Assembly: GCF_014836755.1 (NCBI RefSeq)
Contig: NZ_JACSQF010000005.1
Location: 169,293-227,401 of the forward strand
Direction of reading: 5' to 3'
DNA: 58,109 nt
Source of the DNA: Oerskovia merdavium
GTDB taxonomy: Bacteria; Actinomycetota; Actinomycetes; Actinomycetales; Cellulomonadaceae
Positions 1-58,109 of the stretch are shown piece after piece; position 1 is the stretch's first letter, and every line of letters begins with the position of its first letter. A model generated the notes under the pieces. The model did not search any database. It was not told where the DNA came from and saw only the letters and a program-made list of their open reading frames with translations. Position numbers and translations under genes: made by a program.

Positions 1-409
1 GGAAGTCGACGATGTCGGCCGCGAGCGCCTCGGCCGCGGCGGCCTGGGAGCCCGTGCGGTGGGCCGCGTCGTAGCCGGGGCGGATGTCCGCGTCGACCGC
101 GTCGAGCTGGGGGCGCACGGCCTCGAGGAGGCGGTAGGGGATCATGCCGGCCTCGACGAGCTGCTCTGCCTTCTTGCCCAGGGGCGTGTCGCTGATGTCG
201 TGGCCGCCCACGACGAGGTCCGCGAAGGCCGGCAGGGCGACGTCGTCGAGCGGGGCCTGCGCGGTGACGCAGCCGGTGGGGGCGGAGAGTCCCGAGGCGA
301 TGGCTGCCAGGCCGAGGGTCGCGGTCGTGGCGACCGACCCGCGGGCCCCGACGAACCAGATGCCGGTGCGGCCGTGGTTCCACGTCGACTGGTGGGCTGA
401 AAGGTGCAT
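1..409 (-). CDS. Inositol-3-phosphate synthase family protein, N-terminal part (gene runs off the window)
   Basis: Only the first 136 codons are present; the 3' end lies beyond position 1. The translation starts MHLSAHQSTWNHGRTGIWFV and continues with a nucleotide-binding glycine motif (GARGSVATT, about residues 21-29), then PTGCVT and LVVGGHD. I recognise this as the roughly 390-residue actinobacterial myo-inositol-phosphate synthase type, which makes inositol phosphate from glucose 6-phosphate with NAD for mycothiol and phosphatidylinositol. The ATG is preceded by CAGGAGCGACG, a good ribosome binding site. A consensus-like promoter lies about 150 bases upstream. The family call rests on the N-terminus only. 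Confidence 0.72.
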   Translation of the reverse strand, partial: MHLSAHQSTWNHGRTGIWFVGARGSVATTATLGLAAIASGLSAPTGCVTAQAPLDDVALPAFADLVVGGHDISDTPLGKKAEQLVEAGMIPYRLLEAVRPQLDAVDADIRPGYDAAHRTGSQAAAAEALAADIVDF

Positions 410-559
410 CGTCGCTCCTGGTCCCGTCGACCCCGGGGACCGGGGCCGATGTGGCGAGCCGAGGGCCTCGTCGCCCTCGACGGGCCTGCGAGCCCGGGGC
501 GGGCGCACTCTCGCTGCTGCGGGGCGTGCTCCTGCTGTCCGGGCCGAGGCCGTGGCCTG

Positions 560-588
560 ACCCTAACCCCCCTTTTGTCGATGGTCAA
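560..588 (-). promoter_or_regulatory. Promoter of the inositol-phosphate synthase gene
   Basis: Read on the minus strand: TTGACC (583-588), a 17-base spacer, then TAGGGT (560-565). It lies about 150 bases upstream of the ATG at 409. The 410-722 stretch otherwise holds only this promoter, the leader and the terminator of the next gene; I see no further gene in it. Confidence 0.55.
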
Positions 589-640
589 TCAAAAGCCGGA
601 GGGTTCTGCCGTGGAGTCCTGGAAACGGCAACAAAAGAAA

Positions 641-681
641 GGGTGCCGGGAGCAACGCTCGTCGCGTCACCCCCGGCACCC
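641..681 (-). terminator. Intrinsic terminator of the sigma-partner gene
   Basis: A perfect 10-bp stem (641-650 with 672-681, GGGTGCCGGG/CCCGGCACCC) is followed on the minus strand by TTTCTTTTGTT, a clear U-tract. It sits 42 bases after the stop codon at 723. Confidence 0.8.
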
Positions 682-722
682 CCTTCGCCTCAACCGGCGG
701 GCGGGGACGTCGCTGTCGGCCG

Positions 723-2183
723 TCAGCCCACGGACGCGAAGTCCAGCTCGTCGTCGGCGACCGCGACGACCGACCACGCGTTGCCCTCGGCGTCGCTCAG
801 CTCGTACGACGGCACCAGCACCGCGCCGCCGTCGTTCTGGTAGTGCACGGCCCAGCCCAGGCGGGCCTCGGTGATCGTCACGTCGCTGACAGGCCAGGAG
901 ATCGCGGCGCCCTCACCGGCCGTCGGTGGCACCGTCGGCTCGGTCGGCTCGACGGGAGCCACCGCCGAGTCCTCCATGATGCCGACCTGCCCGTCCCGGG
1001 CGTAGGCGATCATCCCGGAGCCCGCGAACCGCGGGTCGCCCAGGCGCTCGACCGCCACGGTCGGGCTGACGACCGGGTAGTCACCGATCGACACCGTGGG
1101 GGCGAGCGACCCGTAGAGCGACGAGAGCCCCGCGCCCGAGTACGTGAAGTTCCACGCGAGGCCCGTGCGCTGGCCCTCGACGACCTGCGCCGCGGTGACC
1201 GACACGGCCCTGCCCTCCTCCTCGAACCGGTCGGTGACGAGCTCGTACCCCGCCGGGTCGACCCCGAGCGAGGTCAGGACGTCCCGCGCCGCGGCGATCG
1301 CCGCGTCGGCCGTGGGCGCCTCGCCCAGGTCCGCCTGGCCGCACCCCACCTGCGGGTCGACCTGCATCTCCTCGGTGCTCGGCGAGCCCGACCCCACGCC
1401 CGGGTCCACGAGCACGCAACCCCAGGGGTCCTTGGTCGGGTCGTTGAACGACACGCTCGCCTGGCCGTCGGGCTGGAGGTTGACCCCGGGGCCCGTGCCG
1501 TCGTTCGCCCCGACGACCCACGCCCCGTACTCCTGCCGCGGCTCGCCCGCGACGCCCAGCGCGGCCGCGACGCGCGCCGCGGACTCGGCCGAGAACACGC
1601 CCGCCGCGTCGAGGGCCCACGCCGGAGCCGAGCCCTCCTCGGTCCCCAGCCCCGACGCGGTGAAGACCGTGCGACCCCCGAACCCGCCGAACCCGAGGCC
1701 GCTCATCCTGCTGTCGGCCGCCGCCGTGCTCGACGCCTCGCCCTGCTCGGTCCCGGGCGCCTGCAGGGTGATGGGTGCGTCCGCGGTCGAGGCGATCGAC
1801 CCGGAGCCCCCGCCGCTCGCGCTCCCCAGCGCGTACCCGCCCACGCCGAACGCGAGCACGCCCGCGACCGCGGCAGCGGCCGTGAGCGGGAAGCGGCGAC
1901 GACGCCGCGCGCGGTGCACGGCCAGCTCGTCGGGCAGGTCGGCGTCTGCCGCCTCGACCTCCGGGGGCAGCGCGCTGCCGCCCGACGACGGAAGGACCGT
2001 CCGCGGTGCGGGCTCGCTCGGGGCCGGCGCGCCGGACAGGTGCGCACGGACCGTCTCGTCCTTGGCCGCGATGGCCCCCAGGTCGGGGGTCGCCGTAGCG
2101 GCCGGGTCGGCGTCGCGCACGCGCTCGTACGCCTCGTCGCGGGGCTCGGGGGCCGGTCCAGGGGTGCGGTCGTCGGTGCTCAT
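723..2183 (-). CDS. Single-pass membrane protein encoded beside an ECF sigma factor (possible anti-sigma partner)
   Basis: A 486-residue protein with an acidic cytoplasmic N-terminus (1-90), an RARRRRR stop-transfer motif, one membrane helix at about 99-121 (TAAAAVAGVLAFGVGGYALG) and a large extracellular region. The extracellular part has few Cys and no domain I recognise. It starts 57 bases after the sigma gene stops, with GGAGG before the ATG, so the two are probably co-transcribed. The position and topology fit a sigma-regulating membrane protein, but no zinc-binding anti-sigma motif (HxxxCxxC) is visible, so that role is inference. Confidence 0.7.
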   Translation of the reverse strand: MSTDDRTPGPAPEPRDEAYERVRDADPAATATPDLGAIAAKDETVRAHLSGAPAPSEPAPRTVLPSSGGSALPPEVEAADADLPDELAVHRARRRRRFPLTAAAAVAGVLAFGVGGYALGSASGGGSGSIASTADAPITLQAPGTEQGEASSTAAADSRMSGLGFGGFGGRTVFTASGLGTEEGSAPAWALDAAGVFSAESAARVAAALGVAGEPRQEYGAWVVGANDGTGPGVNLQPDGQASVSFNDPTKDPWGCVLVDPGVGSGSPSTEEMQVDPQVGCGQADLGEAPTADAAIAAARDVLTSLGVDPAGYELVTDRFEEEGRAVSVTAAQVVEGQRTGLAWNFTYSGAGLSSLYGSLAPTVSIGDYPVVSPTVAVERLGDPRFAGSGMIAYARDGQVGIMEDSAVAPVEPTEPTVPPTAGEGAAISWPVSDVTITEARLGWAVHYQNDGGAVLVPSYELSDAEGNAWSVVAVADDELDFASVG

Positions 2184-2239
2184 CGGGAGCCTCCAGCTCG
2201 TCGATCCGGGGGCCCGGATCCTCTACCTCGTCTGTGTCG

Positions 2240-2869
2240 TCAGCTCTCCGGGTCTTGCACCGGGCGAAGCGTCGGCGTCGCCGTCCGGGCACGGACCTGC
2301 ACGACCGGCACCTCGCCCGTGTCGCCCGCCCTGGCCTGGGCGGCCCAGGCCTCGCGCAGGCGCGACCTGGCCCGCGACAGCGCCGCGTCGGCGCCACCTC
2401 GGCTCACCCCGAGGATCTCGGCGAGCTCGTCCCCGGAGACACCGTCCCAGGCGTTGAGGAGCAGGATGCGGCGGTCGCGGGACGAGAGCGCCGCGAGCAC
2501 CCGGCGGACGTGGTCGTCACCGAGCGCGAGGGACATCGGGTCGACGTCGTCGGGCTCCTCCGGGACGTCGGCCACCAGGACCGGGCGCAGCTTGCGCCGG
2601 TGGTTCGCGAGGACGAAGCCCGCCGTGCGGTAGAGCCACGGGAGCTCGGCCGCCTCGGGGACGTCCGCGCGGCGCCGCCACGCGGTCGCGAAGACCTCGG
2701 CCGTCAGGTCCTCGGCGTCCGGGCCCGCCCCACCGACCTGGGCGGGCAGGCGACGGCGGAAGTACCGGTACACCGCCGTCGTGTGCGCGGTGAACAAGGC
2801 CTCGAACCAGGCGTCGTCGCGGGGCGGGGGCGTCACAGGGGCTCCAGGTGGGATCGCCGGCATCATCAC
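2240..2869 (-). CDS. ECF-type RNA polymerase sigma factor
   Basis: A 209-residue sigma-70 family protein. Region 2 is seen around AVYRYFRRRL and DAEDLTAEVFATAWRR (about 33-66). Region 4 is near the C-terminus, with helix-turn-helix DELAEILGVSRGGADAALSR followed by ARSRLREAW. There is no region 3 or 1.1, and the length is usual for an ECF factor. The start is one of three consecutive ATGs behind GGGAGGGTG. The membrane protein downstream is the likely regulator. The C-terminal tail after region 4 (about 30 residues) is poorly conserved in type. It is transcribed divergently from the DUF4012 gene. Confidence 0.88.
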   Translation of the reverse strand: MMMPAIPPGAPVTPPPRDDAWFEALFTAHTTAVYRYFRRRLPAQVGGAGPDAEDLTAEVFATAWRRRADVPEAAELPWLYRTAGFVLANHRRKLRPVLVADVPEEPDDVDPMSLALGDDHVRRVLAALSSRDRRILLLNAWDGVSGDELAEILGVSRGGADAALSRARSRLREAWAAQARAGDTGEVPVVQVRARTATPTLRPVQDPES

Positions 2870-2945
2870 CCTCCCTGTGTCGTGGCCGGGCGACTCCTTG
2901 CACCACGACGCGGTCCGAGTGCCCTTCCAGCCACGATCATGCCTC

Positions 2946-2951
2946 TACCCT
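2946..2951 (+). promoter_or_regulatory. -10 element TACCCT of a leaderless start
   Basis: TACCCT ends six bases before the ATG at 2958, so transcription would start at or next to the start codon. No Shine-Dalgarno sequence is present. Confidence 0.55.
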
Positions 2952-2957
2952 GGGCAC

Positions 2958-4796
2958 ATGAGCGCCCCCGACGCCGCCGTCCCGACGCCGCAGCCCGCCA
3001 CCCGTCCGACGAAGCGCAAGGGGCGCACGGCAGGGTGGGTGATCCTCTCCCTGTTCCTCCTGCTCGTCGCGCTCCTCGTGTGCGGCGCGCTCCTGGCGCG
3101 CGACGCGCTCGCGGCCCGCTCCTCGCTCACCGAGGCGATCGAGAAGGTCCCGGCGGTCGAGGAAGCGCTACGCTCGGGGGACGGGGGCGCTGCCGAGGCT
3201 GCGCTGGCCGAGGTCCAGCCCCTCACCGCGGACGCGCGCGCCAGCACCGACGGCCCGCTGTGGTGGCTCGCAGGTCGCGCACCGTTCTTCGGCGCCGACG
3301 TCCGCGCCTTCTCGACCGCGGCCTGGGCGCTCGACGAGATCACCCAGGAGGTGCTCCCGCCGCTCGCAGCCGCCGCGGCCACGGTGTCGGAGGGCGGGGT
3401 CCAGGTGCACGACGGCACGGTCGACCTCGCGCCGCTCACCGCCGCGGCCCCGCAGATCGAGTCCGCGGCGGGCACCATGACCGCGGTCGTGGACCGTGTC
3501 GACGCGCTCGACGTCGCGGACCTGCACGACGAGCTCGCCGGGCCGGTGGTCGACCTCCAGGACAAGGTCGACACGCTCGACGGGCTCGTCACGACCGCGC
3601 ACCGGACCACGACCCTCCTGCCCGCGATGCTCGGTGCCGAGGGACCACGGACCTATGTCGTCATGGCCCTCAACAGTGCCGAGCTCCGCGCGCCGGGCGG
3701 CATCCCCGGCGCGTTCGCCGCGATCGGCACCGACGACGGGACGATCACGCTCACCGGGCAGGCCTCGACCAGTGCCGTGGGTCCGTTCCCCGGAGGGATC
3801 CGGCCCCTGAACCCCGCCGAGGAGAACCTGTTCGGTCCGAACCTGGCGACGTACGTCCAGGACACCGTCCTCACCCCCGACTTCCCCACGGCCGCCCGTC
3901 TGAGCGCCGACATGTGGACGGCGTCGCAGGGGCAGGAGGTCGACGGCGTCCTCACGCTCGACCCCGTCGCGCTGTCCTACCTGCTCGAGGCGACCGGGCC
4001 GGTCGACGTCGCAGGGACCACCATCGACGCGGGCAACGCCGTCTCGACCCTCCTCTCGGACGCCTACGAAGAGCTCGATCCCGGCGAGGAGACCGACGCG
4101 TTCTTCGCGGCCGTCGCGTCGTCGGTCCTGTCGGTGGCCCTGTCGGGGAGCACCGATCCGGCGAGCCTGCTCAGCGCTCTTCAACGAGCATCGAGCGAGC
4201 ACCGCATGCTCGTGTGGTCGGCGCACGAGGACGAGCAGGAGCTGCTCACGGACACGGTCGTCTCGGGTGACATCGACTCCTCCGAGCGGGCCGCGGACAC
4301 CGTCGGCGTCTTCTTCAACGACGCGACCGCAGGAAAGATGGACTACTACCTCGACTCGAGCGTCCAGCACGTGTCGAGCGAGTGCACCGCGTCCGGGCGC
4401 TCCGACACCTTCCGCGTGGACCTCACGTCCGACGCCCCCGCCGACGCCGCGACCGACCTGCCCTGGTACGTGACCGGTGGCGGGATCTCCGGGACACCGC
4501 CGGGAAACATCCGGACCGACCTCTTCCTCTACCCACCGCGCGGTGGACGCATCGTGAACACGACCGCCGACGGGACGTTGACCGGCAGCAAGGTCGTGGA
4601 GAATCACGGCCGCGCCGTCGCGATGCTCCAGCGCGAGCTCTCCCCGGGACAGAGCACGAGCGTCACGTTCACGGTCACGAGCGGCGGGACAGGTGGGACG
4701 AGCACCTCGTCGAGCACCGGGCAGATCGACGTCTGGTCGACTCCGACCATCCGTCAGGGAGGCCTTGCCACCATCGAGGTGCCGGTCTGCGGGTGA
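2958..4796 (+). CDS. DUF4012 domain membrane protein
   Basis: A 612-residue protein: short basic cytoplasmic N-terminus, one membrane helix at about residues 27-48 (GWVILSLFLLLVALLVCGAL), then a long extracellular part. The central block with RTYVVMALNSAELRAPGGIP is typical of DUF4012 proteins, found in actinobacterial surface or polysaccharide loci; the biochemical role is unknown. I chose ATG 2958 over an in-frame ATG 59 codons upstream, because the upstream part overlaps the divergent sigma gene and a -10 element sits exactly six bases before 2958. A Ser/Thr/Gly-rich stretch (GGTGGTSTSSSTG) lies near the C-terminus. An intrinsic terminator follows. Confidence 0.85.
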   Translation: MSAPDAAVPTPQPATRPTKRKGRTAGWVILSLFLLLVALLVCGALLARDALAARSSLTEAIEKVPAVEEALRSGDGGAAEAALAEVQPLTADARASTDGPLWWLAGRAPFFGADVRAFSTAAWALDEITQEVLPPLAAAAATVSEGGVQVHDGTVDLAPLTAAAPQIESAAGTMTAVVDRVDALDVADLHDELAGPVVDLQDKVDTLDGLVTTAHRTTTLLPAMLGAEGPRTYVVMALNSAELRAPGGIPGAFAAIGTDDGTITLTGQASTSAVGPFPGGIRPLNPAEENLFGPNLATYVQDTVLTPDFPTAARLSADMWTASQGQEVDGVLTLDPVALSYLLEATGPVDVAGTTIDAGNAVSTLLSDAYEELDPGEETDAFFAAVASSVLSVALSGSTDPASLLSALQRASSEHRMLVWSAHEDEQELLTDTVVSGDIDSSERAADTVGVFFNDATAGKMDYYLDSSVQHVSSECTASGRSDTFRVDLTSDAPADAATDLPWYVTGGGISGTPPGNIRTDLFLYPPRGGRIVNTTADGTLTGSKVVENHGRAVAMLQRELSPGQSTSVTFTVTSGGTGGTSTSSSTGQIDVWSTPTIRQGGLATIEVPVCG

Positions 4797-4809
4797 CGGA
4801 GAAGATCAC

Positions 4810-4842
4810 GGCGGAGCAACAATTCTCCGCCGACAGGTTTTC
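4810..4842 (+). terminator. Terminator of the DUF4012 gene
   Basis: A 7-bp stem GGCGGAG/CTCCGCC (4810-4816 with 4825-4831), an 8-base loop, and TTTT at 4839-4842. Confidence 0.6.
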
Positions 4843-4977
4843 ACCCCGGACACCCGTCCATCTGGCACCTGATAGTCGATACCCTGACAAGCCAGGGTCC
4901 ATTGACGGTACCGACGCGCACCAGAGCTTTGACCCTCCCATTCATCGACCGCCACGAACAAGACTGGTGATGACGCC

Positions 4978-5694
4978 ATGAGCACATCAAGGACCACACT
5001 CTGGGCGCGAGGACTCGTCGTCGCAGGGCTCGTGGGTGCGACGGCTCTCGTCGGCCCCGCGGCGAACGCTTCCAGCGAGACCCCCGCCCCGACCCCGACC
5101 ACCGGCGACTACGTCGAGACGACGCCGCCCCCGACGATCGACCTCACGGTTCTCCAGCCCGTGTGCGACGGCGACGTGCCCTATCTCGTGTACGACGTCG
5201 ACGTGACGGGCACGCCGAACGAGACCGTCACCATCACCTGGCTCAACCCGTCGGGCGAGAACGTCGTCCAGGCCGGGCTGCCCCTCTCCGGGCGCGTCCT
5301 GTGGCCCGGGGCCACCGTGAACGCCGCTGGCGAGCCCACGGGCTGGCCGGGCTGGGTGTTCGAGGACGGTGAATGGGTCGAGGGAGGCAGCTTCGGCTGG
5401 GTCCGCCCCACGGTCGACGTCCTGTTCCAGGTCAACCCTGAGACCACGGTCTCCGTGGCCTACCCGCCGTCCAGCCCGAACTGCAACACGAACCCGCCGG
5501 GCAAGACGACGCCTCCCCCGGGGACGACCGTCGACGGGAAGGTCACGACCGTGGCCAACGTCTCGGACTCCCAGGGCGGCCTTGCGGAGACCGGTGCCAC
5601 CGTCGGCAAGTTCGTCGGTATCGGCGCGGCCCTCCTGCTCGTCGGTGGCGGCCTCGTGCTCGTCGCCCGTCGCGGTCGCAAGGGCAACGCCTGA
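4978..5694 (+). CDS. LAXTG cell-wall-anchored surface protein (sortase substrate), small paralogue
   Basis: A 238-residue secreted protein. The signal peptide is about 1-31 (basic start, then GLVVAGLVGATALVGPAANA). It has a single extracellular module at about 58-170 and a Pro/Thr linker. The C-terminal sorting signal is LAETG (202-206), a hydrophobic helix, then the RRGRKGNA tail. LAXTG is the motif used by class E sortases of high-GC actinobacteria; no sortase is encoded here. The extracellular module is clearly homologous to the C-terminal module of the protein encoded at 46895-48373 (shared PYL-Y-V, LPL-GR-LWPGA, WPGW, VLFQVNP). I do not recognise a named domain. A strong terminator follows. 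Confidence 0.82.
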   Translation: MSTSRTTLWARGLVVAGLVGATALVGPAANASSETPAPTPTTGDYVETTPPPTIDLTVLQPVCDGDVPYLVYDVDVTGTPNETVTITWLNPSGENVVQAGLPLSGRVLWPGATVNAAGEPTGWPGWVFEDGEWVEGGSFGWVRPTVDVLFQVNPETTVSVAYPPSSPNCNTNPPGKTTPPPGTTVDGKVTTVANVSDSQGGLAETGATVGKFVGIGAALLLVGGGLVLVARRGRKGNA

Positions 5695-5707
5695 CGAACC
5701 CCGCAGA

Positions 5708-5748
5708 GCACGAAGGCCTCCGGTGTTCATCACCGGGGGCCTTCGTGC
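5708..5748 (+). terminator. Strong hairpin terminator after the LAXTG gene
   Basis: An 18-bp stem (5708-5725 with 5731-5748) has a single G-U pair and a 5-base loop. It lies between convergent genes and can serve both. Its outer arm starts GCACGAAGGCC, the same sequence as in the hairpin after the tRNA gene at 35611. Confidence 0.8.
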
Positions 5749-5773
5749 GTGCGACGACCAGGTCTCGCGTCGG

Positions 5774-6484
5774 CTACGCCGACGCGGTCGCCCAGGTGCC
5801 CGCGTAGAGGCGGGACTCGAGCCCCTCGAAGGCCCAGCGGTCCGCGATCAGCGTGGGGCCGTTGGGCGACTCCGGGATGAACCACTGGAGCTGCTCGACC
5901 GTCATCTGCTCGGCGCCGTTCGCGTCGACGCAGCTGAGGTCGAAGCGGGTCAGGGTGCCCTTGGCGCCGTCGATCTCGACGTCCAGCGTGCTGGTCTCCT
6001 TCGACGCCCCCACCTCGAGCCTGCCTGGGCCCGGGCAGAACGCCCCCTCGGGGACGTAGGCCTGCGCCGTGTCGACCTCACCGACCGCATCACCGCTCAG
6101 GACGTCGAAGCTCGGGCACGACTCACCCTCGGGGCAGCCTCCGGCCCGCACCTGGGTCAGGCCCTCCGAGGGCTGCACGATCGACCAGTAGTCGGCGGCG
6201 AAGAGAGCGAGCGGGCCCACGTCCACGGTGTTGGTGTGCTGGCCCTCGTGCTCGTCGTGACTCTCGGCAGCAGCCGGCCCGGAACCCGAGGGGTCCGTGT
6301 CCGCCGTGGCCTTGTCCGTCGCGCCCCCGGTGCAGGCCGACGCGAGGAGCCCTACCCCCAGGACGACCCCCGCGATCGGGACGAGGCGCGCGCGGCCGGT
6401 GCGGCGTCGTCGGGCGGGCTGGGGAGCGGCCGCGACCGCAGCCTCTGATGCGGCCGGAAGAAGGATCGACTGGTGCTTGTCCAC
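5774..6484 (-). CDS. Secreted lipoprotein of unknown function
   Basis: A 236-residue protein with an arginine-rich N-region (about 25-33), a hydrophobic segment and a lipobox LLASAC with the lipidated cysteine at about residue 51. A short Asp/Glu/His-rich linker follows, then a globular domain of about 150 residues. That domain has four further cysteines, including GGCPEGESCPSF, likely disulphide-bonded outside the membrane. I know no function for it. The start is a GTG with only a weak, distant AGTGAGG upstream, so the exact start is uncertain. It stands alone between the LAXTG gene (convergent) and the chitinase genes. Confidence 0.75.
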   Translation of the reverse strand: MDKHQSILLPAASEAAVAAAPQPARRRRTGRARLVPIAGVVLGVGLLASACTGGATDKATADTDPSGSGPAAAESHDEHEGQHTNTVDVGPLALFAADYWSIVQPSEGLTQVRAGGCPEGESCPSFDVLSGDAVGEVDTAQAYVPEGAFCPGPGRLEVGASKETSTLDVEIDGAKGTLTRFDLSCVDANGAEQMTVEQLQWFIPESPNGPTLIADRWAFEGLESRLYAGTWATASA

Positions 6485-6511
6485 AGGGGTACTGCCTCAC
6501 TCATGTAGGTC

Positions 6512-6551
6512 GGCCCCGGCGCGACTCACTGGGGAGAGTCGCGCCGGGGCC
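6512..6551 (-). terminator. 16-bp hairpin after the first chitinase gene
   Basis: A perfect 16-bp stem (6512-6527 with 6536-6551) with an 8-base loop lies between the chitinase stop (6685) and the lipoprotein start (6484), all on the minus strand. No U-tract follows. It probably ends the chitinase transcript. Confidence 0.6.
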
Positions 6552-6684
6552 TCGGACGATTTCACGCTACTGATGCCGGGCCGGGACGGAGATGAGGGGA
6601 TCCCACATCCTTGCTCGCGGGGTAAGGGAAAACCCGTACCCCGGGTACCGAGCCCGGGCCGGGTCCGGCGACGGTCTCAGGTCG

Positions 6685-9318
6685 TCAGCACGCGCCGCTG
6701 TCGGCCCAGGCGCCCCACTGCTGGGAGCCCGGGGCCTCGCCCTGGGTCCAGTACTTCGCCGTCCACGTGCGGCCGGCGTGGCTGACCACCTTGCCGCCCG
6801 TGTAGGTCTCGGTCGCGGACCAGGCGGCCGCGAGGCACGTCCCCGTCCCACCGGTCGAGCCCCCGGTGGTGCCACCTGTACCGCCCGTGCTGCCACCCGT
6901 CGTGCCGCCCGTGGGCTCGACGACCGTGACGCCCCGCGGGTGGTCGTAGGTCGTCGAGTACGACACGCCGCCGATCGTGACGATCACGTTCGAGAACTGC
7001 GCGATCGGCATGGTCCACTTCAGCTGGTTCGTGATGCTGCCGCCCGCGGGGATCCCCCCGAGGGGCACCGTGAACTGCGCGGTGTGGAAGTCACCCTTGA
7101 GCCCACCGACGTTCGGGTCCGTGTGCCCCTTCGTGACCGTCGCGGTCTTCATGCCGGACCAGTCGCTCATCTCGCCCGCGTCGGTCGTCCCGTACTGGAA
7201 AGAGATGGTCGCCCCCGCCGGGATGTCGGTCTTCGACCGGTTGGTGAAGACGACCTTCGGGTTGATCGGGTAGTTGCTGTCCCCGAGCGCGAACTGGGTG
7301 TAGTCGATGCTCATGTCGATCGCCTGCTGGGGCATGACCCGGTCGGCGTTGGCCTTGGTGGCCCCGTAGGCGGTCGTGGCGCTCAGCTTCGAGTGCATGA
7401 GGTCGACCATGGTCTGGCCGATCTCGTACTGCCCCTTGGTCGAGTTGTAGCCGTAGTCGCCCGCGAGCTCCCAGATCATGATGCCGCCGAGTCCCGTGTC
7501 CGCGACGTAGTCGGCCTTGGCTCCGATGGCCTGCGTCGTGTCCCCCGAAAGGAAGACCTTCTTGCTCGCGTTCCACCACCACTCGTTCTTGGTCACGGGA
7601 TCGAAGTGGTGCTCGTACGAGCCCGTGACCGCCGTCGGGACCTTGTAGGAGGCCGCGTAGTCGCCCGCGATGCCCTTCTGGAGGTTGAGCGCGTGCCAGA
7701 TCGGGTTCACACCCGCCGGGACCGCGTTGCCCTGGGGATCGGAGTCGAACCAGAGGTTGTCGACGCCCTCGGCCCCGTAACCGCACTTGCCGTTGGTGCC
7801 CGCCGGGCACGCGAAGCCCGACGGCGGGACCGCCTTGCCCCCCATGCCGTCGACGCCGCCCTGGACGCCCTGGAACCCCCGCGTGTAGAAACCGACACCG
7901 AGATTGACCCGCCCGGCCGGCATGGCGCCGCGGAAGTAGTGCGCGGCCCAGTCGCCGTTGAGGTAGCCCATGCCCTGGTACGCCGTGTAGACGCCCGCGG
8001 CCGTGAGCTCGGGGTCCTTGCCGTCGTCGAACAACGGCGAGTTGCCGCCGACGTGCTCGTTCCACGCACCGTGCAGGTCGTAGGACATGAGGTTGACGTA
8101 GTCGAGGTACTGGACGACCTGGAAGGCCTCCATCCCCCGCAGCAGCCATCCCGACGACGGCGTCGCGGTCGTCAGCATGTAGTACTCGCCGTCCTCGGCC
8201 CCCGCCCTGTCGAGCTTCTCGCGAAGAGTCTTGAGCAGGTTCACGTACCCCTGGAAGTGCTTGTCGCGCTTGGCGTCCGAGAACGCGAAGTCGTCCGGGT
8301 TGCCCGCGCCCTTGTTGGACGTGGGGTACTCGTAGTCGATGTCGATGCCGTCGAACCCGTACTGACGGATGAACGCGACCGTCGAGTCCGCGAACGTGTC
8401 GATCTTCGCCTGGGACTCCGTCATGGTGTAGAAACCGCCGGACGCGACGCGCTTGCCGTCCGCGTCGAAGTACCCACCCGTCTCGGCCCAGCCGCCGACG
8501 GCGGGGATCACCTTGACGCCCGGGTTCGCCTTCTTGTACTTCGCGAGCAGGTTGAAGTGCCCCTGGTACGGCAGGCTCGGGTCCATCTCCGCACCGGCGA
8601 CGCCAGGCCACGTCATGCCCGTCGACGCGTTGCCGGCCGCCTGCGCGTTGACCGAGATCTTGTTGTCCGCACCCACGTGGGCGAACGCGTAGTTGATGTG
8701 CGAGAGCTTGTCCCACGGGATGTCGCTCGCGAGGTAGCGAGGCTGCCCGTTGGCACCCGTGCGCCAGCTCGAGAAGTACCCGATCACGCGGCGGTCGAGC
8801 CCGTTGGGGAGCTTCTCCCGGCCGTCGGCGTCGTAGACGTCGCAGTAGGGCACGTCGACGCCGGGGGTCTTGTACATGCCGTCGGGACGGCACGCCTCGT
8901 GGCCCGTCGCCGGGGTCACGGGCGTCGTGGGCGTCCCCGTGGGGTCGGGGGTGCCGGTCGGGTCGGGGGTACCGGTCGGGTCGGCCGTCCCCGTGGGGTC
9001 AGGCGTGGCCGTCCCCGTGGGGTCGGGCGTCCCTGTCGGGTCGGGGGTGCCGCACACCCCCTGGGACTCCCAGGGGCTCGTCGTCTCGGTTCCCGGGACG
9101 TTGCCCTGCGTCCACCACTTCGCGCGGTAGTTCACGCCGCCGTACGAGGCTGTCGCGGACCCGGTGTAGGTGGCCGTCGAGGACCACGCAGGCGCGCAGG
9201 CCGTGGCTGCGGTCGAGGACGTGGCGGTGGCCGTGACGACCATCGTCGCGAGCAACGCTGCCGTCGTCGCGAGGGCCGCGCCGACCCGAGCGCGGTGCCC
9301 GGTGAGTTTCACGTGCAT
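6685..9318 (-). CDS. Secreted modular chitinase, GH18 with two CBM5/12 modules
   Basis: An 877-residue exported endo-acting chitinase type. Order: signal peptide (about 1-38), CBM5/12 module (about 39-90, with YRAKWWTQGNVPG), DPTGT-repeat linker, GH18 barrel (about 150-590). Then comes a chitinase C-type beta domain (about 620-770, recognisable from IDYTQFALGDSNYPINPKV and GGLKGDFHTAQF), a Gly/Thr linker and a second CBM5/12 at the C-terminus. The catalytic signature DGIDIDYE is at 323-330, with Glu330 the acid. The start is ATG 9318 with GAAGG upstream; 23 further codons upstream lack signal-peptide character. It lies 264 bases downstream of the second chitinase on the same strand and may be read from that promoter as well. 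Confidence 0.93.
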   Translation of the reverse strand: MHVKLTGHRARVGAALATTAALLATMVVTATATSSTAATACAPAWSSTATYTGSATASYGGVNYRAKWWTQGNVPGTETTSPWESQGVCGTPDPTGTPDPTGTATPDPTGTADPTGTPDPTGTPDPTGTPTTPVTPATGHEACRPDGMYKTPGVDVPYCDVYDADGREKLPNGLDRRVIGYFSSWRTGANGQPRYLASDIPWDKLSHINYAFAHVGADNKISVNAQAAGNASTGMTWPGVAGAEMDPSLPYQGHFNLLAKYKKANPGVKVIPAVGGWAETGGYFDADGKRVASGGFYTMTESQAKIDTFADSTVAFIRQYGFDGIDIDYEYPTSNKGAGNPDDFAFSDAKRDKHFQGYVNLLKTLREKLDRAGAEDGEYYMLTTATPSSGWLLRGMEAFQVVQYLDYVNLMSYDLHGAWNEHVGGNSPLFDDGKDPELTAAGVYTAYQGMGYLNGDWAAHYFRGAMPAGRVNLGVGFYTRGFQGVQGGVDGMGGKAVPPSGFACPAGTNGKCGYGAEGVDNLWFDSDPQGNAVPAGVNPIWHALNLQKGIAGDYAASYKVPTAVTGSYEHHFDPVTKNEWWWNASKKVFLSGDTTQAIGAKADYVADTGLGGIMIWELAGDYGYNSTKGQYEIGQTMVDLMHSKLSATTAYGATKANADRVMPQQAIDMSIDYTQFALGDSNYPINPKVVFTNRSKTDIPAGATISFQYGTTDAGEMSDWSGMKTATVTKGHTDPNVGGLKGDFHTAQFTVPLGGIPAGGSITNQLKWTMPIAQFSNVIVTIGGVSYSTTYDHPRGVTVVEPTGGTTGGSTGGTGGTTGGSTGGTGTCLAAAWSATETYTGGKVVSHAGRTWTAKYWTQGEAPGSQQWGAWADSGAC
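8938..9050 (-). repeat. Tandem repeat coding a Pro-Thr-Gly linker in the first chitinase
   Basis: Degenerate repeats of about 15-18 bases encode DPTGTP-type units between the N-terminal binding module and the GH18 domain. Confidence 0.75.
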
Positions 9319-9373
9319 GAATCTGCCTTCGTTGTGCGGAGCGCGGCACACGGTGTGCATGCAGCGCAGAGGA

Positions 9374-9528
9374 CCGCAGGGCGTCACCCTGCGGGAGGAG
9401 GGGCTGGACCCGGGGTCGGTCGGGCACGAGGCGATGCCCCTGCGCGACCGACCCCGGTCCGGCGGCGGAGAGCCGCTCCGTGGGTCCCGCCGACGACCGA
9501 GCCTCGTGGGGCGTCGGTCCTCGGCGGG
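9374..9528 (-). other. Cluster of three hairpins between two chitinase genes
   Basis: Three strong inverted repeats lie in the 264-base gap. They are 9374-9381/9387-9394 (8 bp), 9410-9422/9445-9457 (13 bp perfect, with an inner GGGCA/TGCCC stem) and 9486-9500/9514-9528 (14 bp with one mismatch). They may end most transcription from the upstream chitinase or protect the processed mRNA ends. No promoter motif is obvious here. Confidence 0.6.
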
Positions 9529-9550
9529 GGCCGGGGGTGCGAGCGGGGGG

Positions 9551-9572
9551 GGGGGCGGGGTAGCCCGCCCCC
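9551..9572 (-). terminator. Hairpin directly after the second chitinase, beside an 11-base G tract
   Basis: A 9-bp stem (9551-9559 with 9564-9572) with a 4-base loop starts 11 bases after the stop codon. It overlaps a run of 11 G (9545-9555), a place where indels or base-call errors are likely. Confidence 0.55.
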
Positions 9573-9582
9573 GGCTCGGCTG

Positions 9583-11547
9583 TCAGCAGGCGCCGAGCGC
9601 CTGCCACGGGCCGTACTGCTCGGCTCCGGGCACGTTGTTCTGCGTCCACCACTTGGCCGTGTACTTCTGACCCTGGTGAGAGACGGTCGCGCCGCCCGAG
9701 TAGGTCGCGGAAGCGGACCAGGCCGGTGCGGTGCACGTCCCCGTGCCCGTCGTGCCACCGGTGGAACCGGTCGTGCCGCCCGTCGTCCCACCGGTCGTGC
9801 CGCCCGTCGGGTCGGTCGTGCCGCACGCGGCGACGAGCTCCCAGGGGCTCCCAGCCGTGCCGGGGGTCTCGTTCAGGGTCCACCACTTGGCCTTGTAGTT
9901 CTTGCCGCCGTGGGACACCGTCGCGCCACCGTTGTAGGGGCTGCTCGCAGACCAGGCCGGCGCGCACGTCGTCCCCGTCCCGCCCGTCGGGTCCGTCCCG
10001 GTCGGGTCAGTACCCGTCGGGTCGGCGCCCGTCGGGTCCGTCCCGGTCGGGTCAGTACCCGTCGGGTCGGTGCCCGTCGGATCCGTCCCGGTCGGGTCAC
10101 CACCGGTCGAGCCGCCCTCGACCGGCCCGGTCGCAGCGGCGCGGAACTTCGTCGCGAGCCCCTTGAGCAGCGAGCCGTCCTGGTTGCCCGTGAGGTCCCA
10201 CCACATGGCCCCGCCGAGCTTCTTGCCGGCGATGTAGTCGCCCTTCACACCGACGGACCTCGGGTCGTCGAAGCTCCACCACTGGTTGCCGTCGTAGCGC
10301 CAGGAGGCCACGGATACCGGGTCGAAGTAGCCCGTGCCGAGGTTCTTCAGCTTGTCGTAGTCCTCGTTGCCGGCTTCCCAGGTGCCGGGCCCGGCGTCGG
10401 TCGCGACGCCCCACGGCGCCGATCCCGTTGCGCCCTTCCAGCCGCGTCCGTACATCGCGAGGCCCAGGGTCAGCTGCTTCGCGGGGACTCCCGCGTCGAG
10501 GTACGCCTTGACCGCCTTGTCCGCGCTGTACTGACGGTTCGCGGGCCGCGTGTCGGTCGGGTCGTCGTACAGGTTGCCCTGGTGGCCCGTGAGGGTCTTG
10601 TTCCAGGCACCGTGCAGGTCGTAGCCCTGGATGTTCCCGAAGTCGAGGTACTTGTAGTTCTCCGGGTCGTTCCAGCCGCCCGACGCGATGTCGTCGGGGT
10701 TCGCCGGGAGGAAGGCGCTGAGCTGGTACTTCTTGCCCGTGGTCGCGCCGTAGGCGTCGAGCTGGGTGCGGAACTCCTTGAGGAGCGCCTTGAAGTTCGC
10801 CTTGTCGTTGGCGACGTCGACGAAGTTGCCGACCTCACCGTTGTTCGAGCCGGGCCACTCCCAGTCGATGTCGAAGCCGTCGAACACGCCGGCTGCCGAG
10901 CCGGGGCCGCCGCGGCCGTCGATGACGGGGAGGTTGCCCTTGAGGTACAGGTCGATGCACGAGGAGACGAGCTTCTTACGGCTGGCGTCGGTCGCTGCGG
11001 CCTTGGAGAAGTTCTTGGACCAGGTCCAGCCGCCGATCGACAGCAGGGCCTTGACCTGGGGGTTCTTGGCCTTGAGCTGCTTGATCTGGTTGAACGAGCC
11101 GGCGAGCGGCTGGTCCCAGGCGTCGGCCACGCCGGAGACGGAGTTGGCGGCGGTGTAGCCCATGCCGTAGTCGGCCCAGGCGTCGCCCGCACCGTCCGAC
11201 CCGTTGACGCCGGGGCTCTGAGCCTTGTTCGCCTCGAAGCAGGTGAGCGTCTGGTGGTGGATGTTGCCGAACGCGTAGTTGAGGTGCGTCAGGTCGGCGG
11301 CCGCGCCGGAGTCCTGGAGCTCCTTCATCTTGAAGTCACGCCCGTACACACCCCACTGGGTGAAGTACGCGACGTTGCGGTATCCGTTGATCGCGCTGTC
11401 GCCGGTGAGGGCGGTCGCGGTGGCTGCCGGGAGGGGGGTTGCGGTCGCGGCGACGGTGCCGGCGACCAGGGACGTGGCGAGCATGGCTGCTGCGGTCAGT
11501 CCCGCGGCGACGCGCCTCGCGCGCCCTCGTGGAGTTCTCAGTCGCAT
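9583..11547 (-). CDS. Secreted chitinase, GH18 with two C-terminal CBM5/12 modules
   Basis: A 654-residue exported protein. It has a signal peptide (about 1-37, RRVAAGLTAAAMLATSLVAG), a GH18 domain (about 50-465), a DPTGT-repeat linker, CBM5/12, a GGTT-rich linker and a second CBM5/12. The GH18 motifs SIGGWTWS (170-177) and DGFDIDWE (223-230, acid Glu230) are intact. It is closest in layout to the third chitinase (18364-16751), sharing NGYRNV, HLNYAFGNIH and GNIQGYDLHG, and is clearly different from the first. The ATG at 11547 follows a weak GAGG. A promoter and a motif shared with the third chitinase lie upstream. The LuxR-type gene upstream is on the same strand. Confidence 0.94.
   Translation of the reverse strand: MRLRTPRGRARRVAAGLTAAAMLATSLVAGTVAATATPLPAATATALTGDSAINGYRNVAYFTQWGVYGRDFKMKELQDSGAAADLTHLNYAFGNIHHQTLTCFEANKAQSPGVNGSDGAGDAWADYGMGYTAANSVSGVADAWDQPLAGSFNQIKQLKAKNPQVKALLSIGGWTWSKNFSKAAATDASRKKLVSSCIDLYLKGNLPVIDGRGGPGSAAGVFDGFDIDWEWPGSNNGEVGNFVDVANDKANFKALLKEFRTQLDAYGATTGKKYQLSAFLPANPDDIASGGWNDPENYKYLDFGNIQGYDLHGAWNKTLTGHQGNLYDDPTDTRPANRQYSADKAVKAYLDAGVPAKQLTLGLAMYGRGWKGATGSAPWGVATDAGPGTWEAGNEDYDKLKNLGTGYFDPVSVASWRYDGNQWWSFDDPRSVGVKGDYIAGKKLGGAMWWDLTGNQDGSLLKGLATKFRAAATGPVEGGSTGGDPTGTDPTGTDPTGTDPTGTDPTGADPTGTDPTGTDPTGGTGTTCAPAWSASSPYNGGATVSHGGKNYKAKWWTLNETPGTAGSPWELVAACGTTDPTGGTTGGTTGGTTGSTGGTTGTGTCTAPAWSASATYSGGATVSHQGQKYTAKWWTQNNVPGAEQYGPWQALGAC
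9986..10102 (-). repeat. 45-base higher-order tandem repeat in the chitinase linker
   Basis: Units of 15 bases encode DPTGT/ADPTG. They are grouped in threes, so 9986-10030 and 10031-10075 match at nearly every base and a partial third copy follows. This points to recent duplication within the linker. Confidence 0.75.
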
Positions 11548-11615
11548 GTGTCTGCCTCACTTGGCTGGGGGCTCTGTGCCCAGTGACCCGGACGTCGTTG
11601 CCCAGGAACACTTCG

Positions 11616-11644
11616 AGACTAGGGAGCCGCGAGCCTGTCGTGAA
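11616..11644 (-). promoter_or_regulatory. Promoter of the second chitinase gene
   Basis: On the minus strand: TTCACG (11639-11644), 17 bases, TAGTCT (11616-11621). The start codon is about 70 bases downstream. Confidence 0.5.
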
Positions 11645-11651
11645 TCCGCGT

Positions 11652-11667
11652 TTCCCACATTGTTCAC
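11652..11667 (-). promoter_or_regulatory. Motif shared by two chitinase promoters (copy 1)
   Basis: On the plus strand TTCCCACATTGTTCAC; the copy at 18472-18486 reads TTCCACATGGTTCAC. Each lies 30-31 bases upstream of the candidate -10 hexamer. This is a likely activator or repressor site; the protein is unknown. Confidence 0.5.
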
Positions 11668-11732
11668 CTCGCGTACATACAGCGGGAGCGTAGGTGTTCC
11701 CCCGTACGTGTTCCTCGGTCTCGTACGTACGC

Positions 11733-14700
11733 TCAGCGTCCGACGCGGTGTGCGAGCACTGCGAGCTCGACCCTCGAACGGACCCCGAGCTTGCGGAAGA
11801 CCCGCCCCAGGTGCACCTCGACGGTGCGCACCGACAGGTACAGCTGGTCCGCCGCCTCCCGGTTGGAGCCGCCCTGGACGACGAGGAGCGCGACGTCGAG
11901 CTCACGTTCGGTGAGCTCGTCGGCCCACCGTGCGCGCAGCTCGTCGAGAGCGTCGTCGGAGACGTCGCTCTCGCGGGCGGCGAGTCGTGGCCGCCCCAGG
12001 CCCGACGACGTCGCGGAGGTCCCCGAGGACGTCCCCCCGGGAGCGGCGTGCGTCGGGGCGCCGTGCCCAGGCCGCTCGGGTGGGGCGAGCGCCCCGAGAT
12101 GGGCGAGGACCGCGGCGAGCTCCTCCTGGGCCTGGCGCACCCAGGCCCATGCGCCGGACTGGGTCAGGAGCTCGACCGCCGACAGCAGGTGCTCGTGGGC
12201 CGCAGGAAGGTCCCCCCAGCGGATGAGCGCACGTCCCAGGCACAGCTCGGTGCGTCCGTGCTCGAAGGGCGACGCGATTCCCCGGCCCGCCGAGGCGACC
12301 GCGTCACGCAGGGCGATGGCGTCCTCCGGTCGGGCCAGCGCGATCTCTGCCCGCGCCAGGGTGGCGACCCGGTTGGCCGGCGAGAGGTCCTTGGCCTCGA
12401 CGCGCCGTCGGGCCAGTGCGCGTTCTGCAGCGTCCGGCCTGCCCGCGAGCACCCACGCCTCGACGTCGTCCATCCCGGGCAGGTGCAGCATGTGGGCGCA
12501 GTCGCGCCGGTCGGTCTCCGCGGCGAGCTCGAGCAGCGTGGCCGCCTGTGTGTGGTGCCGGGCGAACGAGGCACCGATGGCTCGATCGACGAGGAGGCCG
12601 AGCCGGACCGGCCGCGACGTCGGGCAGGAGCAGGTCTCCTCGAGCGCCGTGGCGACGGTGCCCACGCTGCCGTGGACCGCCATGTCGAGTCGCCGTGCGA
12701 CGGCGACCCCCGTCCCTGCGAACGGCAGGCCGACCGGAAGGCTGAAGGCCGCCTCCTCGAGCTCACGGCGGGCCTTGGTGATGTTCCCCGACCAGAAGTG
12801 GACGAGGACCTGCGTCAGGCGCAGGTGCGCCTCGACGTAGGGGGTCACGGCCCCCGACGGAGCGTCGAACCATCGCCCGCCGGAGCGGACCGGGGCGAGG
12901 TTGGCCATCGCGCTGGCCAGGGCCTGCCCGGCGACGTCCAGCGCGTCCTCGTCCGCCAGGGCGATCGCCCGGCTCACCTGCGCGTAGGCCTCCTGCTCGG
13001 CCGTGAGCCCGGAACCCGGGAGGTTCGCCTTCTTCCCCCGTTCACCCACCCCGTAGTTGGCGAGCCACGCACGCGTGACGTCGAGCCCGCCGACCCCTTG
13101 TGTACATCGCCGGGCCAGCCTCTTGGCGGCGTCGAACGCCTGGGAGGCGGCGACGCCGTCGCCACGCTCGGCGTGCAGGGTCGCCGCGCTCGTGAGGCCC
13201 CGGACCACGTCGCCGATCTCGCAGCCGCCGCTCGCTTCCCGCGGGTTGCCGTCGTGGTCGACACAGCAGGTGCAGGCGTCGTCGTTGTCGGCGAGAGCGA
13301 GGAAGGGGGCGATGACGTCGTCGGGCACCTGTCCCTGGACGTGCGTGAGCGCGACCACGAGCGGGCTGAGGATGCGCGCCGGGCTGACCCCGTCCTCGCA
13401 GCGCGCGGCCTTGCGCAGCCAGTCGGCCGCGTCGTGGACGTGGCCGGACTCGAGCGCGGCGGTGCCGGCGAGGACGAAGGCCTCGCCACGATCCGCTCCG
13501 GTGGCCTGGCTCGCTGCCTCGCGCGCGACCTCGTGCGCCCACACGACGTCGCCGCGGGCGAGCAGTCGCCGGGCGAGCGACACGAGTCCTGGGACCAGGG
13601 ACGGATCGCCCGCGAGGGTCGCCAGGGCCGTGTGCCAGGTCGCGATGTCGTCCTCGCCGACCGCGGTGTGGACCGTCGCCAGCCGCAGGTGCGCCGCCGT
13701 CCGGTCCGCGAGGCGGGCGTCACCGTGCACGAGCGACCGCACCCTCGGGTCGGTGAAGGCGAACCGGCCCGAGACCAGCGAGAGCTGGCCCGACAGCGGG
13801 CCGTCGAGGACCTCGTCGATGCTCAGGCCCGACGCCGCCAGCAGGACGTCGGTCCGCTCGACCACGGCGACGGCCGCGACGAGCAGCGCCCGACGCTCTT
13901 CAGGGGCCAGGTCGTCCAGCCGGTCGCCGATCAACGCCCGGACCGCAGGAACTGGCGGCAGAGGGTCGGGCAGGATCGTGGTACCGGCGAGCTGCTCGGT
14001 CGTGAGCAGGCGTGCCGTCTGGGCGATCGCGGCCGCGTTGCCCGCGAGCTGACGTGCGAGCCGGGCAGCCACGTGCGGCGCGACCGCCATCCGCTCCTCG
14101 ACCAGCAGCAGGTGCAGCGCTTCGGACGAACCGAGAGGCGTGAGCTCGCGGACCTCGATCGGGTAGGGAAGGGGTCGGTCGAACCCGCCGGGGACGGACG
14201 TCGCGAGGAGCACGAGCGAGGCACGACGTTGCGCGACGAGCCCGACGATCACGGCACGGCTGATCTCGTCGACGAGGTGGAGGTCGTCGGCCAGCAGGAC
14301 GATCGTCCGGTCTGCGGTCGCCTCGTCGAGGTACTCGGCGAGGGCGACCGCGCCGACCTCCGGCAGGTAGCCGTACTCCGGGTCCGCGACGTCGAGGGGC
14401 CGGACGAGACGGTCCGGCACGGCGTGCCCGGTGGCCTGGGCGACCTGGGAGACCAGGGAGCGCACCGCACTGCCGGCACGCTGCGGGCCGACGGCCTGCG
14501 CGACCCGCAGGATCAGCGGCGGGCGCGCGCCCGGCGACTCGTGGAGCGCCTCGTGCACGAGCTCGAGCGTCGTGCTCGCCCCCATGCCCGGTTCACCCGT
14601 CCAGACGAATGCGCCGCGCCCGTCGGCCACGGCCCCGAGGGCGATGTCGATCTCGGCCCGCCGGGAGGAAAGTCGCTCTGGCCGGTGCTCGGCGGACGCG

Positions 14701-14753
14701 CGGGACGTGCGCTCCTGCTCTGAGTTCAGGAAATCTTGCTTGCTGGCTGGCAT
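11733..14753 (-). CDS. Large LuxR-family transcriptional regulator with N-terminal ATPase-like domain
   Basis: A 1006-residue protein of the LAL type: an N-terminal P-loop-like region, a long helical, TPR-like middle, and a C-terminal LuxR helix-turn-helix. That C-terminal region is recognisable from LTERELDVALLVVQGGSNRE and TVEVHLGRVFRKLGVRSR in the last 70 residues. Such proteins usually sense sugars or oligomers through the middle part and activate nearby genes. The Walker A equivalent is GEPGMGAST (53-61), without the usual lysine, so ATP hydrolysis is doubtful; a Walker B-like IVLLADDLHL follows. Start: ATG 14753 behind GGGAGGG, preferred over one 19 codons upstream. Lying directly upstream of two chitinases, it is a natural candidate chitinase regulator (inference). 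Confidence 0.88.
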   Translation of the reverse strand: MPASKQDFLNSEQERTSRASAEHRPERLSSRRAEIDIALGAVADGRGAFVWTGEPGMGASTTLELVHEALHESPGARPPLILRVAQAVGPQRAGSAVRSLVSQVAQATGHAVPDRLVRPLDVADPEYGYLPEVGAVALAEYLDEATADRTIVLLADDLHLVDEISRAVIVGLVAQRRASLVLLATSVPGGFDRPLPYPIEVRELTPLGSSEALHLLLVEERMAVAPHVAARLARQLAGNAAAIAQTARLLTTEQLAGTTILPDPLPPVPAVRALIGDRLDDLAPEERRALLVAAVAVVERTDVLLAASGLSIDEVLDGPLSGQLSLVSGRFAFTDPRVRSLVHGDARLADRTAAHLRLATVHTAVGEDDIATWHTALATLAGDPSLVPGLVSLARRLLARGDVVWAHEVAREAASQATGADRGEAFVLAGTAALESGHVHDAADWLRKAARCEDGVSPARILSPLVVALTHVQGQVPDDVIAPFLALADNDDACTCCVDHDGNPREASGGCEIGDVVRGLTSAATLHAERGDGVAASQAFDAAKRLARRCTQGVGGLDVTRAWLANYGVGERGKKANLPGSGLTAEQEAYAQVSRAIALADEDALDVAGQALASAMANLAPVRSGGRWFDAPSGAVTPYVEAHLRLTQVLVHFWSGNITKARRELEEAAFSLPVGLPFAGTGVAVARRLDMAVHGSVGTVATALEETCSCPTSRPVRLGLLVDRAIGASFARHHTQAATLLELAAETDRRDCAHMLHLPGMDDVEAWVLAGRPDAAERALARRRVEAKDLSPANRVATLARAEIALARPEDAIALRDAVASAGRGIASPFEHGRTELCLGRALIRWGDLPAAHEHLLSAVELLTQSGAWAWVRQAQEELAAVLAHLGALAPPERPGHGAPTHAAPGGTSSGTSATSSGLGRPRLAARESDVSDDALDELRARWADELTERELDVALLVVQGGSNREAADQLYLSVRTVEVHLGRVFRKLGVRSRVELAVLAHRVGR

Positions 14754-14879
14754 GTCAGACCCTCCCGTCCGGAGCAACGATGGCCGGACGACTCTCAGGA
14801 ATGTTAACAACCCGACGTAAACTCGGGCATCCTGTCCCGTTACTCGTCAGTATCTTCGGCGACCACACCCGGAGGCGGG

Positions 14880-14908
14880 TTGCCGGGGCCTTCGACCAGG
14901 TCTATGGT
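14880..14908 (+). promoter_or_regulatory. Promoter upstream of the corA leader ORF
   Basis: TTGCCG (14880-14885), 17 bases, TATGGT (14903-14908). Transcripts from here would have roughly 385 bases of leader before the 100-residue membrane protein gene. The stretch 14754-15299 holds this promoter, the 21-codon ORF and no other recognisable gene. Confidence 0.45.
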
Positions 14909-14995
14909 GACCTCGTTCCTCCGTTCCCAGTGCGAAAAACGTCGACACCTCAGACGAGCACGGAACCAGAAGCAGATGAGAAGGAGGTGAGAGCG

Positions 14996-15061
14996 ATGCA
15001 GGACGGCACCGGTCATAGATCCCCGCACTGCGCGCTCGAGCCCCGCAGCCCTGCCCGCTGA
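14996..15061 (+). CDS. Small upstream ORF (21 codons) in the leader of the corA operon
   Basis: The ATG is preceded by AAGGAGGTGAGAG, almost perfectly complementary to the 16S rRNA 3' end and the best ribosome binding site in the window. The peptide starts MQDGTGHRSPHC and ends EPRSPAR. Such a strong site on so short an ORF, within a long leader of an operon for a putative Mg2+/Co2+ channel, suggests a regulatory leader peptide. The function is inference. Confidence 0.5.
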   Translation: MQDGTGHRSPHCALEPRSPAR

Positions 15062-15299
15062 CCTCCCGCTCAGCCCCGGCACGGCCCTCGGGTCACGGTC
15101 GCCAGTGCGCTCCATTGCACCGTTTCCCCCTCTCCGCCCAGGTCCTGGTCGCACCCCGCGACACCTCGGACCGCTGTGCTCCCCGCGTACCACCGGCGCC
15201 GCCGTGCGCCGTGACACGCCCGGGCACGACGGTCACGCTCCGCCCAGGACCAGGCGTCCGGTCGGCACCGTCGAGAGCACGGCGCCGGGAAGGACCACC

Positions 15300-15602
15300 A
15301 TGTCGACGACCATCCACCTCAGCGCCCTGCTCCCGCTCCCCCGCGGCACCTCGTCGCTCCCCCGCCGGGCTCCCGAGCCCGCCACCCGTCGCGCGGACCG
15401 CCGCCCCGACCTGGAGCGCCAGTCGATCACCTTCACGATCGGCCTCTACCTCTTCATCTGCGCGGCGCTCCTCGGGACGCACGTGCTGGCGGCGCGCGCC
15501 GTCCCTGCCGAGCCTGCTCCCCCGGTGACGACGACCGCTCCGGGCGACGCGACGGCGTCGGGCACGACGATCGACGGCACGCCGCAGGACGTGACCCCGT
15601 GA
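15300..15602 (+). CDS. Small single-pass membrane protein, coupled to corA-like gene
   Basis: A 100-residue protein of unknown function. A basic, Pro-rich N-terminus (1-45) is followed by one membrane helix at about 47-68 (ITFTIGLYLFICAALLGTHV) and a short Thr/Pro-rich, presumably extracellular tail. The ATG has GGGAAGGA six bases upstream. Its stop overlaps the corA-like start as GTGA, so translation of the two is coupled and it may be an accessory of the channel. I do not recognise the family. Confidence 0.65.
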   Translation: MSTTIHLSALLPLPRGTSSLPRRAPEPATRRADRRPDLERQSITFTIGLYLFICAALLGTHVLAARAVPAEPAPPVTTTAPGDATASGTTIDGTPQDVTP

Positions 15603-16597
15603 CGGGGACGGCGCGCACGGTCGCCGAGGCGGCCCGCCACAGCACCCCGCACACCCCGGCACGCCCGACGACGGAGCGCCCCTCCGCACGTTTCGACCCG
15701 CAGGTGCTGCGGGCCAGGTGGCTCCAGGTCGCCTCCGAGGACCCCGCCACGGTGGCCCGCGCCCGCGCCGAGGGCGTCGACTTCACGCTCGCTGCCGGAC
15801 GGGTCTGGGAGACCGACGAGCACGTCTACCTGCCGCTCGTGGCGACCCACCTGCGCGGCGACTCCGTCGAGCGCGACCTCCTGACGTTCGCGCTCTCGCC
15901 CGATCACGTGGCGACGGCGCAACCCACCCGGCACTACCCGATCTTCGACAAGGCCATCGCCCGCATGCGACGCACCCCGCGCCTCACGCTGAGCTCGTAC
16001 GGGATCATGTACGCCCTGGTCTACGCGCTCAACGAGGCCGCCGAACGCGTCATCCACCACGCGAGCGACCTGCTCGAGGAGATGTCCGACGAGATCGAGG
16101 AGGCCACGCTCGGCTACGACCGGCGCGGCCGGGAGATCGGCGTGACCGACATGCAGGGCACCATCGCCCGCATGAACCGCGCCGAGGAGATCGTGTCCAG
16201 CACCCAGGAGTCCCAGCTCTCCCTCGCACGTGCCGCCCGGCACCTGCGCAGCGAGATCGCGGACACCGACCCCGTGCTCGCCGGACTCGTCGAGACCCTC
16301 GTCGCGGACATCGACGGCGTCAAGGAGCACGCGAGCTTCGAGCACGACAAGGTCCGCTACCTCCAGCAGGCCATCATGACCTCGCTCGACGTCAAGCAGA
16401 ACCAGATCGTCAAGGTCTTCACCATCATCACGGCCGTGTTCCTGCCCCCGACGCTCATCACCTCGTTCTACGGCATGAACTTCACGCACATGCCCGAGCT
16501 CGAGTGGACGCTCGGCTTCCCGTGGATCGTGCTCGTGACGCTCGTGGCCGCCGTGATCCCCCTGGCGTACATCAAGCGTCGGGGCTGGCTGCGCTGA
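15599..16597 (+). CDS. CorA-family divalent metal ion channel
   Basis: A 332-residue protein with the CorA layout: soluble alpha/beta N-terminal domain, long helices, then two membrane helices at the C-terminus (about 270-290 and 305-325). The signature YGMNFTHMPE (GMN selectivity motif plus periplasmic loop) lies between them. CorA proteins form pentamers that pass Mg2+, Co2+ or Ni2+; which ion applies here cannot be read from the sequence. The GTG start overlaps the preceding gene by four bases. An in-line hairpin follows, and the next gene is convergent. Confidence 0.9.
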   Translation: MTGTARTVAEAARHSTPHTPARPTTERPSARFDPQVLRARWLQVASEDPATVARARAEGVDFTLAAGRVWETDEHVYLPLVATHLRGDSVERDLLTFALSPDHVATAQPTRHYPIFDKAIARMRRTPRLTLSSYGIMYALVYALNEAAERVIHHASDLLEEMSDEIEEATLGYDRRGREIGVTDMQGTIARMNRAEEIVSSTQESQLSLARAARHLRSEIADTDPVLAGLVETLVADIDGVKEHASFEHDKVRYLQQAIMTSLDVKQNQIVKVFTIITAVFLPPTLITSFYGMNFTHMPELEWTLGFPWIVLVTLVAAVIPLAYIKRRGWLR

Positions 16598-16638
16598 CCG
16601 CCGCCTCGTGGCCCCGGCTGCGCGGGACGCCGCCCGGA

Positions 16639-16667
16639 CGTCGCCGGGGCCGGATGTCCCGGCGACG
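16639..16667. terminator. Hairpin between convergent corA-like and chitinase genes
   Basis: A perfect 10-bp stem (16639-16648 with 16658-16667) with a 9-base loop. It can act in both directions. Confidence 0.55.
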
Positions 16668-16750
16668 CCGGACGCCGCCGGGTCCACGACAGGCAGGTCG
16701 TGGTCCCGACGGCGTCGGCATGCGCAGGGCTGGTCCCTGGACGCCTGAGG

Positions 16751-18364
16751 TCAGGCGCAGGTGCCGACCACGCGCCACGGTGCCCAGTGCGTCTCCGTGC
16801 CCGGAGCGTTGGTGTGGACCCACCAGTTGGCCTGGTAGTTGACGCCCTCGTGGGACGTCACACGGCCACCGGTGTAGGTCGCGGCCTTGCTCCACGCCGG
16901 GAAGCACCCAGCAGGGGCGTCCGAGTCGACGGGGCCCGTCTTCGCGGCACGGTAGACGTCCGCAGCCGTTCCGACGAGCTCGTCCTCGTAGTCACCTGCG
17001 AGGTCCCACCACATCGAGCCACCGAGGCCCTTCTCCGCGACCCACTTCGCCTTGTACTCGACGGCGCGCGGGGAGTCGACGCTCCACCACTCGTTGCCGT
17101 CGTAGCGCCACGAGGAGCCGGTCTTCTCGTCGAAGTACTCGGTGCCGAAGTCGCGCAGCTCGAAGTACTGCTTGTAGCCGGGCTCGTGCGTGCCCTCGGC
17201 AACACCGGCGGCGCGCTGCCAGACGCCGGCCTTGCCACCGTCCTCGACGCCCGTCCAGCCACGACCGAAGGCCGGGATGCCGAGCGTGATCTGCTGCGGG
17301 TCGACGCCACGGCTCAGGTACAGGTTGATCCCCTGCTCGACCGAGATGTCCCCGGAGTAGGACGGGTCGTCCTTCAGGTTGGACTGGTGCCCCGCGAGGT
17401 TCGGCGACCAACCGCCGTGCAGGTCGTAGCCCTGGATGTTGCCGTAGTCGAGGTAGTCGAAGATCTTCGGGGCGTCCCAGCCCGCGTTGATGGCCGTCGG
17501 GTTCACGGGGATGTAGGACGAGAGGAGGTACTCCTTGTCCTGCGACGCGCCGTACTCGTCGAGCTGCTCGCGGAACTCCGCGAGGAGCGCCGTGAAGTTC
17601 GCCTTGTCGTTGATCGGGTCGACGAAGTTCTCGGGGTGCTGAGCCCAGTCCGGGGCCCCGGGCCACTCCCAGTCGATGTCGATGCCGTCGAAGAGACCAG
17701 CGGCAGCCGCCGGGCCGCCTCGGCCGTCGATGACCGGCAGGTTGCCCTTGAGGTACAGGTCGACGCACGAGGACACGAACTTCTCGCGCGACTCGGGCGT
17801 CGCTGCGGCCTTCGAGAAGAACTTGGACCAGGTCCAGCCACCGATCGACACCAGAACCTTGGTGTCGGGGTTCTTCTCCTTCAGCTTGATCAGCTGGTTG
17901 AAGTTCCCGGCGAGCGCCTGGTCGGCGGTGTCCGCCACGCCGTCGATCGAGTCCTCGGCGCTCACGGCGTCGACGAAGTCGGCGCCCGCCACACCCGCAC
18001 CGTCGTTGCCGCCCACCTCGGGCGTGCCCGCCTTGTCGGAGATGAAGCACGAGAGGTCGGTCGGGTGGATGTTCCCGAACGCGTAGTTGACGTGCGTGAT
18101 CTGGTCGGCCTGACCGGACTCCTGGAAGTCCTTCACGGTGTAGCCGTAGTTCTCCGGCGCCCACGACATGAAGTACCCGACGTTGCGGTAGCCGTTGATG
18201 TCGTTCTCGCCGTTGGGGCTGGCCGCCACGGGGGCAGCAGGAGCTGCCGTCGCGCTGCCGGCCGCGACCAGGCCGGTCGCCACGAGCGCGAGCGTCGTCG
18301 CGGACACCATCGCGCCGAGCGCTCGGCGGCGCCCCGGTGAAGGAGTGGTTCGAGATGCGTGCAA
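16751..18364 (-). CDS. Secreted chitinase, GH18 with one C-terminal CBM5/12 module
   Basis: A 537-residue exported protein: signal peptide, GH18 domain (about 52-475), short linker, one CBM5/12 (about 485-537, with YQANWWVHTNAPG). The catalytic DGIDIDWE is at 226-233 (acid Glu233) and SIGGWTWS is intact. I place the start at TTG 18364 because it supplies the basic n-region (GRRRALG) before the hydrophobic core and has AAGAGG upstream. ATG 18310 would begin directly in the hydrophobic core. It is a paralogue of the second chitinase with one binding module fewer, and shares an upstream motif with it. The reading frame stays open upstream into the asparaginase gene, but that part is out of frame with real genes. 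Confidence 0.92.
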   Translation of the reverse strand: MHASRTTPSPGRRRALGAMVSATTLALVATGLVAAGSATAAPAAPVAASPNGENDINGYRNVGYFMSWAPENYGYTVKDFQESGQADQITHVNYAFGNIHPTDLSCFISDKAGTPEVGGNDGAGVAGADFVDAVSAEDSIDGVADTADQALAGNFNQLIKLKEKNPDTKVLVSIGGWTWSKFFSKAAATPESREKFVSSCVDLYLKGNLPVIDGRGGPAAAAGLFDGIDIDWEWPGAPDWAQHPENFVDPINDKANFTALLAEFREQLDEYGASQDKEYLLSSYIPVNPTAINAGWDAPKIFDYLDYGNIQGYDLHGGWSPNLAGHQSNLKDDPSYSGDISVEQGINLYLSRGVDPQQITLGIPAFGRGWTGVEDGGKAGVWQRAAGVAEGTHEPGYKQYFELRDFGTEYFDEKTGSSWRYDGNEWWSVDSPRAVEYKAKWVAEKGLGGSMWWDLAGDYEDELVGTAADVYRAAKTGPVDSDAPAGCFPAWSKAATYTGGRVTSHEGVNYQANWWVHTNAPGTETHWAPWRVVGTCA

Positions 18365-18434
18365 AGGGAGGCCTCTTCGTCTTCCGTGCTGCGGGCCCCG
18401 GACCGTTCCGGAGCCCCAGATGCTGGGCTCTTCG

Positions 18435-18551
18435 AACCTAACCAGGCTCACGCACGAAAGATGTACGAGTGTTCCACATGGTTCACAGCGGTCACATAAG
18501 GGATTTCCCGTAGAAAGCAGGAGAACGATGCGAAACGGTACGAACGGTAAC
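18435..18551 (-). promoter_or_regulatory. Control region of the third chitinase (motif copy 2 and direct repeat)
   Basis: It contains a candidate -10 TAGGTT (18435-18440, minus strand) and the shared chitinase motif TTCCACATGGTTCAC (18472-18486, plus strand reading). It also holds a direct repeat CGAAACGGTA/CGAACGGTAA at about 18531-18550. The stretch 18365-18567 has no gene. Confidence 0.45.
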
Positions 18552-18567
18552 CATTCGCGCCAGGACG

Positions 18568-18993
18568 CTACGCCTCGACCAGGATCGTCACGGGCCCGTC
18601 GTTGACGAGCTCGACCTGCATGTCCGCGCCGAACACGCCCGTCGCGACCTCGACCCCCTTGGCGCGCAGCGCGGCGACCACGGCATCGACGAGCGGCTCT
18701 GCGACGTCTCCCTTGGCCGCGCCGTTCCACGACGGCCGACGGCCCTTCCTGGTGTCCGCATAGAGCGTGAACTGGCTGATCACGAGGACCGGGGCGCCCT
18801 CGTCGAGCACCGACCGCTCGTCGCGCAGGATCCGCAGCTCGGCGATCTTGCGCGCGACCAGCTCGACCTGCGCCGGCCCGTCGTCGTGCGTCACACCCAC
18901 GAGCGCGACCAGGCCGGGCCGGTCCACGCGCCCCACGACCTCCCCGTCGACGCTCACGCTCGCGCGCGTGACCCGCTGCACGAGGGCCCTCAC
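18568..18993 (-). CDS. dtd: D-aminoacyl-tRNA deacylase
   Basis: A 141-residue cytoplasmic enzyme that removes D-amino acids (and glycine from tRNA-Ala) from mischarged tRNA. The two family motifs are intact: SQFTLYAD (73-80) and NDGPVT (131-136). Length and the [13 protein letters not shown] start are standard for Dtd. It starts with GTG overlapping the asparaginase stop by four bases (GTGA), so it is the last gene of a tightly coupled three-gene operon (DUF2516, asparaginase, dtd). Confidence 0.95.
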
Positions 18994-19997
18994 GAGGTGC
19001 GGCCCGAGGAGAACGCAGCGCGCACCTCGCCCACGGGCGCGCCCCCGCCCAGGACGGGGCTGCGGCCCACGCGGTCGAGCGCGGCGGCGTCAGCCCCGGG
19101 AAGATCGCCCGCACCGAGCGCCTCCAGCGCGGCGACGAGCACCGCGGGCCGCGGGCGCGGCGAACCGTCGAGGACCTTGAAGGCGAGCGCACGACCGTCG
19201 GGCAGCCCGACCCCGTACACGCCGTCCGCCCCGTCCTTGGCCACGAGCCCGGGGACGGCCCGCATGACGTCGGTGGCGTCGCGACCGGTCCCGCCGACCA
19301 TCTCCGGGAACCCGGACATGGCGCGCGCGACCTCAGCCTCGGGCGACGCCGGATCCGCGACGGGCGCTCCGGCCAGCCGGCCGAAGGCCCGGGCCATGCC
19401 CTGCAACGTCGTCGAGAACAACGGCGCACCGCAGCCGTCCACCGTGACATGGAGCCCGGACGCGTCGTCGCCCGTGAGCTCGAGCAACGTCTCGCGGATC
19501 GCGACCTGCAGCGGGTGCGCGGGGTCGAGGTACGTCTCGGTGTCCCAGCCCGACGCGACGCACGTCGCGAGCATCGCGGCGTGCTTGCCCGAGCAGTTCT
19601 GCGTGATCGACGCGGGCCCGTTGCCCAGCTCCTGCCACGCGAACGCGGCGGGCGGGTAGACCGGCATGTCCGGGGTGTTGCGCAGCGCGGACTCGTCGAG
19701 ACCCGCGCCCGTGAGGATCTCGCGCGCGCCCGCGAGGTGGAAGTCCTCGGCGTTGTGGCTCGCGGCGGCCAGCGCAAGGAGGCGCGGCGGCAGCGACAGG
19801 CCGTGACGGAGCATCGCGACGGCCTGGAACGGCTTGACCGACGATCGGGGCCAGATCACGGTCGACGGGTCGCCCACCGCGAGGTCGACCTCACCCGACG
19901 CGTCGAGCGCGACCAGGTGGCCCAGGTGCACGGACTCGACCAGGTCGCCCCGGACCACCTCCGCGAGCGGAGCGGCCGAGCGCAGCACGGGGGTCAC
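18990..19997 (-). CDS. L-asparaginase (asparaginase II, PF06089-type)
   Basis: A 335-residue enzyme expected to hydrolyse L-asparagine to aspartate and ammonia. Family features are RSSVKPFQA near residue 50, [19 protein letters not shown] and a VDGCGAP segment. This is the actinobacterial and rhizobial type, unrelated to the E. coli AnsB fold. No signal peptide is seen, so it is cytoplasmic. The GTG start at 19997 overlaps the preceding stop by four bases; upstream in-frame codons overlap the DUF2516 gene and were excluded. Confidence 0.9.
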
Positions 19998-20347
19998 CAC
20001 CCGCCCGGACGGCCGCCGCGCGACCCGCCGGAACCTCCGGAACCGCGTCCGAACCCGTACGGCTTGAGCCGCGGGCGCACGTCGACCAGGTAGATGAACG
20101 CGGGGACCAGCGCGATGAGGTTGAAGAAGCTCCCGCTCGTCAGCATCATGGGCGGCAGGCCGAGGAACCCGATCGCCGCGGCGACCCCGAGGATCGCCGA
20201 CCAGATCGGCTTGGTGAGCTTTCCCTCGGCCGTGAACCCGTTCGCAGGACGCCGGAGCGCGTCGACGAGCGCGACGGCCTGGGCCGCGAACACCACGACC
20301 GCGAGGATGACGAGGACGAGCCACTGGGCTCCACCGAAGCTGATCAC
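19994..20347 (-). CDS. DUF2516 family membrane protein
   Basis: A 117-residue integral membrane protein with three predicted helices (about 8-28, 47-65, 71-90), the motif ALVDALRRPANGF after helix 1, and a Gly/Arg-rich tail. The match to DUF2516 is good; the function is unknown. The GTG start is six bases after TAGGCT, so the mRNA is probably leaderless, which fixes this start. It is the first gene of the operon with asparaginase and dtd. Confidence 0.85.
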   Translation of the reverse strand: MISFGGAQWLVLVILAVVVFAAQAVALVDALRRPANGFTAEGKLTKPIWSAILGVAAAIGFLGLPPMMLTSGSFFNLIALVPAFIYLVDVRPRLKPYGFGRGSGGSGGSRGGRPGGW

Positions 20348-20353
20348 GCTCCG

Positions 20354-20359
20354 AGCCTA
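20354..20359 (-). promoter_or_regulatory. -10 element TAGGCT of a leaderless start (DUF2516 operon)
   Basis: TAGGCT on the minus strand, six bases before the GTG at 20347. Confidence 0.5.
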
Positions 20360-20782
20360 CGGCAGGACGCGCAGCGACTCCGCGCGGGCCGCCGCGGCCA
20401 CCCGCTCGTCCCACACCGCGAAGATCGCGTCGTCGTGACGCAGGGTCAGGGCCGAGGCCAGGTGGACGGCGTCGGCCCCGCGCAGCGCGTGGCCGTCGGC
20501 CCCCGCGAGGGTGCTCGCACGGTCCAGGACCTCCGGGGAGACCTCGACCAGGTGCAGCGCGGGCCACAACAGGTCCCACGTCGCGAGGGCATCAGCACGC
20601 TCGACCGCGTCGAGCGCACCCGACCGCTCCCCCGCGGCGAGGGCCGCCCGGACCTCGGTGTCGGACAGCCGGCTCGTGGTGACCACGTCCGCCCGGTTCC
20701 AGAGCGCACTGGCCAGCTCCGAGCCGGGCTCGGCCACGCACAGCTTCACGAGCGCGCTCGCATCGAAGTAGACCAGTGCCAC
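20357..20782 (-). CDS. PIN-domain ribonuclease toxin (VapC-like)
   Basis: A 141-residue PIN-domain protein. The expected acidic active-site residues are present: Asp7 (YFDAS), Glu43 (SDTEVRAAL), Asp104 (GADAVHLASA) and Asp125. VapC toxins cleave tRNA or rRNA in a Mg2+-dependent way. It starts at GTG, 12 bases after the antitoxin stop, in the usual antitoxin-first order. Its last bases overlap the promoter of the DUF2516 operon. Confidence 0.88.
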   Translation of the reverse strand: MALVYFDASALVKLCVAEPGSELASALWNRADVVTTSRLSDTEVRAALAAGERSGALDAVERADALATWDLLWPALHLVEVSPEVLDRASTLAGADGHALRGADAVHLASALTLRHDDAIFAVWDERVAAAARAESLRVLP

Positions 20783-20794
20783 GGGGACCGCCCG

Positions 20795-21058
20795 TCAGCG
20801 TCGGATGCGGCGCACGAGGCCCGACATCGCCGACTGCTTCGCCACCGGACGTGCCGGCGGCGTGTGGACGGGGCGCTCCTCGGTGGCCGGCGTCAGGAGC
20901 CCGTCCCTGGTGAGCGAGGCGATGAGGTCCGCGCTCTCCACCGCGCTCAGCCGCGCCACGGGGATACCACGCTCGGTGATCACCACGTCCTCTCCGTCAC
21001 GTGCCCGCTCGATCCACGACTTCAGCTCGGCCCGCAGGGCGCTGACGGAAACCTCCAT
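20795..21058 (-). CDS. Antitoxin of the Phd/YefM type, partner of the PIN toxin
   Basis: An 87-residue protein with the typical N-terminal DNA-binding part (MEVSVSALRAELKSWIERAR) followed by GEDVVITERGIPVARL. The C-terminal part is unstructured and basic, which would wrap the toxin. Such antitoxins repress their own promoter. The start is six bases after TACCTT, so the message is likely leaderless. The pair is flanked by unrelated housekeeping genes. Confidence 0.87.
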   Translation of the reverse strand: MEVSVSALRAELKSWIERARDGEDVVITERGIPVARLSAVESADLIASLTRDGLLTPATEERPVHTPPARPVAKQSAMSGLVRRIRR

Positions 21059-21064
21059 CCCCCG

Positions 21065-21070
21065 AAGGTA
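21065..21070 (-). promoter_or_regulatory. -10 element TACCTT of a leaderless start (toxin-antitoxin operon)
   Basis: TACCTT on the minus strand, six bases before the ATG at 21058. An autorepression site would be expected to overlap it; none is obvious. Confidence 0.45.
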
Positions 21071-21134
21071 CCGGCACGTGCCCGGATTGCGTAGACCTCC
21101 ACGCGATCGGATCTCACGGACCTCCGGGCGCCGC

Positions 21135-22286
21135 TCAGAGCTCGGTGAGCGCCTCGCGCGCCTCGCGCGGCGACATCCCCGCGGCCTCGAGCGTGTCGAC
21201 GATCGGGGACCGCAGGAGCATGACGAGCGACTGGACCTGCCAGTCGCCCGCGCCCACGGTCCGGGGGTCCGCCGCGGCGGCCGTCTCCGCGAGGATCTCG
21301 CGCGCCGTGACCGGGTCCTTGCCCGCCCCGATCGCCTCGGCCAGCACCCGGGTCCCCGCCGCGTACCGGTCGATGATGGCCGCGACCGGCAGGAGGTCGT
21401 GCTCCGGTCCGGCGACGGGGCGAGACCGGCGCGCGAGGACCCGGATGCTGCGCATCGCCCGGTCGACCAGGACCGCCTTGCGCTCGAGGTCGCCCAGCTC
21501 GGTACGGTGCTTGCGCCCCACGGCGCTCACCCGGGACAGCTCCTGGGCGCTGGTCGCGGTGGCCTGCCACTCCTCGAGCGCGGGCTCGGACGCCCGGCCG
21601 CGCACGAGCGCTGCGTCCAGGTCGTCCACGTCGCCCGAGCGGAACCCCCGCGCGAGCAGCTCGAGCGTCTCGGCGAGCTCGGTGGTCGCCTCGTCCCCCA
21701 GGATGCGGGGTCGACGGCGCGGGTCCCCCGGGGTCAGCGTCGCGGCGAGCAGCGCGATCGCCCCGCCAACGAGCGCGTCCACGAGCCGACCGCCGGGACC
21801 TCCGGTCTGGGTCGCAGGCAGCCCCACGATGACGATCGCCTGCACGCCCGCCTGGGTCGCCAGGAGCGCGCCACGATCGATGAACCGTGCGACGAGCGCC
21901 GAGGTCGCGAGCACGACCGCGACCTGCCACCACCCCGAGCCGATGAAGTGGACGACCAGGTCGCCCAGCCCGACGCCGACCGCGACCCCGATCGCGAGCT
22001 CACCCACCCGGCGGACCTGCCGGTCGAGGCTGAACCCGAGACAGATCCACGCCGAGACGGGTGCGAAGAACGGGTACGGGTGACCGAACACGTAGTAGGA
22101 GATCCCGTACGCGATCCCGGCCGCGAGAGAGGCCTGGACGATGGGCCAGAACGCCGCCCGCACCCGGGAGCGCCCCTGGCGGAGCCTGGCGCGGAGCAGC
22201 AGCTGACGGAACGCCTTGCGAGCCGTCTCGACGGCCCCCGGTTCCGGCGTCGCCGTCCCGTCGGAGGCGTCCCGCGACTGCGTCAT
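21135..22286 (-). CDS. FUSC family membrane protein (aromatic acid exporter-like)
   Basis: A 383-residue protein with a cluster of membrane helices between about residues 45 and 185 (including FWPIVQASLAAGIAYGISYY and WICLGFSLDRQVRRVGELAI). A long soluble helical C-terminal half follows. The RxxxRxxE-type stretch after the second helix pair is typical of the FUSC (fusaric acid resistance-like) module. The substrate is unknown. The start has AGCAGGAGCAC upstream. It appears to be a single-gene unit. Confidence 0.8.
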   Translation of the reverse strand: MTQSRDASDGTATPEPGAVETARKAFRQLLLRARLRQGRSRVRAAFWPIVQASLAAGIAYGISYYVFGHPYPFFAPVSAWICLGFSLDRQVRRVGELAIGVAVGVGLGDLVVHFIGSGWWQVAVVLATSALVARFIDRGALLATQAGVQAIVIVGLPATQTGGPGGRLVDALVGGAIALLAATLTPGDPRRRPRILGDEATTELAETLELLARGFRSGDVDDLDAALVRGRASEPALEEWQATATSAQELSRVSAVGRKHRTELGDLERKAVLVDRAMRSIRVLARRSRPVAGPEHDLLPVAAIIDRYAAGTRVLAEAIGAGKDPVTAREILAETAAAADPRTVGAGDWQVQSLVMLLRSPIVDTLEAAGMSPREAREALTEL

Positions 22287-22364
22287 GTGCTCCTGCTCAC
22301 CGGGTCCCGGCGACCCGGCAGCACCCGAGGACGGTGTGCCCGCAGGACGGCTCCGGCGCGGTCA

Positions 22365-23576
22365 TCAGATCATGCTCCGGGGGGCGTCCTGCCCGCGGGG
22401 CGTGATCCCCCGAGCCACGGGACCACGCGGGGCCGGACGGTCGACCGAGACCCCCTCGCCCGGGACGACGACCTCCTGGGCCGCCGCCACGGCGCCTCCG
22501 TCGCAGTCGACCACGAGCTCGACGTCCTCGGGGGCGCTGCGCTTGAGGACAGCGAGCGCGATGGGCCCGAGCTCGTGGTGGCGAGCGACCGAGGTCACGG
22601 TGCCGACCGGACGGCCGGTGGGCACGGCGCCGTCGGCACCGGGCTCACCACCGGGCAGACGGACCTCGGCACCCGCGACGGGCAGCAGGTGCCCCGACCC
22701 GTCGAGGTGGAGCATCACGAGGCGGCGCGGCGGCCGACCCATGTTGTGCACGCGCGCGACCGTCTCCTGCCCGCGGTAGCAGCCCTTGTTCAGGTGGACG
22801 GCGGTCCGGAGCCAGTCGAGCTCGTGCGGGATCGTGCGGTTGTCCACCTCGGTCGCGAGGCGAGGACGCCAGGCCTCGACCCGCAGGGCCTCGCTCGCCC
22901 ACGTCCCGGCCAGCCGCCAGCCGGCCGCCTCCCGGGACGCGACGGCGTCGGGCAGCTCGGCACGAGGCACCAGCACGAGGCGCCACGCGCGGTGCGCACC
23001 GGGGTGCTCGTCGTCCGCGGGGCCGTACCGCGTGCCGCCGGGCGCGGTGCGCGGCCAGGGGTCGCGCCAGGTGACGGGCTCGCCCTCGGCGCCCTCCGCG
23101 TCACGAGGCTCGCCGAGCACCGCGATCTCGTCGGTCATGTCCGTGATCTCGACGCGCAGCGCGAACTTCATGCGGTCGAGCCAGGCCGTGAGGGCCGGGG
23201 CGTGCGACCCCTCGGTCACGAGCCACGTGGACTCGCCGTCGTCCACGACGCCCGCGGAGTGCTCGACGTGCCCCTGCGGGCTCAGGACGAGCAGCTCGGT
23301 CGAGGTCCGGGGTGCGAGCCCCAGCAGGTTCTGCGAGGTGATCGAGTTCAACCAGGTGAGGCGGTCGGGTCCCTCGACGCGCACGACCCCGTGGTGCGAG
23401 AGGTCGACGACAGCGCCGCCCGCCTCGAGCGCACGCTGCTCGCCCGTGGGGTCGCCGTAGTGCCAGGCGACTCCCGCGTCCGGTCCGGAACCCGCGACCG
23501 CACCGGGGCGGGCCAGCAGCGGGCTCGTCCGGGCGGGGGCCTCGGTCTGGGGTGCGTCTTCGGTGCCAGCAGTCAC
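22365..23576 (-). CDS. ygfZ: YgfZ/GcvT-type folate-binding protein (iron-sulphur cluster maintenance)
   Basis: A 403-residue protein with the GcvT fold. The YgfZ signature KGCYRGQE starts at Lys264, with the conserved cysteine at 266. YgfZ uses tetrahydrofolate to help assembly or repair of some Fe-S enzymes and does not cleave glycine. It starts at GTG with GAGGAGG about ten bases upstream. There is a Pro/Arg-rich low-complexity C-terminus (about 375-403). It lies head to tail behind the FABP-like gene, as in many actinobacteria. Confidence 0.87.
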   Translation of the reverse strand: MTAGTEDAPQTEAPARTSPLLARPGAVAGSGPDAGVAWHYGDPTGEQRALEAGGAVVDLSHHGVVRVEGPDRLTWLNSITSQNLLGLAPRTSTELLVLSPQGHVEHSAGVVDDGESTWLVTEGSHAPALTAWLDRMKFALRVEITDMTDEIAVLGEPRDAEGAEGEPVTWRDPWPRTAPGGTRYGPADDEHPGAHRAWRLVLVPRAELPDAVASREAAGWRLAGTWASEALRVEAWRPRLATEVDNRTIPHELDWLRTAVHLNKGCYRGQETVARVHNMGRPPRRLVMLHLDGSGHLLPVAGAEVRLPGGEPGADGAVPTGRPVGTVTSVARHHELGPIALAVLKRSAPEDVELVVDCDGGAVAAAQEVVVPGEGVSVDRPAPRGPVARGITPRGQDAPRSMI

Positions 23577-23664
23577 GATCGAACAACCTCCTCGGCGCCG
23601 CGGGCGGCGCGCACGTCCGTCCGGCCGTGCGGTGGCGACGGCCGTACCTCACGCGTCGGACGGA

Positions 23665-24285
23665 CTACAGGCGGTCCAGCTTCGCCGACGCATACGACTG
23701 CAACGGTTGACCGAAGGCCGCCAATTCCCAGACCCACATGAGCTGGCCCTGCACGTTGCCGTACAGGCGGTTCGACGCCGACACCTCGGCGGACGTCGAG
23801 GTGCGCACCATGGCGTCGCTCGACAGGTCCACGCGGCCGTTGCCGATCACGCCCAGGTACAGGGTCATGCGGCCCGACGGGTCCGCGATCATGACCTCGA
23901 TCGCCGACTTGTCCTCGGGCAGGCCCTCGGGGCGTTCCGGGGAGACGCGCCAGTAGCCGGTCTCGGTGGACCAGATCCGCCCCGGCGCGAGATGACCCTC
24001 GGTGCTGGGCTCGGTCGAGTCGCTCGACGGGTCGGCCTCGGGGTCGGCGGGCTGGTCCGCGGTCCAGGACTCGGGCACCGTCTCCGGGACCTCGGCCTCG
24101 AGGACGCGGATCGTCGACTCGTACCGCAGGTAGGGGCCGCCGTCGTGGTCGAACGTCACGTCCTGGACGAACGGCGTCTCGGGGATGCCCGGGTAGGCGA
24201 TGACCCCCTCACCGCGCCACGAACCCACGAGCCACGCGAGCGGGTAGGCCTCGGGGGCGAGCCCCTCAGGGAACGCGAAAGCCAT
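23665..24285 (-). CDS. FABP/nitrobindin-like beta-barrel protein
   Basis: A 206-residue cytoplasmic protein with the family start motif LVGSWRGEGVIAYPG (about 19-33), then alternating strands including TGYWRVSPE and IEVMIADPSGRMTLYLG. The actinobacterial family (THAP4/nitrobindin-like) binds heme in characterised members. An acidic Pro/Ser/Thr/Glu insertion at about 76-97 is unusual in length. I could not locate the heme-ligand histidine with confidence. The ATG has GGAGGT upstream. Confidence 0.82.
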   Translation of the reverse strand: MAFAFPEGLAPEAYPLAWLVGSWRGEGVIAYPGIPETPFVQDVTFDHDGGPYLRYESTIRVLEAEVPETVPESWTADQPADPEADPSSDSTEPSTEGHLAPGRIWSTETGYWRVSPERPEGLPEDKSAIEVMIADPSGRMTLYLGVIGNGRVDLSSDAMVRTSTSAEVSASNRLYGNVQGQLMWVWELAAFGQPLQSYASAKLDRL

Positions 24286-24359
24286 CTGGTGGTACCTCCG
24301 GCGGTGCCGGTCGCGACGGACCGGTGAGTGACGACAGGGAGAGACGGGACCCGGGTCCC

Positions 24360-24380
24360 GCCGGGCGACGGACGCCCGGC
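24360..24380 (-). terminator. Hairpin after the 37-residue membrane protein gene
   Basis: An 8-bp stem GCCGGGCG/CGCCCGGC (24360-24367 with 24373-24380), loop of 5, 12 bases after the stop codon. Confidence 0.6.
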
Positions 24381-24392
24381 GTGACGATCAGG

Positions 24393-24506
24393 TCAGCGCT
24401 GACCCTGGTACAGCTTGTAGACGACGAACCCGGCGAACCACGTGATGGTCACGGTCGCGGCGATCAGCAGTCCCAGGAAGATGAGCTCGAGTGCATGCGT
24501 GGACAT
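24393..24506 (-). CDS. 37-residue single-pass membrane protein
   Basis: A tiny gene encoding MSTHALELIFLGLLIAATVT, continuing ITWFAGFVVYKLYQGQR. It has one membrane helix covering about residues 7-30 and a short basic end. It has a leaderless-type -10 (TAGGAT, seven bases before the ATG) and a hairpin terminator, so it looks like a complete transcription unit. It is divergent from the DsrE-family gene, with 38 bases between the two start codons. The function is unknown. Confidence 0.7.
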   Translation of the reverse strand: MSTHALELIFLGLLIAATVTITWFAGFVVYKLYQGQR

Positions 24507-24513
24507 GTCGCCG

Positions 24514-24537
24514 ATCCTACCTTCCGGCCTCTAGGCT
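24514..24537. promoter_or_regulatory. Back-to-back leaderless promoters
   Basis: Minus strand TAGGAT (24514-24519) is seven bases before ATG 24506. Plus strand TAGGCT (24532-24537) is seven bases before GTG 24545. The two promoters overlap, so their -35 regions lie in each other's transcribed sequence. Confidence 0.5.
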
Positions 24538-24544
24538 CGCGCAC

Positions 24545-24949
24545 GTGACCACCCAGCCAGTCGTGCCGCAGCCCTCGACCGCCTCCGCCCAGCGCTCGCT
24601 GGTCGTCAAGACGACCTCGGGGCTCGAACGCCCCGAGGCGACCAACCAGGCGTTCACGGTCGCGTCCGCGGCCGTCGCCGCAGGGGTCGAGGTGAGCCTG
24701 TGGCTCACCGGGGAGTCGGCGTGGTTCGGGCTGCCGGGGCGTGCGAGCGAGCTCGAGCTCGAGCACGCGGCCGCGCTGCCGGACCTGCTCGCGGTCGTCC
24801 TCGAGGCGGGGACCGTCACGGTCTGCACCCAGTGCGCGGCGCGCCGCGGCATCACCGAGGCCGACGTGCTGCCCGGTGTGCGGATCGCAGGGGCCGCGGT
24901 GTTCGTGGAGGAGTCGCTCCGCCCGGGGGCGCAGGCGCTCGTCTACTGA
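24545..24949 (+). CDS. DsrE-family small protein
   Basis: A 134-residue cytoplasmic protein with the DsrE/DsrF-like alpha/beta pattern: RSLVVKTTSGLERPEATNQA at the start, then a VEVSLWLTGESAW strand and VTVCTQCAARRGI with a CxxC pair (about 97-100). The family covers sulphur-relay proteins and many of unknown role. GTG 24545 is chosen because a -10 element lies seven bases upstream; the longer open frame begins inside the divergent gene. It appears monocistronic. Confidence 0.8.
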   Translation: MTTQPVVPQPSTASAQRSLVVKTTSGLERPEATNQAFTVASAAVAAGVEVSLWLTGESAWFGLPGRASELELEHAAALPDLLAVVLEAGTVTVCTQCAARRGITEADVLPGVRIAGAAVFVEESLRPGAQALVY

Positions 24950-25046
24950 GAGTGCGCGGTCCGCCGAGGACGGCGTGCGCCGTACGTGCTGCCGCCCCTG
25001 CCCGACGGCGGAGCACCCCGCGGCCATCGCACCACGTGCCGTGGCC

Positions 25047-25718
25047 TCAGTCCTCGACCCGGATCCCCAGCTCGGCCGCGAACAGCGGGGCGAGATCCAC
25101 GAGCTGCGCCGGGCTCACCGTGGCCCCGGCGAGCCTCTCGATGCTCGTGATCCGCCGCAGCGCCGCACCCCGCAGGTCGACGTGCACCAGGCGGGCGCTC
25201 GCGAGGACGATGTGGTCGACCGTCGTGTCCTCGAACGCGACCCGGGTGGCCTGGGCGTTCGTCAGGTCGAGCTCGTCGACCGTGCAGCGCGTGAGCCGCA
25301 GGTCGCGGACCGTCGCGCCCCGGAGGTTGACGTAGCCGAGCTTGCAGTCGACGAGCTCGACCGACCGCCACGCCGACTCGTAGAGCTCGGCCGACCCGAT
25401 CCGCGAACCGTCCAGGACCACGTCGTGCCAGACCGAGCGCGGTGCGCTGAGCACGGGGGCGTCGATCCTCTCGAGCCGCGACTCGCTGAACGTCGCGGCC
25501 CGCAGGTCGGCCTGGTGGAGCGAGACCCCGACGAGGTCGCAGCGCTCGAACGTGATGTCCGCCAGGTCGGCGTGGGACAGGTCCGCGCCTTCGAACCGCT
25601 CGTCGTGGCGGCGCTCCTCGGCCCCGAGCCCTGCGGCGTCACCCGGGGGCCTGACGCCGGCACGCAGCCTCTTGATCCTGGGCGGGACGGTAATCGGGGG
25701 GCTGGACTGTGCTGGCAC
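25047..25718 (-). CDS. Pentapeptide-repeat protein
   Basis: A 223-residue protein with repeated A(D/N)LXX-type units (FEGADLSHADLADITF, LHQADLRAATF, YVNLRGATVRDLRL, LDLTNAQATRVAF), predicted to fold as a right-handed quadrilateral helix. Some such proteins mimic DNA and protect gyrase; no specific role can be assigned here. The GTG start is six bases after TAGGGT, indicating a leaderless mRNA. Confidence 0.85.
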   Translation of the reverse strand: MPAQSSPPITVPPRIKRLRAGVRPPGDAAGLGAEERRHDERFEGADLSHADLADITFERCDLVGVSLHQADLRAATFSESRLERIDAPVLSAPRSVWHDVVLDGSRIGSAELYESAWRSVELVDCKLGYVNLRGATVRDLRLTRCTVDELDLTNAQATRVAFEDTTVDHIVLASARLVHVDLRGAALRRITSIERLAGATVSPAQLVDLAPLFAAELGIRVED

Positions 25719-25724
25719 CGCTCG

Positions 25725-25730
25725 ACCCTA
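25725..25730 (-). promoter_or_regulatory. -10 element TAGGGT of a leaderless start (pentapeptide-repeat gene)
   Basis: TAGGGT on the minus strand, six bases before the GTG at 25718. Confidence 0.5.
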
Positions 25731-25805
25731 CGCTCCGCACGCGGACGCGCCGAGACCCCGCGGGCCCCGGCGCCGTCCTCCGTGGTCGAGAAGGCGACGC
25801 GCGCC

Positions 25806-26267
25806 TCAGCGAGCGGGCGCGAACCGGCGGATCAGCAGGTACATCTCGCAGCCGAGGCACAGCCCGAAAGCGGCGTTGAGCACCGCGGCGACGAGAGCGA
25901 GCCCCGCCGCGACCGGCACCGCCACGAGGGACACCGTGAAGCCCAGGACCACGCCGACCCCGGTGATGACGAACCCGACCCCCTGCGCGAAGCGAGGAGG
26001 ACGCGGGTCCTCGCGCTCCGCCGTCGGGCCGAGGCGAGGCTGGACGAAGGTCTTGAAGACCCACCCCTGCCACGTGCCCTGCGCCCCGCGCAGCGTCCCG
26101 AGCAGGAAGCTCAGCGCGACGAACGTCAGGACCCACAGCGCGGCCTCCGACGATCCCAGGAGAAGGGTGACCGCGAGCAGCAGCGCGGTGATCCCTGCCC
26201 CGACGCGGGGACCTCGCGGGTCGATGCCCTGTGGCGCGCTCACAGCGGGGGTGGACTCGTGCGACAT
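25806..26267 (-). CDS. DUF4395 membrane protein
   Basis: A 153-residue protein with four likely membrane helices, and GCEMYLLIRR close to the C-terminus including the Cys pair in LCLGCE. The family is commonly encoded next to thioredoxin-like proteins, as here, where the thioredoxin gene ends 79 bases upstream on the same strand. It may pass electrons across the membrane like MauE/DoxX-type partners (inference). ATG 26267 has GAGGAG seven bases upstream and is preferred over an earlier in-frame start. Confidence 0.8.
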   Translation of the reverse strand: MSHESTPAVSAPQGIDPRGPRVGAGITALLLAVTLLLGSSEAALWVLTFVALSFLLGTLRGAQGTWQGWVFKTFVQPRLGPTAEREDPRPPRFAQGVGFVITGVGVVLGFTVSLVAVPVAAGLALVAAVLNAAFGLCLGCEMYLLIRRFAPAR

Positions 26268-26346
26268 GCGGGCTCCTCGGTGGGACGGGCCGTCAGCGGA
26301 GCCTCGGGCGGGATTCTCAGCAGGACGATCGAGCGGCACGGCCCGC

Positions 26347-26775
26347 TCAGGCGACCGAACCCGCCGGCACGTCGAGCGCCTCGAGCGCGTGCGCCCTGCT
26401 CACGCTGCCGCTCATGCGGGCGACCTCGCGACCGGCCGGGTCCAGGACGAGCACCGTCGGCGTGCGCAGTATGCCGAACGTTCGCACGAGGTCGTGGTGC
26501 TCGTCGACGTCCATCTCACGATGTGTCACGTCGGTGCGGGCCGCGACGACCTCGTCGAGCACCCTGGCCGTGTGACGGCAGGGCGAGCAGAACTCCGACG
26601 AGAACTGCACGAACGTCCGGTGGTCCCCCAGCACGATCCCGCGGGCCGACCAGTCGACCGCGGCAGCGGGCTGGGCGTCCCGGAGCCGGACCACTCCCTG
26701 CCGGCGCTGCCACCACACGCCGAGGAGCACGCTCGCGCCGAGCAGCGCGAGGAGGATCACGATGCGCCAGACCAT
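26347..26775 (-). CDS. Membrane-anchored thioredoxin-like protein (CSPC active site)
   Basis: A 142-residue protein with an N-terminal membrane anchor (about 4-21) and a thioredoxin domain facing outside. The active site is FSSEFCSPCRHTARVL with cysteines 63 and 66 (CSPC in place of the usual CGPC) and a later RTPTVLVLD with the cis-proline. It probably reduces or oxidises disulphides at the cell surface together with the DUF4395 protein downstream. Confidence 0.87.
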   Translation of the reverse strand: MVWRIVILLALLGASVLLGVWWQRRQGVVRLRDAQPAAAVDWSARGIVLGDHRTFVQFSSEFCSPCRHTARVLDEVVAARTDVTHREMDVDEHHDLVRTFGILRTPTVLVLDPAGREVARMSGSVSRAHALEALDVPAGSVA

Positions 26776-26828
26776 GGTTCGACCTTCCCGTCGTCCGTCT
26801 GCGGTGCGTCCGGAGAGAGCCGGGCAGG

Positions 26829-27563
26829 TCAGCCCACGAGGACCCGACCCACCACGAAGACCAGGATGCCCCCGACCGTCACCGGAAGCACTATGGCAGC
26901 AAGCGCGGCAGCCCTGCGCTCGAGGGCCGGCAGCTGGTCGAACAGCGCGTGCAGGGACGCGACGAGCAACCCTGAGACCGCCCCCGTCCACAGCCCGTTG
27001 GCGGTCACGACCTCGGGGAGCGCCCACGCCAGGGCGCCGCCGGCGGCGATCGACGCCGCGAGGGTCAGGAGCGTGTTCCACCAACCGGGCACGGGCAGTG
27101 CCGAGACCGCCGAGGCGACGGCCAGCGTCGCCGCGCACGTCACGACGAGGGCTGCGCCGGCATCGGTGCGGTCCGTCGCGATCCACCCGGCGGCGGAGAC
27201 CGCGACCACGAGCCCGCTGACCGTGCCCAGCAGGGACTCGACCAGGCGTGGCCGTCCGTCGCGGCGGAGCATCTCGGCGACGAACGCCAGGACGACCCCC
27301 ATCGCGAGCACGAGCGGCAGGTTGCGCAACGAGGGCTCGCCCTCGGTCGCGGCGACCGCGGCGACCGCCCCGACCCCGGTCAGGCCGATGACCAGGCCGG
27401 ACCCACCGGGAGCGGGCTGGTTGAGCAGCGACGGCCACCCGATCGCCACGAGGACGGCCAGTGCCGCGGACGCGAGGGTGAGCGGGAGGAGCCCGAAGAA
27501 GGCTGCGACGGCGACCGCGGCGGCCACCACCGCGGTGGCGACTGCGCGTGAGGAGAGACCCAC
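26829..27563 (-). CDS. Polytopic membrane protein of unknown function
   Basis: About 244 residues, Ala/Val/Leu-rich with around eight predicted membrane helices and no soluble domain; I recognise no family. I place the start at GTG 27563, which overlaps the stop of a 21-codon ORF (TAGTG) and has GGGAG at the right distance. A GTG nine bases further up would have no spacing from that GGGAG. It precedes the thioredoxin/DUF4395 pair on the same strand. Confidence 0.6.
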   Translation of the reverse strand: MGLSSRAVATAVVAAAVAVAAFFGLLPLTLASAALAVLVAIGWPSLLNQPAPGGSGLVIGLTGVGAVAAVAATEGEPSLRNLPLVLAMGVVLAFVAEMLRRDGRPRLVESLLGTVSGLVVAVSAAGWIATDRTDAGAALVVTCAATLAVASAVSALPVPGWWNTLLTLAASIAAGGALAWALPEVVTANGLWTGAVSGLLVASLHALFDQLPALERRAAALAAIVLPVTVGGILVFVVGRVLVG

Positions 27564-27628
27564 TAGGCGCACTCTCCCTGCGTCAGGGAGCGAGCGGCAC
27601 CGGGTCCGGAAAGGCTGAGCACGAACAT
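27563..27628 (-). CDS. Small upstream ORF coupled to the membrane protein gene
   Basis: A 21-codon ORF starting MFVLSLSGPGAARS, with GGGAG four bases before its ATG and a stop that overlaps the next start as TAGTG. It may act by translational coupling. It could be chance, since no independent evidence exists. Confidence 0.35.
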   Translation of the reverse strand: MFVLSLSGPGAARSLTQGECA

Positions 27629-27770
27629 GAGTCTCCCAGATGACGCGCGGCGGCGAACACGAAACAAGGTTGTAACAGCAGAAAGGCCCTGGTCACCCCG
27701 TTGACGTCTGTTCAACGCGCTACGGTAATGATTCCGGCCTTCTCGAAGGTCACTGGGAGGAGGTGCGTCG

Positions 27771-28535
27771 GTGGCAGAGCTGTTGATCCTGACACCGGCG
27801 ACAGGTGGGTCCGTCGAGGTCCTGCCTGCGCTGGGACTGTTGTCGCACCGCATACGGGTGCTGCCCATGGAGCCGTCGGCTCTGGTGGACGCGCCGGACT
27901 CGGACGTCCTGCTGCTCGACGCGCGTCGTGACCTGGTCGCAGCGCGCACCACGTGCCGCCTGCTGCGCGCCACGGGTCTCGCGGTGCCGCTCGTGCTCGT
28001 CCTCACCGAGGGCGGCCTGACGGTCGTGACGGCCGAGTGGGGGGCCGACGACCTGCTGCTCGAGTCGGCGGGCCCCGCCGAGGTCGAGGCCAGGCTCCGG
28101 CTGGTCGTCGAGCGCTCGGCGCACGGTCGGGCCGAGGACGCCCCGCAGGAGATCTCGGCGGGCGAGCTCGCGATCGACGCCGGCGGGTACACCGCGAGGC
28201 TGCGCGGGCGCCCGCTCGACCTGACCTACAAGGAGTTCGAGCTCCTCAAGTACCTGGTGCAGCACCCGGGCCGCGTCTTCACGCGGGCCCAGCTGCTGCA
28301 GGAGGTCTGGGGGTACGACTACTACGGGGGCACGCGCACGGTCGACGTCCACGTACGGCGCCTGCGCGCCAAGCTGGGCCCCGAGCACGAGCAGCTCATC
28401 GGCACCGTCCGTAACGTCGGCTACCGGTTCGACCCGCCCAAGGACCGGCGGGCCCAGTCCGCCGAGATGCCGGACGCCGCCCAGCCCACGGACGAGTCCG
28501 CCCTCGCGGAGGACCAGGTAAGTTCGTCCGGGTGA
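27771..28535 (+). CDS. glnR: GlnR, OmpR-type global nitrogen regulator
   Basis: A 254-residue regulator very similar to streptomycete GlnR. The receiver-like N-terminus has [20 protein letters not shown] and [18 protein letters not shown]. The C-terminal winged helix has [40 protein letters not shown] and [15 protein letters not shown]. GlnR controls ammonium assimilation, nitrate use and, in several actinobacteria, carbon-source genes; it is an orphan with no kinase partner. The GTG has GGGAGGAGGTGC upstream. A possible promoter TTGACG...TAATGA lies at 27701-27731. It overlaps the hydrolase gene by GTGA. Confidence 0.95.
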
Positions 28536-29464
28536 CGACCGACTCGAGCGACTTCTCCGCAGCACTCGTCGACGGCCCCTGGCGGCACGAGTTCGTGCCC
28601 GCCAACGGTGCGCGCTTCCACGTCGCCCTCGCGGGACCGGAGTCCCGTGGAGGGGGTTCGAGCGCGCCGCTCGTGCTGCTGCTGCACTCCTTCCCGCAGT
28701 TCTGGTGGGCATGGCGCCACCAGCTCGAGGCTCTCGGCGAGGCGGGCTACCGCGTGGGCGCCATGGACCTGCGGGGCACGGGCGCCTCGGACAAGCCGCC
28801 GATCGGGTACGACGCCCCGACCCGCACGCGCGACGTCGCGGGCGTCGTCCGGTCGCTCGGTGCTGACCGGGCTGTCGTCGTCGGGCACGGGAGCGGAGGC
28901 GGGCTCGCCTGGGCCATGGCCGCGCTCCAGCCCGCCGTGACCTCGGGCGTCGCGGCCTTCGCCGCGCCGCACCCCTCGCACGTGCACGCCTCGGGTCGCC
29001 GCCTGCTCACGCCCGTCGCTCAGCGGCACCTGGCCTTCGCGCAGCTGCCCACGCTGCCCGAGCGCGCGCTGACCCGCGACGACCTGGTCGCGCGCGTCCT
29101 CGCGGACGGCGCGGCCTCGCCGCTCTCCCCGGAGGCGGTCGAGACCTACACGACCGTCATGCGCATCCCGTTCGCGGCGCACTCCGCGATGGAGGCGATC
29201 CGCTGGTCGGTGCGTTCCACGCCCCGGCCCGACGGGCGTCGCTACCGCAGCGCGCTGCGCCGCCCGCTCAACGTCCCGACCCTCCAGGTCCACGGCGGGG
29301 CGGACGGGTTCCTGCGTCGGGAGCTCACCGACGCGGACGCCGCGGCGGTCTCGCGCAGCCTGCGCTTCGAGGTCCTCGAGGGGGCGGGGCACTTCCTCCC
29401 CGAGGAGGCGCCCGACGACGTCACGCGCCTCCTGCTGGACTGGTTGCCCACCACGCAGGGCTGA
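28532..29464 (+). CDS. Alpha/beta hydrolase (epoxide hydrolase-like) with an altered nucleophile elbow
   Basis: A 310-residue protein with the epoxide hydrolase/haloalkane dehalogenase layout. It shows [19 protein letters not shown] (oxyanion region), the strand-turn VAMDLRG-type [11 protein letters not shown], and [11 protein letters not shown] with the expected catalytic His. At the nucleophile elbow it reads [10 protein letters not shown] (118-127), where relatives, as I recall them, have GHDxGG. The residue at the nucleophile position is therefore Gly120, with Ser121 next to it. The enzyme may be inactive or use the serine. Its start overlaps the glnR stop (GTGA), so the two are co-translated. 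Confidence 0.83.
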
Positions 29465-29476
29465 GTCGCGCAGGAG

Positions 29477-29514
29477 ACGACGACGGCTGCGGCCGACCGG
29501 GCCGCCGTCGTCGT
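29477..29514. terminator. Hairpin between convergent hydrolase and nth genes
   Basis: An 11-bp perfect stem (29477-29487 with 29504-29514), loop of 16. Confidence 0.6.
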
Positions 29515-29525
29515 GAGAGCTGCGC

Positions 29526-30290
29526 TCAGTCGGTCTTGACCAGGGTCGCCGCGACCACAGGATCCGTCTCGCCGATGCCGAACGACGGGCACAGGTGCGA
29601 GATGGTGCACGCCCCGCACGCGGGCCTGCGCGAGAAGCAGACCCGGCGGCCGTGGAAGATCAGGCGGTGCGAGAGCATGGTCCACTCGCGCTTCTCGATC
29701 AGCTCGCCGACCTCGGTCTCGACCTTGACCGGGTCCTCCTCCGAGGTCCACTCGAGGCGACGCACGAGACGCCCGAAGTGCGTGTCGACCGTCAGGCCGG
29801 GGACGCCGAACGCGTTGCCCAGCACGACGTTCGCCGTCTTGCGCCCGACGCCCGGCAACGTCACCAGGTCGTCGAGCTTCTTGGGGACCTGTCCGCCGTA
29901 GCGCTCGACGAGCGCCTGACCGATCCCGATGACGGCCTGCGCCTTGGCCCGGAAGAATCCGAGCGGGCGCAGGACGTCCTCGAGGTCGAGACGGTCGGCC
30001 GCGGCGTACGCGGCGGCGTCCGGGTAGCGCGAGAAGAGCTCGGGGGTGGTGAGGTTGACCCGCTTGTCCGTCGTCTGCGCCGAGAGCACCGTCGCGATCA
30101 GGAGCTCGAGCGGCGTGGTGAAGTCGAGCTCGCAGCGTGCGTCCGGGTACGTCTCCGCCAGCTCGCGGTTGGTGCGCCGCGCACGCCGGACGAGCGCGAG
30201 GCGTGACTCGGCGGAAGGACCCGCCGGAGCCTGCGGTCGCGCGGGCGAAGGAGAGGGAGCAGGACGCGAGGTACCACCCGAAGAGGTCAC
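29526..30290 (-). CDS. nth: Endonuclease III (DNA glycosylase/AP lyase)
   Basis: A 254-residue base-excision repair enzyme for oxidised pyrimidines. The helix-hairpin-helix [17 protein letters not shown] contains catalytic Lys151, followed by catalytic Asp169 in TVDTHFGRL. The four cysteines of the 4Fe-4S cluster have the standard C-x6-C-x2-C-x5-C spacing (218, 225, 228, 234). GTG 30290 is chosen because TAGGCT lies seven bases upstream; the frame stays open further into the crp promoter but that part has no conserved content. The N-terminal 30 residues are Pro/Ala-rich. It is divergent from crp, as in many actinobacteria. Confidence 0.95.
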
Positions 30291-30297
30291 GTTGGGC

Positions 30298-30303
30298 AGC
30301 CTA
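30298..30303 (-). promoter_or_regulatory. -10 element TAGGCT of a leaderless start (nth)
   Basis: TAGGCT on the minus strand, seven bases before the GTG at 30290. Confidence 0.5.
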
Positions 30304-30391
30304 CTCGGCCCCACCCACACACCCCTCCCACAGGATCGACGCAGGCCGGTCCCAGGCGTTGGCGTCCCAAGTTGCGCGCATGAGGCAGACT

Positions 30392-30407
30392 TGTGGGAGG
30401 AATCACG
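30392..30407. promoter_or_regulatory. Candidate CRP-binding site in the nth-crp divergent region
   Basis: TGTGGGAGGAATCACG fits the CRP consensus TGTGA-N6-TCACA at 8 of 10 fixed positions with the correct 6-base centre. It lies 79 bases before the crp start, so autoregulation is likely. Confidence 0.5.
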
Positions 30408-30485
30408 AGTACCGGTTCGCTCGAACTCCGCCGATGCAGACGGGCACATGCCGGGAAAGTCCGCTCAACACCCGAAGGACATCGC

Positions 30486-31163
30486 GTGGACGACGACGTA
30501 GTGCTCTCCGCCCCCCTCTTCGCCACCATGGACCGCGAAGAGACCCGGACGCTGTTCGACTCGATGCAGCAGATCGAGCTCACCCGTGGGGACGTACTGT
30601 TCCGCGAGGGCGAGCCCGGCGACAGGCTGTACGTGATCGCACAAGGCAAGATCAAGCTCGGCCGACGCTCGAACGACGGCCGGGAGAACCTCCTGTCCAT
30701 CCTCGGACCGGGCGAGATGTTCGGTGAGCTCTCGCTCTTCGACCCGGGCCCCCGCACGGCCACGGCGAGCTCGGTCTCCGACGCGCTCCTCTACGAGCTG
30801 CGCCACGAGCAGCTGATCGAGTGGATCGAGAAGCACCCGAGCGTGGCGAAGCACCTGCTCAACGCGCTCGCCCGCCGACTGCGACGCACCAACGAGACCC
30901 TCGCGGACCTCGTGTTCTCCGACGTCCCGGGCCGTGTGGCCAAGGCGCTCCTCGACCTGTCGACCCGCTTCGGCGAGGAGACCGAGGAGGGGGTGCGCGT
31001 CGCGCACGACCTCACCCAGGAGGAGCTCGCCCAGCTCGTCGGCGCCTCGCGCGAGACCGTGAACAAGGCCCTCGCCGACTTCGCGACCCGCGGGTGGGTC
31101 CGTCGTGAGGGCCGTGCCGTCGTGCTCCTCGACGTGGACCGCCTGGAGCGTCGCGCGCGCTGA
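30486..31163 (+). CDS. crp: Crp/Fnr-family transcriptional regulator
   Basis: A 225-residue protein: cyclic-nucleotide-binding barrel (about 8-125, with GDVLFREGEPGDRLYVI and the phosphate-binding [19 protein letters not shown]), dimer helix, and winged helix with LTQEELAQLVGASRETVNKA. It matches the actinobacterial Crp (GlxR-type) that uses cAMP and controls many carbon and respiratory genes. The GTG start has GAAGGA six bases upstream. It is a single-gene unit ending in a hairpin. Confidence 0.94.
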   Translation: MDDDVVLSAPLFATMDREETRTLFDSMQQIELTRGDVLFREGEPGDRLYVIAQGKIKLGRRSNDGRENLLSILGPGEMFGELSLFDPGPRTATASSVSDALLYELRHEQLIEWIEKHPSVAKHLLNALARRLRRTNETLADLVFSDVPGRVAKALLDLSTRFGEETEEGVRVAHDLTQEELAQLVGASRETVNKALADFATRGWVRREGRAVVLLDVDRLERRAR

Positions 31164-31183
31164 CCGCGCCCCCTCGTCGACCG

Positions 31184-31228
31184 GAGGCCGGTCGGACCAC
31201 CCCTCGCGGGGTCGGCCCGACCGGCCTC
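31184..31228. terminator. Hairpin between convergent crp and ridA genes
   Basis: A perfect 12-bp stem (31184-31195 with 31217-31228) with a small inner stem in the loop. Confidence 0.65.
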
Positions 31229-31282
31229 TCGTCGTGCTGCCGTTCCTGCGGACGAACCGTGCTGCGCGCTCGGGAGGACGGG

Positions 31283-31759
31283 TCAGTCCGCGAGCTCCAC
31301 GACCAGCTCGACCTCGACCGGCGAGTCCAGCGGGAGCACCGCGACACCGACCGCGCTGCGCGCGTGCACGCCCGTCTCGCCGAAGATCTCGCCGAGCACC
31401 TGGCTCGCGCCGTTGACGACGCCCGGCTGCCCCGTGAACGACGGGTCGCTCGCGACGAAGCCCACGACCTTGACGATCCTGGTCACCTGGTCGAGGTTGC
31501 CGACGAGCGCGTGCACGGCCGCGAGCGCGTTGAGCGCGCACGTGCGGGCGAGCACCGCGGCGTCGGCAGCAGCGACGAGCCCGTCGCCCTCACCGACCTT
31601 GCCGGTCACCGGGAGCGCGCCGTCGACGAAGGGCAGCTGACCCGAGGTGTAGACGTACCGTCCCGTGCGCACGGCAGGGACGTACGCGGCGACGGGCGCT
31701 GCGACGTCGGGCAGCGTGATGCCCAGCTCCGCGAGGCGGGCCGCGATGCTCGCCGCCAC
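31283..31759 (-). CDS. RidA-family (YjgF/UK114) protein
   Basis: A 158-residue protein of the Rid superfamily, seen from RTGRYVYTSGQLPFVDG, the central TRIVKVVGFVASDPSFTGQP and the end RSAVGVAVLPLDSPVEVELV. RidA enzymes remove reactive enamine/imine intermediates. The arginine that binds substrate in archetypal RidA is not certain here (RSAVGVAVLPL in place of R-x-x-V-x-V), so it may belong to a sister subgroup. GTG 31759 overlaps the DUF4177 stop by one base. Confidence 0.83.
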   Translation of the reverse strand: MAASIAARLAELGITLPDVAAPVAAYVPAVRTGRYVYTSGQLPFVDGALPVTGKVGEGDGLVAAADAAVLARTCALNALAAVHALVGNLDQVTRIVKVVGFVASDPSFTGQPGVVNGASQVLGEIFGETGVHARSAVGVAVLPLDSPVEVELVVELAD

Positions 31760-31923
31760 TACTGGCCGCCGGTGGGGCGCTTGAGGTAGGCCACGAGCCC
31801 GTTGCCGTCGGGGCCCGTGACGACCTGGACGAGCTCCCAGCCGTCGGAGCCCCACTGGTCGAGGACAGCCTTGGTGTTGTGGATGATGAGGGGGATGGTC
31901 GCGTACTCCCAGGTGGTTGCCAT
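31759..31923 (-). CDS. DUF4177-type small protein
   Basis: 54 residues, starting MATTWEYATIPLIIHNTKAV and continuing with LDQWGSDGWELVQVV, the core motif of DUF4177. The function is unknown. It is leaderless: TACGCT lies seven bases before the ATG. It is first in an operon with the RidA-like gene, as seen in other actinobacteria beside penicillin-binding protein genes. Confidence 0.82.
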   Translation of the reverse strand: MATTWEYATIPLIIHNTKAVLDQWGSDGWELVQVVTGPDGNGLVAYLKRPTGGQ

Positions 31924-31930
31924 GCGACCG

Positions 31931-31936
31931 AGCGTA
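31931..31936 (-). promoter_or_regulatory. -10 element TACGCT of a leaderless start (DUF4177-ridA)
   Basis: TACGCT on the minus strand, seven bases before the ATG at 31923. Confidence 0.5.
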
Positions 31937-32098
31937 GCCGGGATCGCCGGTCCGGTCAGCGCATCGTGACCTGCGACGCGGCCGTGGTCCACGGCCTTTC
32001 TGCGGTCACGGATGCTCCGCAACCCGGCCCGTGGATGCTTACACAACCCGCACACCCGGCAGGGGTGAGAACGCCCGGGAAGCGTCGGCGCCCTCCCG

Positions 32099-32104
32099 TA
32101 GGCT
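32099..32104 (+). promoter_or_regulatory. -10 element TAGGCT of a leaderless start (penicillin-binding protein)
   Basis: TAGGCT ends six bases before the ATG at 32111. Confidence 0.5.
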
Positions 32105-32110
32105 TGGGCC

Positions 32111-34465
32111 ATGGCCTCACCTGCGCGTCCCCGTCGACAAGTCAACGCCTATCAGCTCATCGCCCTGCTGCTGGCGTTCGTCCTCGTCTCAGGGGTCGGC
32201 GGAGTCCTCGGTGCAGGCCTCCTGATCCCGCTCGCGGCCGGCGCGAGCCAGCTCACGGACAGCACCGTCCAGATCTTCGACGAGCTCCCCGACGAGCTCG
32301 TGCCGGGGCCGCTCTCCGAGAAGTCGAGCGTCTACGCGAACGACGGGACCACGCTCCTCGCGACGTTCTACACCGAGAACCGCATCGTCGTGCCTCTCGA
32401 GGAGGTGTCGGTGCACATGCGCAACGCCGTGGTCGCGACCGAGGACAAGCGCTTCTACGAGCACGGCGGGGTCGACATCGAGGGCACCACGCGTGCCGCC
32501 ATCAACAACGCCACGGGCGGCGCCAAGCAGGGTGGCTCGAGCCTCACGCAGCAGTACGTGAAGAACGTCCTGATCGAGCAGGCCGTGCGCGACGAGGACC
32601 CCATCGCCGTCGAGGCGGTCAAGGAGAGCTCGATCGAGCGCAAGGCCCGCGAGGCCAAGCTCGCCATCTCGCTCGAGAAGCGCATGACCAAGGACGAGAT
32701 CCTCCAGGGCTACCTGAACATCGCGCAGTTCGGCATCCGGGTCTACGGCGTCGAGACCGCGTCCCAGCACTACTTCGGCAAGCACGCCGCCGACCTCAGC
32801 ATCGTCGAGGCCGCGACCATCGCGGGCGTGACCAACGCGCCGGGCGCCTACGACCCGGTGTCCAACCCGGTCGACTCCGAGAAGCGGCGCAACCTCGTGC
32901 TCGGCCGCATGCTCGAGCAGGACTACATCACCCAGCAGGAGCACGACGAGGCCGTCGCGACCCCGCTGGCCGACACGCTCAACGTCCAGCCCGTCACGGT
33001 CGGTTGCCAGGCCGCCAACGGCGCCGCGTTCTTCTGCGACTACGTCACCAAGGTCATCACGTCGGACCCGATCTTCGGCGAGACGCAGAAGGAGCGCCAG
33101 GCCCTGCTCTACCGCGGTGGCCTCGACATCACCACGACGCTCGACCCCCGCCTGCAGACCGCCGCAGAGGCCGAGGTCACCTCGGCGATCCCCGCGTCGG
33201 ACCCCAGCGGCATCGAGAACGCGCTCGTGACGGTCGAGCCCGGCACGGGCAAGATCCTCGCGATGGCCCAGAACCGGCCCTACGACGCGTCGCTCGAGGC
33301 CGCTCCGGGCACCACGGCCCAGAACTACAGCGCGGACCAGGCGCACGGCTCCTCGCGCGGCTTCTCCCCCGGCTCCACGTGGAAGCCCTTCCTGCTCGCC
33401 GAGTGGCTGAACGCGGGGCACACCCTCAACGAGACCGTCAACGCGAACCGGCGTGAGTGGAACGTGGGGCGTGACTTCACGTCGTCGTGCACCAAGCTCA
33501 ACGTCGGCGAGAAGTGGAACCCCAACAACTCCGACGGCCAGGGCAAGGGCAGCATGACCGTCCTGGCAGCGACGGCCAACTCGGTCAACACCGCGTACGC
33601 CGACATGGCGAGCAAGCTCGACCTCTGCGCGGTGGCCAGCACCGCGAAGTCCGTGGGCTTCGCCCCGTCCCTCACGAAGGACAAGGGCGAGGTGGAGGTC
33701 CGCCCCTCCATGATCATCGGCACCCAGAACTCCTCCCCGCTGCAGATGGCGGCCGCGTTCGCGACCTTCGCGAGCGGTGGCACGTACTGCGAGCCCGTCG
33801 CGATCACGAGCGTCGTCGACCAGTCCGGCGAGGAGATCGAGGTCCCGTCGGCGAACTGCAACCCGAACGCCCTGGACCCCGCGGTCGCCAACACCGTCAC
33901 GTACGCGCTGCAGGGCGTCATGACGCAGGGCTCGGGCAAGAAGTCCCAGCTCGCCGACCGGCCGAGCGCCGGGAAGACCGGGACCGCCCAGCTCAACACG
34001 CACAACTGGTTCGTCGGCTACACGCCCCAGCTCGCCACGGCCGTCTGGATCGGCAACGCCGAGACCGACATCCAGATGCGCAGCAACGGACGCGGCCGGT
34101 TCTACATCAACGGTGTGGGCAAGCAGTGGTGGTTCGGCTCCGACCTGGCCGCCCCCATGTGGAAGAACTACATGACGGCAGCCCTCGAGGGCGTGCCGGT
34201 CGTCGAGTTCCCGGCTCCGGACCCCAAGCTCCTCGGCAAGGTCCAGGCACCGCCCACGACCGACGGCGGCACGACCGGATCGGGCAGCAACGGCACCGGG
34301 AACGGTGGCACCGGATCGGGCAGCAACGGGTCGGGCTCCGGGAACAACGGGTCCGGTGGCAACAACGGATCCGGCAACGGCAACGGGAACAGCGGCGGCG
34401 ACAACGGCGGTGGCAACGGCGACGGCAACGGCGACGGCGCCACGACCCCCGAGGAGCAGGACTGA
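32111..34465 (+). CDS. Bifunctional class A penicillin-binding protein
   Basis: A 784-residue peptidoglycan synthase. It has a membrane anchor (about 14-42), a GT51 glycosyltransferase with ATEDKRFYEHGG (catalytic Glu111) and GGSSLTQQYVKN, and a transpeptidase with STWK (422-425, acylated Ser422), SVN (491-493) and KTG (622-624). All catalytic motifs are intact. The last 85 residues are a Gly/Asn/Ser tail (GSGSNG, GNGNG repeats) ending TTPEEQD, probably spanning the wall. The leaderless start is supported by TAGGCT six bases before ATG. The metallophosphoesterase gene follows directly. Confidence 0.95.
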   Translation: MASPARPRRQVNAYQLIALLLAFVLVSGVGGVLGAGLLIPLAAGASQLTDSTVQIFDELPDELVPGPLSEKSSVYANDGTTLLATFYTENRIVVPLEEVSVHMRNAVVATEDKRFYEHGGVDIEGTTRAAINNATGGAKQGGSSLTQQYVKNVLIEQAVRDEDPIAVEAVKESSIERKAREAKLAISLEKRMTKDEILQGYLNIAQFGIRVYGVETASQHYFGKHAADLSIVEAATIAGVTNAPGAYDPVSNPVDSEKRRNLVLGRMLEQDYITQQEHDEAVATPLADTLNVQPVTVGCQAANGAAFFCDYVTKVITSDPIFGETQKERQALLYRGGLDITTTLDPRLQTAAEAEVTSAIPASDPSGIENALVTVEPGTGKILAMAQNRPYDASLEAAPGTTAQNYSADQAHGSSRGFSPGSTWKPFLLAEWLNAGHTLNETVNANRREWNVGRDFTSSCTKLNVGEKWNPNNSDGQGKGSMTVLAATANSVNTAYADMASKLDLCAVASTAKSVGFAPSLTKDKGEVEVRPSMIIGTQNSSPLQMAAAFATFASGGTYCEPVAITSVVDQSGEEIEVPSANCNPNALDPAVANTVTYALQGVMTQGSGKKSQLADRPSAGKTGTAQLNTHNWFVGYTPQLATAVWIGNAETDIQMRSNGRGRFYINGVGKQWWFGSDLAAPMWKNYMTAALEGVPVVEFPAPDPKLLGKVQAPPTTDGGTTGSGSNGTGNGGTGSGSNGSGSGNNGSGGNNGSGNGNGNSGGDNGGGNGDGNGDGATTPEEQD

Positions 34466-34476
34466 CCCGGTCCCGC

Positions 34477-35421
34477 GTGCACCCCGCACTGGTCGGTCTC
34501 GGCGCTCTCGCCGCGGTCGGTGCCGGGGGGCTCGCTTACGCCCACGTCGAGACCAAGCTGTTCACGCTCCGCGAGGTCGCGGTCCCGGTGCTCCCGCCGG
34601 GGCACGCCGACCTGCGGGTCCTGCACTTCTCGGACCTGCACCTCACGCCCAGCCAGGAGCGCAAGATCGAGTGGGTCCGGTCGCTCGCCGCGCTGCGCCC
34701 CGACTTCGTGGTGGACACGGGTGACAACATGGCGCACCTCGACTCGCTCGAGCCGCTCCTGTACGCGCTCGAACCGCTCCTGAGCAGCGCGCCCGGTGCC
34801 TTCGTCATGGGCTCGAACGACTACTACGCCCCCTCGCCCAAGAACCCGGCACGCTACCTGCTGCCGGACGCGCGGATCTTCCACAAGATCGATCCGCCGA
34901 AGCTCCCGGCCGCGGAGCTGGCTGCCGCGATGTCCTCGGCCGGCTGGATCGACCTCACCAACCGGCGCGACGCGGTCGACGTCGGCGGTCTGCACATCGA
35001 CCTGGTGGGCGTCGACGACCCTCATCTCGACCGGGACGTCTTCCCTGCCGCACCCGAGCGGGCGGCGCGACGCGCGGGGACCGACGCTGCGCCGTCGGGC
35101 CTGCGGATGGGCGTGGTGCACGCGCCCTACGTGCGCGTCCTCGACCAGATGCACGACGACGGCGCCGACGTCATCCTCGCCGGCCACACGCACGGCGGCC
35201 AGCTCTGCGTCCCGTTCTACGGGGCGCTCGTGACCAACTGCGACCTGGACCGCGGGCGGGCCAAGGGCCTGCACGGCTGGCCCGGGGCACGGCCCGACGC
35301 CCCCGGCGGCGAGGACTCGACCTGGCTCAACGTCTCGGCCGGAGCGGGCACGTCACCCTACGCGCCGTTCCGATTCGCGTGCCGTCCGGAGGCCACGATC
35401 GTGACGCTGACCGCACGCTGA
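34477..35421 (+). CDS. Membrane-anchored calcineurin-type metallophosphoesterase
   Basis: About 314 residues with an N-terminal membrane segment (about 2-22) and the metal-binding series HFSDLHLT, DTGDNMAH, GSNDYY, VVHAPY and AGHTHGGQ. The third motif is GSND where the general family has GNHD, a variant I have seen in actinobacterial relatives. GTG 34477 is taken as start, 12 bases after the PBP stop; a CTG overlapping that stop (CTGA) is the alternative, and neither has a good ribosome site. It is translated from the same message as the PBP. Confidence 0.85.
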   Translation: MHPALVGLGALAAVGAGGLAYAHVETKLFTLREVAVPVLPPGHADLRVLHFSDLHLTPSQERKIEWVRSLAALRPDFVVDTGDNMAHLDSLEPLLYALEPLLSSAPGAFVMGSNDYYAPSPKNPARYLLPDARIFHKIDPPKLPAAELAAAMSSAGWIDLTNRRDAVDVGGLHIDLVGVDDPHLDRDVFPAAPERAARRAGTDAAPSGLRMGVVHAPYVRVLDQMHDDGADVILAGHTHGGQLCVPFYGALVTNCDLDRGRAKGLHGWPGARPDAPGGEDSTWLNVSAGAGTSPYAPFRFACRPEATIVTLTAR

Positions 35422-35454
35422 GGCAGCGGTTTCGTCCCAGGGGCAAACGTCCGC

Positions 35455-35460
35455 TATTCT
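35455..35460 (+). promoter_or_regulatory. Candidate -10 element TATTCT of the tRNA-Pro gene
   Basis: TATTCT is in an otherwise GC-rich spacer 74 bases before the tRNA; the -35 region is weak. Confidence 0.35.
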
Positions 35461-35533
35461 AGGCAGGCTCCAGCGCGCAGGTTTGGCGGGACCTTTCGAG
35501 GACCCCTCACCGACCTGACGCAACGAGAGCAAT

Positions 35534-35610
35534 CGGGGTGTGGCGCAGCTTGGTAGCGCGCGTCGTTCGGGACGACGAGGTCGCAGGTTCGAATCCTGTC
35601 ACCCCGACCA
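35534..35610 (+). tRNA. tRNA-Pro, anticodon CGG, with encoded CCA
   Basis: A complete cloverleaf. The acceptor CGGGGTG pairs with CACCCCG. The D arm is GCGC-AGCTTGGTA-GCGC. The anticodon stem CGTCG/CGACG has loop TTCGGGA, so the anticodon is CGG. The T arm has GGTTCGAATCC. The 3' end CCA (35608-35610) is encoded. It reads CCG proline codons, common in this GC-rich DNA. Confidence 0.97.
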
Positions 35611-35613
35611 GCA

Positions 35614-35648
35614 CGAAGGCCCGGAGTCCACTGGACTCCGGGCCTTCG
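35614..35648 (+). terminator. Terminator after tRNA-Pro
   Basis: A perfect 16-bp stem (35614-35629 with 35633-35648) with a 3-base loop, then TCGTT. The outer arm repeats GCACGAAGGCC seen in the hairpin at 5708. Confidence 0.8.
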
Positions 35649-35840
35649 TCGTTCCCGCACCGCTGCGCCCACGACGGTGCCGCTGCCCCTGAGCGGGCGG
35701 CCCGCCCCCTCGCCCCCGCTGCGCCGGGCCCGCTCCGGTGACACGATGAAACGGTCCTGTCCTCCGACGGAGGACCCGTCGTCCTGGGTGGGGCGCTGAG
35801 CAAGCAGAGGGTCCCCGCACCCCGCACCGGAGGAGTCGTC

Positions 35841-37079
35841 ATGGCCGAGGAGCCGATCGTCGTCGTCGGAGGTGGGCTGGCCGCCGCGAAGGCCGCCGAG
35901 ACGCTGCGCACCGAGGGGTACGACGGCGACCTCGTGGTCGTCTCGAGCGAGCCTCACCGACCCTACGAACGCCCGCCGCTGTCCAAGGACTACCTGCGCG
36001 GCGAGGCCGAGCGCGACGTCCTGTTCCCGTTGCCCGAGGACTGGTACACCGACCACCACGTCGACCTGCGGACGGCCACGCGGGCAGCGGCGATCGACGT
36101 CGCCGGCCACGCCCTGACCCTGATCGACGGCAGCGTCCTGCCCTACTCGCGGCTGCTCCTCGCGACAGGCTCGACACCACGCTCGTTCGCCGTCCCCGGT
36201 GCCGACCTCCAGGGCGTCCACTACCTGCGCACGATCGAGCACGCCGACCTGCTGGCCGCCACGCTCGAGGCCTCGGCCCGCGAGGGTGCCGGGCGGCTCG
36301 CGGTCGTGGGCGACGGCTGGATCGGGATGGAGGTCGCGGCCTCGGCGCGCACCATGGGACTCGACGTCACGGTCGTCGGGCGCTCGGTGCATCCCCTGGG
36401 CAGGGTCCTGGGCCCGCTGCTCGGCGAGATGTACGGCAAGGTCCACGCTGACCACGGGGTGCACCTGCACCGCAACGCCCAGGTCGTGGGGATCACGGGC
36501 AGCGAGGGACGCGTGACAGGCGTGGACGTCGAGGACGGGACCCACGTAGCGGCCGACGTCGTCGTGGTCGGCGTGGGCGTGACCCCCAACGTCGGGTTCG
36601 CCGAGGCCGCGGGCATCGCGCTCCGGGACCTGTCGCTCGGTGGAGGGCTCGCGGTCGACGCGACCCTGCGCACGTCCGCCCCGGACGTGTGGGCCGCAGG
36701 GGACATCGCGAGCGTCCCCTCGCAGCGCTACGGGCGCCCGCTGCGCGTCGAGCACTGGTCGGTGGCCCTCGAGACCGGTCCCCACGCGGCGCGCTCCGTG
36801 CTGGGCTCCCGAGAGCCCTACGACAAGCTCCCGTACTTCTTCTCCGACCAGTACGACGTGGGCATGGAGTACCTGGGGTTCGTCGAGGACCCGGCCGAGA
36901 CGGAGGTCGTCGTGAGCGGGTCGCTCGAGACGAGCGAGCTCGTCGCGTTCTGGGTCGCGGGCGACCGCGTCCAGGCCGGGATGGCCGTCAACACCTGGGA
37001 GCAGATGGAGCGGGTCGAGGAGCTCGTCCGGGCCGAGGGGCCCGTCGACCGCGAGGCCCTGGAGGCGTTCCGCGGCTGA
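35841..37079 (+). CDS. FAD-dependent NAD(P)H oxidoreductase, ferredoxin/rubredoxin reductase type
   Basis: A 412-residue flavoprotein. The FAD-binding start is VVVGGGLAAAKAAETLR (about 6-22), with ERPPLSKDYLRGE, LLLATGSTPR, NAD-binding VVGDGWIGMEVA (about 157-168), and WAAGDIASVP for the second FAD site. The C-terminal domain (about 310-412) is of the reductase type. It should pass electrons from NAD(P)H to a small redox partner, for instance a ferredoxin of a P450 or dioxygenase, none of which is in the window. GGAGGAG precedes the ATG. Confidence 0.88.
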   Translation: MAEEPIVVVGGGLAAAKAAETLRTEGYDGDLVVVSSEPHRPYERPPLSKDYLRGEAERDVLFPLPEDWYTDHHVDLRTATRAAAIDVAGHALTLIDGSVLPYSRLLLATGSTPRSFAVPGADLQGVHYLRTIEHADLLAATLEASAREGAGRLAVVGDGWIGMEVAASARTMGLDVTVVGRSVHPLGRVLGPLLGEMYGKVHADHGVHLHRNAQVVGITGSEGRVTGVDVEDGTHVAADVVVVGVGVTPNVGFAEAAGIALRDLSLGGGLAVDATLRTSAPDVWAAGDIASVPSQRYGRPLRVEHWSVALETGPHAARSVLGSREPYDKLPYFFSDQYDVGMEYLGFVEDPAETEVVVSGSLETSELVAFWVAGDRVQAGMAVNTWEQMERVEELVRAEGPVDREALEAFRG

Positions 37080-37148
37080 CCGGACCGGGGCGCGCGGGGT
37101 GCCCGGGGTGCACGTGGCCCCTCCCCCGTGCGCCCCGGCACAGGGCCC

Positions 37149-38336
37149 TCACGGCACCGCGCGCTGCGCCTGTCCCACGTACTGGCTCAGCGGCCGGATG
37201 AGAGCGTTCGAGGCGCGCTGCTCGACGACGTGCGCGGTCCACCCCACGACGCGCGCGGCGACGAACAGCGGCGTGAACGTGGGGGTGTCGAACCCCATGA
37301 GGTGGTAGGCGGGGCCCGTCGGGTAGTCGAGGTTCGGCAGGATGCCCTTGCGCTCGGTCATCGCGGCCTCGAGCGCGTCGTACAGCTCGTCGAGCGCGGT
37401 CGCCTCGTCTGTCCCGAGGTGCGCGACCAGGTCGTCGAGCGTCTTCTTCATGGTCGGCACGCGCGAGTCGCCGCTCTTGTAGACGCGATGGCCGAACCCC
37501 ATGATCTTGCGCTTGTCGGCCAGCGCCTCGTCGAGCCAGGCGGCGGCCCGGTCGGCGGTACCGATCTCGGCGAACGTCGCCATGACGGCCTCGTTCGCGC
37601 CGCCGTGCAGGGCTCCCTTGAGGGCGCCGATCGCGCCCGTGACGGCCGAGTGCAGGTCGGAGAGGGTCGAGGTGATGACGCGGGCCGTGAACGTCGAGGC
37701 GTTGAACGAGTGCTCGGCGTACAGGACCATGGAGACCTCGAACGCACGCACGACGCACGCGTCGGGCACCTCGCCGAACGTCATGTGGAGGAAGTTCTCG
37801 GCGTAGCCGAGGTCCTCGTCGGGGTCGACGATCTGCTGACCGCGTCGACGCCGCTGGTCGAGGGCCACGACCGCGGGCATCATGGCCCACAGTCGCAGGG
37901 CCTTGGCGTGCTCGGCCTCGGGGGACGAGTCCTCGGCGCTCGGGTCGTGCGCGCCCATGACCGAGACCGCGGTGCGGCACACGTCCATGGGGTGGCAGCT
38001 CGTGGGGAGCTCGAGGATCGCGTTGCGGACCTCGCCCGGCAGCGCGCGGTTCTCCCGTTCGACGGCGGTCTGCGCGGCGAGCTGCTCGGGGGTCGGCAGC
38101 TCGCCGTGCCACAGGAGGTAGGCGACCTCCTCGAAGCTCTTGCGGGCCGCGAGCTCCTGGACGGGGTAGCCCCGGTAGAGCAGCGAGTTCGTGTCGGGGT
38201 TGACCTTGGAGACCGCGGTCGTGTCGACGACGACGCCCGCGAGCCCCTTGCGGATCTCGGGGCTCGGGGCCGGGGACGCCGTGCCCTGGGCGGCCGCCGG
38301 GGCCGCGGCACCGTCTGCGGGGGTGCTGGTGGTCAT
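37149..38336 (-). CDS. prpC: 2-Methylcitrate synthase / citrate synthase
   Basis: A 395-residue enzyme condensing propionyl-CoA with oxaloacetate, first step of the methylcitrate cycle. It has the citrate synthase fold with SLLYRGYPVQEL near the start, SLHSAVTGAIGALKGALHGG-type segment HSAVTGAIGALKGALHGGAN with the active-site His, GFGHRVYK, and the C-terminal Asp-containing PNLDYPTGPAYHLMGF. The first 25 residues are an Ala/Pro-rich extension. It is last in the prpD-prpB-prpC series, separated from prpB by a large hairpin. Confidence 0.92.
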   Translation of the reverse strand: MTTSTPADGAAAPAAAQGTASPAPSPEIRKGLAGVVVDTTAVSKVNPDTNSLLYRGYPVQELAARKSFEEVAYLLWHGELPTPEQLAAQTAVERENRALPGEVRNAILELPTSCHPMDVCRTAVSVMGAHDPSAEDSSPEAEHAKALRLWAMMPAVVALDQRRRRGQQIVDPDEDLGYAENFLHMTFGEVPDACVVRAFEVSMVLYAEHSFNASTFTARVITSTLSDLHSAVTGAIGALKGALHGGANEAVMATFAEIGTADRAAAWLDEALADKRKIMGFGHRVYKSGDSRVPTMKKTLDDLVAHLGTDEATALDELYDALEAAMTERKGILPNLDYPTGPAYHLMGFDTPTFTPLFVAARVVGWTAHVVEQRASNALIRPLSQYVGQAQRAVP

Positions 38337-38380
38337 GTGCTCACTCCTTCGTGATGCGGGGTCCTGTGCTGCCGTACCGG

Positions 38381-38426
38381 GGTCGTCGGAGCCGGCGAGG
38401 GTTCAGCCTCGCCGGCTCCGACGACC
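38381..38426 (-). terminator. 20-bp perfect hairpin between prpB and prpC
   Basis: Stem 38381-38400 with 38407-38426, 6-base loop, no U-tract, inside the prp gene series 45 bases before prpC. It would reduce read-through to prpC or protect the prpDB message from 3' decay. Confidence 0.7.
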
Positions 38427-38433
38427 GGCCGCC

Positions 38434-39327
38434 CTACGGCCGGTACGTGAAGATCTCGGTGTCGAAGTGGTTGTAGCCGGCGTAGTCCACCAGCTCGTAC
38501 AGCCGTGCACGCGTCTGCATCTCGCCGACCACCCCGTCCTGCGTCCCGGTCTCCCGGATCACGTCCAGCGTGCGCTCCGCGGCCCCCATCGCGCTACGCA
38601 GGAGCGTCACGGGATAGATGACGATCTGCACACCGACGGCCGCGAGCTGGTCCCGCGTGAACAGCTCGGACTTGCCGAACTCGGTCATGTTGGCCAGCAC
38701 GGGCACGTCGACCGCGGAGGCCACGGCCTCGAACTCCGCGAGGTCGCGCATGGCCTCGGGGAAGATCGCGTCCGCTCCGGCGTCGACCAGCGCCTTGGCC
38801 CGGTCGATCGCGACCGCCAACCCGTCGGACGCGCGCACGTCGGTGCGCGCCATGACGAGGAAGTTCGGGTCGCGCCGGGCGTCGACCGCGGCACGGATCC
38901 GCTTCGTGGCGGTCTCGAGGTCGACGGTCGCCTTGCCGTCGAGGTGCCCGCACCGCTTGGGGTTGACCTGGTCCTCGATGTGACAGCCAGCGACGCCCGC
39001 TTCCTCGAGCGTCTGGATGGTCCGCGCGACGTTCATGGGTTCGCCGAAGCCCGTGTCGGCGTCGACGATCGCGGGCAGGTTCGTCATGCGCGCGATCTGC
39101 CCCGCACGGGTCGCGACCTCGGTGAGCGTCGTGAGGCCGATGTCCGGCAGGCCCAGGTCTGCCGAGATGACGGCCCCCGAGACGTACACCCCGTCGAAGC
39201 CCTTGTCCTCGATCAGGCGCGCCGAGAGCGGGTTGAACGCACCGGGGAGCTGGAGCAGCTCACCGGCCGCGAGCCGGGCGCGCAGCGCGGCCCGCTTGTC
39301 CGACGGCGTCACGTGCGAGTACAGCAT
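38434..39327 (-). CDS. prpB: Methylisocitrate lyase
   Basis: A 297-residue enzyme cleaving 2-methylisocitrate to pyruvate and succinate. It shows GFDGVYVSGAVISADLGLPD, VDADTGFGEP (Mg2+ site), HIEDQVNPKRCGH with the catalytic Cys in KRCGH, and VLANMTEFG. The length is standard. The ATG overlaps the prpD stop (TGATG-type one-base overlap). Confidence 0.95.
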   Translation of the reverse strand: MLYSHVTPSDKRAALRARLAAGELLQLPGAFNPLSARLIEDKGFDGVYVSGAVISADLGLPDIGLTTLTEVATRAGQIARMTNLPAIVDADTGFGEPMNVARTIQTLEEAGVAGCHIEDQVNPKRCGHLDGKATVDLETATKRIRAAVDARRDPNFLVMARTDVRASDGLAVAIDRAKALVDAGADAIFPEAMRDLAEFEAVASAVDVPVLANMTEFGKSELFTRDQLAAVGVQIVIYPVTLLRSAMGAAERTLDVIRETGTQDGVVGEMQTRARLYELVDYAGYNHFDTEIFTYRP

Positions 39328-41093
39328 CAGTTGCCTCCTGCGGGGGTCGGGTCGGCGGGAGCACCCGGGGCGCCGGGCCCATCGGTGCCGGCAGCATCGG
39401 CCGAGCCGGGCACGTCGTCGGTCGCGTCGCGCATGGTCCAGGCGGCCGGGCCGTCCCCCGGCCCGGTCCCGGCCGGTTCACCGCCCGCGCTGCCTGCGCC
39501 CGAGGCGCCGGTCGCCCCCGGGTGCGCGCCGGCGTCGGGCTCGCCCCCTGCCGCGCCCTGGGCGGGGCGCCCCAGCTCGAAGATGCCCGTGGGCACCGGG
39601 ACCGTGTCCAGCAGACCCGGCCGCGCGACGATCGAGAGCTCGCGCACCTCGGCGAGCGTGAGCGACGGGAGACGCTGCGCGAGGTCGAGGAAGCGCTCGA
39701 TCTCTGCGGGCTCGAGCACACCGTCCGCGAGCAGCCGGAACTTGGCGACGTACTGCGCGCGGGCGAACGGGCGTGCGCCGAGCGGGTGCGCGTCGGCGAC
39801 CGCGATCTCGCGGACGATGCGCCCGCCGTCGGCCAGCTCGATCTCGACGCGCCCGCCGAACGCCTTCTCGGCGGGGTCGACCGAGTGGTAGCGGCGCGTC
39901 CACTCGGGGTCCTCGGCCGTCGTGACCTTGCCCCACAGCGCGACCGTGTCGGCGCGACCGGCGCGCTCGGGCGTGTAGGAGTCGACGTGGTGCCACCCGC
40001 CGTCCTGGAGCGCGACCGCGAAGATGTACGGGATGGAGTGGTCGAGCGTCTCGCGCGATGCGGCCGGGTCGTACTTCTGCGGGTCGTTCGCGCCCGAGCC
40101 GATCACGTGGTGCGTGTGGTGGCTCGTGTGGATCACGATGCTCGCGATGTTGTCCGGGTCCGCGAGCCACGGGTGCTCGGCGTGCAGCGCGCGCGCCAGG
40201 TCGATGAGCGCCTGCGACTGGTACTCCGCCGAGTGCTCCTTGGTGTACGTGTCGAGGATCGCGGTCTTGGGCTCGCCGGGCGACGGGAGCACGACGTCGT
40301 AGCGCCCCTCCGGGCCGTCGAGCAGCCACGCGATCACGCCGTCCTCGCCCTCGTAGACGGGCTCGGGCGAGGTCTGCCCGCGCATGGCGCGGTCCACGGC
40401 CTCGACCGCGACCTTGCCCGCGAGGGCCGGGGCGTACGCCTTCCACGTCGAGATCTGCCCCTTGCGGGACTGCCGCGTCGCGGTCGTGGTGTGCAGCGCC
40501 TGCCCGATCGCCTGGAAGATCGTCGTCGTGTCGAGCCCGAGCAGGGTCCCGATCCCGGCCGCTGCCGACGGGCCCAGGTGCGCGACGTGGTCGATCTTGT
40601 GGGCGTGCAGGCTGATGGCTCGCACCAGGTCCACCTGGATCTCGTAGCCCGTCGCGATGCCGCGCACGAGCGCCGCGCCGTCGCGGCCGGCGTGCTGGGC
40701 GACCGCGAGGATCGGCGGGATGTTGTCACCCGGGTGCGAGTACTCGGCCGCGAGGAACGTGTCGTGGTAGTCGAGCTCGCGGACCGCGACGCCGTTGGCC
40801 CAGGCCGCCCACTCGGGGCTCGTGCGCGTCACGAGCGGGGTCCCGAAGACCGTCGCACCGGGCTCGTACGGGTGCGCCAGGGCCTGACCGCGGGCTGCGA
40901 CGGCGGGCGCGCGCGTGAGGCTCGCGGCCGCGACGGCCGCGTTGTCGATCACGCGGTTGACGATCATCTCGACGACCTCGGTCGGCACCTCGACCGGGTC
41001 GGTCGCGAGCTCGGCGAGCTTCCACGCGAGCTGGTCGGTGCGGGCGAGGTTCTCCGCGGACCGGTGGGTCCGCAGGTGGTGGGTCGTGGGCAT
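39327..41093 (-). CDS. prpD: 2-Methylcitrate dehydratase with a low-complexity C-terminal tail
   Basis: A 588-residue MmgE/PrpD-family protein. The N-terminal 505 residues align in type with PrpD ([59 protein letters not shown]). The remaining 80 or so residues are Gly/Ala/Pro/Asp-rich and of no known fold, ending in [12 protein letters not shown]. This tail is unusual for a soluble metabolic enzyme and may be disordered. The ATG has GGAGGCACCG upstream. Confidence 0.92.
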
Positions 41094-41194
41094 CGGTGCC
41101 TCCGGTGGTCGGGTGCGTCGGTTTCGTCGGGTGCGTTCGTACGTCGGCGCGGAGCGGCTCTTGCCGCGGTGCGCGGGGCCCTGCCTGCCCGACG

Positions 41195-41248
41195 GCGCCG
41201 CACGGGCCGAGGGGCCCGGTGGCGGTCGGCGGGGGCCGGGTGCGGCGC
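41195..41248 (-). terminator. Hairpin after the GntR gene
   Basis: A 9-bp outer stem GCGCCGCAC/GTGCGGCGC (41195-41203 with 41240-41248) lies six bases after the regulator stop. It suggests prpDBC may have its own start in 41094-41190. Confidence 0.45.
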
Positions 41249-41254
41249 GCGCCG

Positions 41255-41965
41255 TCAGCCGGGCGGCGGGGGTGGCGGCTCCCCGAGCGCCTTGGCCGCC
41301 ATCGCTGCGCTGCGCTCGATGTGCTCGCGCATGGCGCGCTCGGCCGCGTCCGGGTCTCCGCTCGCGATGGCGCGGGCGACCTCGCGGTGCTCGTCCACGT
41401 GGTCGGTCGTCCCGACGCGTTCGCGGGCGGACAGCGAGCGGTAGCGGTCGACGTGCCCGCGGATCTGGCGCAGCAGCTCCGAGCACCAGCGGTTGTCGGC
41501 CAGGGCCTCGATCTGGCCGTGGAACTGGGCGCCGATGCGCAGCACCTCGTCCTCGTGGTCGCGCACGGCGTCCATGAGCGACACGAGGCGAGCGAGCTGC
41601 TGGACGTCGGCAGGCCGTGCCCGCTCGCACGCGTCCCGGGCGAGCAGGCCCTCGAGACGAGCACGGACGTCGTAGACGCGGTGGAGGTCGGTGACCGCGA
41701 GCGGCGCGACACGCACTCCCCCGGTGGGCTGCTCGACGACGAGGGCCTCGGCCTGGAGGAGGCGCAGGGCCTCGCGGACGGGCGTGCGGCTGACGCCGAG
41801 CCGGGCCGAGAGGACGGGCTCGGTGAGCCGTTCGTCGGCCGCGAGCGAGCCGTCGATGATGCGCTGCCGCAAGAGGTCGTAGACGGCGCGGGCACCCGAC
41901 TGGCGGCGGACGGCGGCGAGGGGCTCGTCGCGCGACGGAGACGACGTCGTCGGGGCGCTGGTCAT
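41255..41965 (-). CDS. GntR-family (FCD) transcriptional regulator, likely prp regulator
   Basis: A 236-residue regulator: winged helix with [20 protein letters not shown] and [20 protein letters not shown], then the all-helical FCD domain ([19 protein letters not shown] ... [12 protein letters not shown]). FCD domains bind organic acids through a metal site, and the methylcitrate genes lie next in line, so a prp inducer response is plausible. The end is Gly-Glu followed by poly-proline (PPPPPPG). ATG 41965 has no clear ribosome site; a TTG start at 42004 sits inside the palindromic operator and was not used. Confidence 0.85.
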
Positions 41966-41994
41966 GCGGCCATCGTGCCACAGGCTCTGCGTAC

Positions 41995-42004
41995 TTGTAT
42001 ACAA
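41995..42004. promoter_or_regulatory. Palindrome TTGTATACAA, candidate GntR operator
   Basis: A perfect 10-base dyad, 30 bases upstream of the regulator start and of the T-GTNNNAC-A kind bound by FadR-subfamily regulators. Autoregulation is likely. Confidence 0.55.
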
Positions 42005-42064
42005 CTTGGCCGTAGAGGCTACCCAGGGACTTCTCTCTCGGTGGGCCGGACCTCCGCCGGCGGC

Positions 42065-42772
42065 CTAGCACCCCTCGGAGGGCGGGTCACCGCCCAGGAG
42101 GCCGTCACCCAGCGGGGACATGCGATCGGCCATCTCCTGGTGCCACACCGCGAGCCCCTCGAGCACCACGGCGTGCCGCTCGACCTGGTGCCCCGAGACC
42201 GCCCCGGACCACAGGGGCGGGTAGACGCTCAGCCCCGTGCCCGGTGGCAGGTCCTCGATGTCGAGCTCCCACCCGGGCCAGCGCAGGTCGGCCACGTACT
42301 CGGCGAGCCCACCGCTGACCGCCCACTCGGTGAACGCTCCCTGGCCGAACCCCAGGCAGTGCCACTCGAGGGTGTCGGGCGCGAAGTAGTGCACGTCCCC
42401 GAGCGGGCCGGGCAGGCCGCCGCCGTTGACCGCGAACGTCCCGCCCAGGACGTCGAACGCGACGACGAGCTTCTGGGGCGCGACCGCCCCCTCCTCCGGG
42501 GCGCCCAGGCCGTTGATCGTGGCGAGGTCGGGGAGCCCGTACCCACCTCCGCCGAGGAGCCGGAGCCACCCGTGGTCCACCAGGACGCCGCCGGTGTAGA
42601 GCGCCAGCGCGCCGAGCGTCGAGCGCGTCGTGATCTGGAGTCGGTACAGGACCTCGGGCGCCCACTCGGGCGGCGCGAGGACCTCGACCCCGGGCCGCTG
42701 GAACATCCGCGCGAGCGTGGGCCACGCAGGATCGTCGACCTGCGTGAGATCCGAGACCGTCCTGATGCCCAT
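42065..42772 (-). CDS. DUF2625 family protein
   Basis: A 235-residue soluble protein. I recognise DUF2625 from [75 protein letters not shown] and [10 protein letters not shown]. The family is widespread in bacteria with no known function. The stretch upstream (42773-42898) is less GC-rich than its surroundings and contains hairpins only. Confidence 0.85.
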
Positions 42773-42856
42773 GACCGGGGATCATGCCACGTCCTGCAGT
42801 GAATTCCGACACGTCGCGAAGCATCCGATACCGGATTCTCCCCATCTGCGCATCTT

Positions 42857-42895
42857 CTCCGTGATCACGGAGGCGCGATCCCCGGAATCCCGGGG
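42857..42895 (-). terminator. Hairpins after the formate/nitrite transporter gene
   Basis: A 6-bp stem CCCCGG/CCGGGG (42880-42885 with 42890-42895), four bases after the stop, then a 16-base perfect palindrome CTCCGTGATCACGGAG (42857-42872). Confidence 0.45.
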
Positions 42896-42898
42896 CAA

Positions 42899-43825
42899 CT
42901 AGACCTCGCGATACGTCCGGTCCGTGAGACGAGCCGACGGGTCGAGCGCCAGGGCAGGCCCACCCTCCACGGCCTCGTCCACCCCGTGGAGCGGGCCCGA
43001 GACCGCACCGGCGTCCGGCGCCGCGGGCTGCCGGCGTCCGGCCACGGCCGCGTACCCGAGGCCCACCACGACCGCTCCCCCGACCAGGTTGCCGAGCCCG
43101 ACGAACAGGAGGTTCCGTCCGAACTGTCCCCACGTCGTCATCATCTCGGGGCTGAAGAGACCGATGCTGAACGTCGTCATGTTGGCGACCACGTGCTCGA
43201 ACCCCGAGGAGATGAACGCGAAGATCGCCCAGAAGATGACGATGGCCTTGCCGGCCTCCGACCGGAGCCGACCGCACGCCCAGATCGCGGCGCACACCAG
43301 GACGTTGCACAGCACGCCCCGGAAGAAGAGCTGCCCGCCGGTCTCGTGGGCCTTGCCCGCGAGCATCGACGCGATCATCTCGCCCGCGGCCGCGTTGGTG
43401 TGCAGGACTCCCGACTGCACGACCATCCACCCGAACAGCATGGACCCGAGCAGGTTCCCGCCGAAGCAGAACAGCAACGTCCCGACGGCGGAGCGCACCG
43501 GGATCGTCCGCGTCACCGCTCCCTGGGTCAGGATCATCATGGCCGACGTGCTGAGCTCGGCCCCCGCGAACACGACCAGGGTCAGCGCGACCGAGAAGAC
43601 GCCGCCGGCCACGAGGCGCTCGGCCGGCGCCCCGGCGGCGAGGAACGGCCCGGCCGTGGCGACCATGAGGACCACGCCCACGCCGATGTAGGCCCCCGCG
43701 AGCATCGCTGCCACCAGGTAGCGCCAGGGGTGCCGGGTTCCCTCGACCTTGGTGCGAGCTGCACGGGACTGCTCGGACAGGTTCTCGGTGAGGGTCAGCA
43801 CCCTTCGATGATCCGCCCGTTCCAT
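42899..43825 (-). CDS. Formate/nitrite transporter (FNT) family channel
   Basis: A 308-residue membrane protein with six helices in the FNT pattern: LAGAYIGVGVVLMVATAGP, VVFAGAELSTSAMMILTQGA (the first pore loop region), GNLLGSMLFGW, FFRGVLCNVLVCAAIWACGR (second half repeat) and GFEHVVANMTTFSIGLF with the central histidine of the pore. FNT channels carry formate, nitrite or hydrosulphide; the substrate here cannot be told. The ribosome site is weak (GGGGGTG). Confidence 0.9.
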   Translation of the reverse strand: MERADHRRVLTLTENLSEQSRAARTKVEGTRHPWRYLVAAMLAGAYIGVGVVLMVATAGPFLAAGAPAERLVAGGVFSVALTLVVFAGAELSTSAMMILTQGAVTRTIPVRSAVGTLLFCFGGNLLGSMLFGWMVVQSGVLHTNAAAGEMIASMLAGKAHETGGQLFFRGVLCNVLVCAAIWACGRLRSEAGKAIVIFWAIFAFISSGFEHVVANMTTFSIGLFSPEMMTTWGQFGRNLLFVGLGNLVGGAVVVGLGYAAVAGRRQPAAPDAGAVSGPLHGVDEAVEGGPALALDPSARLTDRTYREV

Positions 43826-43883
43826 CTATGCACCCCCGGAGGGTCGGCAGGTGGACCAGGTGGTCTCAGGCCCGACGCCGCCC

Positions 43884-45881
43884 CTACCCGAACGTGAACG
43901 TGAAGACCTGCATGCCCGCCGGGACCTCGAGCTCGACCGCCCCCTCGCTCGGCGCGTCCCCCTCGATCACCGGGTAGAGCGTCGGGTTCCCCGTGACCTC
44001 GACGTCCCGCCGCTCGACGACCTTCCCGTCCGCGTCGCGGACCGTCGCCACGACGGTGCCCTCGCCGCCCAGGACGGTGAAGACGTCGGTGCCCCGGTAG
44101 GCCAGCCGCACGCGGGCCCCGTCGGACACCGCGGTCGCTCCTTGGAAGTCGACGGCCCACGTGCCGCCCAGCGAGAACGTGTCGGGTGCCTGGTCCTGGG
44201 CGAGCGTGAAGGCCTGCTCCCCCGCGGCGTAGCGCGGCTCTCCCGCGTAGTTGCCGACCTTGCCGACCGAGAGGTAGGTCTCGGGGGTCGTCGCCCCGTC
44301 AGGAGTCCCGTCCTCGACCGAGGTCGCGCCCGGCAGGCGCACGCCCGGGTTCGCGTCCGCGAGCAGCTCGCGGATCAGCGCCTCGGTGTCCTCGTACCCG
44401 CCCTCGCCGAACCGGATGTGCCGCACGTTCCCGTCGGCGTCGACCAGGTACTGCGCGGGCCAGTAGCGGTTGCGGTACGCGGTCCAGGTCGCGTAGGAGT
44501 TGTCCTGCGCGACCGGGTAGGTCACGCCCAGGTCGTCGGCCCCCGCGACGACGTTGCGCGTCTCGCGCTCGAACGCGAACTCCGGCGTGTGCACCCCGAT
44601 GACCTCGAACCCCTCGCCCACGTCCTTGTACTGCTCGTACCAGGCGTCGACGTGCGGGATCGCGCGCTGGCAGTTGATGCAGGAGTAGGCCCAGAAGTCG
44701 ACGAGGACGACCTTGCCCCGCAGGTCGTCGAGCACGAGCGGCTGGTCGCCGGGGGTGTTGAACCACGTGTCGATCCCGCGCAGCGCGGGGGCCGGGCCGC
44801 AGTCCTCGAGCTCGGGCGCACCGTTCGAGCAGCTCGACAGCGCACGGTTCTCGTCCGTGACGATCCCGCCGAGGTCGAGCGCCTCGCGCACCGTCCCGGA
44901 CGCGTCGACGCGCTCCTGGAGGCCGCCCGTGTAGTCGGGCAGCGCGCGCTGGAGGTAGGCGGGCAGGTTGAACGCGAGCCCGACGGCGAGCGCGATCATG
45001 ACCACGCCGCCCGCCACGCGGATCCCGCGCGTGTGGCGCTGGAACGCCTTGACCCGCTCGGCCACCCGACGTCCCGCGAGCGCGAAGACCAGCAGCGGGA
45101 GCGCGGCGCCCACCGCGAACGACACCGTGAGGGCGACCGTCTCCGGTCCGATGTTCCCCGTCGCGCCCGCGACCGTGATGGCCGCGAGGACCGGTCCCGC
45201 GCACGGGACGTACAGGACTCCGAGGCCCAGGCCCAGCACGAACGCCCCGCGGTCCTGGCTGCGCGTCCCTCGTCGCGCACCGAGCGCCGCGATCCTCTGG
45301 AACGGTCGTTCGAGCACCTCCTCGAACCGCGGCACGATCATGCCCACGCCGATCACCGCGAGCAGCGTCAGCCCCACCCAGCGCAGGAGGTCCTGCGGCA
45401 GGCCGAGCGCCCCGAGGAGCAGCGAGCCCAGCAGCGTGAAGACGCTGAAGCTCACGACGAGCCCCGCGATCACGAGGTACGGGCGCCACGAGCGACGAGC
45501 GCCCCGACCCGCGGCACCCTGGGCGTCCGTGCCGCTCCCGGCCCGACGGCGCCGCTCGCCCTCTGCGCGAGGGGCGCCACGGTCGGCGGTCGGCCGGGCT
45601 ACCGTGACGACCTGACCGCGCGCGCCCACCGTCACGGCCCCGGGAGCCCCGGCGAAGAGCGCGGCGGTCGGGGCGCTCGGCGTGGCCTCCGCCGAGGGCG
45701 ACCGGACCGCGGTGGCGGCTCCGTCGTCGGGCCCGGTGGGCGCGGCGGAAGCTGTGGGTGCGGCGCCGCGGGCGCCCTGCACCCCGCCCGCGAAGAAGAT
45801 CACGGGAAGCATGGGAAGGATGCACGGCGAGATGCCGGTGATGAGGCCACCGATCAGGCCGATGAGCACGAGGGTTTCCAT
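43884..45881 (-). CDS. dipZ: DipZ-type CcdA/thioredoxin fusion
   Basis: A 665-residue membrane protein that carries reducing power across the membrane. The CcdA-like part has Cys20 in [11 protein letters not shown] and a second Cys in [12 protein letters not shown] long Ala/Pro/Gly/Arg-rich insert (about 37-130) separates helix 1 from helix 2. The external thioredoxin-like domain has CINC (401-404) in [14 protein letters not shown], and a C-terminal beta-rich domain follows, as in mycobacterial DipZ. The start codon lies seven bases after a SigK-like -10 (CCGAAC), so the message is probably leaderless. It is divergent from the fasciclin lipoprotein gene. Confidence 0.9.
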
Positions 45882-45888
45882 GGCCGGG

Positions 45889-45915
45889 GTTCGGCGCAGC
45901 GGCCCGCACGGATGG
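45889..45915 (-). promoter_or_regulatory. SigK-type promoter of dipZ
   Basis: On the minus strand CCATCC (45910-45915), 15 bases, CCGAAC (45889-45894). The dipZ ATG begins eight bases further on. Confidence 0.65.
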
Positions 45916-45962
45916 GTGGGCGGGACGTCGTGCCCCTGCGCACACCGCGCCGGAGTTCCGAC

Positions 45963-45989
45963 CCATCCGACCGGGAACCGGCTCCGAAC
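45963..45989 (+). promoter_or_regulatory. SigK-type promoter of the fasciclin gene
   Basis: CCATCC (45963-45968), 15 bases, CCGAAC (45984-45989): both boxes and the spacing are identical to the divergent dipZ promoter. The leader to the ATG at 46042 is about 45 bases. Confidence 0.65.
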
Positions 45990-46041
45990 CTCCTCCGAGA
46001 CGCCCCGCACCAGACGGGGCGACGACAACGAGGAGAGACCG

Positions 46042-46716
46042 ATGAACGTTCGAACCCGTACCTCGTACGCCGTGGTCGGTGCAGCGACCCTGGCGATCCT
46101 GGGCCTGTCGGCCTGCAGCTCCGACACCGGCTCGGGCAGCGACGACACGTCGAGCGCGGCCGAGACGACGACGCCCGGCGACGACATGTCCGAGGACGCC
46201 ATGACCCCCGAGGTCGACCCGGCAGCCAACCTCGTCGGTCCCGGCTGTGCCGCCTACGCCGAGCAGGTCCCCGACGGCGCCGGCTCCGTCACGGGCATGT
46301 CGACCGACCCCGTCGCGGTCGCGGCGTCCAACAACCCGCTGCTCACGACCCTCACGGCCGCGGTGAGCGGGCAGCTCAACCCCGACGTGAACCTGGTCGA
46401 CACCCTCAACGGCGGCGAGTTCACGGTGTTCGCGCCCGTCGACGACGCCTTCGCCAAGATCGACCCGGCGACCATCGAGAGCCTCAAGACCGACTCCGAC
46501 ACGCTGACCAAGATCCTCACCTACCACGTGGTCCCCGGACAGCTGACCCCGGACCAGGTCGTCGGCGAGCACGAGACCGTCGAGGGCGGGACCGTGACCG
46601 TCACGGGCTCGGGCGACGACCTCAAGGTCGACGACGCCGCGGTGATCTGCGGCGGTGTCATGACGCAGAACGCCACGGTCTACCTGATCGACACGGTCCT
46701 CATGCCGACCATGTGA
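46042..46716 (+). CDS. Fasciclin (FAS1) domain lipoprotein, MPT70/MPT83-like
   Basis: A 224-residue secreted lipoprotein. The signal peptide ends in lipobox LGLSAC (Cys at about 25), followed by a Ser/Thr/Asp-rich linker. One FAS1 domain (about 85-224) has [49 protein letters not shown] and [12 protein letters not shown]. It resembles the mycobacterial MPT70/MPT83 proteins, which are also encoded next to dipZ under SigK. GAGGAGAGACCG precedes the ATG. Two hairpins follow the stop. Confidence 0.92.
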
Positions 46717-46740
46717 CCCCCGACGCCGACCGTCGCGGTT

Positions 46741-46838
46741 GTCCCCGTGCCGCGGCGGCCGGCCCACCAGGAGATGCACGGGGACACGGACGAGGAGCCG
46801 GTCGCTCCGGACGGGATGCCCCGAGCGACCGGCTCCTC
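46741..46838. terminator. Two hairpins between convergent fasciclin and LAXTG genes
   Basis: A 10-bp stem (46741-46750 with 46776-46785) and a perfect 16-bp stem (46792-46807 with 46823-46838). Confidence 0.7.
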
Positions 46839-46894
46839 TCGTGCGCCCGGCCCTCAGGGGCGGACGGTCGTGCTGCGGTTCAGCGCGTCAGCGG

Positions 46895-48373
46895 TCAGCC
46901 GTTCGCCCTGCGACGCGCCCACACGAGCGCAGCGCCGCCACCGACGAGCAGGAGCGCGAGGAACCCGGCTGCTCCGGCCGTGGCTCCCGTCGCGGCGAGC
47001 GACGGACCGCTCGGCGCCTCGGCGCTCACGGGACCGGGTGCCGCAGCGACCGGCGGGTTGGCGCACGACGCCGTGCCCTCCGGGTAGCGGACCGTCGTGG
47101 AGTAGTCGGGGTTGACCTGGAACAGGACCTCGACGTCCGAGCGCGTCCACGCGAAGTTGCCGTCGGTCTCGACGTAGGTGCCGTCGGACTGACGCTCCCA
47201 GCCGGGCCAGGCACGGGGCTCGTCCGCGGAGGCACCCGGCCACAGGATCCTGCCGTCGAGAGGCAGCCCCTCGACCGTGTAGTCCTCACCCTCGCCGGGG
47301 TTCAGGAACGTGATGCTCAGGGGGCGGTCGCTGTCGGCCTCGTACCCCTCCGGCAGGAAGACCTCGTAGCCGAGGTAGGGCGTGTCGGCCTCGCAGACCG
47401 CGCCGATCTCACCGGGCGTCAGGACGCACTCCTGCGCGCCGAGCTCCGGGTCGATCAGGAACGACGCGCTCCTGCCGTCCTCGGCGAGCACGTACCCCGC
47501 GGACTCACCCAGAGCGACGCCGTCCCCGGCGTGCGCGACGATCGCGCCGTCGGTCCGCGCGTAGCTGATCTGCTCGGTGCTCTCGGGCAGGACGAAGCGC
47601 TCGTCGTCCGTGCCGCAGACCTCGAGGATCGTCGGTGCGACCGGGGGCACGAACGTCAGGGACGGCTCCTCGGGCTCCGGCGCGACAGGCGTCTCCGGCT
47701 CGGCCGGGGGCACGGTCTCCTCGGCGCACTCCGGGACCTCGACGAGGTCGTCGAGGTCGTGGTGCTTGGAGCCGGTCAGGACCCCGCCCAGCGCGGACTT
47801 CGGCGGAGTGATGGTCTCGGGCCAGACGAACGTCCCGTCCTGACGGATCCTGTCCTGCTGGACCGCCCACCCGTCCCCGCAGACCTCCCGCGGGAGGTCG
47901 GACGGGAAGGTGGTGTACCACTCGGTCCCCGGCTTGTGGTCGACGAGCGTCTGGGGTCCGGAGTTCTCCCATGCGGCAGGCTTCGCGGGGTCGTTCTTCT
48001 TGTAGACGTAGATGCCCACCTCGTTGCCCGACGTGGGTGCGGAGACGCACGGCGTGGTCTTTCCCTGCTGCGCGAAGTCGTACTTCTTGCCGTCCGAGGC
48101 ACGCACGTCGATCTCCCACGAGTGGGCGACCGACGAGTCGGGGAAGGTGTAGGAGGTCGAGTACGAGCGCTGGAAGGTCTCGTCCTTGACGACCTTTCCG
48201 TCGACCTTCACGGTGACGGAGTTGTCCTTGGCGGAGTAGGCCTTGAGCGAGACGTCGAGGCCCGTGCAGGTCGCGGAGACCTGCGGGGTGTGGGCGGAGG
48301 CGGGGGCCGCGGTGGCGACCAGTCCGCCGAGGGCGAGCAGCGAGGCTGCCGTGCTCGCCAGGAGCTTCTTCAC
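46895..48373 (-). CDS. LAXTG cell-wall-anchored surface protein, large paralogue
   Basis: A 492-residue secreted protein. The signal peptide is about 1-27 (KKLLASTAASLLALGGLVAT). An N-terminal beta-rich region (30-215) has several cysteines. A Pro/Glu linker (EPETPVAPEPEEP) and a short domain with Cys253 and Cys316 follow. The C-terminal module (about 326-438) is homologous to the whole extracellular part of the protein at 4978-5694. Then come LAATG (459-463), a hydrophobic helix and an RRRANG tail. The start is GTG 48373 with GGAAGG 14 bases upstream, rather far. The module is not one I can name. It is encoded just downstream of rskA on the same strand. Confidence 0.82.
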   Translation of the reverse strand: MKKLLASTAASLLALGGLVATAAPASAHTPQVSATCTGLDVSLKAYSAKDNSVTVKVDGKVVKDETFQRSYSTSYTFPDSSVAHSWEIDVRASDGKKYDFAQQGKTTPCVSAPTSGNEVGIYVYKKNDPAKPAAWENSGPQTLVDHKPGTEWYTTFPSDLPREVCGDGWAVQQDRIRQDGTFVWPETITPPKSALGGVLTGSKHHDLDDLVEVPECAEETVPPAEPETPVAPEPEEPSLTFVPPVAPTILEVCGTDDERFVLPESTEQISYARTDGAIVAHAGDGVALGESAGYVLAEDGRSASFLIDPELGAQECVLTPGEIGAVCEADTPYLGYEVFLPEGYEADSDRPLSITFLNPGEGEDYTVEGLPLDGRILWPGASADEPRAWPGWERQSDGTYVETDGNFAWTRSDVEVLFQVNPDYSTTVRYPEGTASCANPPVAAAPGPVSAEAPSGPSLAATGATAGAAGFLALLLVGGGAALVWARRRANG

Positions 48374-48444
48374 GGGTGGTGGATTCCTTCCGGGGTGATG
48401 CCGAGATGCGGCGTCGCACGCACGACACGGGGTGGGAACGTGTC

Positions 48445-48462
48445 GTATTGCATCACCAATAC
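48445..48462. promoter_or_regulatory. Inverted repeat GTATTG-N6-CAATAC upstream of the large LAXTG gene
   Basis: A 6-bp dyad in the locally AT-rich 48374-48568 stretch, 70-90 bases before the start. It may be an operator. No SigK-type boxes are present here. Confidence 0.35.
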
Positions 48463-48568
48463 CCAGACTTTGACAAACCCCGGTATACATCCGAAATCGG
48501 ACCAAGGAATTACCCGAGAGCGGGCATTGCGGCCGGAACTCGGGTCGAAAGTTATCCGAGATCGAGCA

Positions 48569-49375
48569 TCAGGTCTCGAGGATCACCAAAGGATCGCTGG
48601 TCGGCTGCGGAGACCCCCCGGCGGGCTCGAGCGTCACCGCGACCCCCGCACTCCCGGCCGCATCGACGAGCAGGGCCGCCGAGCCGTCCCGGGCGTCGAA
48701 CACCCCGGCCGAGACCATACCCTCACCCTCGACGAGCCAGAGCTGGTAGTCCTCGGCGGCACCCGCCTGCGGCAGGTCCGTGACGGAGAACAGCACCCGG
48801 TCACCCGAGACGAGCGCGCTCGCGTCCCCACCCCCGACCATCTCGCCCCGGACGATCTCCGCCGCCGGGTCGGCGAGCATCGAGGCCATGGCGTCGGCCT
48901 GCGTCTGGAGCCGGACCTGCTCCTGGCGGGCCTGGACGGCCAGCGTCGTCGGGACCGCTACGGCCGCGACCGCGGCGGCGACCGCGGCCACGACGACCCA
49001 CCGCCGGGGAGCGCGCGCCGGGCCCCCTGGGCGTGCGTCTCCGCGGCCTGCCCCGGGGGCCGCGACCTGCGGCGTCGACGCGACGCGCCCGAGCACCGCG
49101 TCCCGGAGCGAGGCAGGTGGGTCCGCGTCGACCGTGAACGCCGCGACCACCGCGCGGTGCTCGTCGAGCTCGCGGCGCGCGTCGGCGTCGGAGGCCAGCA
49201 GCCGTTCGACCACGCGGCGGTCCAGGTCGTCGACCGCGTCGAGCGCGTAGGCGGCGAGCAGGTCGCGCGGGTCGTCCGTGCGCGGACCTTCTCCGTCGGC
49301 GACCGGTCCGTCCACGCCACCACGCGACGTGGAAGAGCGCCCGGTGTCGCGGCCGTCGCCGGTGTCGTCAACCAC
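48569..49375 (-). CDS. rskA: Anti-sigma-K factor
   Basis: A 268-residue single-pass membrane protein. The cytoplasmic N-terminal anti-sigma domain has DPRDLLAAYALDAVDDLDRR at about 36-55. The membrane helix is at about 125-147 (VVVAAVAAAVAAVAVPTTLA). The extracellular RskA domain has FSVTDLPQAGAAEDYQLWLV and VAVTLEPAGGSPQPTSDPLV. RskA holds SigK until regulated proteolysis releases it. The GTG start overlaps the sigK stop by eight bases. Confidence 0.92.
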   Translation of the reverse strand: MVDDTGDGRDTGRSSTSRGGVDGPVADGEGPRTDDPRDLLAAYALDAVDDLDRRVVERLLASDADARRELDEHRAVVAAFTVDADPPASLRDAVLGRVASTPQVAAPGAGRGDARPGGPARAPRRWVVVAAVAAAVAAVAVPTTLAVQARQEQVRLQTQADAMASMLADPAAEIVRGEMVGGGDASALVSGDRVLFSVTDLPQAGAAEDYQLWLVEGEGMVSAGVFDARDGSAALLVDAAGSAGVAVTLEPAGGSPQPTSDPLVILET

Positions 49376-49943
49376 GGTTCACCCCCAAGCAGTCGCGCAG
49401 GCGGACGAGCCCGTCACGGATCCTCGACTTCACGGTCGGCACGGCCGCACCCAGCTCGAGCGCGACCTCGCGATACGTCAGACCGCCGAAGTAGGCCCGG
49501 ACGACCGACTCGCGCTGGGTCTCGGTCAGGCTCCCGAGGCACCGGCGCACGGCAGCCGACTCGAGCAGCTGCTCGACCTCCTCGGCGACGACGTCGTGGC
49601 CTCCCCCGGCGAACCTGCCGTCGACGTCCTTCTGGTCCCGGACCCGGCGGGACTGCTCGGCCCGCACCCGGTCCACCGCTCGCCGTCGGGCCATCGTGAC
49701 GACCCAGGTCCGGGCCGAACCCCGGGAGGCGTCGAAACGCACCGCCGTCTGCCACACCTCGATCATCACCTCCTGGGTCACCTCGGCCGCGTGGTCGTGG
49801 TCGCGCAGCACGCCCAGGGCCGTGCCGAACACGGCCGGCGCCAGGGCGTCGTACACCGGCGCGAACGCAGCCGGATCACCCTCGGCGCACGCGGCGAGCG
49901 CGGCATCGAGAGCATCGGGCTCGCTCGTCCTCACGGGTGGCAC
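49368..49943 (-). CDS. sigK: ECF sigma factor SigK
   Basis: About 191 residues. Region 2 is seen from LDAALAACAEGDPAAFAPVY, then HAAEVTQEVMIEVWQTAVRF and ARTWVVTMARRRAVDRVRAEQ. Region 4 is SLTETQRESVVRAYFGGLTY, REVALELGAAVPTVKSRIRD. The similarity to mycobacterial SigK is strong, and RskA follows immediately. The start is uncertain: GTG 49943 or 49934 are the best downstream choices. An in-frame ATG at 50030 lies one base after the promoter -10 box and so upstream of the expected transcript start. Confidence 0.88.
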   Translation of the reverse strand: MPPVRTSEPDALDAALAACAEGDPAAFAPVYDALAPAVFGTALGVLRDHDHAAEVTQEVMIEVWQTAVRFDASRGSARTWVVTMARRRAVDRVRAEQSRRVRDQKDVDGRFAGGGHDVVAEEVEQLLESAAVRRCLGSLTETQRESVVRAYFGGLTYREVALELGAAVPTVKSRIRDGLVRLRDCLGVNRG

Positions 49944-50031
49944 CCGACCAGTCTGCCCCAGGCTCCCCACCGCGGCGCACGGGCGGGACGTCCGCGGGTG
50001 CACAGCATCCGCGACGGCTGAGGCACCCATG

Positions 50032-50058
50032 GTTCGTCGCGGACGGGGTCGCGGATGG
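50032..50058 (-). promoter_or_regulatory. SigK-type promoter of sigK (autoregulation)
   Basis: On the minus strand CCATCC (50053-50058), 15 bases, ACGAAC (50032-50037). It has the same spacing as the dipZ and fasciclin promoters, with one base different. Confidence 0.6.
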
Positions 50059-50084
50059 GTCGCCGGCCGGTCGGAGGCTGCCGC

Positions 50085-50090
50085 TACCCT
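50085..50090 (+). promoter_or_regulatory. -10 element TACCCT of a leaderless start (DUF4232 gene)
   Basis: TACCCT ends six bases before the GTG at 50097. Confidence 0.5.
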
Positions 50091-50096
50091 CACGGG

Positions 50097-51515
50097 GTGA
50101 CCGAGACGCCGCAGACCGCCCGGCTCCATCCCCTCTACGTCGTCGTGGGCGTGCTCTTCGTGGCGCTCGTCGCGCTCGCGCTCTGGGCGACCGCACGCGG
50201 AGACGACCAGGCGGCCGGGCAGGGGGACGAGCGCGAGGCCCCTGCCGACCCGGCCACGTCGCAGGACGCCACGATCCGCGAGGACGTCGAGCGTGACCTC
50301 GGGGCGATCGAGGGGGTCGAGTCCGCGACGGTCGAGGTGCTCGACGAGGACCTTCTCGAGGGCCTTCCCGAGCACGTCCCGGCACCCGCCGCCTCGGTGA
50401 CGGTCGACCTCGAGAGCTTCCGGACCCCCGAGGACGCGCAGGCGACCGTCGACGCCGTCTACGGCGTCCTCACCACCTCGGGGCTCAGCGGCTCACCCAC
50501 GCTCACCGTGGTCGACACGCTGCCGGGCACCGCGGCGACGATGAGGCTCGAACCCACCGGCCCGGGAGACAGGTCGGTCCACGACGGCGTGGCGTTCCTC
50601 GACGCGGGAGCGACCGCGGTCCACCTCACGGCCGACAACGCGGCGGTCACCGGCCGTGAGCCCGCCGCCCTCCCCGGGCTGGCCGAGGTCGCGGGCACCC
50701 TCGCGCGGCCGCTGAACTCCCTCTCGACCGACGGCTACGGCGCGATGTACACCTCGAGCGTCGACCCCGTACCGCCGCCGCTGCCCGCCGTCCAGCTCCT
50801 CGCCGAGGCCGGGTCGCGCGACGAGACGACCCAGGCCGTCTACGAGGTCAGGTCGCCCACGGGGAACCCCGTGCCGCTGCTCACGGTCTACGTCGAGGGC
50901 CCGCCGACGCCCGTCGCGGACTGGTTGCGCGCCTCGGGCCAGGCAGACCTCCTGGGCAGCGCGATCGCCTTCACCGTCTACGGCAGCGAGACCTCCGAGT
51001 CCGGGTTCGTCTCGGACCGCGAGCTCGTGAGCACGGACCCCGCGGGAGACGAGGCCGACGCCGCGGCCGCAGCCGCCGACGGGATCCCGCCCTGCACCGG
51101 GCCGGACCTTCGCGCAGGGGTGACCGGGTTCGACGCCGCCGCCGGGTCACGCTTCCTCACCGTCACCGCGGAGAACGTCTCCGACGCCCCGTGCGCGCTC
51201 GACGGACGCCCCTGGCTGAGCTTCCTGCGCGCCTCGGGCACCGTCCCGGACGTCCTGGCCGAACCGGAGGTCCCCGGGCAGAGCCCGGTGCGGGTCGTCG
51301 TGCCGCCGGGCGGCGTCGCGACGTCCCAGCTCCGGTGGGGCGCCATGTCGACGGCCAACGACCCCGACCAGACGACGAGCGTCCTCGTCACGACCGTGCC
51401 CGGCGCCGAGGTGACCCGCCTTCGCGTGACGGACGTCCCGGGCGCCGACTCGGGCGTCGACATCCTCGAGGGCGCTCGCGTCGTGGTCGGCGACTGGGTC
51501 CGCGCCGCGTCCTGA
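50097..51515 (+). CDS. Membrane-anchored protein with C-terminal DUF4232 domain
   Basis: A 472-residue protein. One membrane helix near the N-terminus (about 10-32, LYVVVGVLFVALVALALWAT) is followed by an acidic linker and a large extracellular region of unknown fold. The C-terminal DUF4232 domain (about 330-472) is recognised from PPCTGPDLRAGVTGFDAAAG, VTAENVSDAPCALDGRPWLS and GVATSQLRWGAM. DUF4232 is frequent in actinobacterial surface proteins, with no known activity. The leaderless -10 supports GTG 50097. It is divergent from sigK. Confidence 0.82.
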   Translation: MTETPQTARLHPLYVVVGVLFVALVALALWATARGDDQAAGQGDEREAPADPATSQDATIREDVERDLGAIEGVESATVEVLDEDLLEGLPEHVPAPAASVTVDLESFRTPEDAQATVDAVYGVLTTSGLSGSPTLTVVDTLPGTAATMRLEPTGPGDRSVHDGVAFLDAGATAVHLTADNAAVTGREPAALPGLAEVAGTLARPLNSLSTDGYGAMYTSSVDPVPPPLPAVQLLAEAGSRDETTQAVYEVRSPTGNPVPLLTVYVEGPPTPVADWLRASGQADLLGSAIAFTVYGSETSESGFVSDRELVSTDPAGDEADAAAAAADGIPPCTGPDLRAGVTGFDAAAGSRFLTVTAENVSDAPCALDGRPWLSFLRASGTVPDVLAEPEVPGQSPVRVVVPPGGVATSQLRWGAMSTANDPDQTTSVLVTTVPGAEVTRLRVTDVPGADSGVDILEGARVVVGDWVRAAS

Positions 51516-51624
51516 CCGGGGACGGTCGCGCACCGGCCCACCCACCGCTCGCGGCCCGGGCCCAGCGCCCCGCACCCGCGCGACTGCTCGCACCCGAGCT
51601 CGGTCGCCCGGCCGCAGCACGCAC

Positions 51625-51659
51625 GACGGCCGCCCTCCCCCGCAGGGAGAGCGGCCGTC
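51625..51659. terminator. Terminator between convergent DUF4232 and aroG-type genes
   Basis: A stem of 9 plus 5 bp with one mismatch (51625-51639 with 51645-51659), loop of 5. Confidence 0.65.
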
Positions 51660-51683
51660 AGCCGAGCCGAGAAGTACCGGGAC

Positions 51684-52877
51684 TCAGAGCGCCCGGCGTG
51701 CCCGCACCGACTCGGCCAGCTCGCCGAGCAGCTCGGCCGTGGTGTCCCAGTCGATGCACTTGTCCGTCACGGACTGCCCGTAGACGAGCCCGCGCGGAGC
51801 CGGCGCCTGCGCCCCGGCCACGATGAAGCTCTCCATCATGAGCCCCGTGATCCCGGCCTCGCCCTCGGCGATGCGCGTCGCGACCTCACGCACGACCTCG
51901 GCCTGACGCACGTGGTCCTTGCCCGAGTTGCCGTGGCTCGCGTCGATCACCAGGCCGTGCTCGACGGCCCCGCCCAGACCCGAGGCCGCGGCCACGCGCA
52001 GGGCGGACGCGACGTCGTCGGGCCCGTAGTTGGGGCCGCTGCGGCCACCGCGCAGGATGATGTGGCAGTCCGGGTTGCCCGCGGTCTCGACCGCGGCCGC
52101 CCGGCCCGCGCCGTCCGTGCCGAAGAACGTGTGCTCGCTCGCCGCGGTGATGCAGCCGTCGACCGCGATCTGGATGTCGCCGTCGGTCGCGTTCTTGAAG
52201 CCGACGGGCATCGACAGGCCCGACGCGAGCTGGCGGTGCACCTGGCTCTCGACGTTGCGCGCGCCGATCGCGCCCCACGAGACGGCGTCCGCGATGTACT
52301 GCGGGCTCGTGGGCTCGAGGAACTCGGTCGCCGCGGGGACACCCGCGTCGAGGACGCCGAGCAGGACCTCGCGCGCCAGGTGCAGACCACGGTTGACGTC
52401 GTGCGTGCCGTCGAGGTCCGGGTCGTTGATGAGGCCCTTCCAGCCGACCGTCGTGCGCGGCTTCTCGAAGTACACGCGCATGACGATCGCGAGGTCCTCC
52501 GACAGGTCCTTGGCCACGGCCGCGAGGCGGTGCGCGTAGTCGAGGGCCGCCTCGGGGTCGTGGACCGAGCACGGGCCGACGATCACGAGCAGACGGTCGT
52601 CGTCCCCCGCCAGGACGTCCCGGATCTCGCGGCGCGACTGGGTGACCAGGTCACCGCGCGCCGTGCCGAGGGGAAGCTCGGCGAGCATGTCGACGGGGGC
52701 GGGCAGCGGGTCGAGGGCGCGGATGCGCAGGTCGCTCGTGGGCGCCTGCAGCTCGTACTCGGGGTGAGAGGTCACGCGTTCCATGGTGTCACCTGCGCCG
52801 GTGGCGGAGGTGACCGTCTCGGGGTGACGTTCGTCGACGGTCTCGGCAGAGACGGTGGTCGAGGTCGTGGCGGTCAT
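51684..52877 (-). CDS. aroG: 3-Deoxy-7-phosphoheptulonate (DAHP) synthase, class I
   Basis: A 397-residue first enzyme of the shikimate pathway (phosphoenolpyruvate plus erythrose 4-phosphate). The AroFGH-type motifs are IVGPCSVHDPEAALDYAHRL, MRVYFEKPRTTVGWKGLIND, SWGAIGARNVESQVHRQLAS, IILRGGRSGPNYG and VIDASHGNSGKD. The first 45 residues are a variable extension. The ATG has AGGAG nine bases upstream. A leader peptide rich in aromatic codons and a terminator hairpin precede it, so expression should respond to aromatic amino acid supply. Confidence 0.94.
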   Translation of the reverse strand: MTATTSTTVSAETVDERHPETVTSATGAGDTMERVTSHPEYELQAPTSDLRIRALDPLPAPVDMLAELPLGTARGDLVTQSRREIRDVLAGDDDRLLVIVGPCSVHDPEAALDYAHRLAAVAKDLSEDLAIVMRVYFEKPRTTVGWKGLINDPDLDGTHDVNRGLHLAREVLLGVLDAGVPAATEFLEPTSPQYIADAVSWGAIGARNVESQVHRQLASGLSMPVGFKNATDGDIQIAVDGCITAASEHTFFGTDGAGRAAAVETAGNPDCHIILRGGRSGPNYGPDDVASALRVAAASGLGGAVEHGLVIDASHGNSGKDHVRQAEVVREVATRIAEGEAGITGLMMESFIVAGAQAPAPRGLVYGQSVTDKCIDWDTTAELLGELAESVRARRAL

Positions 52878-52959
52878 GCGAGGGCTCCTGATCTGAAGGT
52901 GACTCAGACGGAGCCGTGCGGCCTGCTCTGTGTCCGGAGTCGGCCCGTCTGAATGACGA

Positions 52960-52991
52960 AGGGCCCGGACGCGGTCTGCGTCCAAGGCCCT
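52960..52991 (-). terminator. Attenuator terminator hairpin of the aroG leader
   Basis: GGACGC/GCGTCC plus AGGGCC/GGCCCT pair around a small bulge (52960-52972 with 52978-52991), followed on the minus strand by TTCGTCATTC. It lies between the leader ORF and aroG. A second pairing joins 53043-53051 (inside the leader ORF) to 52994-53002. Confidence 0.7.
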
Positions 52992-53014
52992 GTGCTGGCT
53001 CCGGGGAAGGTTGG

Positions 53015-53083
53015 TCAGGCGAACGCCCGCTCGGCCCCTCCAGGAGCCAGCGTAAAGCGCCAATACCAACGAACCGTGTTCAC
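53015..53083 (-). CDS. Aromatic amino acid leader peptide for aroG attenuation
   Basis: A 22-codon ORF beginning (V/M)NTVRWYWRFTLAPGG, with Trp, Tyr, Trp and Phe codons within five positions. It is leaderless, with TACGGT six bases before the GTG. Stalling at the aromatic codons would change folding of the following RNA and avoid the terminator at 52960-52991. Similar leader peptides are known for aromatic-biosynthesis genes in actinobacteria. Confidence 0.8.
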   Translation of the reverse strand: MNTVRWYWRFTLAPGGAERAFA

Positions 53084-53089
53084 CGGACG

Positions 53090-53095
53090 ACCGTA
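53090..53095 (-). promoter_or_regulatory. -10 element TACGGT of the aro leader
   Basis: TACGGT on the minus strand, six bases before the leader-peptide GTG at 53083. Confidence 0.5.
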
Positions 53096-53163
53096 GCACA
53101 GCGGTTTTGGTGCCCCACGGGGCCGTCTCAGACTCCGGGCAGGGTGCTCGCCGAAGCAGCTCC

Positions 53164-53225
53164 GCCGAGAAGTGAGCTGTTGCCCGTGTTCCGGTCGGAT
53201 CAGGGGCAACAGCTCACTTCTCGGC
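53164..53225. repeat. 22-bp perfect inverted repeat between aroG leader and NUDIX gene
   Basis: Arms 53164-53185 and 53204-53225 are exact complements (GCCGAGAAGTGAGCTG...), with an 18-base loop. The first 11 bases of the arm recur at 58060-58070 where the window's poly-G begins. It may be a dispersed palindromic element or a two-way terminator. Confidence 0.75.
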
Positions 53226-53238
53226 ATCGCACGCCGTC

Positions 53239-53244
53239 TACGCT
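53239..53244 (+). promoter_or_regulatory. -10 element TACGCT of a leaderless start (NUDIX gene)
   Basis: TACGCT ends six bases before the ATG at 53251. Confidence 0.5.
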
Positions 53245-53250
53245 CGGTCC

Positions 53251-53748
53251 ATGCCGATCCCCGAGTTCGTCGCCGCCCTCCGCTCCCACGTCGGGACCGA
53301 CCTCCTGTGGATGCCAGGAGTCACGGGGGTCGTGATCGACGACGACGGTCGCCTCCTCCTGGGTCAGCGTGCCGACTCGGGGCAGTGGGCAGTCGTCAGC
53401 GGGATCCTCGAGCCGGGCGAGGACCCCGCCGTGGGCCTCGCGCGCGAGGTCCTCGAGGAGACCGGGGTGAGCGTCCGGGTCGACGCGCTGACCGGGGTCA
53501 CGGTGACCCCGGTCGTGGAGTACCCGAACGGCGACCGCTCGCAGTACCTGGACCTGTGCTTCCTGTGCCGCCCGGTCTCCCCCGCCGCAGCGGCCGCGGC
53601 TCACGTGGCCGACGACGAGTCGCTCGCGGTCGCCTGGTTCGCGCCCGACGACCTGCCCGCCGACCTCGCCGCCTCGACGAGCGAGCGGCTCGGCCACGCG
53701 CTGGGCTACCTCGCTGCCCCGACCGCGGGGCCGTTCTTCGTCCGGTAG
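53251..53748 (+). CDS. NUDIX hydrolase
   Basis: A 165-residue protein with an intact Nudix box (GX5EX7REUXEEXGU): GILEPGEDPAVGLAREVLEE followed by TGV, at about 51-73. Nudix enzymes hydrolyse nucleoside diphosphates linked to another group; the substrate cannot be read here. The N-terminal HVGTDLLWMPGVTGVVIDDD is like actinobacterial MutT-type proteins. It is leaderless by the TACGCT element. The next gene is convergent. Confidence 0.9.
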   Translation: MPIPEFVAALRSHVGTDLLWMPGVTGVVIDDDGRLLLGQRADSGQWAVVSGILEPGEDPAVGLAREVLEETGVSVRVDALTGVTVTPVVEYPNGDRSQYLDLCFLCRPVSPAAAAAAHVADDESLAVAWFAPDDLPADLAASTSERLGHALGYLAAPTAGPFFVR

Positions 53749-53806
53749 CCCGGAGCGCCGGGCGAGCCTGCTCGTCCCGACGCGCCTCGGTACCCCGCGC
53801 GTCGCC

Positions 53807-54631
53807 TCACGACCAGCGGAACAACCGCGCCGCCAACGGGAGCAGCACCACGGTCCACACGGCCATGACCACGAGCTGGGACACGGGCACACCGGTCTCG
53901 AACCAGCCCGTCGTCATGGCCTGCGTCGCGGCGCCGAGGGGCGTGTAACCGCCGATCGTGCGGAGCGCCTCGGGCATGATCGGCCCGGGCGTCCACATGC
54001 CCGCGAGGAAGAGCATCGGGAAGTAGAGCGTCATCCCGATCGCCGACGCCGTGCTGGCCTTGCCCGCGCGCGACGCGATGAGCATCCCGAGCGAGAACAT
54101 CGACAAGATCCCCAGCAGGAAGCTCCCGACCACGATCGAGAGGTTGGCGGGCGCCGCGAGGTCGAACACCAGGCTCCCCACGAGCACCGCGAGCAGCGCC
54201 GCGACGCACACCGTCACCAGGTTGATGACCACGTGCGCCCCGATGAGCCCCTGCGGCTTCATGGGTGTGGTCGAGAGCCTGCGCAGCACGCCCTTCTCGC
54301 GGAACGTCGCAAAGTACACGGGCATGGTCGTGAGCGCGACGGTCGCGACCGCGGTCGCGAGCGCCACGGGCACGTAGACCGCGACGGCGGTCAGCCCTCC
54401 CCAGGGCGGCGGGGCGTCGGTCATGACCTCCCGCATGCCGGGGATCGCGAAGCCCACGCCCACGAGCAGCACGGTCGGGAAGAGGAGCGCGAAGAAGACC
54501 GTCCCCGGGTCACGGAGCAGCAGGCGGGCCTCGGTCAGGGTCAGGGTCCGCAGGCCGTGCCAGCCGGTGCCCGCGATCTTGCGGCGCCGGGGTGCTGCCA
54601 CCTGCGGGTGTGTTGCCGTCTGCGTGGTCAT
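53807..54631 (-). CDS. ABC transporter permease (ABC-2 type)
   Basis: A 274-residue protein with six predicted helices in the ABC-2 exporter pattern: ARLLLRDPGTVFFALLFPTV at the first helix, FATFREKGVLRRLSTTPMKP between helices, and YFPMLFLAGMWTPGPIMPEA. It works with the ATPase encoded immediately upstream, whose stop overlaps its start by ATGA. The substrate is unknown; the family includes drug and lipid exporters. Confidence 0.88.
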   Translation of the reverse strand: MTTQTATHPQVAAPRRRKIAGTGWHGLRTLTLTEARLLLRDPGTVFFALLFPTVLLVGVGFAIPGMREVMTDAPPPWGGLTAVAVYVPVALATAVATVALTTMPVYFATFREKGVLRRLSTTPMKPQGLIGAHVVINLVTVCVAALLAVLVGSLVFDLAAPANLSIVVGSFLLGILSMFSLGMLIASRAGKASTASAIGMTLYFPMLFLAGMWTPGPIMPEALRTIGGYTPLGAATQAMTTGWFETGVPVSQLVVMAVWTVVLLPLAARLFRWS

Positions 54632-55719
54632 CGCCCTGCTCCTTCGGTGCTGGACCGGTCGTCGGTCGCCGTGGGGCCCGTCGCCCCGGTGTGGTCGTAC
54701 GTCCTGCCCGTGACGTGCACGAACACGTCCTCGAGCGAGCGGGTCACGGTCCGGACGTCGGGCACGACGTCCGCCTCGGCGAGGGCCAGCACGACGGCGG
54801 GCAGCACCCGCCGGGTCCCGGTCACCTCGATCTCGTGGCCCTCGCGCGTCACGGCCTGGACGTCCGCGAGCCCGGTGAGGATCTCGAGCGCCTGGGCCTC
54901 CTCGTGCGGTTCGAGCCGCAACCGGAGCACGCGCGACGAGTCGACCGACTCGATGAGCTCGGCGGGCGAGCCGGCCGCGACCACGACGCCCTGGTCGATG
55001 ATGACGAGGCGGTCGCACAGGCGCTCGGCCTCGTCCATGAAGTGGGTCACGAGCAGGATCGTCACGCCGCGGTCGCGCACGCGCTCGACGAGCTCCCACG
55101 TGGCGCGCCGGGCCTGCGGGTCCAGGCCCGTGGTCAGCTCGTCGAGGATGGCGACCTGCGGGTTCCCCACGAGCGCGAGCGCGATCGACAGGCGCTGCTT
55201 CTGCCCGCCCGACAGCTTCCCGAACTGGCGGGCCCGGTGGGGCGTCAGGTCCAGCAGGTCCATGAGCTCGGCAGGGTCCGCGGGCGACTCGTAGAACGAC
55301 GCGTACAGCCGCAGCGCCTCGGCGACCGTCATGCGCTCGTTGAGCTCGGCCTCCTGGAGCTGGACGCCCAGGACCTCGCGGACCGAGGCCGGGTCCGCCT
55401 GCGGGTCCCGTCCGAGGATCCGGACGGTCCCGCCGTCGGCCTGCCGGAGCCCCGCGAGGCACTCGACCGTGGTCGTCTTGCCGGCCCCGTTGGGACCGAG
55501 GATCCCGAAGATCTCCCCCGGCCCGACGGCGAGGCTCACGTCGCGCACGGCGACGTTGCTCCCGTACGCCTTGCGCAGGGCGACGATCTCGATGGCGGGT
55601 GCGGCGCCGTCGGGCCTCGTGGTCGAGGACGCGCCGACGGGCGCGCTGCTCGGAAGTGCGCCCGCTGCGAGCGCGCTGCCCGGAGACGAACCTGCCGGGA
55701 CGGGATGTGCGGTGGTCAT
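54628..55719 (-). CDS. ABC transporter ATP-binding protein
   Basis: A 363-residue ATPase. Walker A is GPNGAGKTT, signature LSGGQKQRLS, Walker B VAILDELTTGLDP, H-loop VTHFMDEAERLCDR. A C-terminal domain of the drug-exporter (DrrA-like) type follows (about 265-363), and an Ala/Pro-rich N-terminal extension of about 40 residues precedes the domain. ATG 55719 has GGGAGGGCATC upstream. It pairs with the permease downstream. Confidence 0.9.
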   Translation of the reverse strand: MTTAHPVPAGSSPGSALAAGALPSSAPVGASSTTRPDGAAPAIEIVALRKAYGSNVAVRDVSLAVGPGEIFGILGPNGAGKTTTVECLAGLRQADGGTVRILGRDPQADPASVREVLGVQLQEAELNERMTVAEALRLYASFYESPADPAELMDLLDLTPHRARQFGKLSGGQKQRLSIALALVGNPQVAILDELTTGLDPQARRATWELVERVRDRGVTILLVTHFMDEAERLCDRLVIIDQGVVVAAGSPAELIESVDSSRVLRLRLEPHEEAQALEILTGLADVQAVTREGHEIEVTGTRRVLPAVVLALAEADVVPDVRTVTRSLEDVFVHVTGRTYDHTGATGPTATDDRSSTEGAGR

Positions 55720-55872
55720 GATGCCCTCCCTGAGGGTGTGTTCGCCCGCCGGGCGGCGACCCGGTGGACCGGGCGCCGTCCGCTGGACGGTGATGGACGA
55801 GCTGGTGAGGGGCACGACGCTCCCTCTGACGAGGGGACGCTGCGCGCAAAGGCGTCGGGGACGCCAGGGCCG

Positions 55873-56670
55873 TCAGGTCGTGACGGGAGCGATGGCCACC
55901 GACCGCGTGACCAGGTGGAACGTGAGAGCCGCTGCGGCGAGGGCCACGAGGCCGCCCACGACCGCGGTGAGGACCTGCGCGTCGGCCAGGCCGACGGCCT
56001 GGGCGAACGGCCTGCCGAAGTAGCCGCTCTGGAACGCGAGCTCGACGAGGACCACGGGGACCAGCAGGAGCGGGATCGCGAACGTCCCGCGCCACACCCC
56101 GAACCCGTAGTACCCCATGCCGATCGCCGCGCCCGAGAGCCAGTACACGCTGCAGAAGAACGCCTGCACCAGGAACGCGGTGCCGACCTGGCCCCCGTCG
56201 ACGTAGAGCTGGGCCCGGTCGAGCTCGGGCGACCAGCCCTGCGCCCGGAAGACGAGCCACTCCACGTAGCCCAGGACCGCCGCCACGAGGGCGAACGTGA
56301 GCCCCAGGATCACGGCCGTGCACCAGGTCGAACGGATGAACGACCGGCGCGTGCCACCCGCCGCGACGTGCACCGCGACGCTCGCGATGGGCGCGATGAT
56401 GCCCATGACGAACAGGAAGAACTTCGCCGACCCGCTCACGACGCCGTCGATCACGCTGCCGTCGAGGATGTCGGTGCGCACCTCGACGTAGCCGATGATG
56501 CCCGCGATGATCAGCACGATCACCCAGAACCACGCACCGATCTGCCAGGTCCCCGCGGACATCGACCACGTCGCGGTGCGCAGCGACCGCCGCTCGGCCG
56601 TACGGCGCACCGCGGCACGCTGCGCCTCCCGGCCGGTGAGGGCCGTGGGGCCCGTCAGGTTCTCGGTCAT
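55873..56670 (-). CDS. Membrane component of a YtrB-type ABC module
   Basis: A 265-residue protein with six predicted membrane helices (for instance FWVIVLIIAGIIGYVEVRTD, FFLFVMGIIAPIASVAVHVA, IPLLLVPVVLVELAFQSGYF). It has no recognised domain, but it starts with an ATGA overlap after the ATPase gene and is therefore its likely membrane partner. Ytr-type modules in Gram-positives respond to cell-wall stress. Confidence 0.75.
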   Translation of the reverse strand: MTENLTGPTALTGREAQRAAVRRTAERRSLRTATWSMSAGTWQIGAWFWVIVLIIAGIIGYVEVRTDILDGSVIDGVVSGSAKFFLFVMGIIAPIASVAVHVAAGGTRRSFIRSTWCTAVILGLTFALVAAVLGYVEWLVFRAQGWSPELDRAQLYVDGGQVGTAFLVQAFFCSVYWLSGAAIGMGYYGFGVWRGTFAIPLLLVPVVLVELAFQSGYFGRPFAQAVGLADAQVLTAVVGGLVALAAAALTFHLVTRSVAIAPVTT

Positions 56671-57572
56671 GACCGCTCCTCTCGGGTCAGGTGCACGAAC
56701 AGGTCCTGCAAGGGCACCGCGCCGAGCTCGATGCCCGCCTCGGTCGCAGCGGCCCGCTCGGCGTCGTCGAGCGTCCCGAACAGCGTGACCTGGGCCGTGC
56801 CGCCCAGGCGTTGACGAGCCAGCACGCGGCGGCCGTCGACGAACGACTCGACCGCGGCGGCGGACCCCGTGAGGCTCACGCCCCTGCTGCGGACGGACTC
56901 GACGCTCTCGGCGAGGAGCACACGGCCCTTGTCCACGATGACGACGTCCTCGAAGATCCGCTCGACCTCGTCGATCAGGTGGCTCGAGAGGATGATCGTG
57001 CGCGGGTGCTCGGTGTAGTCCTCGACGAGCGCGTCGTAGAACGCGTACCGGCTCGGCGCGTCCATGCCCAGGTAGACCTCGTCGAAGATCGTCAGCGGTG
57101 CGCGGGACGCGAGACCGATGACCGCGCCGAGCGCCGACCGCTTGCCACGCGAGAGACTCTCGGGGGTCTTGCGCAGGTCGACCTCGAACAGGTCGACCAG
57201 ACGGGCCGCGAGGTCCGCGTCCCAGTGCTCGCGCATCTCCGCGTAGTACCCCAGGCTGTCGGCGACCTTGGTCGAGGTGATCGTGTCGCCGCTCTCCCGG
57301 ACGAGCTGCGTGCCGGCCATGGCCCACGCGTTCTCGAACGGGTCCTCGCCGTCGACCAGGACCGTCCCGGCGTCGGGGCGGCGCATGGCGGCGATCAGCG
57401 AGAGCGCCGTCGTCTTGCCTGCGCCGTTGCGGCCGAGCAGGCCCGTGATGGTGCCGGGACGGACCTGGAGGCTCAGGCCGTCGAGCGCCGGGTGCTTCTC
57501 GCCCTTGCCGAAGCTCAGGGTCACGTCCCGCAGCTCGACGCCGAACGGCTCGGGGCGGGTGGGGGCGGTCAT
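56667..57572 (-). CDS. ABC ATPase of a GntR-controlled (YtrB-like) module
   Basis: A 301-residue ATPase. Walker A is GRNGAGKTT and Walker B is APLTIFDEVYLGMD, where the usual DEP is DEV. The signature reads LSRGKRSALG, not LSGGQ, and the H-loop is SSHLIDEVERI. The short signature and EV variant are in keeping with the YtrB/YhcG-like group next to GntR regulators. It starts with an ATGA overlap after the regulator. Confidence 0.87.
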   Translation of the reverse strand: MTAPTRPEPFGVELRDVTLSFGKGEKHPALDGLSLQVRPGTITGLLGRNGAGKTTALSLIAAMRRPDAGTVLVDGEDPFENAWAMAGTQLVRESGDTITSTKVADSLGYYAEMREHWDADLAARLVDLFEVDLRKTPESLSRGKRSALGAVIGLASRAPLTIFDEVYLGMDAPSRYAFYDALVEDYTEHPRTIILSSHLIDEVERIFEDVVIVDKGRVLLAESVESVRSRGVSLTGSAAAVESFVDGRRVLARQRLGGTAQVTLFGTLDDAERAAATEAGIELGAVPLQDLFVHLTREERS

Positions 57573-57958
57573 GAGGTCTCTCCCGTCGGGGTGGGGCGGT
57601 CCTGGGGGCCGCGGCCGAGCACGTGGTCCACGATCTCGGCGGGCGTGATGCCCAGCAGGTCGGCCTGGACCAGGGCCGGGCGCAGGACCTCGGCGAAGTA
57701 GCGGTCGCGGTGCTCGGCGAGCAGCTTCTCGCGTGCTCCGGAGGCGACGAACATGCCGACACCGCGCCGCTTGTAGAGGATTCCCTCGTCGACCAGCCCG
57801 GCGAACGCCTTGGCGGCGGTCGCGGGGTTGATGCGGAAGGTCGTCGCGTACTGGGTGGTGGACATGACCTGCTCCTCCTCGGCGAGGTCGCCGCTCAGGA
57901 TCTGGGCGCGGATCTGCTGGGCGATCTGCAGGTAGATGGGTTCAGGTCCGTCGAACAT
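57569..57958 (-). CDS. GntR-family regulator, YtrA subgroup
   Basis: A 129-residue regulator. The winged helix starts PIYLQIAQQIRAQILSGDLA, with MSTTQYATTFRINPATAAKA and LVDEGILYKRRGVGMFV, followed by a short two-helix dimerisation tail typical of the YtrA subgroup. ATG 57958 is preferred over the ATG three codons upstream, because AGAGG then sits nine bases away. It is first gene of an operon with the ATPase and membrane protein, and represses them through the dyad upstream (inference). Confidence 0.9.
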   Translation of the reverse strand: MFDGPEPIYLQIAQQIRAQILSGDLAEEEQVMSTTQYATTFRINPATAAKAFAGLVDEGILYKRRGVGMFVASGAREKLLAEHRDRYFAEVLRPALVQADLLGITPAEIVDHVLGRGPQDRPTPTGETS

Positions 57959-57984
57959 GGTGCCCATCCTCTCGTCGATCGCAC

Positions 57985-58022
57985 GTTCTGGGGTTCATTA
58001 CATGAGTAATGAACCACAGAAC
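57985..58022. promoter_or_regulatory. 38-bp dyad, operator of the YtrA-type regulator
   Basis: A perfect inner palindrome GGTTCATTAC-ATGA-GTAATGAACC (57992-58015) is extended by GTTCTG (57985-57990) and CAGAAC (58017-58022). All arms are symmetric about one centre, 27 bases upstream of the regulator start. Confidence 0.75.
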
Positions 58023-58069
58023 CTGGCTGGCGCGCAAGGGGTCTCGCTGTGCGACACCTGCCGAGAAGT

Positions 58070-58107
<38 letters not shown>

Positions 58108-58109
58108 CG

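Follow-up and report, generated by a model that had tools for sequence, protein, structure and literature searches.

A predicted SigK-RskA regulon with separate promoters for sigK-rskA, a fasciclin lipoprotein gene and dipZ in one Oerskovia locus

Does a single locus of Oerskovia merdavium hold a complete regulon of the mycobacterial SigK-RskA kind, and thus the same kind of stress switch as that for two major antigens of tuberculosis bacteria? A sequence-only reading of the window (the whole stretch of 58,109 nucleotides analysed here) had proposed that the same sigma factor, anti-sigma factor and targets lie together within about 6 kb, and the gene identities bear this out (Table 1). SigK exceeds the curated cut-off of 226 bits of NCBIfam NF007228, and its closest PDB chain is 4nqw_A (144.6 bits), with whose Cys133 and Cys183 its Cys135 and Cys185 align; the cysteine pair is present in 77 of 82 SigK rows. 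RskA carries an RskA_C domain (85.5 bits, cut-off 29.4), its residues 39-262 match the anti-sigma model NF052375 (161.8 bits), and residues 38-96 weakly match the RskA chain of 4nqw (E 0.024); with a start at 49375 the gene would share 8 bases with sigK. Fas has the lipobox Cys, single FAS1 domain and two FAS1 cysteines of the MPT83/MPT70 type and matches MPT70 (1nyo, 217 bits, 107/161 residues or 66% identical) with both FAS1 cysteines aligned, all three Cys being present in 40 of 42 rows and the remaining two rows gapped. DipZ (Pfam DsbD_TM, AhpC-TSA and Thioredoxin_10; best PDB match DipZ 5cyy, 391 bits) is a CcdA-TlpA fusion with two membrane Cys, a thioredoxin CxxC and a C-terminal domain, Cys 20, 227, 401 and 404 all being present. 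Across loci, 19 of 30 DipZ rows span all four positions and have Cys at each, while the other 11, for which the alignment took only the first domain of each hit, are gapped.

Table 1. Features of the sigK-fas-dipZ locus (positions in the window)
Feature	Position	Strand	Description
dipZ	43884..45881	-	665 aa; CcdA-like membrane part, thioredoxin, C-terminal domain
SigK-type promoter of dipZ	45889..45915	-	CCATCC-N15-CCGAAC; predicted +1 = A of ATG, 45881 (leaderless)
SigK-type promoter of fas	45963..45989	+	CCATCC-N15-CCGAAC; predicted +1 = G, 45997
7-bp inverted repeat	46001..46021	+	CGCCCCG/CGGGGCG; within predicted fas leader
fas	46042..46716	+	MPT83/MPT70-like FAS1 lipoprotein, 224 aa; Fasciclin domain
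LAXTG surface protein gene	46895..48373	-	inside cluster, no SigK box
Perfect inverted repeat	48445..48462	.	GTATTG-N6-CAATAC; upstream of LAXTG gene; identical in 7/7 Oerskovia
rskA	48569..49375	-	anti-sigma-K factor; directly after sigK; start codon uncertain
sigK	49368..49943	-	GTG start; NF007228 230.7 bits
Second sigK promoter-like element	49941..49955	-	CAGACT-N6-GTG; directly before GTG; predicted leaderless start, 49943
SigK-type promoter of sigK-rskA	50032..50058	-	CCATCC-N15-ACGAAC; predicted +1 = G, 50024

The three CCATCC-N15-(C/A)CGAAC boxes that had been reported in the right place and orientation were recovered as exact matches. All lie outside coding sequence, one before each of the sigK operon, fas and dipZ as in a mycobacterial-type SigK regulon, and they extend over 4.2 kb, the cluster including the dipZ gene over 6.2 kb. 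The window holds three exact matches to CCATCC-N15-MCGAAC (0.03 expected), a count reached in none of 100 shuffles. The whole-genome search that the sequence-only reading had called for yielded four in 4.49 Mb, three of them in the cluster, and none for the reversed pattern; the fourth (C43:114-140) lies inside a decayed aldo-keto reductase-like frame, so named from its sequence, which is broken here and open over 276 aa in a relative (L016).

Comparison among genomes supports the proposal that sigK-rskA, the fasciclin lipoprotein gene and dipZ form a SigK regulon with its own promoters. The box trio is kept in 7/7 Oerskovia genomes (that of the window and six others searched) while the spacers drift, and in their divergent region the conserved blocks are the boxes and the fas leader. 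Counted over 81 sigK loci, boxes with spacing 15 number 122, against one to five for any other spacing from 10 to 20, altered patterns used as controls giving 0, 1 and 1 matches. Upstream of sigK, fas, dipZ or the lipoprotein gene lip lie 107 of these 122 boxes, and none precedes rskA (0/79). Boxes of the same kind are found in a mycobacterial-type locus with the order fas-dipZ-fas, and five Cellulosimicrobium loci have retained them with changed gene order. Within the family the -10 mostly ends in C. Elsewhere its last base is often T, and T-ending boxes are present in several non-family loci as well as in L217 and L218. Conservation is incomplete: a strict box stands immediately 5' of sigK in only about half of the genes (39 and 42 of 82 in two scans), with 12 further sigK genes behind a lip gene that itself has a box, and 8 of 42 fas genes were scored boxless, among them L115, whose box has a changed -35, and L124, whose box the scan missed. 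With only the first domain of each hit used, gene starts were sometimes misplaced (lip of L074, fas of L124). The dipZ promoter of L218 keeps the -10 and the spacing to ATG, its -35 differing from CCATCC.

The distance from box to start codon differs among the three genes, dipZ having its ATG at base 8, fas its ATG at base 53 and sigK its GTG at base 89. A pyrimidine at base 7 and a purine at base 8 are nearly invariant (30/30 and 29/30 for fas, 11/11 and 11/11 for lip, 48/50 and 50/50 for sigK), so that the transcript start should be predictable to the base. In 29/29 loci scored, the dipZ ATG begins exactly at base 8, and the dipZ message is therefore predicted to be leaderless; the 30th, frame-split copy also has a box, and the geometry is identical in two further genomes, one of which holds the fas-dipZ-fas locus. 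A start at the purine 8 bases past the box, where for dipZ the start codon itself begins, is a sharp prediction. Both the leaderless dipZ and a second element before sigK had been overlooked earlier. This second element (CA[GC]ACT-N6/7-GTG, in frame) occurs in 38 of 47 sigK genes (window and L048-L093; shuffle mean 0.02, maximum 1) and is mostly absent outside the family. Mycobacterial SigK is described in PMC7509140, PMC10540498 and PMC9861118 as autoregulated, with a putative SigK-independent promoter just before sigK. Perfect inverted repeats of at least 5 bp were found in 30 of 33 fas leaders; the predicted leader folds have a mean z of only -0.89, with 17 of 33 below -1, and the hairpin is a minor remark.

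The second sigK element lends some weight to the view that the boxes are real and that dipZ and fas are nevertheless expressed chiefly from other promoters, SigK supplying a top-up only. We regard this as unlikely, since the divergent region of Oerskovia conserves the boxes and the fas leader, and the dipZ box lies so near the ATG, its end being 7 bases away, that a message starting from it has no space for a leader. It is more improbable still that another ECF sigma factor of the genome reads the boxes and that their closeness to sigK is incidental. ECF-like factors are many (the SigK model gave 15 matches among the scored candidates at E <= 0.001), but the boxes are placed before sigK, or before the gene that precedes it, and accompany fas and dipZ even where the gene order has changed. 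Moreover, 24 SigK-bearing genomes, hand-picked from the family list and thus a non-random sample, hold 87 box matches (control 1), against 24 matches (control 2) in 24 SigK-less genomes, of which 14 have at least one; G045 is the sole SigK-bearing genome with none. These associations suggest that SigK itself binds the CCATCC-N15-CGAA boxes.

Recent horizontal transfer of the module from mycobacteria into Oerskovia would fit its patchy presence (SigK of at least 217 bits in 85/150 family genomes by row count) and the identity of Fas to MPT70, yet it has very little probability: the tree of 82 SigK rows follows families for the most part, the last -10 base tends to differ between the family (mostly C) and other loci (often T), and the locus is conserved in 7/7 Oerskovia. 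The breadth of the module and the mostly family-ordered tree agree with its having been called ancient, but fas and dipZ have several times been gained or lost. Chance or coding constraint, suggested by CCATCC and CGAAC being common in GC-rich DNA, by open frames partly overlapping the dipZ/fas region, by the one exact genome match of four in a coding remnant and by 58 further genome matches (reversed control 14) once a mismatch is allowed, is refuted by the empty exact reversed control, the altered-pattern controls, the spacing peak at 15 and the footprint of invariant boxes amid drifting intergenic DNA.

We thus consider it highly likely that the cluster is a self-contained SigK-RskA regulon operating along the following lines. 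Membrane-bound RskA would hold SigK until an envelope signal, probably redox-linked through Cys135/Cys185, frees it, and free SigK would bring RNA polymerase to AC-CCATCC-N15-CCGAAC promoters, where transcription would begin at the purine 8 bases downstream of the box. The sigK box would provide positive feedback on sigK-rskA, and the second element before the GTG a basal leaderless message beneath that feedback. From the fas box a message with a leader (hairpin, strong ribosome site) would arise for the MPT83-like surface lipoprotein, and from the dipZ box a leaderless message for the membrane thiol reductase, which probably services extracytoplasmic disulphides, for example one expected in the FAS1 domain. 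In the account of PMC7509140 the signal triggering the mycobacterial SigK cascade is unknown. Light is reported in PMC9861118 to induce mpk83 and mpk70, not dipZ, and the three genes therefore need not respond as one. Somewhat favoured on balance is a wider reading of SigK as an old envelope-maintenance programme rather than a virulence one, with leaderless messages for membrane enzymes (dipZ and, in further families, a molybdopterin oxidoreductase, a protein kinase and a sortase), a leader and strong ribosome site for surface lipoproteins, and a lipoprotein partner (fas or lip) swapped several times while promoter and start geometry stayed constant.

Full-length dipZ is present in 30 of the 81 sigK loci, mainly of Cellulomonadaceae and Promicromonosporaceae. 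The genera concerned are mainly soil or environmental, some Cellulosimicrobium and Oerskovia being occasional opportunists, and Oerskovia is not known as a professional pathogen. These loci argue against dipZ as a pathogen trait and contrast with a statement in PMC3078919, citing Veyrier 2008, that only pathogenic bacteria have the full-length gene. The cskE-sigK-dipZ island of Corynebacterium pseudotuberculosis likewise joins sigK, an anti-sigma factor and dipZ, but its gene list in PMC3078919 has no fas, unlike the Oerskovia locus. The SigK-RskA systems of the M. tuberculosis complex and M. kansasii (PMC7509140, PMC10540498, PMC9861118) resemble that of Oerskovia in the Cys-paired SigK, RskA, FAS1 and DipZ proteins and in a site before each target. 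Their targets are placed in two loci by PMC10540498, whereas Oerskovia has three promoters in one 6-kb locus, a clean place to seek the signal and purpose of SigK. The mycobacterial regulon has two FAS1 genes and Oerskovia one, the -10 has C as its last base in Oerskovia and T in L217, a locus of mycobacterial type, and only the Oerskovia locus encloses the LAXTG gene. Yersinia enterocolitica has the same type of pair from a neighbouring ECF family (ECF19 against ECF18) and Nocardia SigK has lost the cysteines; the SigK passages of PMC7509140 describe no fas/dipZ link for either. Conservation of SigK sites across Actinobacteria is already reported in PMC7509140, which makes the novelty smaller than the sequence-only reading implied. 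We found no published description of the leaderless dipZ, the second sigK element seen here, exchangeable lipoproteins, extra targets or full-length dipZ in many non-mycobacterial species.

The LAXTG gene was correctly described as lacking a SigK box, none being found in the 350 bases upstream at spacers of 14-17 with at most one mismatch. Its full-length relatives occur in Oerskovia loci only, O. flava excepted. The perfect inverted repeat upstream is likely a separate operator. Scans of 46600-48700 found neither a sigma-70 consensus nor a terminator, and the gene may therefore be transcribed by read-through from rskA. The fold model of its product was unusable (mean pLDDT 33.6).

The lipoprotein gene lip was found before sigK in loci lacking fas and dipZ, and its 430-aa product has an all-helical predicted fold (mean pLDDT 76.9). 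No PDB entry matched it convincingly (best E 0.029); a scan of one member gave no Pfam family, and two members gave no NCBIfam family above cut-off. Boxes also lie upstream of CHRD proteins in 8 of the 24 SigK genomes (seven pass the Pfam cut-off, whereas L137, with 21.2 bits, does not) and of DUF4383 proteins, that of L014 included, in 6 of the 24, all above cut-off, coding-looking boxes having been excluded by eye. A wider regulon of this kind was rejected for Oerskovia, neither family being matched at E <= 0.001 in seven Oerskovia genomes. This absence is convincing for DUF4383, which scores 94-109 bits where present, and a CHRD relative, scoring only 21-34 bits elsewhere, could escape the search. 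In O. flava a DUF4383 protein was matched.

The stretch around sigK reads as a real, compact and conserved SigK regulon, as the sequence-only reading had proposed, judging by its boxes, gene identities and conservation. Scanning for the SigK-type promoter CCATCC-N15-MCGAAC yielded three matches in the window, against 0.03 expected by chance, with the positions and strands which that reading had assigned them, ahead of sigK, of the membrane thiol reductase gene dipZ and of fas, which encodes an MPT83/MPT70-like FAS1 lipoprotein (see table). The whole-genome search that it had suggested returned 4 exact matches in 4,486,858 bases and none for the reversed pattern. The fourth match lies on another contig, near its start, within an aldo-keto reductase-like frame that is open over 276 aa in a relative (L016) and broken in this genome. 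Since allowing up to one mismatch gave 62 matches (4 exact and 58 with a mismatch) against 14 for the reversed control, the exact form was used for analysis.

The products were identified individually. SigK scored 230.7 bits with NF007228 (cut-off 226), and its top solved-structure match was SigK of 4nqw, with both redox cysteines aligned. RskA, the anti-sigma-K factor, matched RskA_C at 85.5 bits, and its N-terminus weakly matched the RskA chain of 4nqw. Fas possesses a lipobox and a single FAS1 domain and is identical to MPT70 at 107 of 161 residues; DipZ displays membrane, thioredoxin and C-terminal domains with four cysteines at the expected sites. At E 0.001, neither Pfam nor NCBIfam matched the surface (LAXTG) protein encoded inside the cluster. 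An open frame elsewhere in the window, related to part of this protein and carrying its own signal-peptide-like start and LAETG sorting signal, is by this likeness an apparent second member of the family.

Features of the window and of related loci
Feature	Sequence	Position	Strand
SigK-type box, dipZ	window	45889-45915	-
SigK-type box, fas	window	45963-45989	+
SigK-type box, sigK	window	50032-50058	-
LAXTG gene	window	46895-48373	-
Frame related to LAXTG protein	window	4933-5691	+
GTATTG-N6-CAATAC	window	48445-48462	
Hairpin, fas leader	window	46001-46021	
Split dipZ, Cellulomonas xylanilytica	L072	13369-15235	
Kinase, molybdopterin oxidoreductase or sortase gene, base-8 start	L100	11420	
same	L102	11383	
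same	L105	11414	
same	L122	11426	
same	L101	7634	
lip ahead of sigK	L071, L074, L076, L079, L080, L081, L084, L091, L095, L104, L113, L116		

All six other Oerskovia genomes searched keep the trio, as a divergent fas/dipZ pair with the sigK box about 4.1 kb off. In the seven-genome alignment the hexamers form invariant blocks, and the spacers and the stretch between the divergent boxes drift and vary in length. Ahead of the LAXTG gene stands a perfect inverted repeat, GTATTG-N6-CAATAC, which is kept in 7/7 Oerskovia; among 218 loci its exact matches lie in the nine Oerskovia loci only, and it is probably the operator of another regulator.

Beyond the genus, the SigK cut-off was passed by 74 of 150 Cellulomonadaceae genomes, and by row count 85 reached at least 217 bits, the next score down being 185. 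The best 80 sigK loci listed from the scan of named genomes, together with the window (1.54 Mb in total), contained 122 strict boxes at spacing 15 with any base allowed ahead of CGAA, 1 to 5 at each spacing of 10-14 and 16-20, and 0, 1 and 1 occurrences of three altered patterns. These loci share kinship, so that the 122 boxes are not as many independent events. They precede sigK (42), fas (31), dipZ (23) and lip (11), a lipoprotein gene of ~430 codons; the 15 elsewhere include those of a frame-split dipZ (L072), a lip (L074) and a fas (L124). No box was found upstream of any of the 79 rskA genes. In two sets of 24 genomes hand-picked from the 150-genome list, YCGAAC-form matches numbered 87 with SigK (23/24 genomes; reversed control 1) and 24 without it (14/24 genomes; control 2). 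In one genome of the latter set (G048), SigK may be missing merely from the assembly, because at the end of one of its contigs a box precedes a fragment of lip.

The boxes stay with their genes through changes of gene order. Five Cellulosimicrobium loci run sigK-rskA-fas-dipZ in one direction throughout, and wherever else dipZ occurs, fas is oriented away from it. Across the 81 sigK loci dipZ is always accompanied by fas (30/30), and in 12 loci lacking both, lip lies directly ahead of sigK. Automated scoring placed a box before lip in 11 of these, and the twelfth (L074) has one after its start codon was re-read; in L119 lip is on the opposite strand with a weaker match. The lip product, an unnamed lipoprotein of ~430 aa, is predicted to be all-helical with two repeats. 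On a largely family-ordered SigK tree of 82 rows, dipZ plus fas cost 7 changes against a shuffled mean of 24.5, and lip cost 5 against 12.3; SigK thus exchanged its target partners a few times. Boxes also precede genes for CHRD surface proteins in 8 and for DUF4383 proteins in 6 of the 24 SigK-bearing genomes, and two DUF1775 protein genes in relatives.

A pyrimidine-purine step is the usual signature of a transcript start, and it played no part in box finding. With identical boxes collapsed, base 7 downstream of the -10 hexamer is a pyrimidine for fas (30/30), lip (11/11) and sigK (48/50), and base 8, the predicted start, is a purine in 29/30, 11/11 and 50/50, respectively. In all 29 dipZ loci scored, the ATG begins at base 8, with a pattern that tolerated changes at three -35 positions and at the first base of the -10 and a spacer of 15 or 16; the strict box was present at 20 of 30 dipZ genes (no G ahead of CGAA), or at 23 plus L072 (any base). 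One dipZ (L073) has an in-frame GTG nearer the box, yet its ATG is placed as in the other loci. The dipZ GTG of a mycobacterial-type fas-dipZ-fas locus (L217) likewise stands at base 8, with CAATCC as -35; in a dipZ-sigK-rskA locus (L218), where the -35 is not CCATCC, the same 7-base distance separates CCGAAT from the ATG. Given this placement of the start codon, a leaderless dipZ message is predicted. Start codons also fall at base 8 after SigK-type boxes at two protein kinase, two molybdopterin oxidoreductase and one sortase genes. The dipZ of Cellulomonas xylanilytica, split into two frames in the assembly, has a SigK-type box. A hairpin lies close to where the fas message is predicted to begin; its sequence differs between genera, and some perfect inverted repeat occurs in 30 of 33 leaders.

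A second element, CA[GC]ACT-N6/7-GTG, stands directly ahead of sigK in 38 of 47 loci (the window and L048-L093; letter-shuffle mean 0.02). Four loci of the same group fall outside this count: L115 has an element of this type, and in L104, L113 and L116 the sequence is CACAAT-N6-ATG. Most loci beyond the group lack the element. In a comparison limited to the -10, the second element resembles the primary-sigma form with the start codon at +1. This fits the putative promoter just ahead of sigK in M. tuberculosis, which is described as not SigK-regulated (PMC7509140).

SigK regulons of this type are already known, and SigK sites have been reported as conserved across Actinobacteria (PMC7509140). 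Other sources describe two loci in M. bovis (PMC10540498), an mpk83-dipZ-mpk70 triad (PMC9861118) and a Corynebacterium island, with full-length dipZ stated to be exclusive to pathogens (PMC3078919). Some features reported here had no description in the literature searched, and titles and abstract openings, most subscription journals lying outside the search, described no Micrococcales SigK case. According to PMC7509140, the oxidised cysteine pair stabilises the M. tuberculosis SigK-RskA complex, reduction frees SigK, and full activity needs both cysteines. Of the 82 SigK rows, 77 retain the pair, and the constancy of a thiol reductase gene as target suggests that a feedback may link SigK to the thiol state of the envelope.
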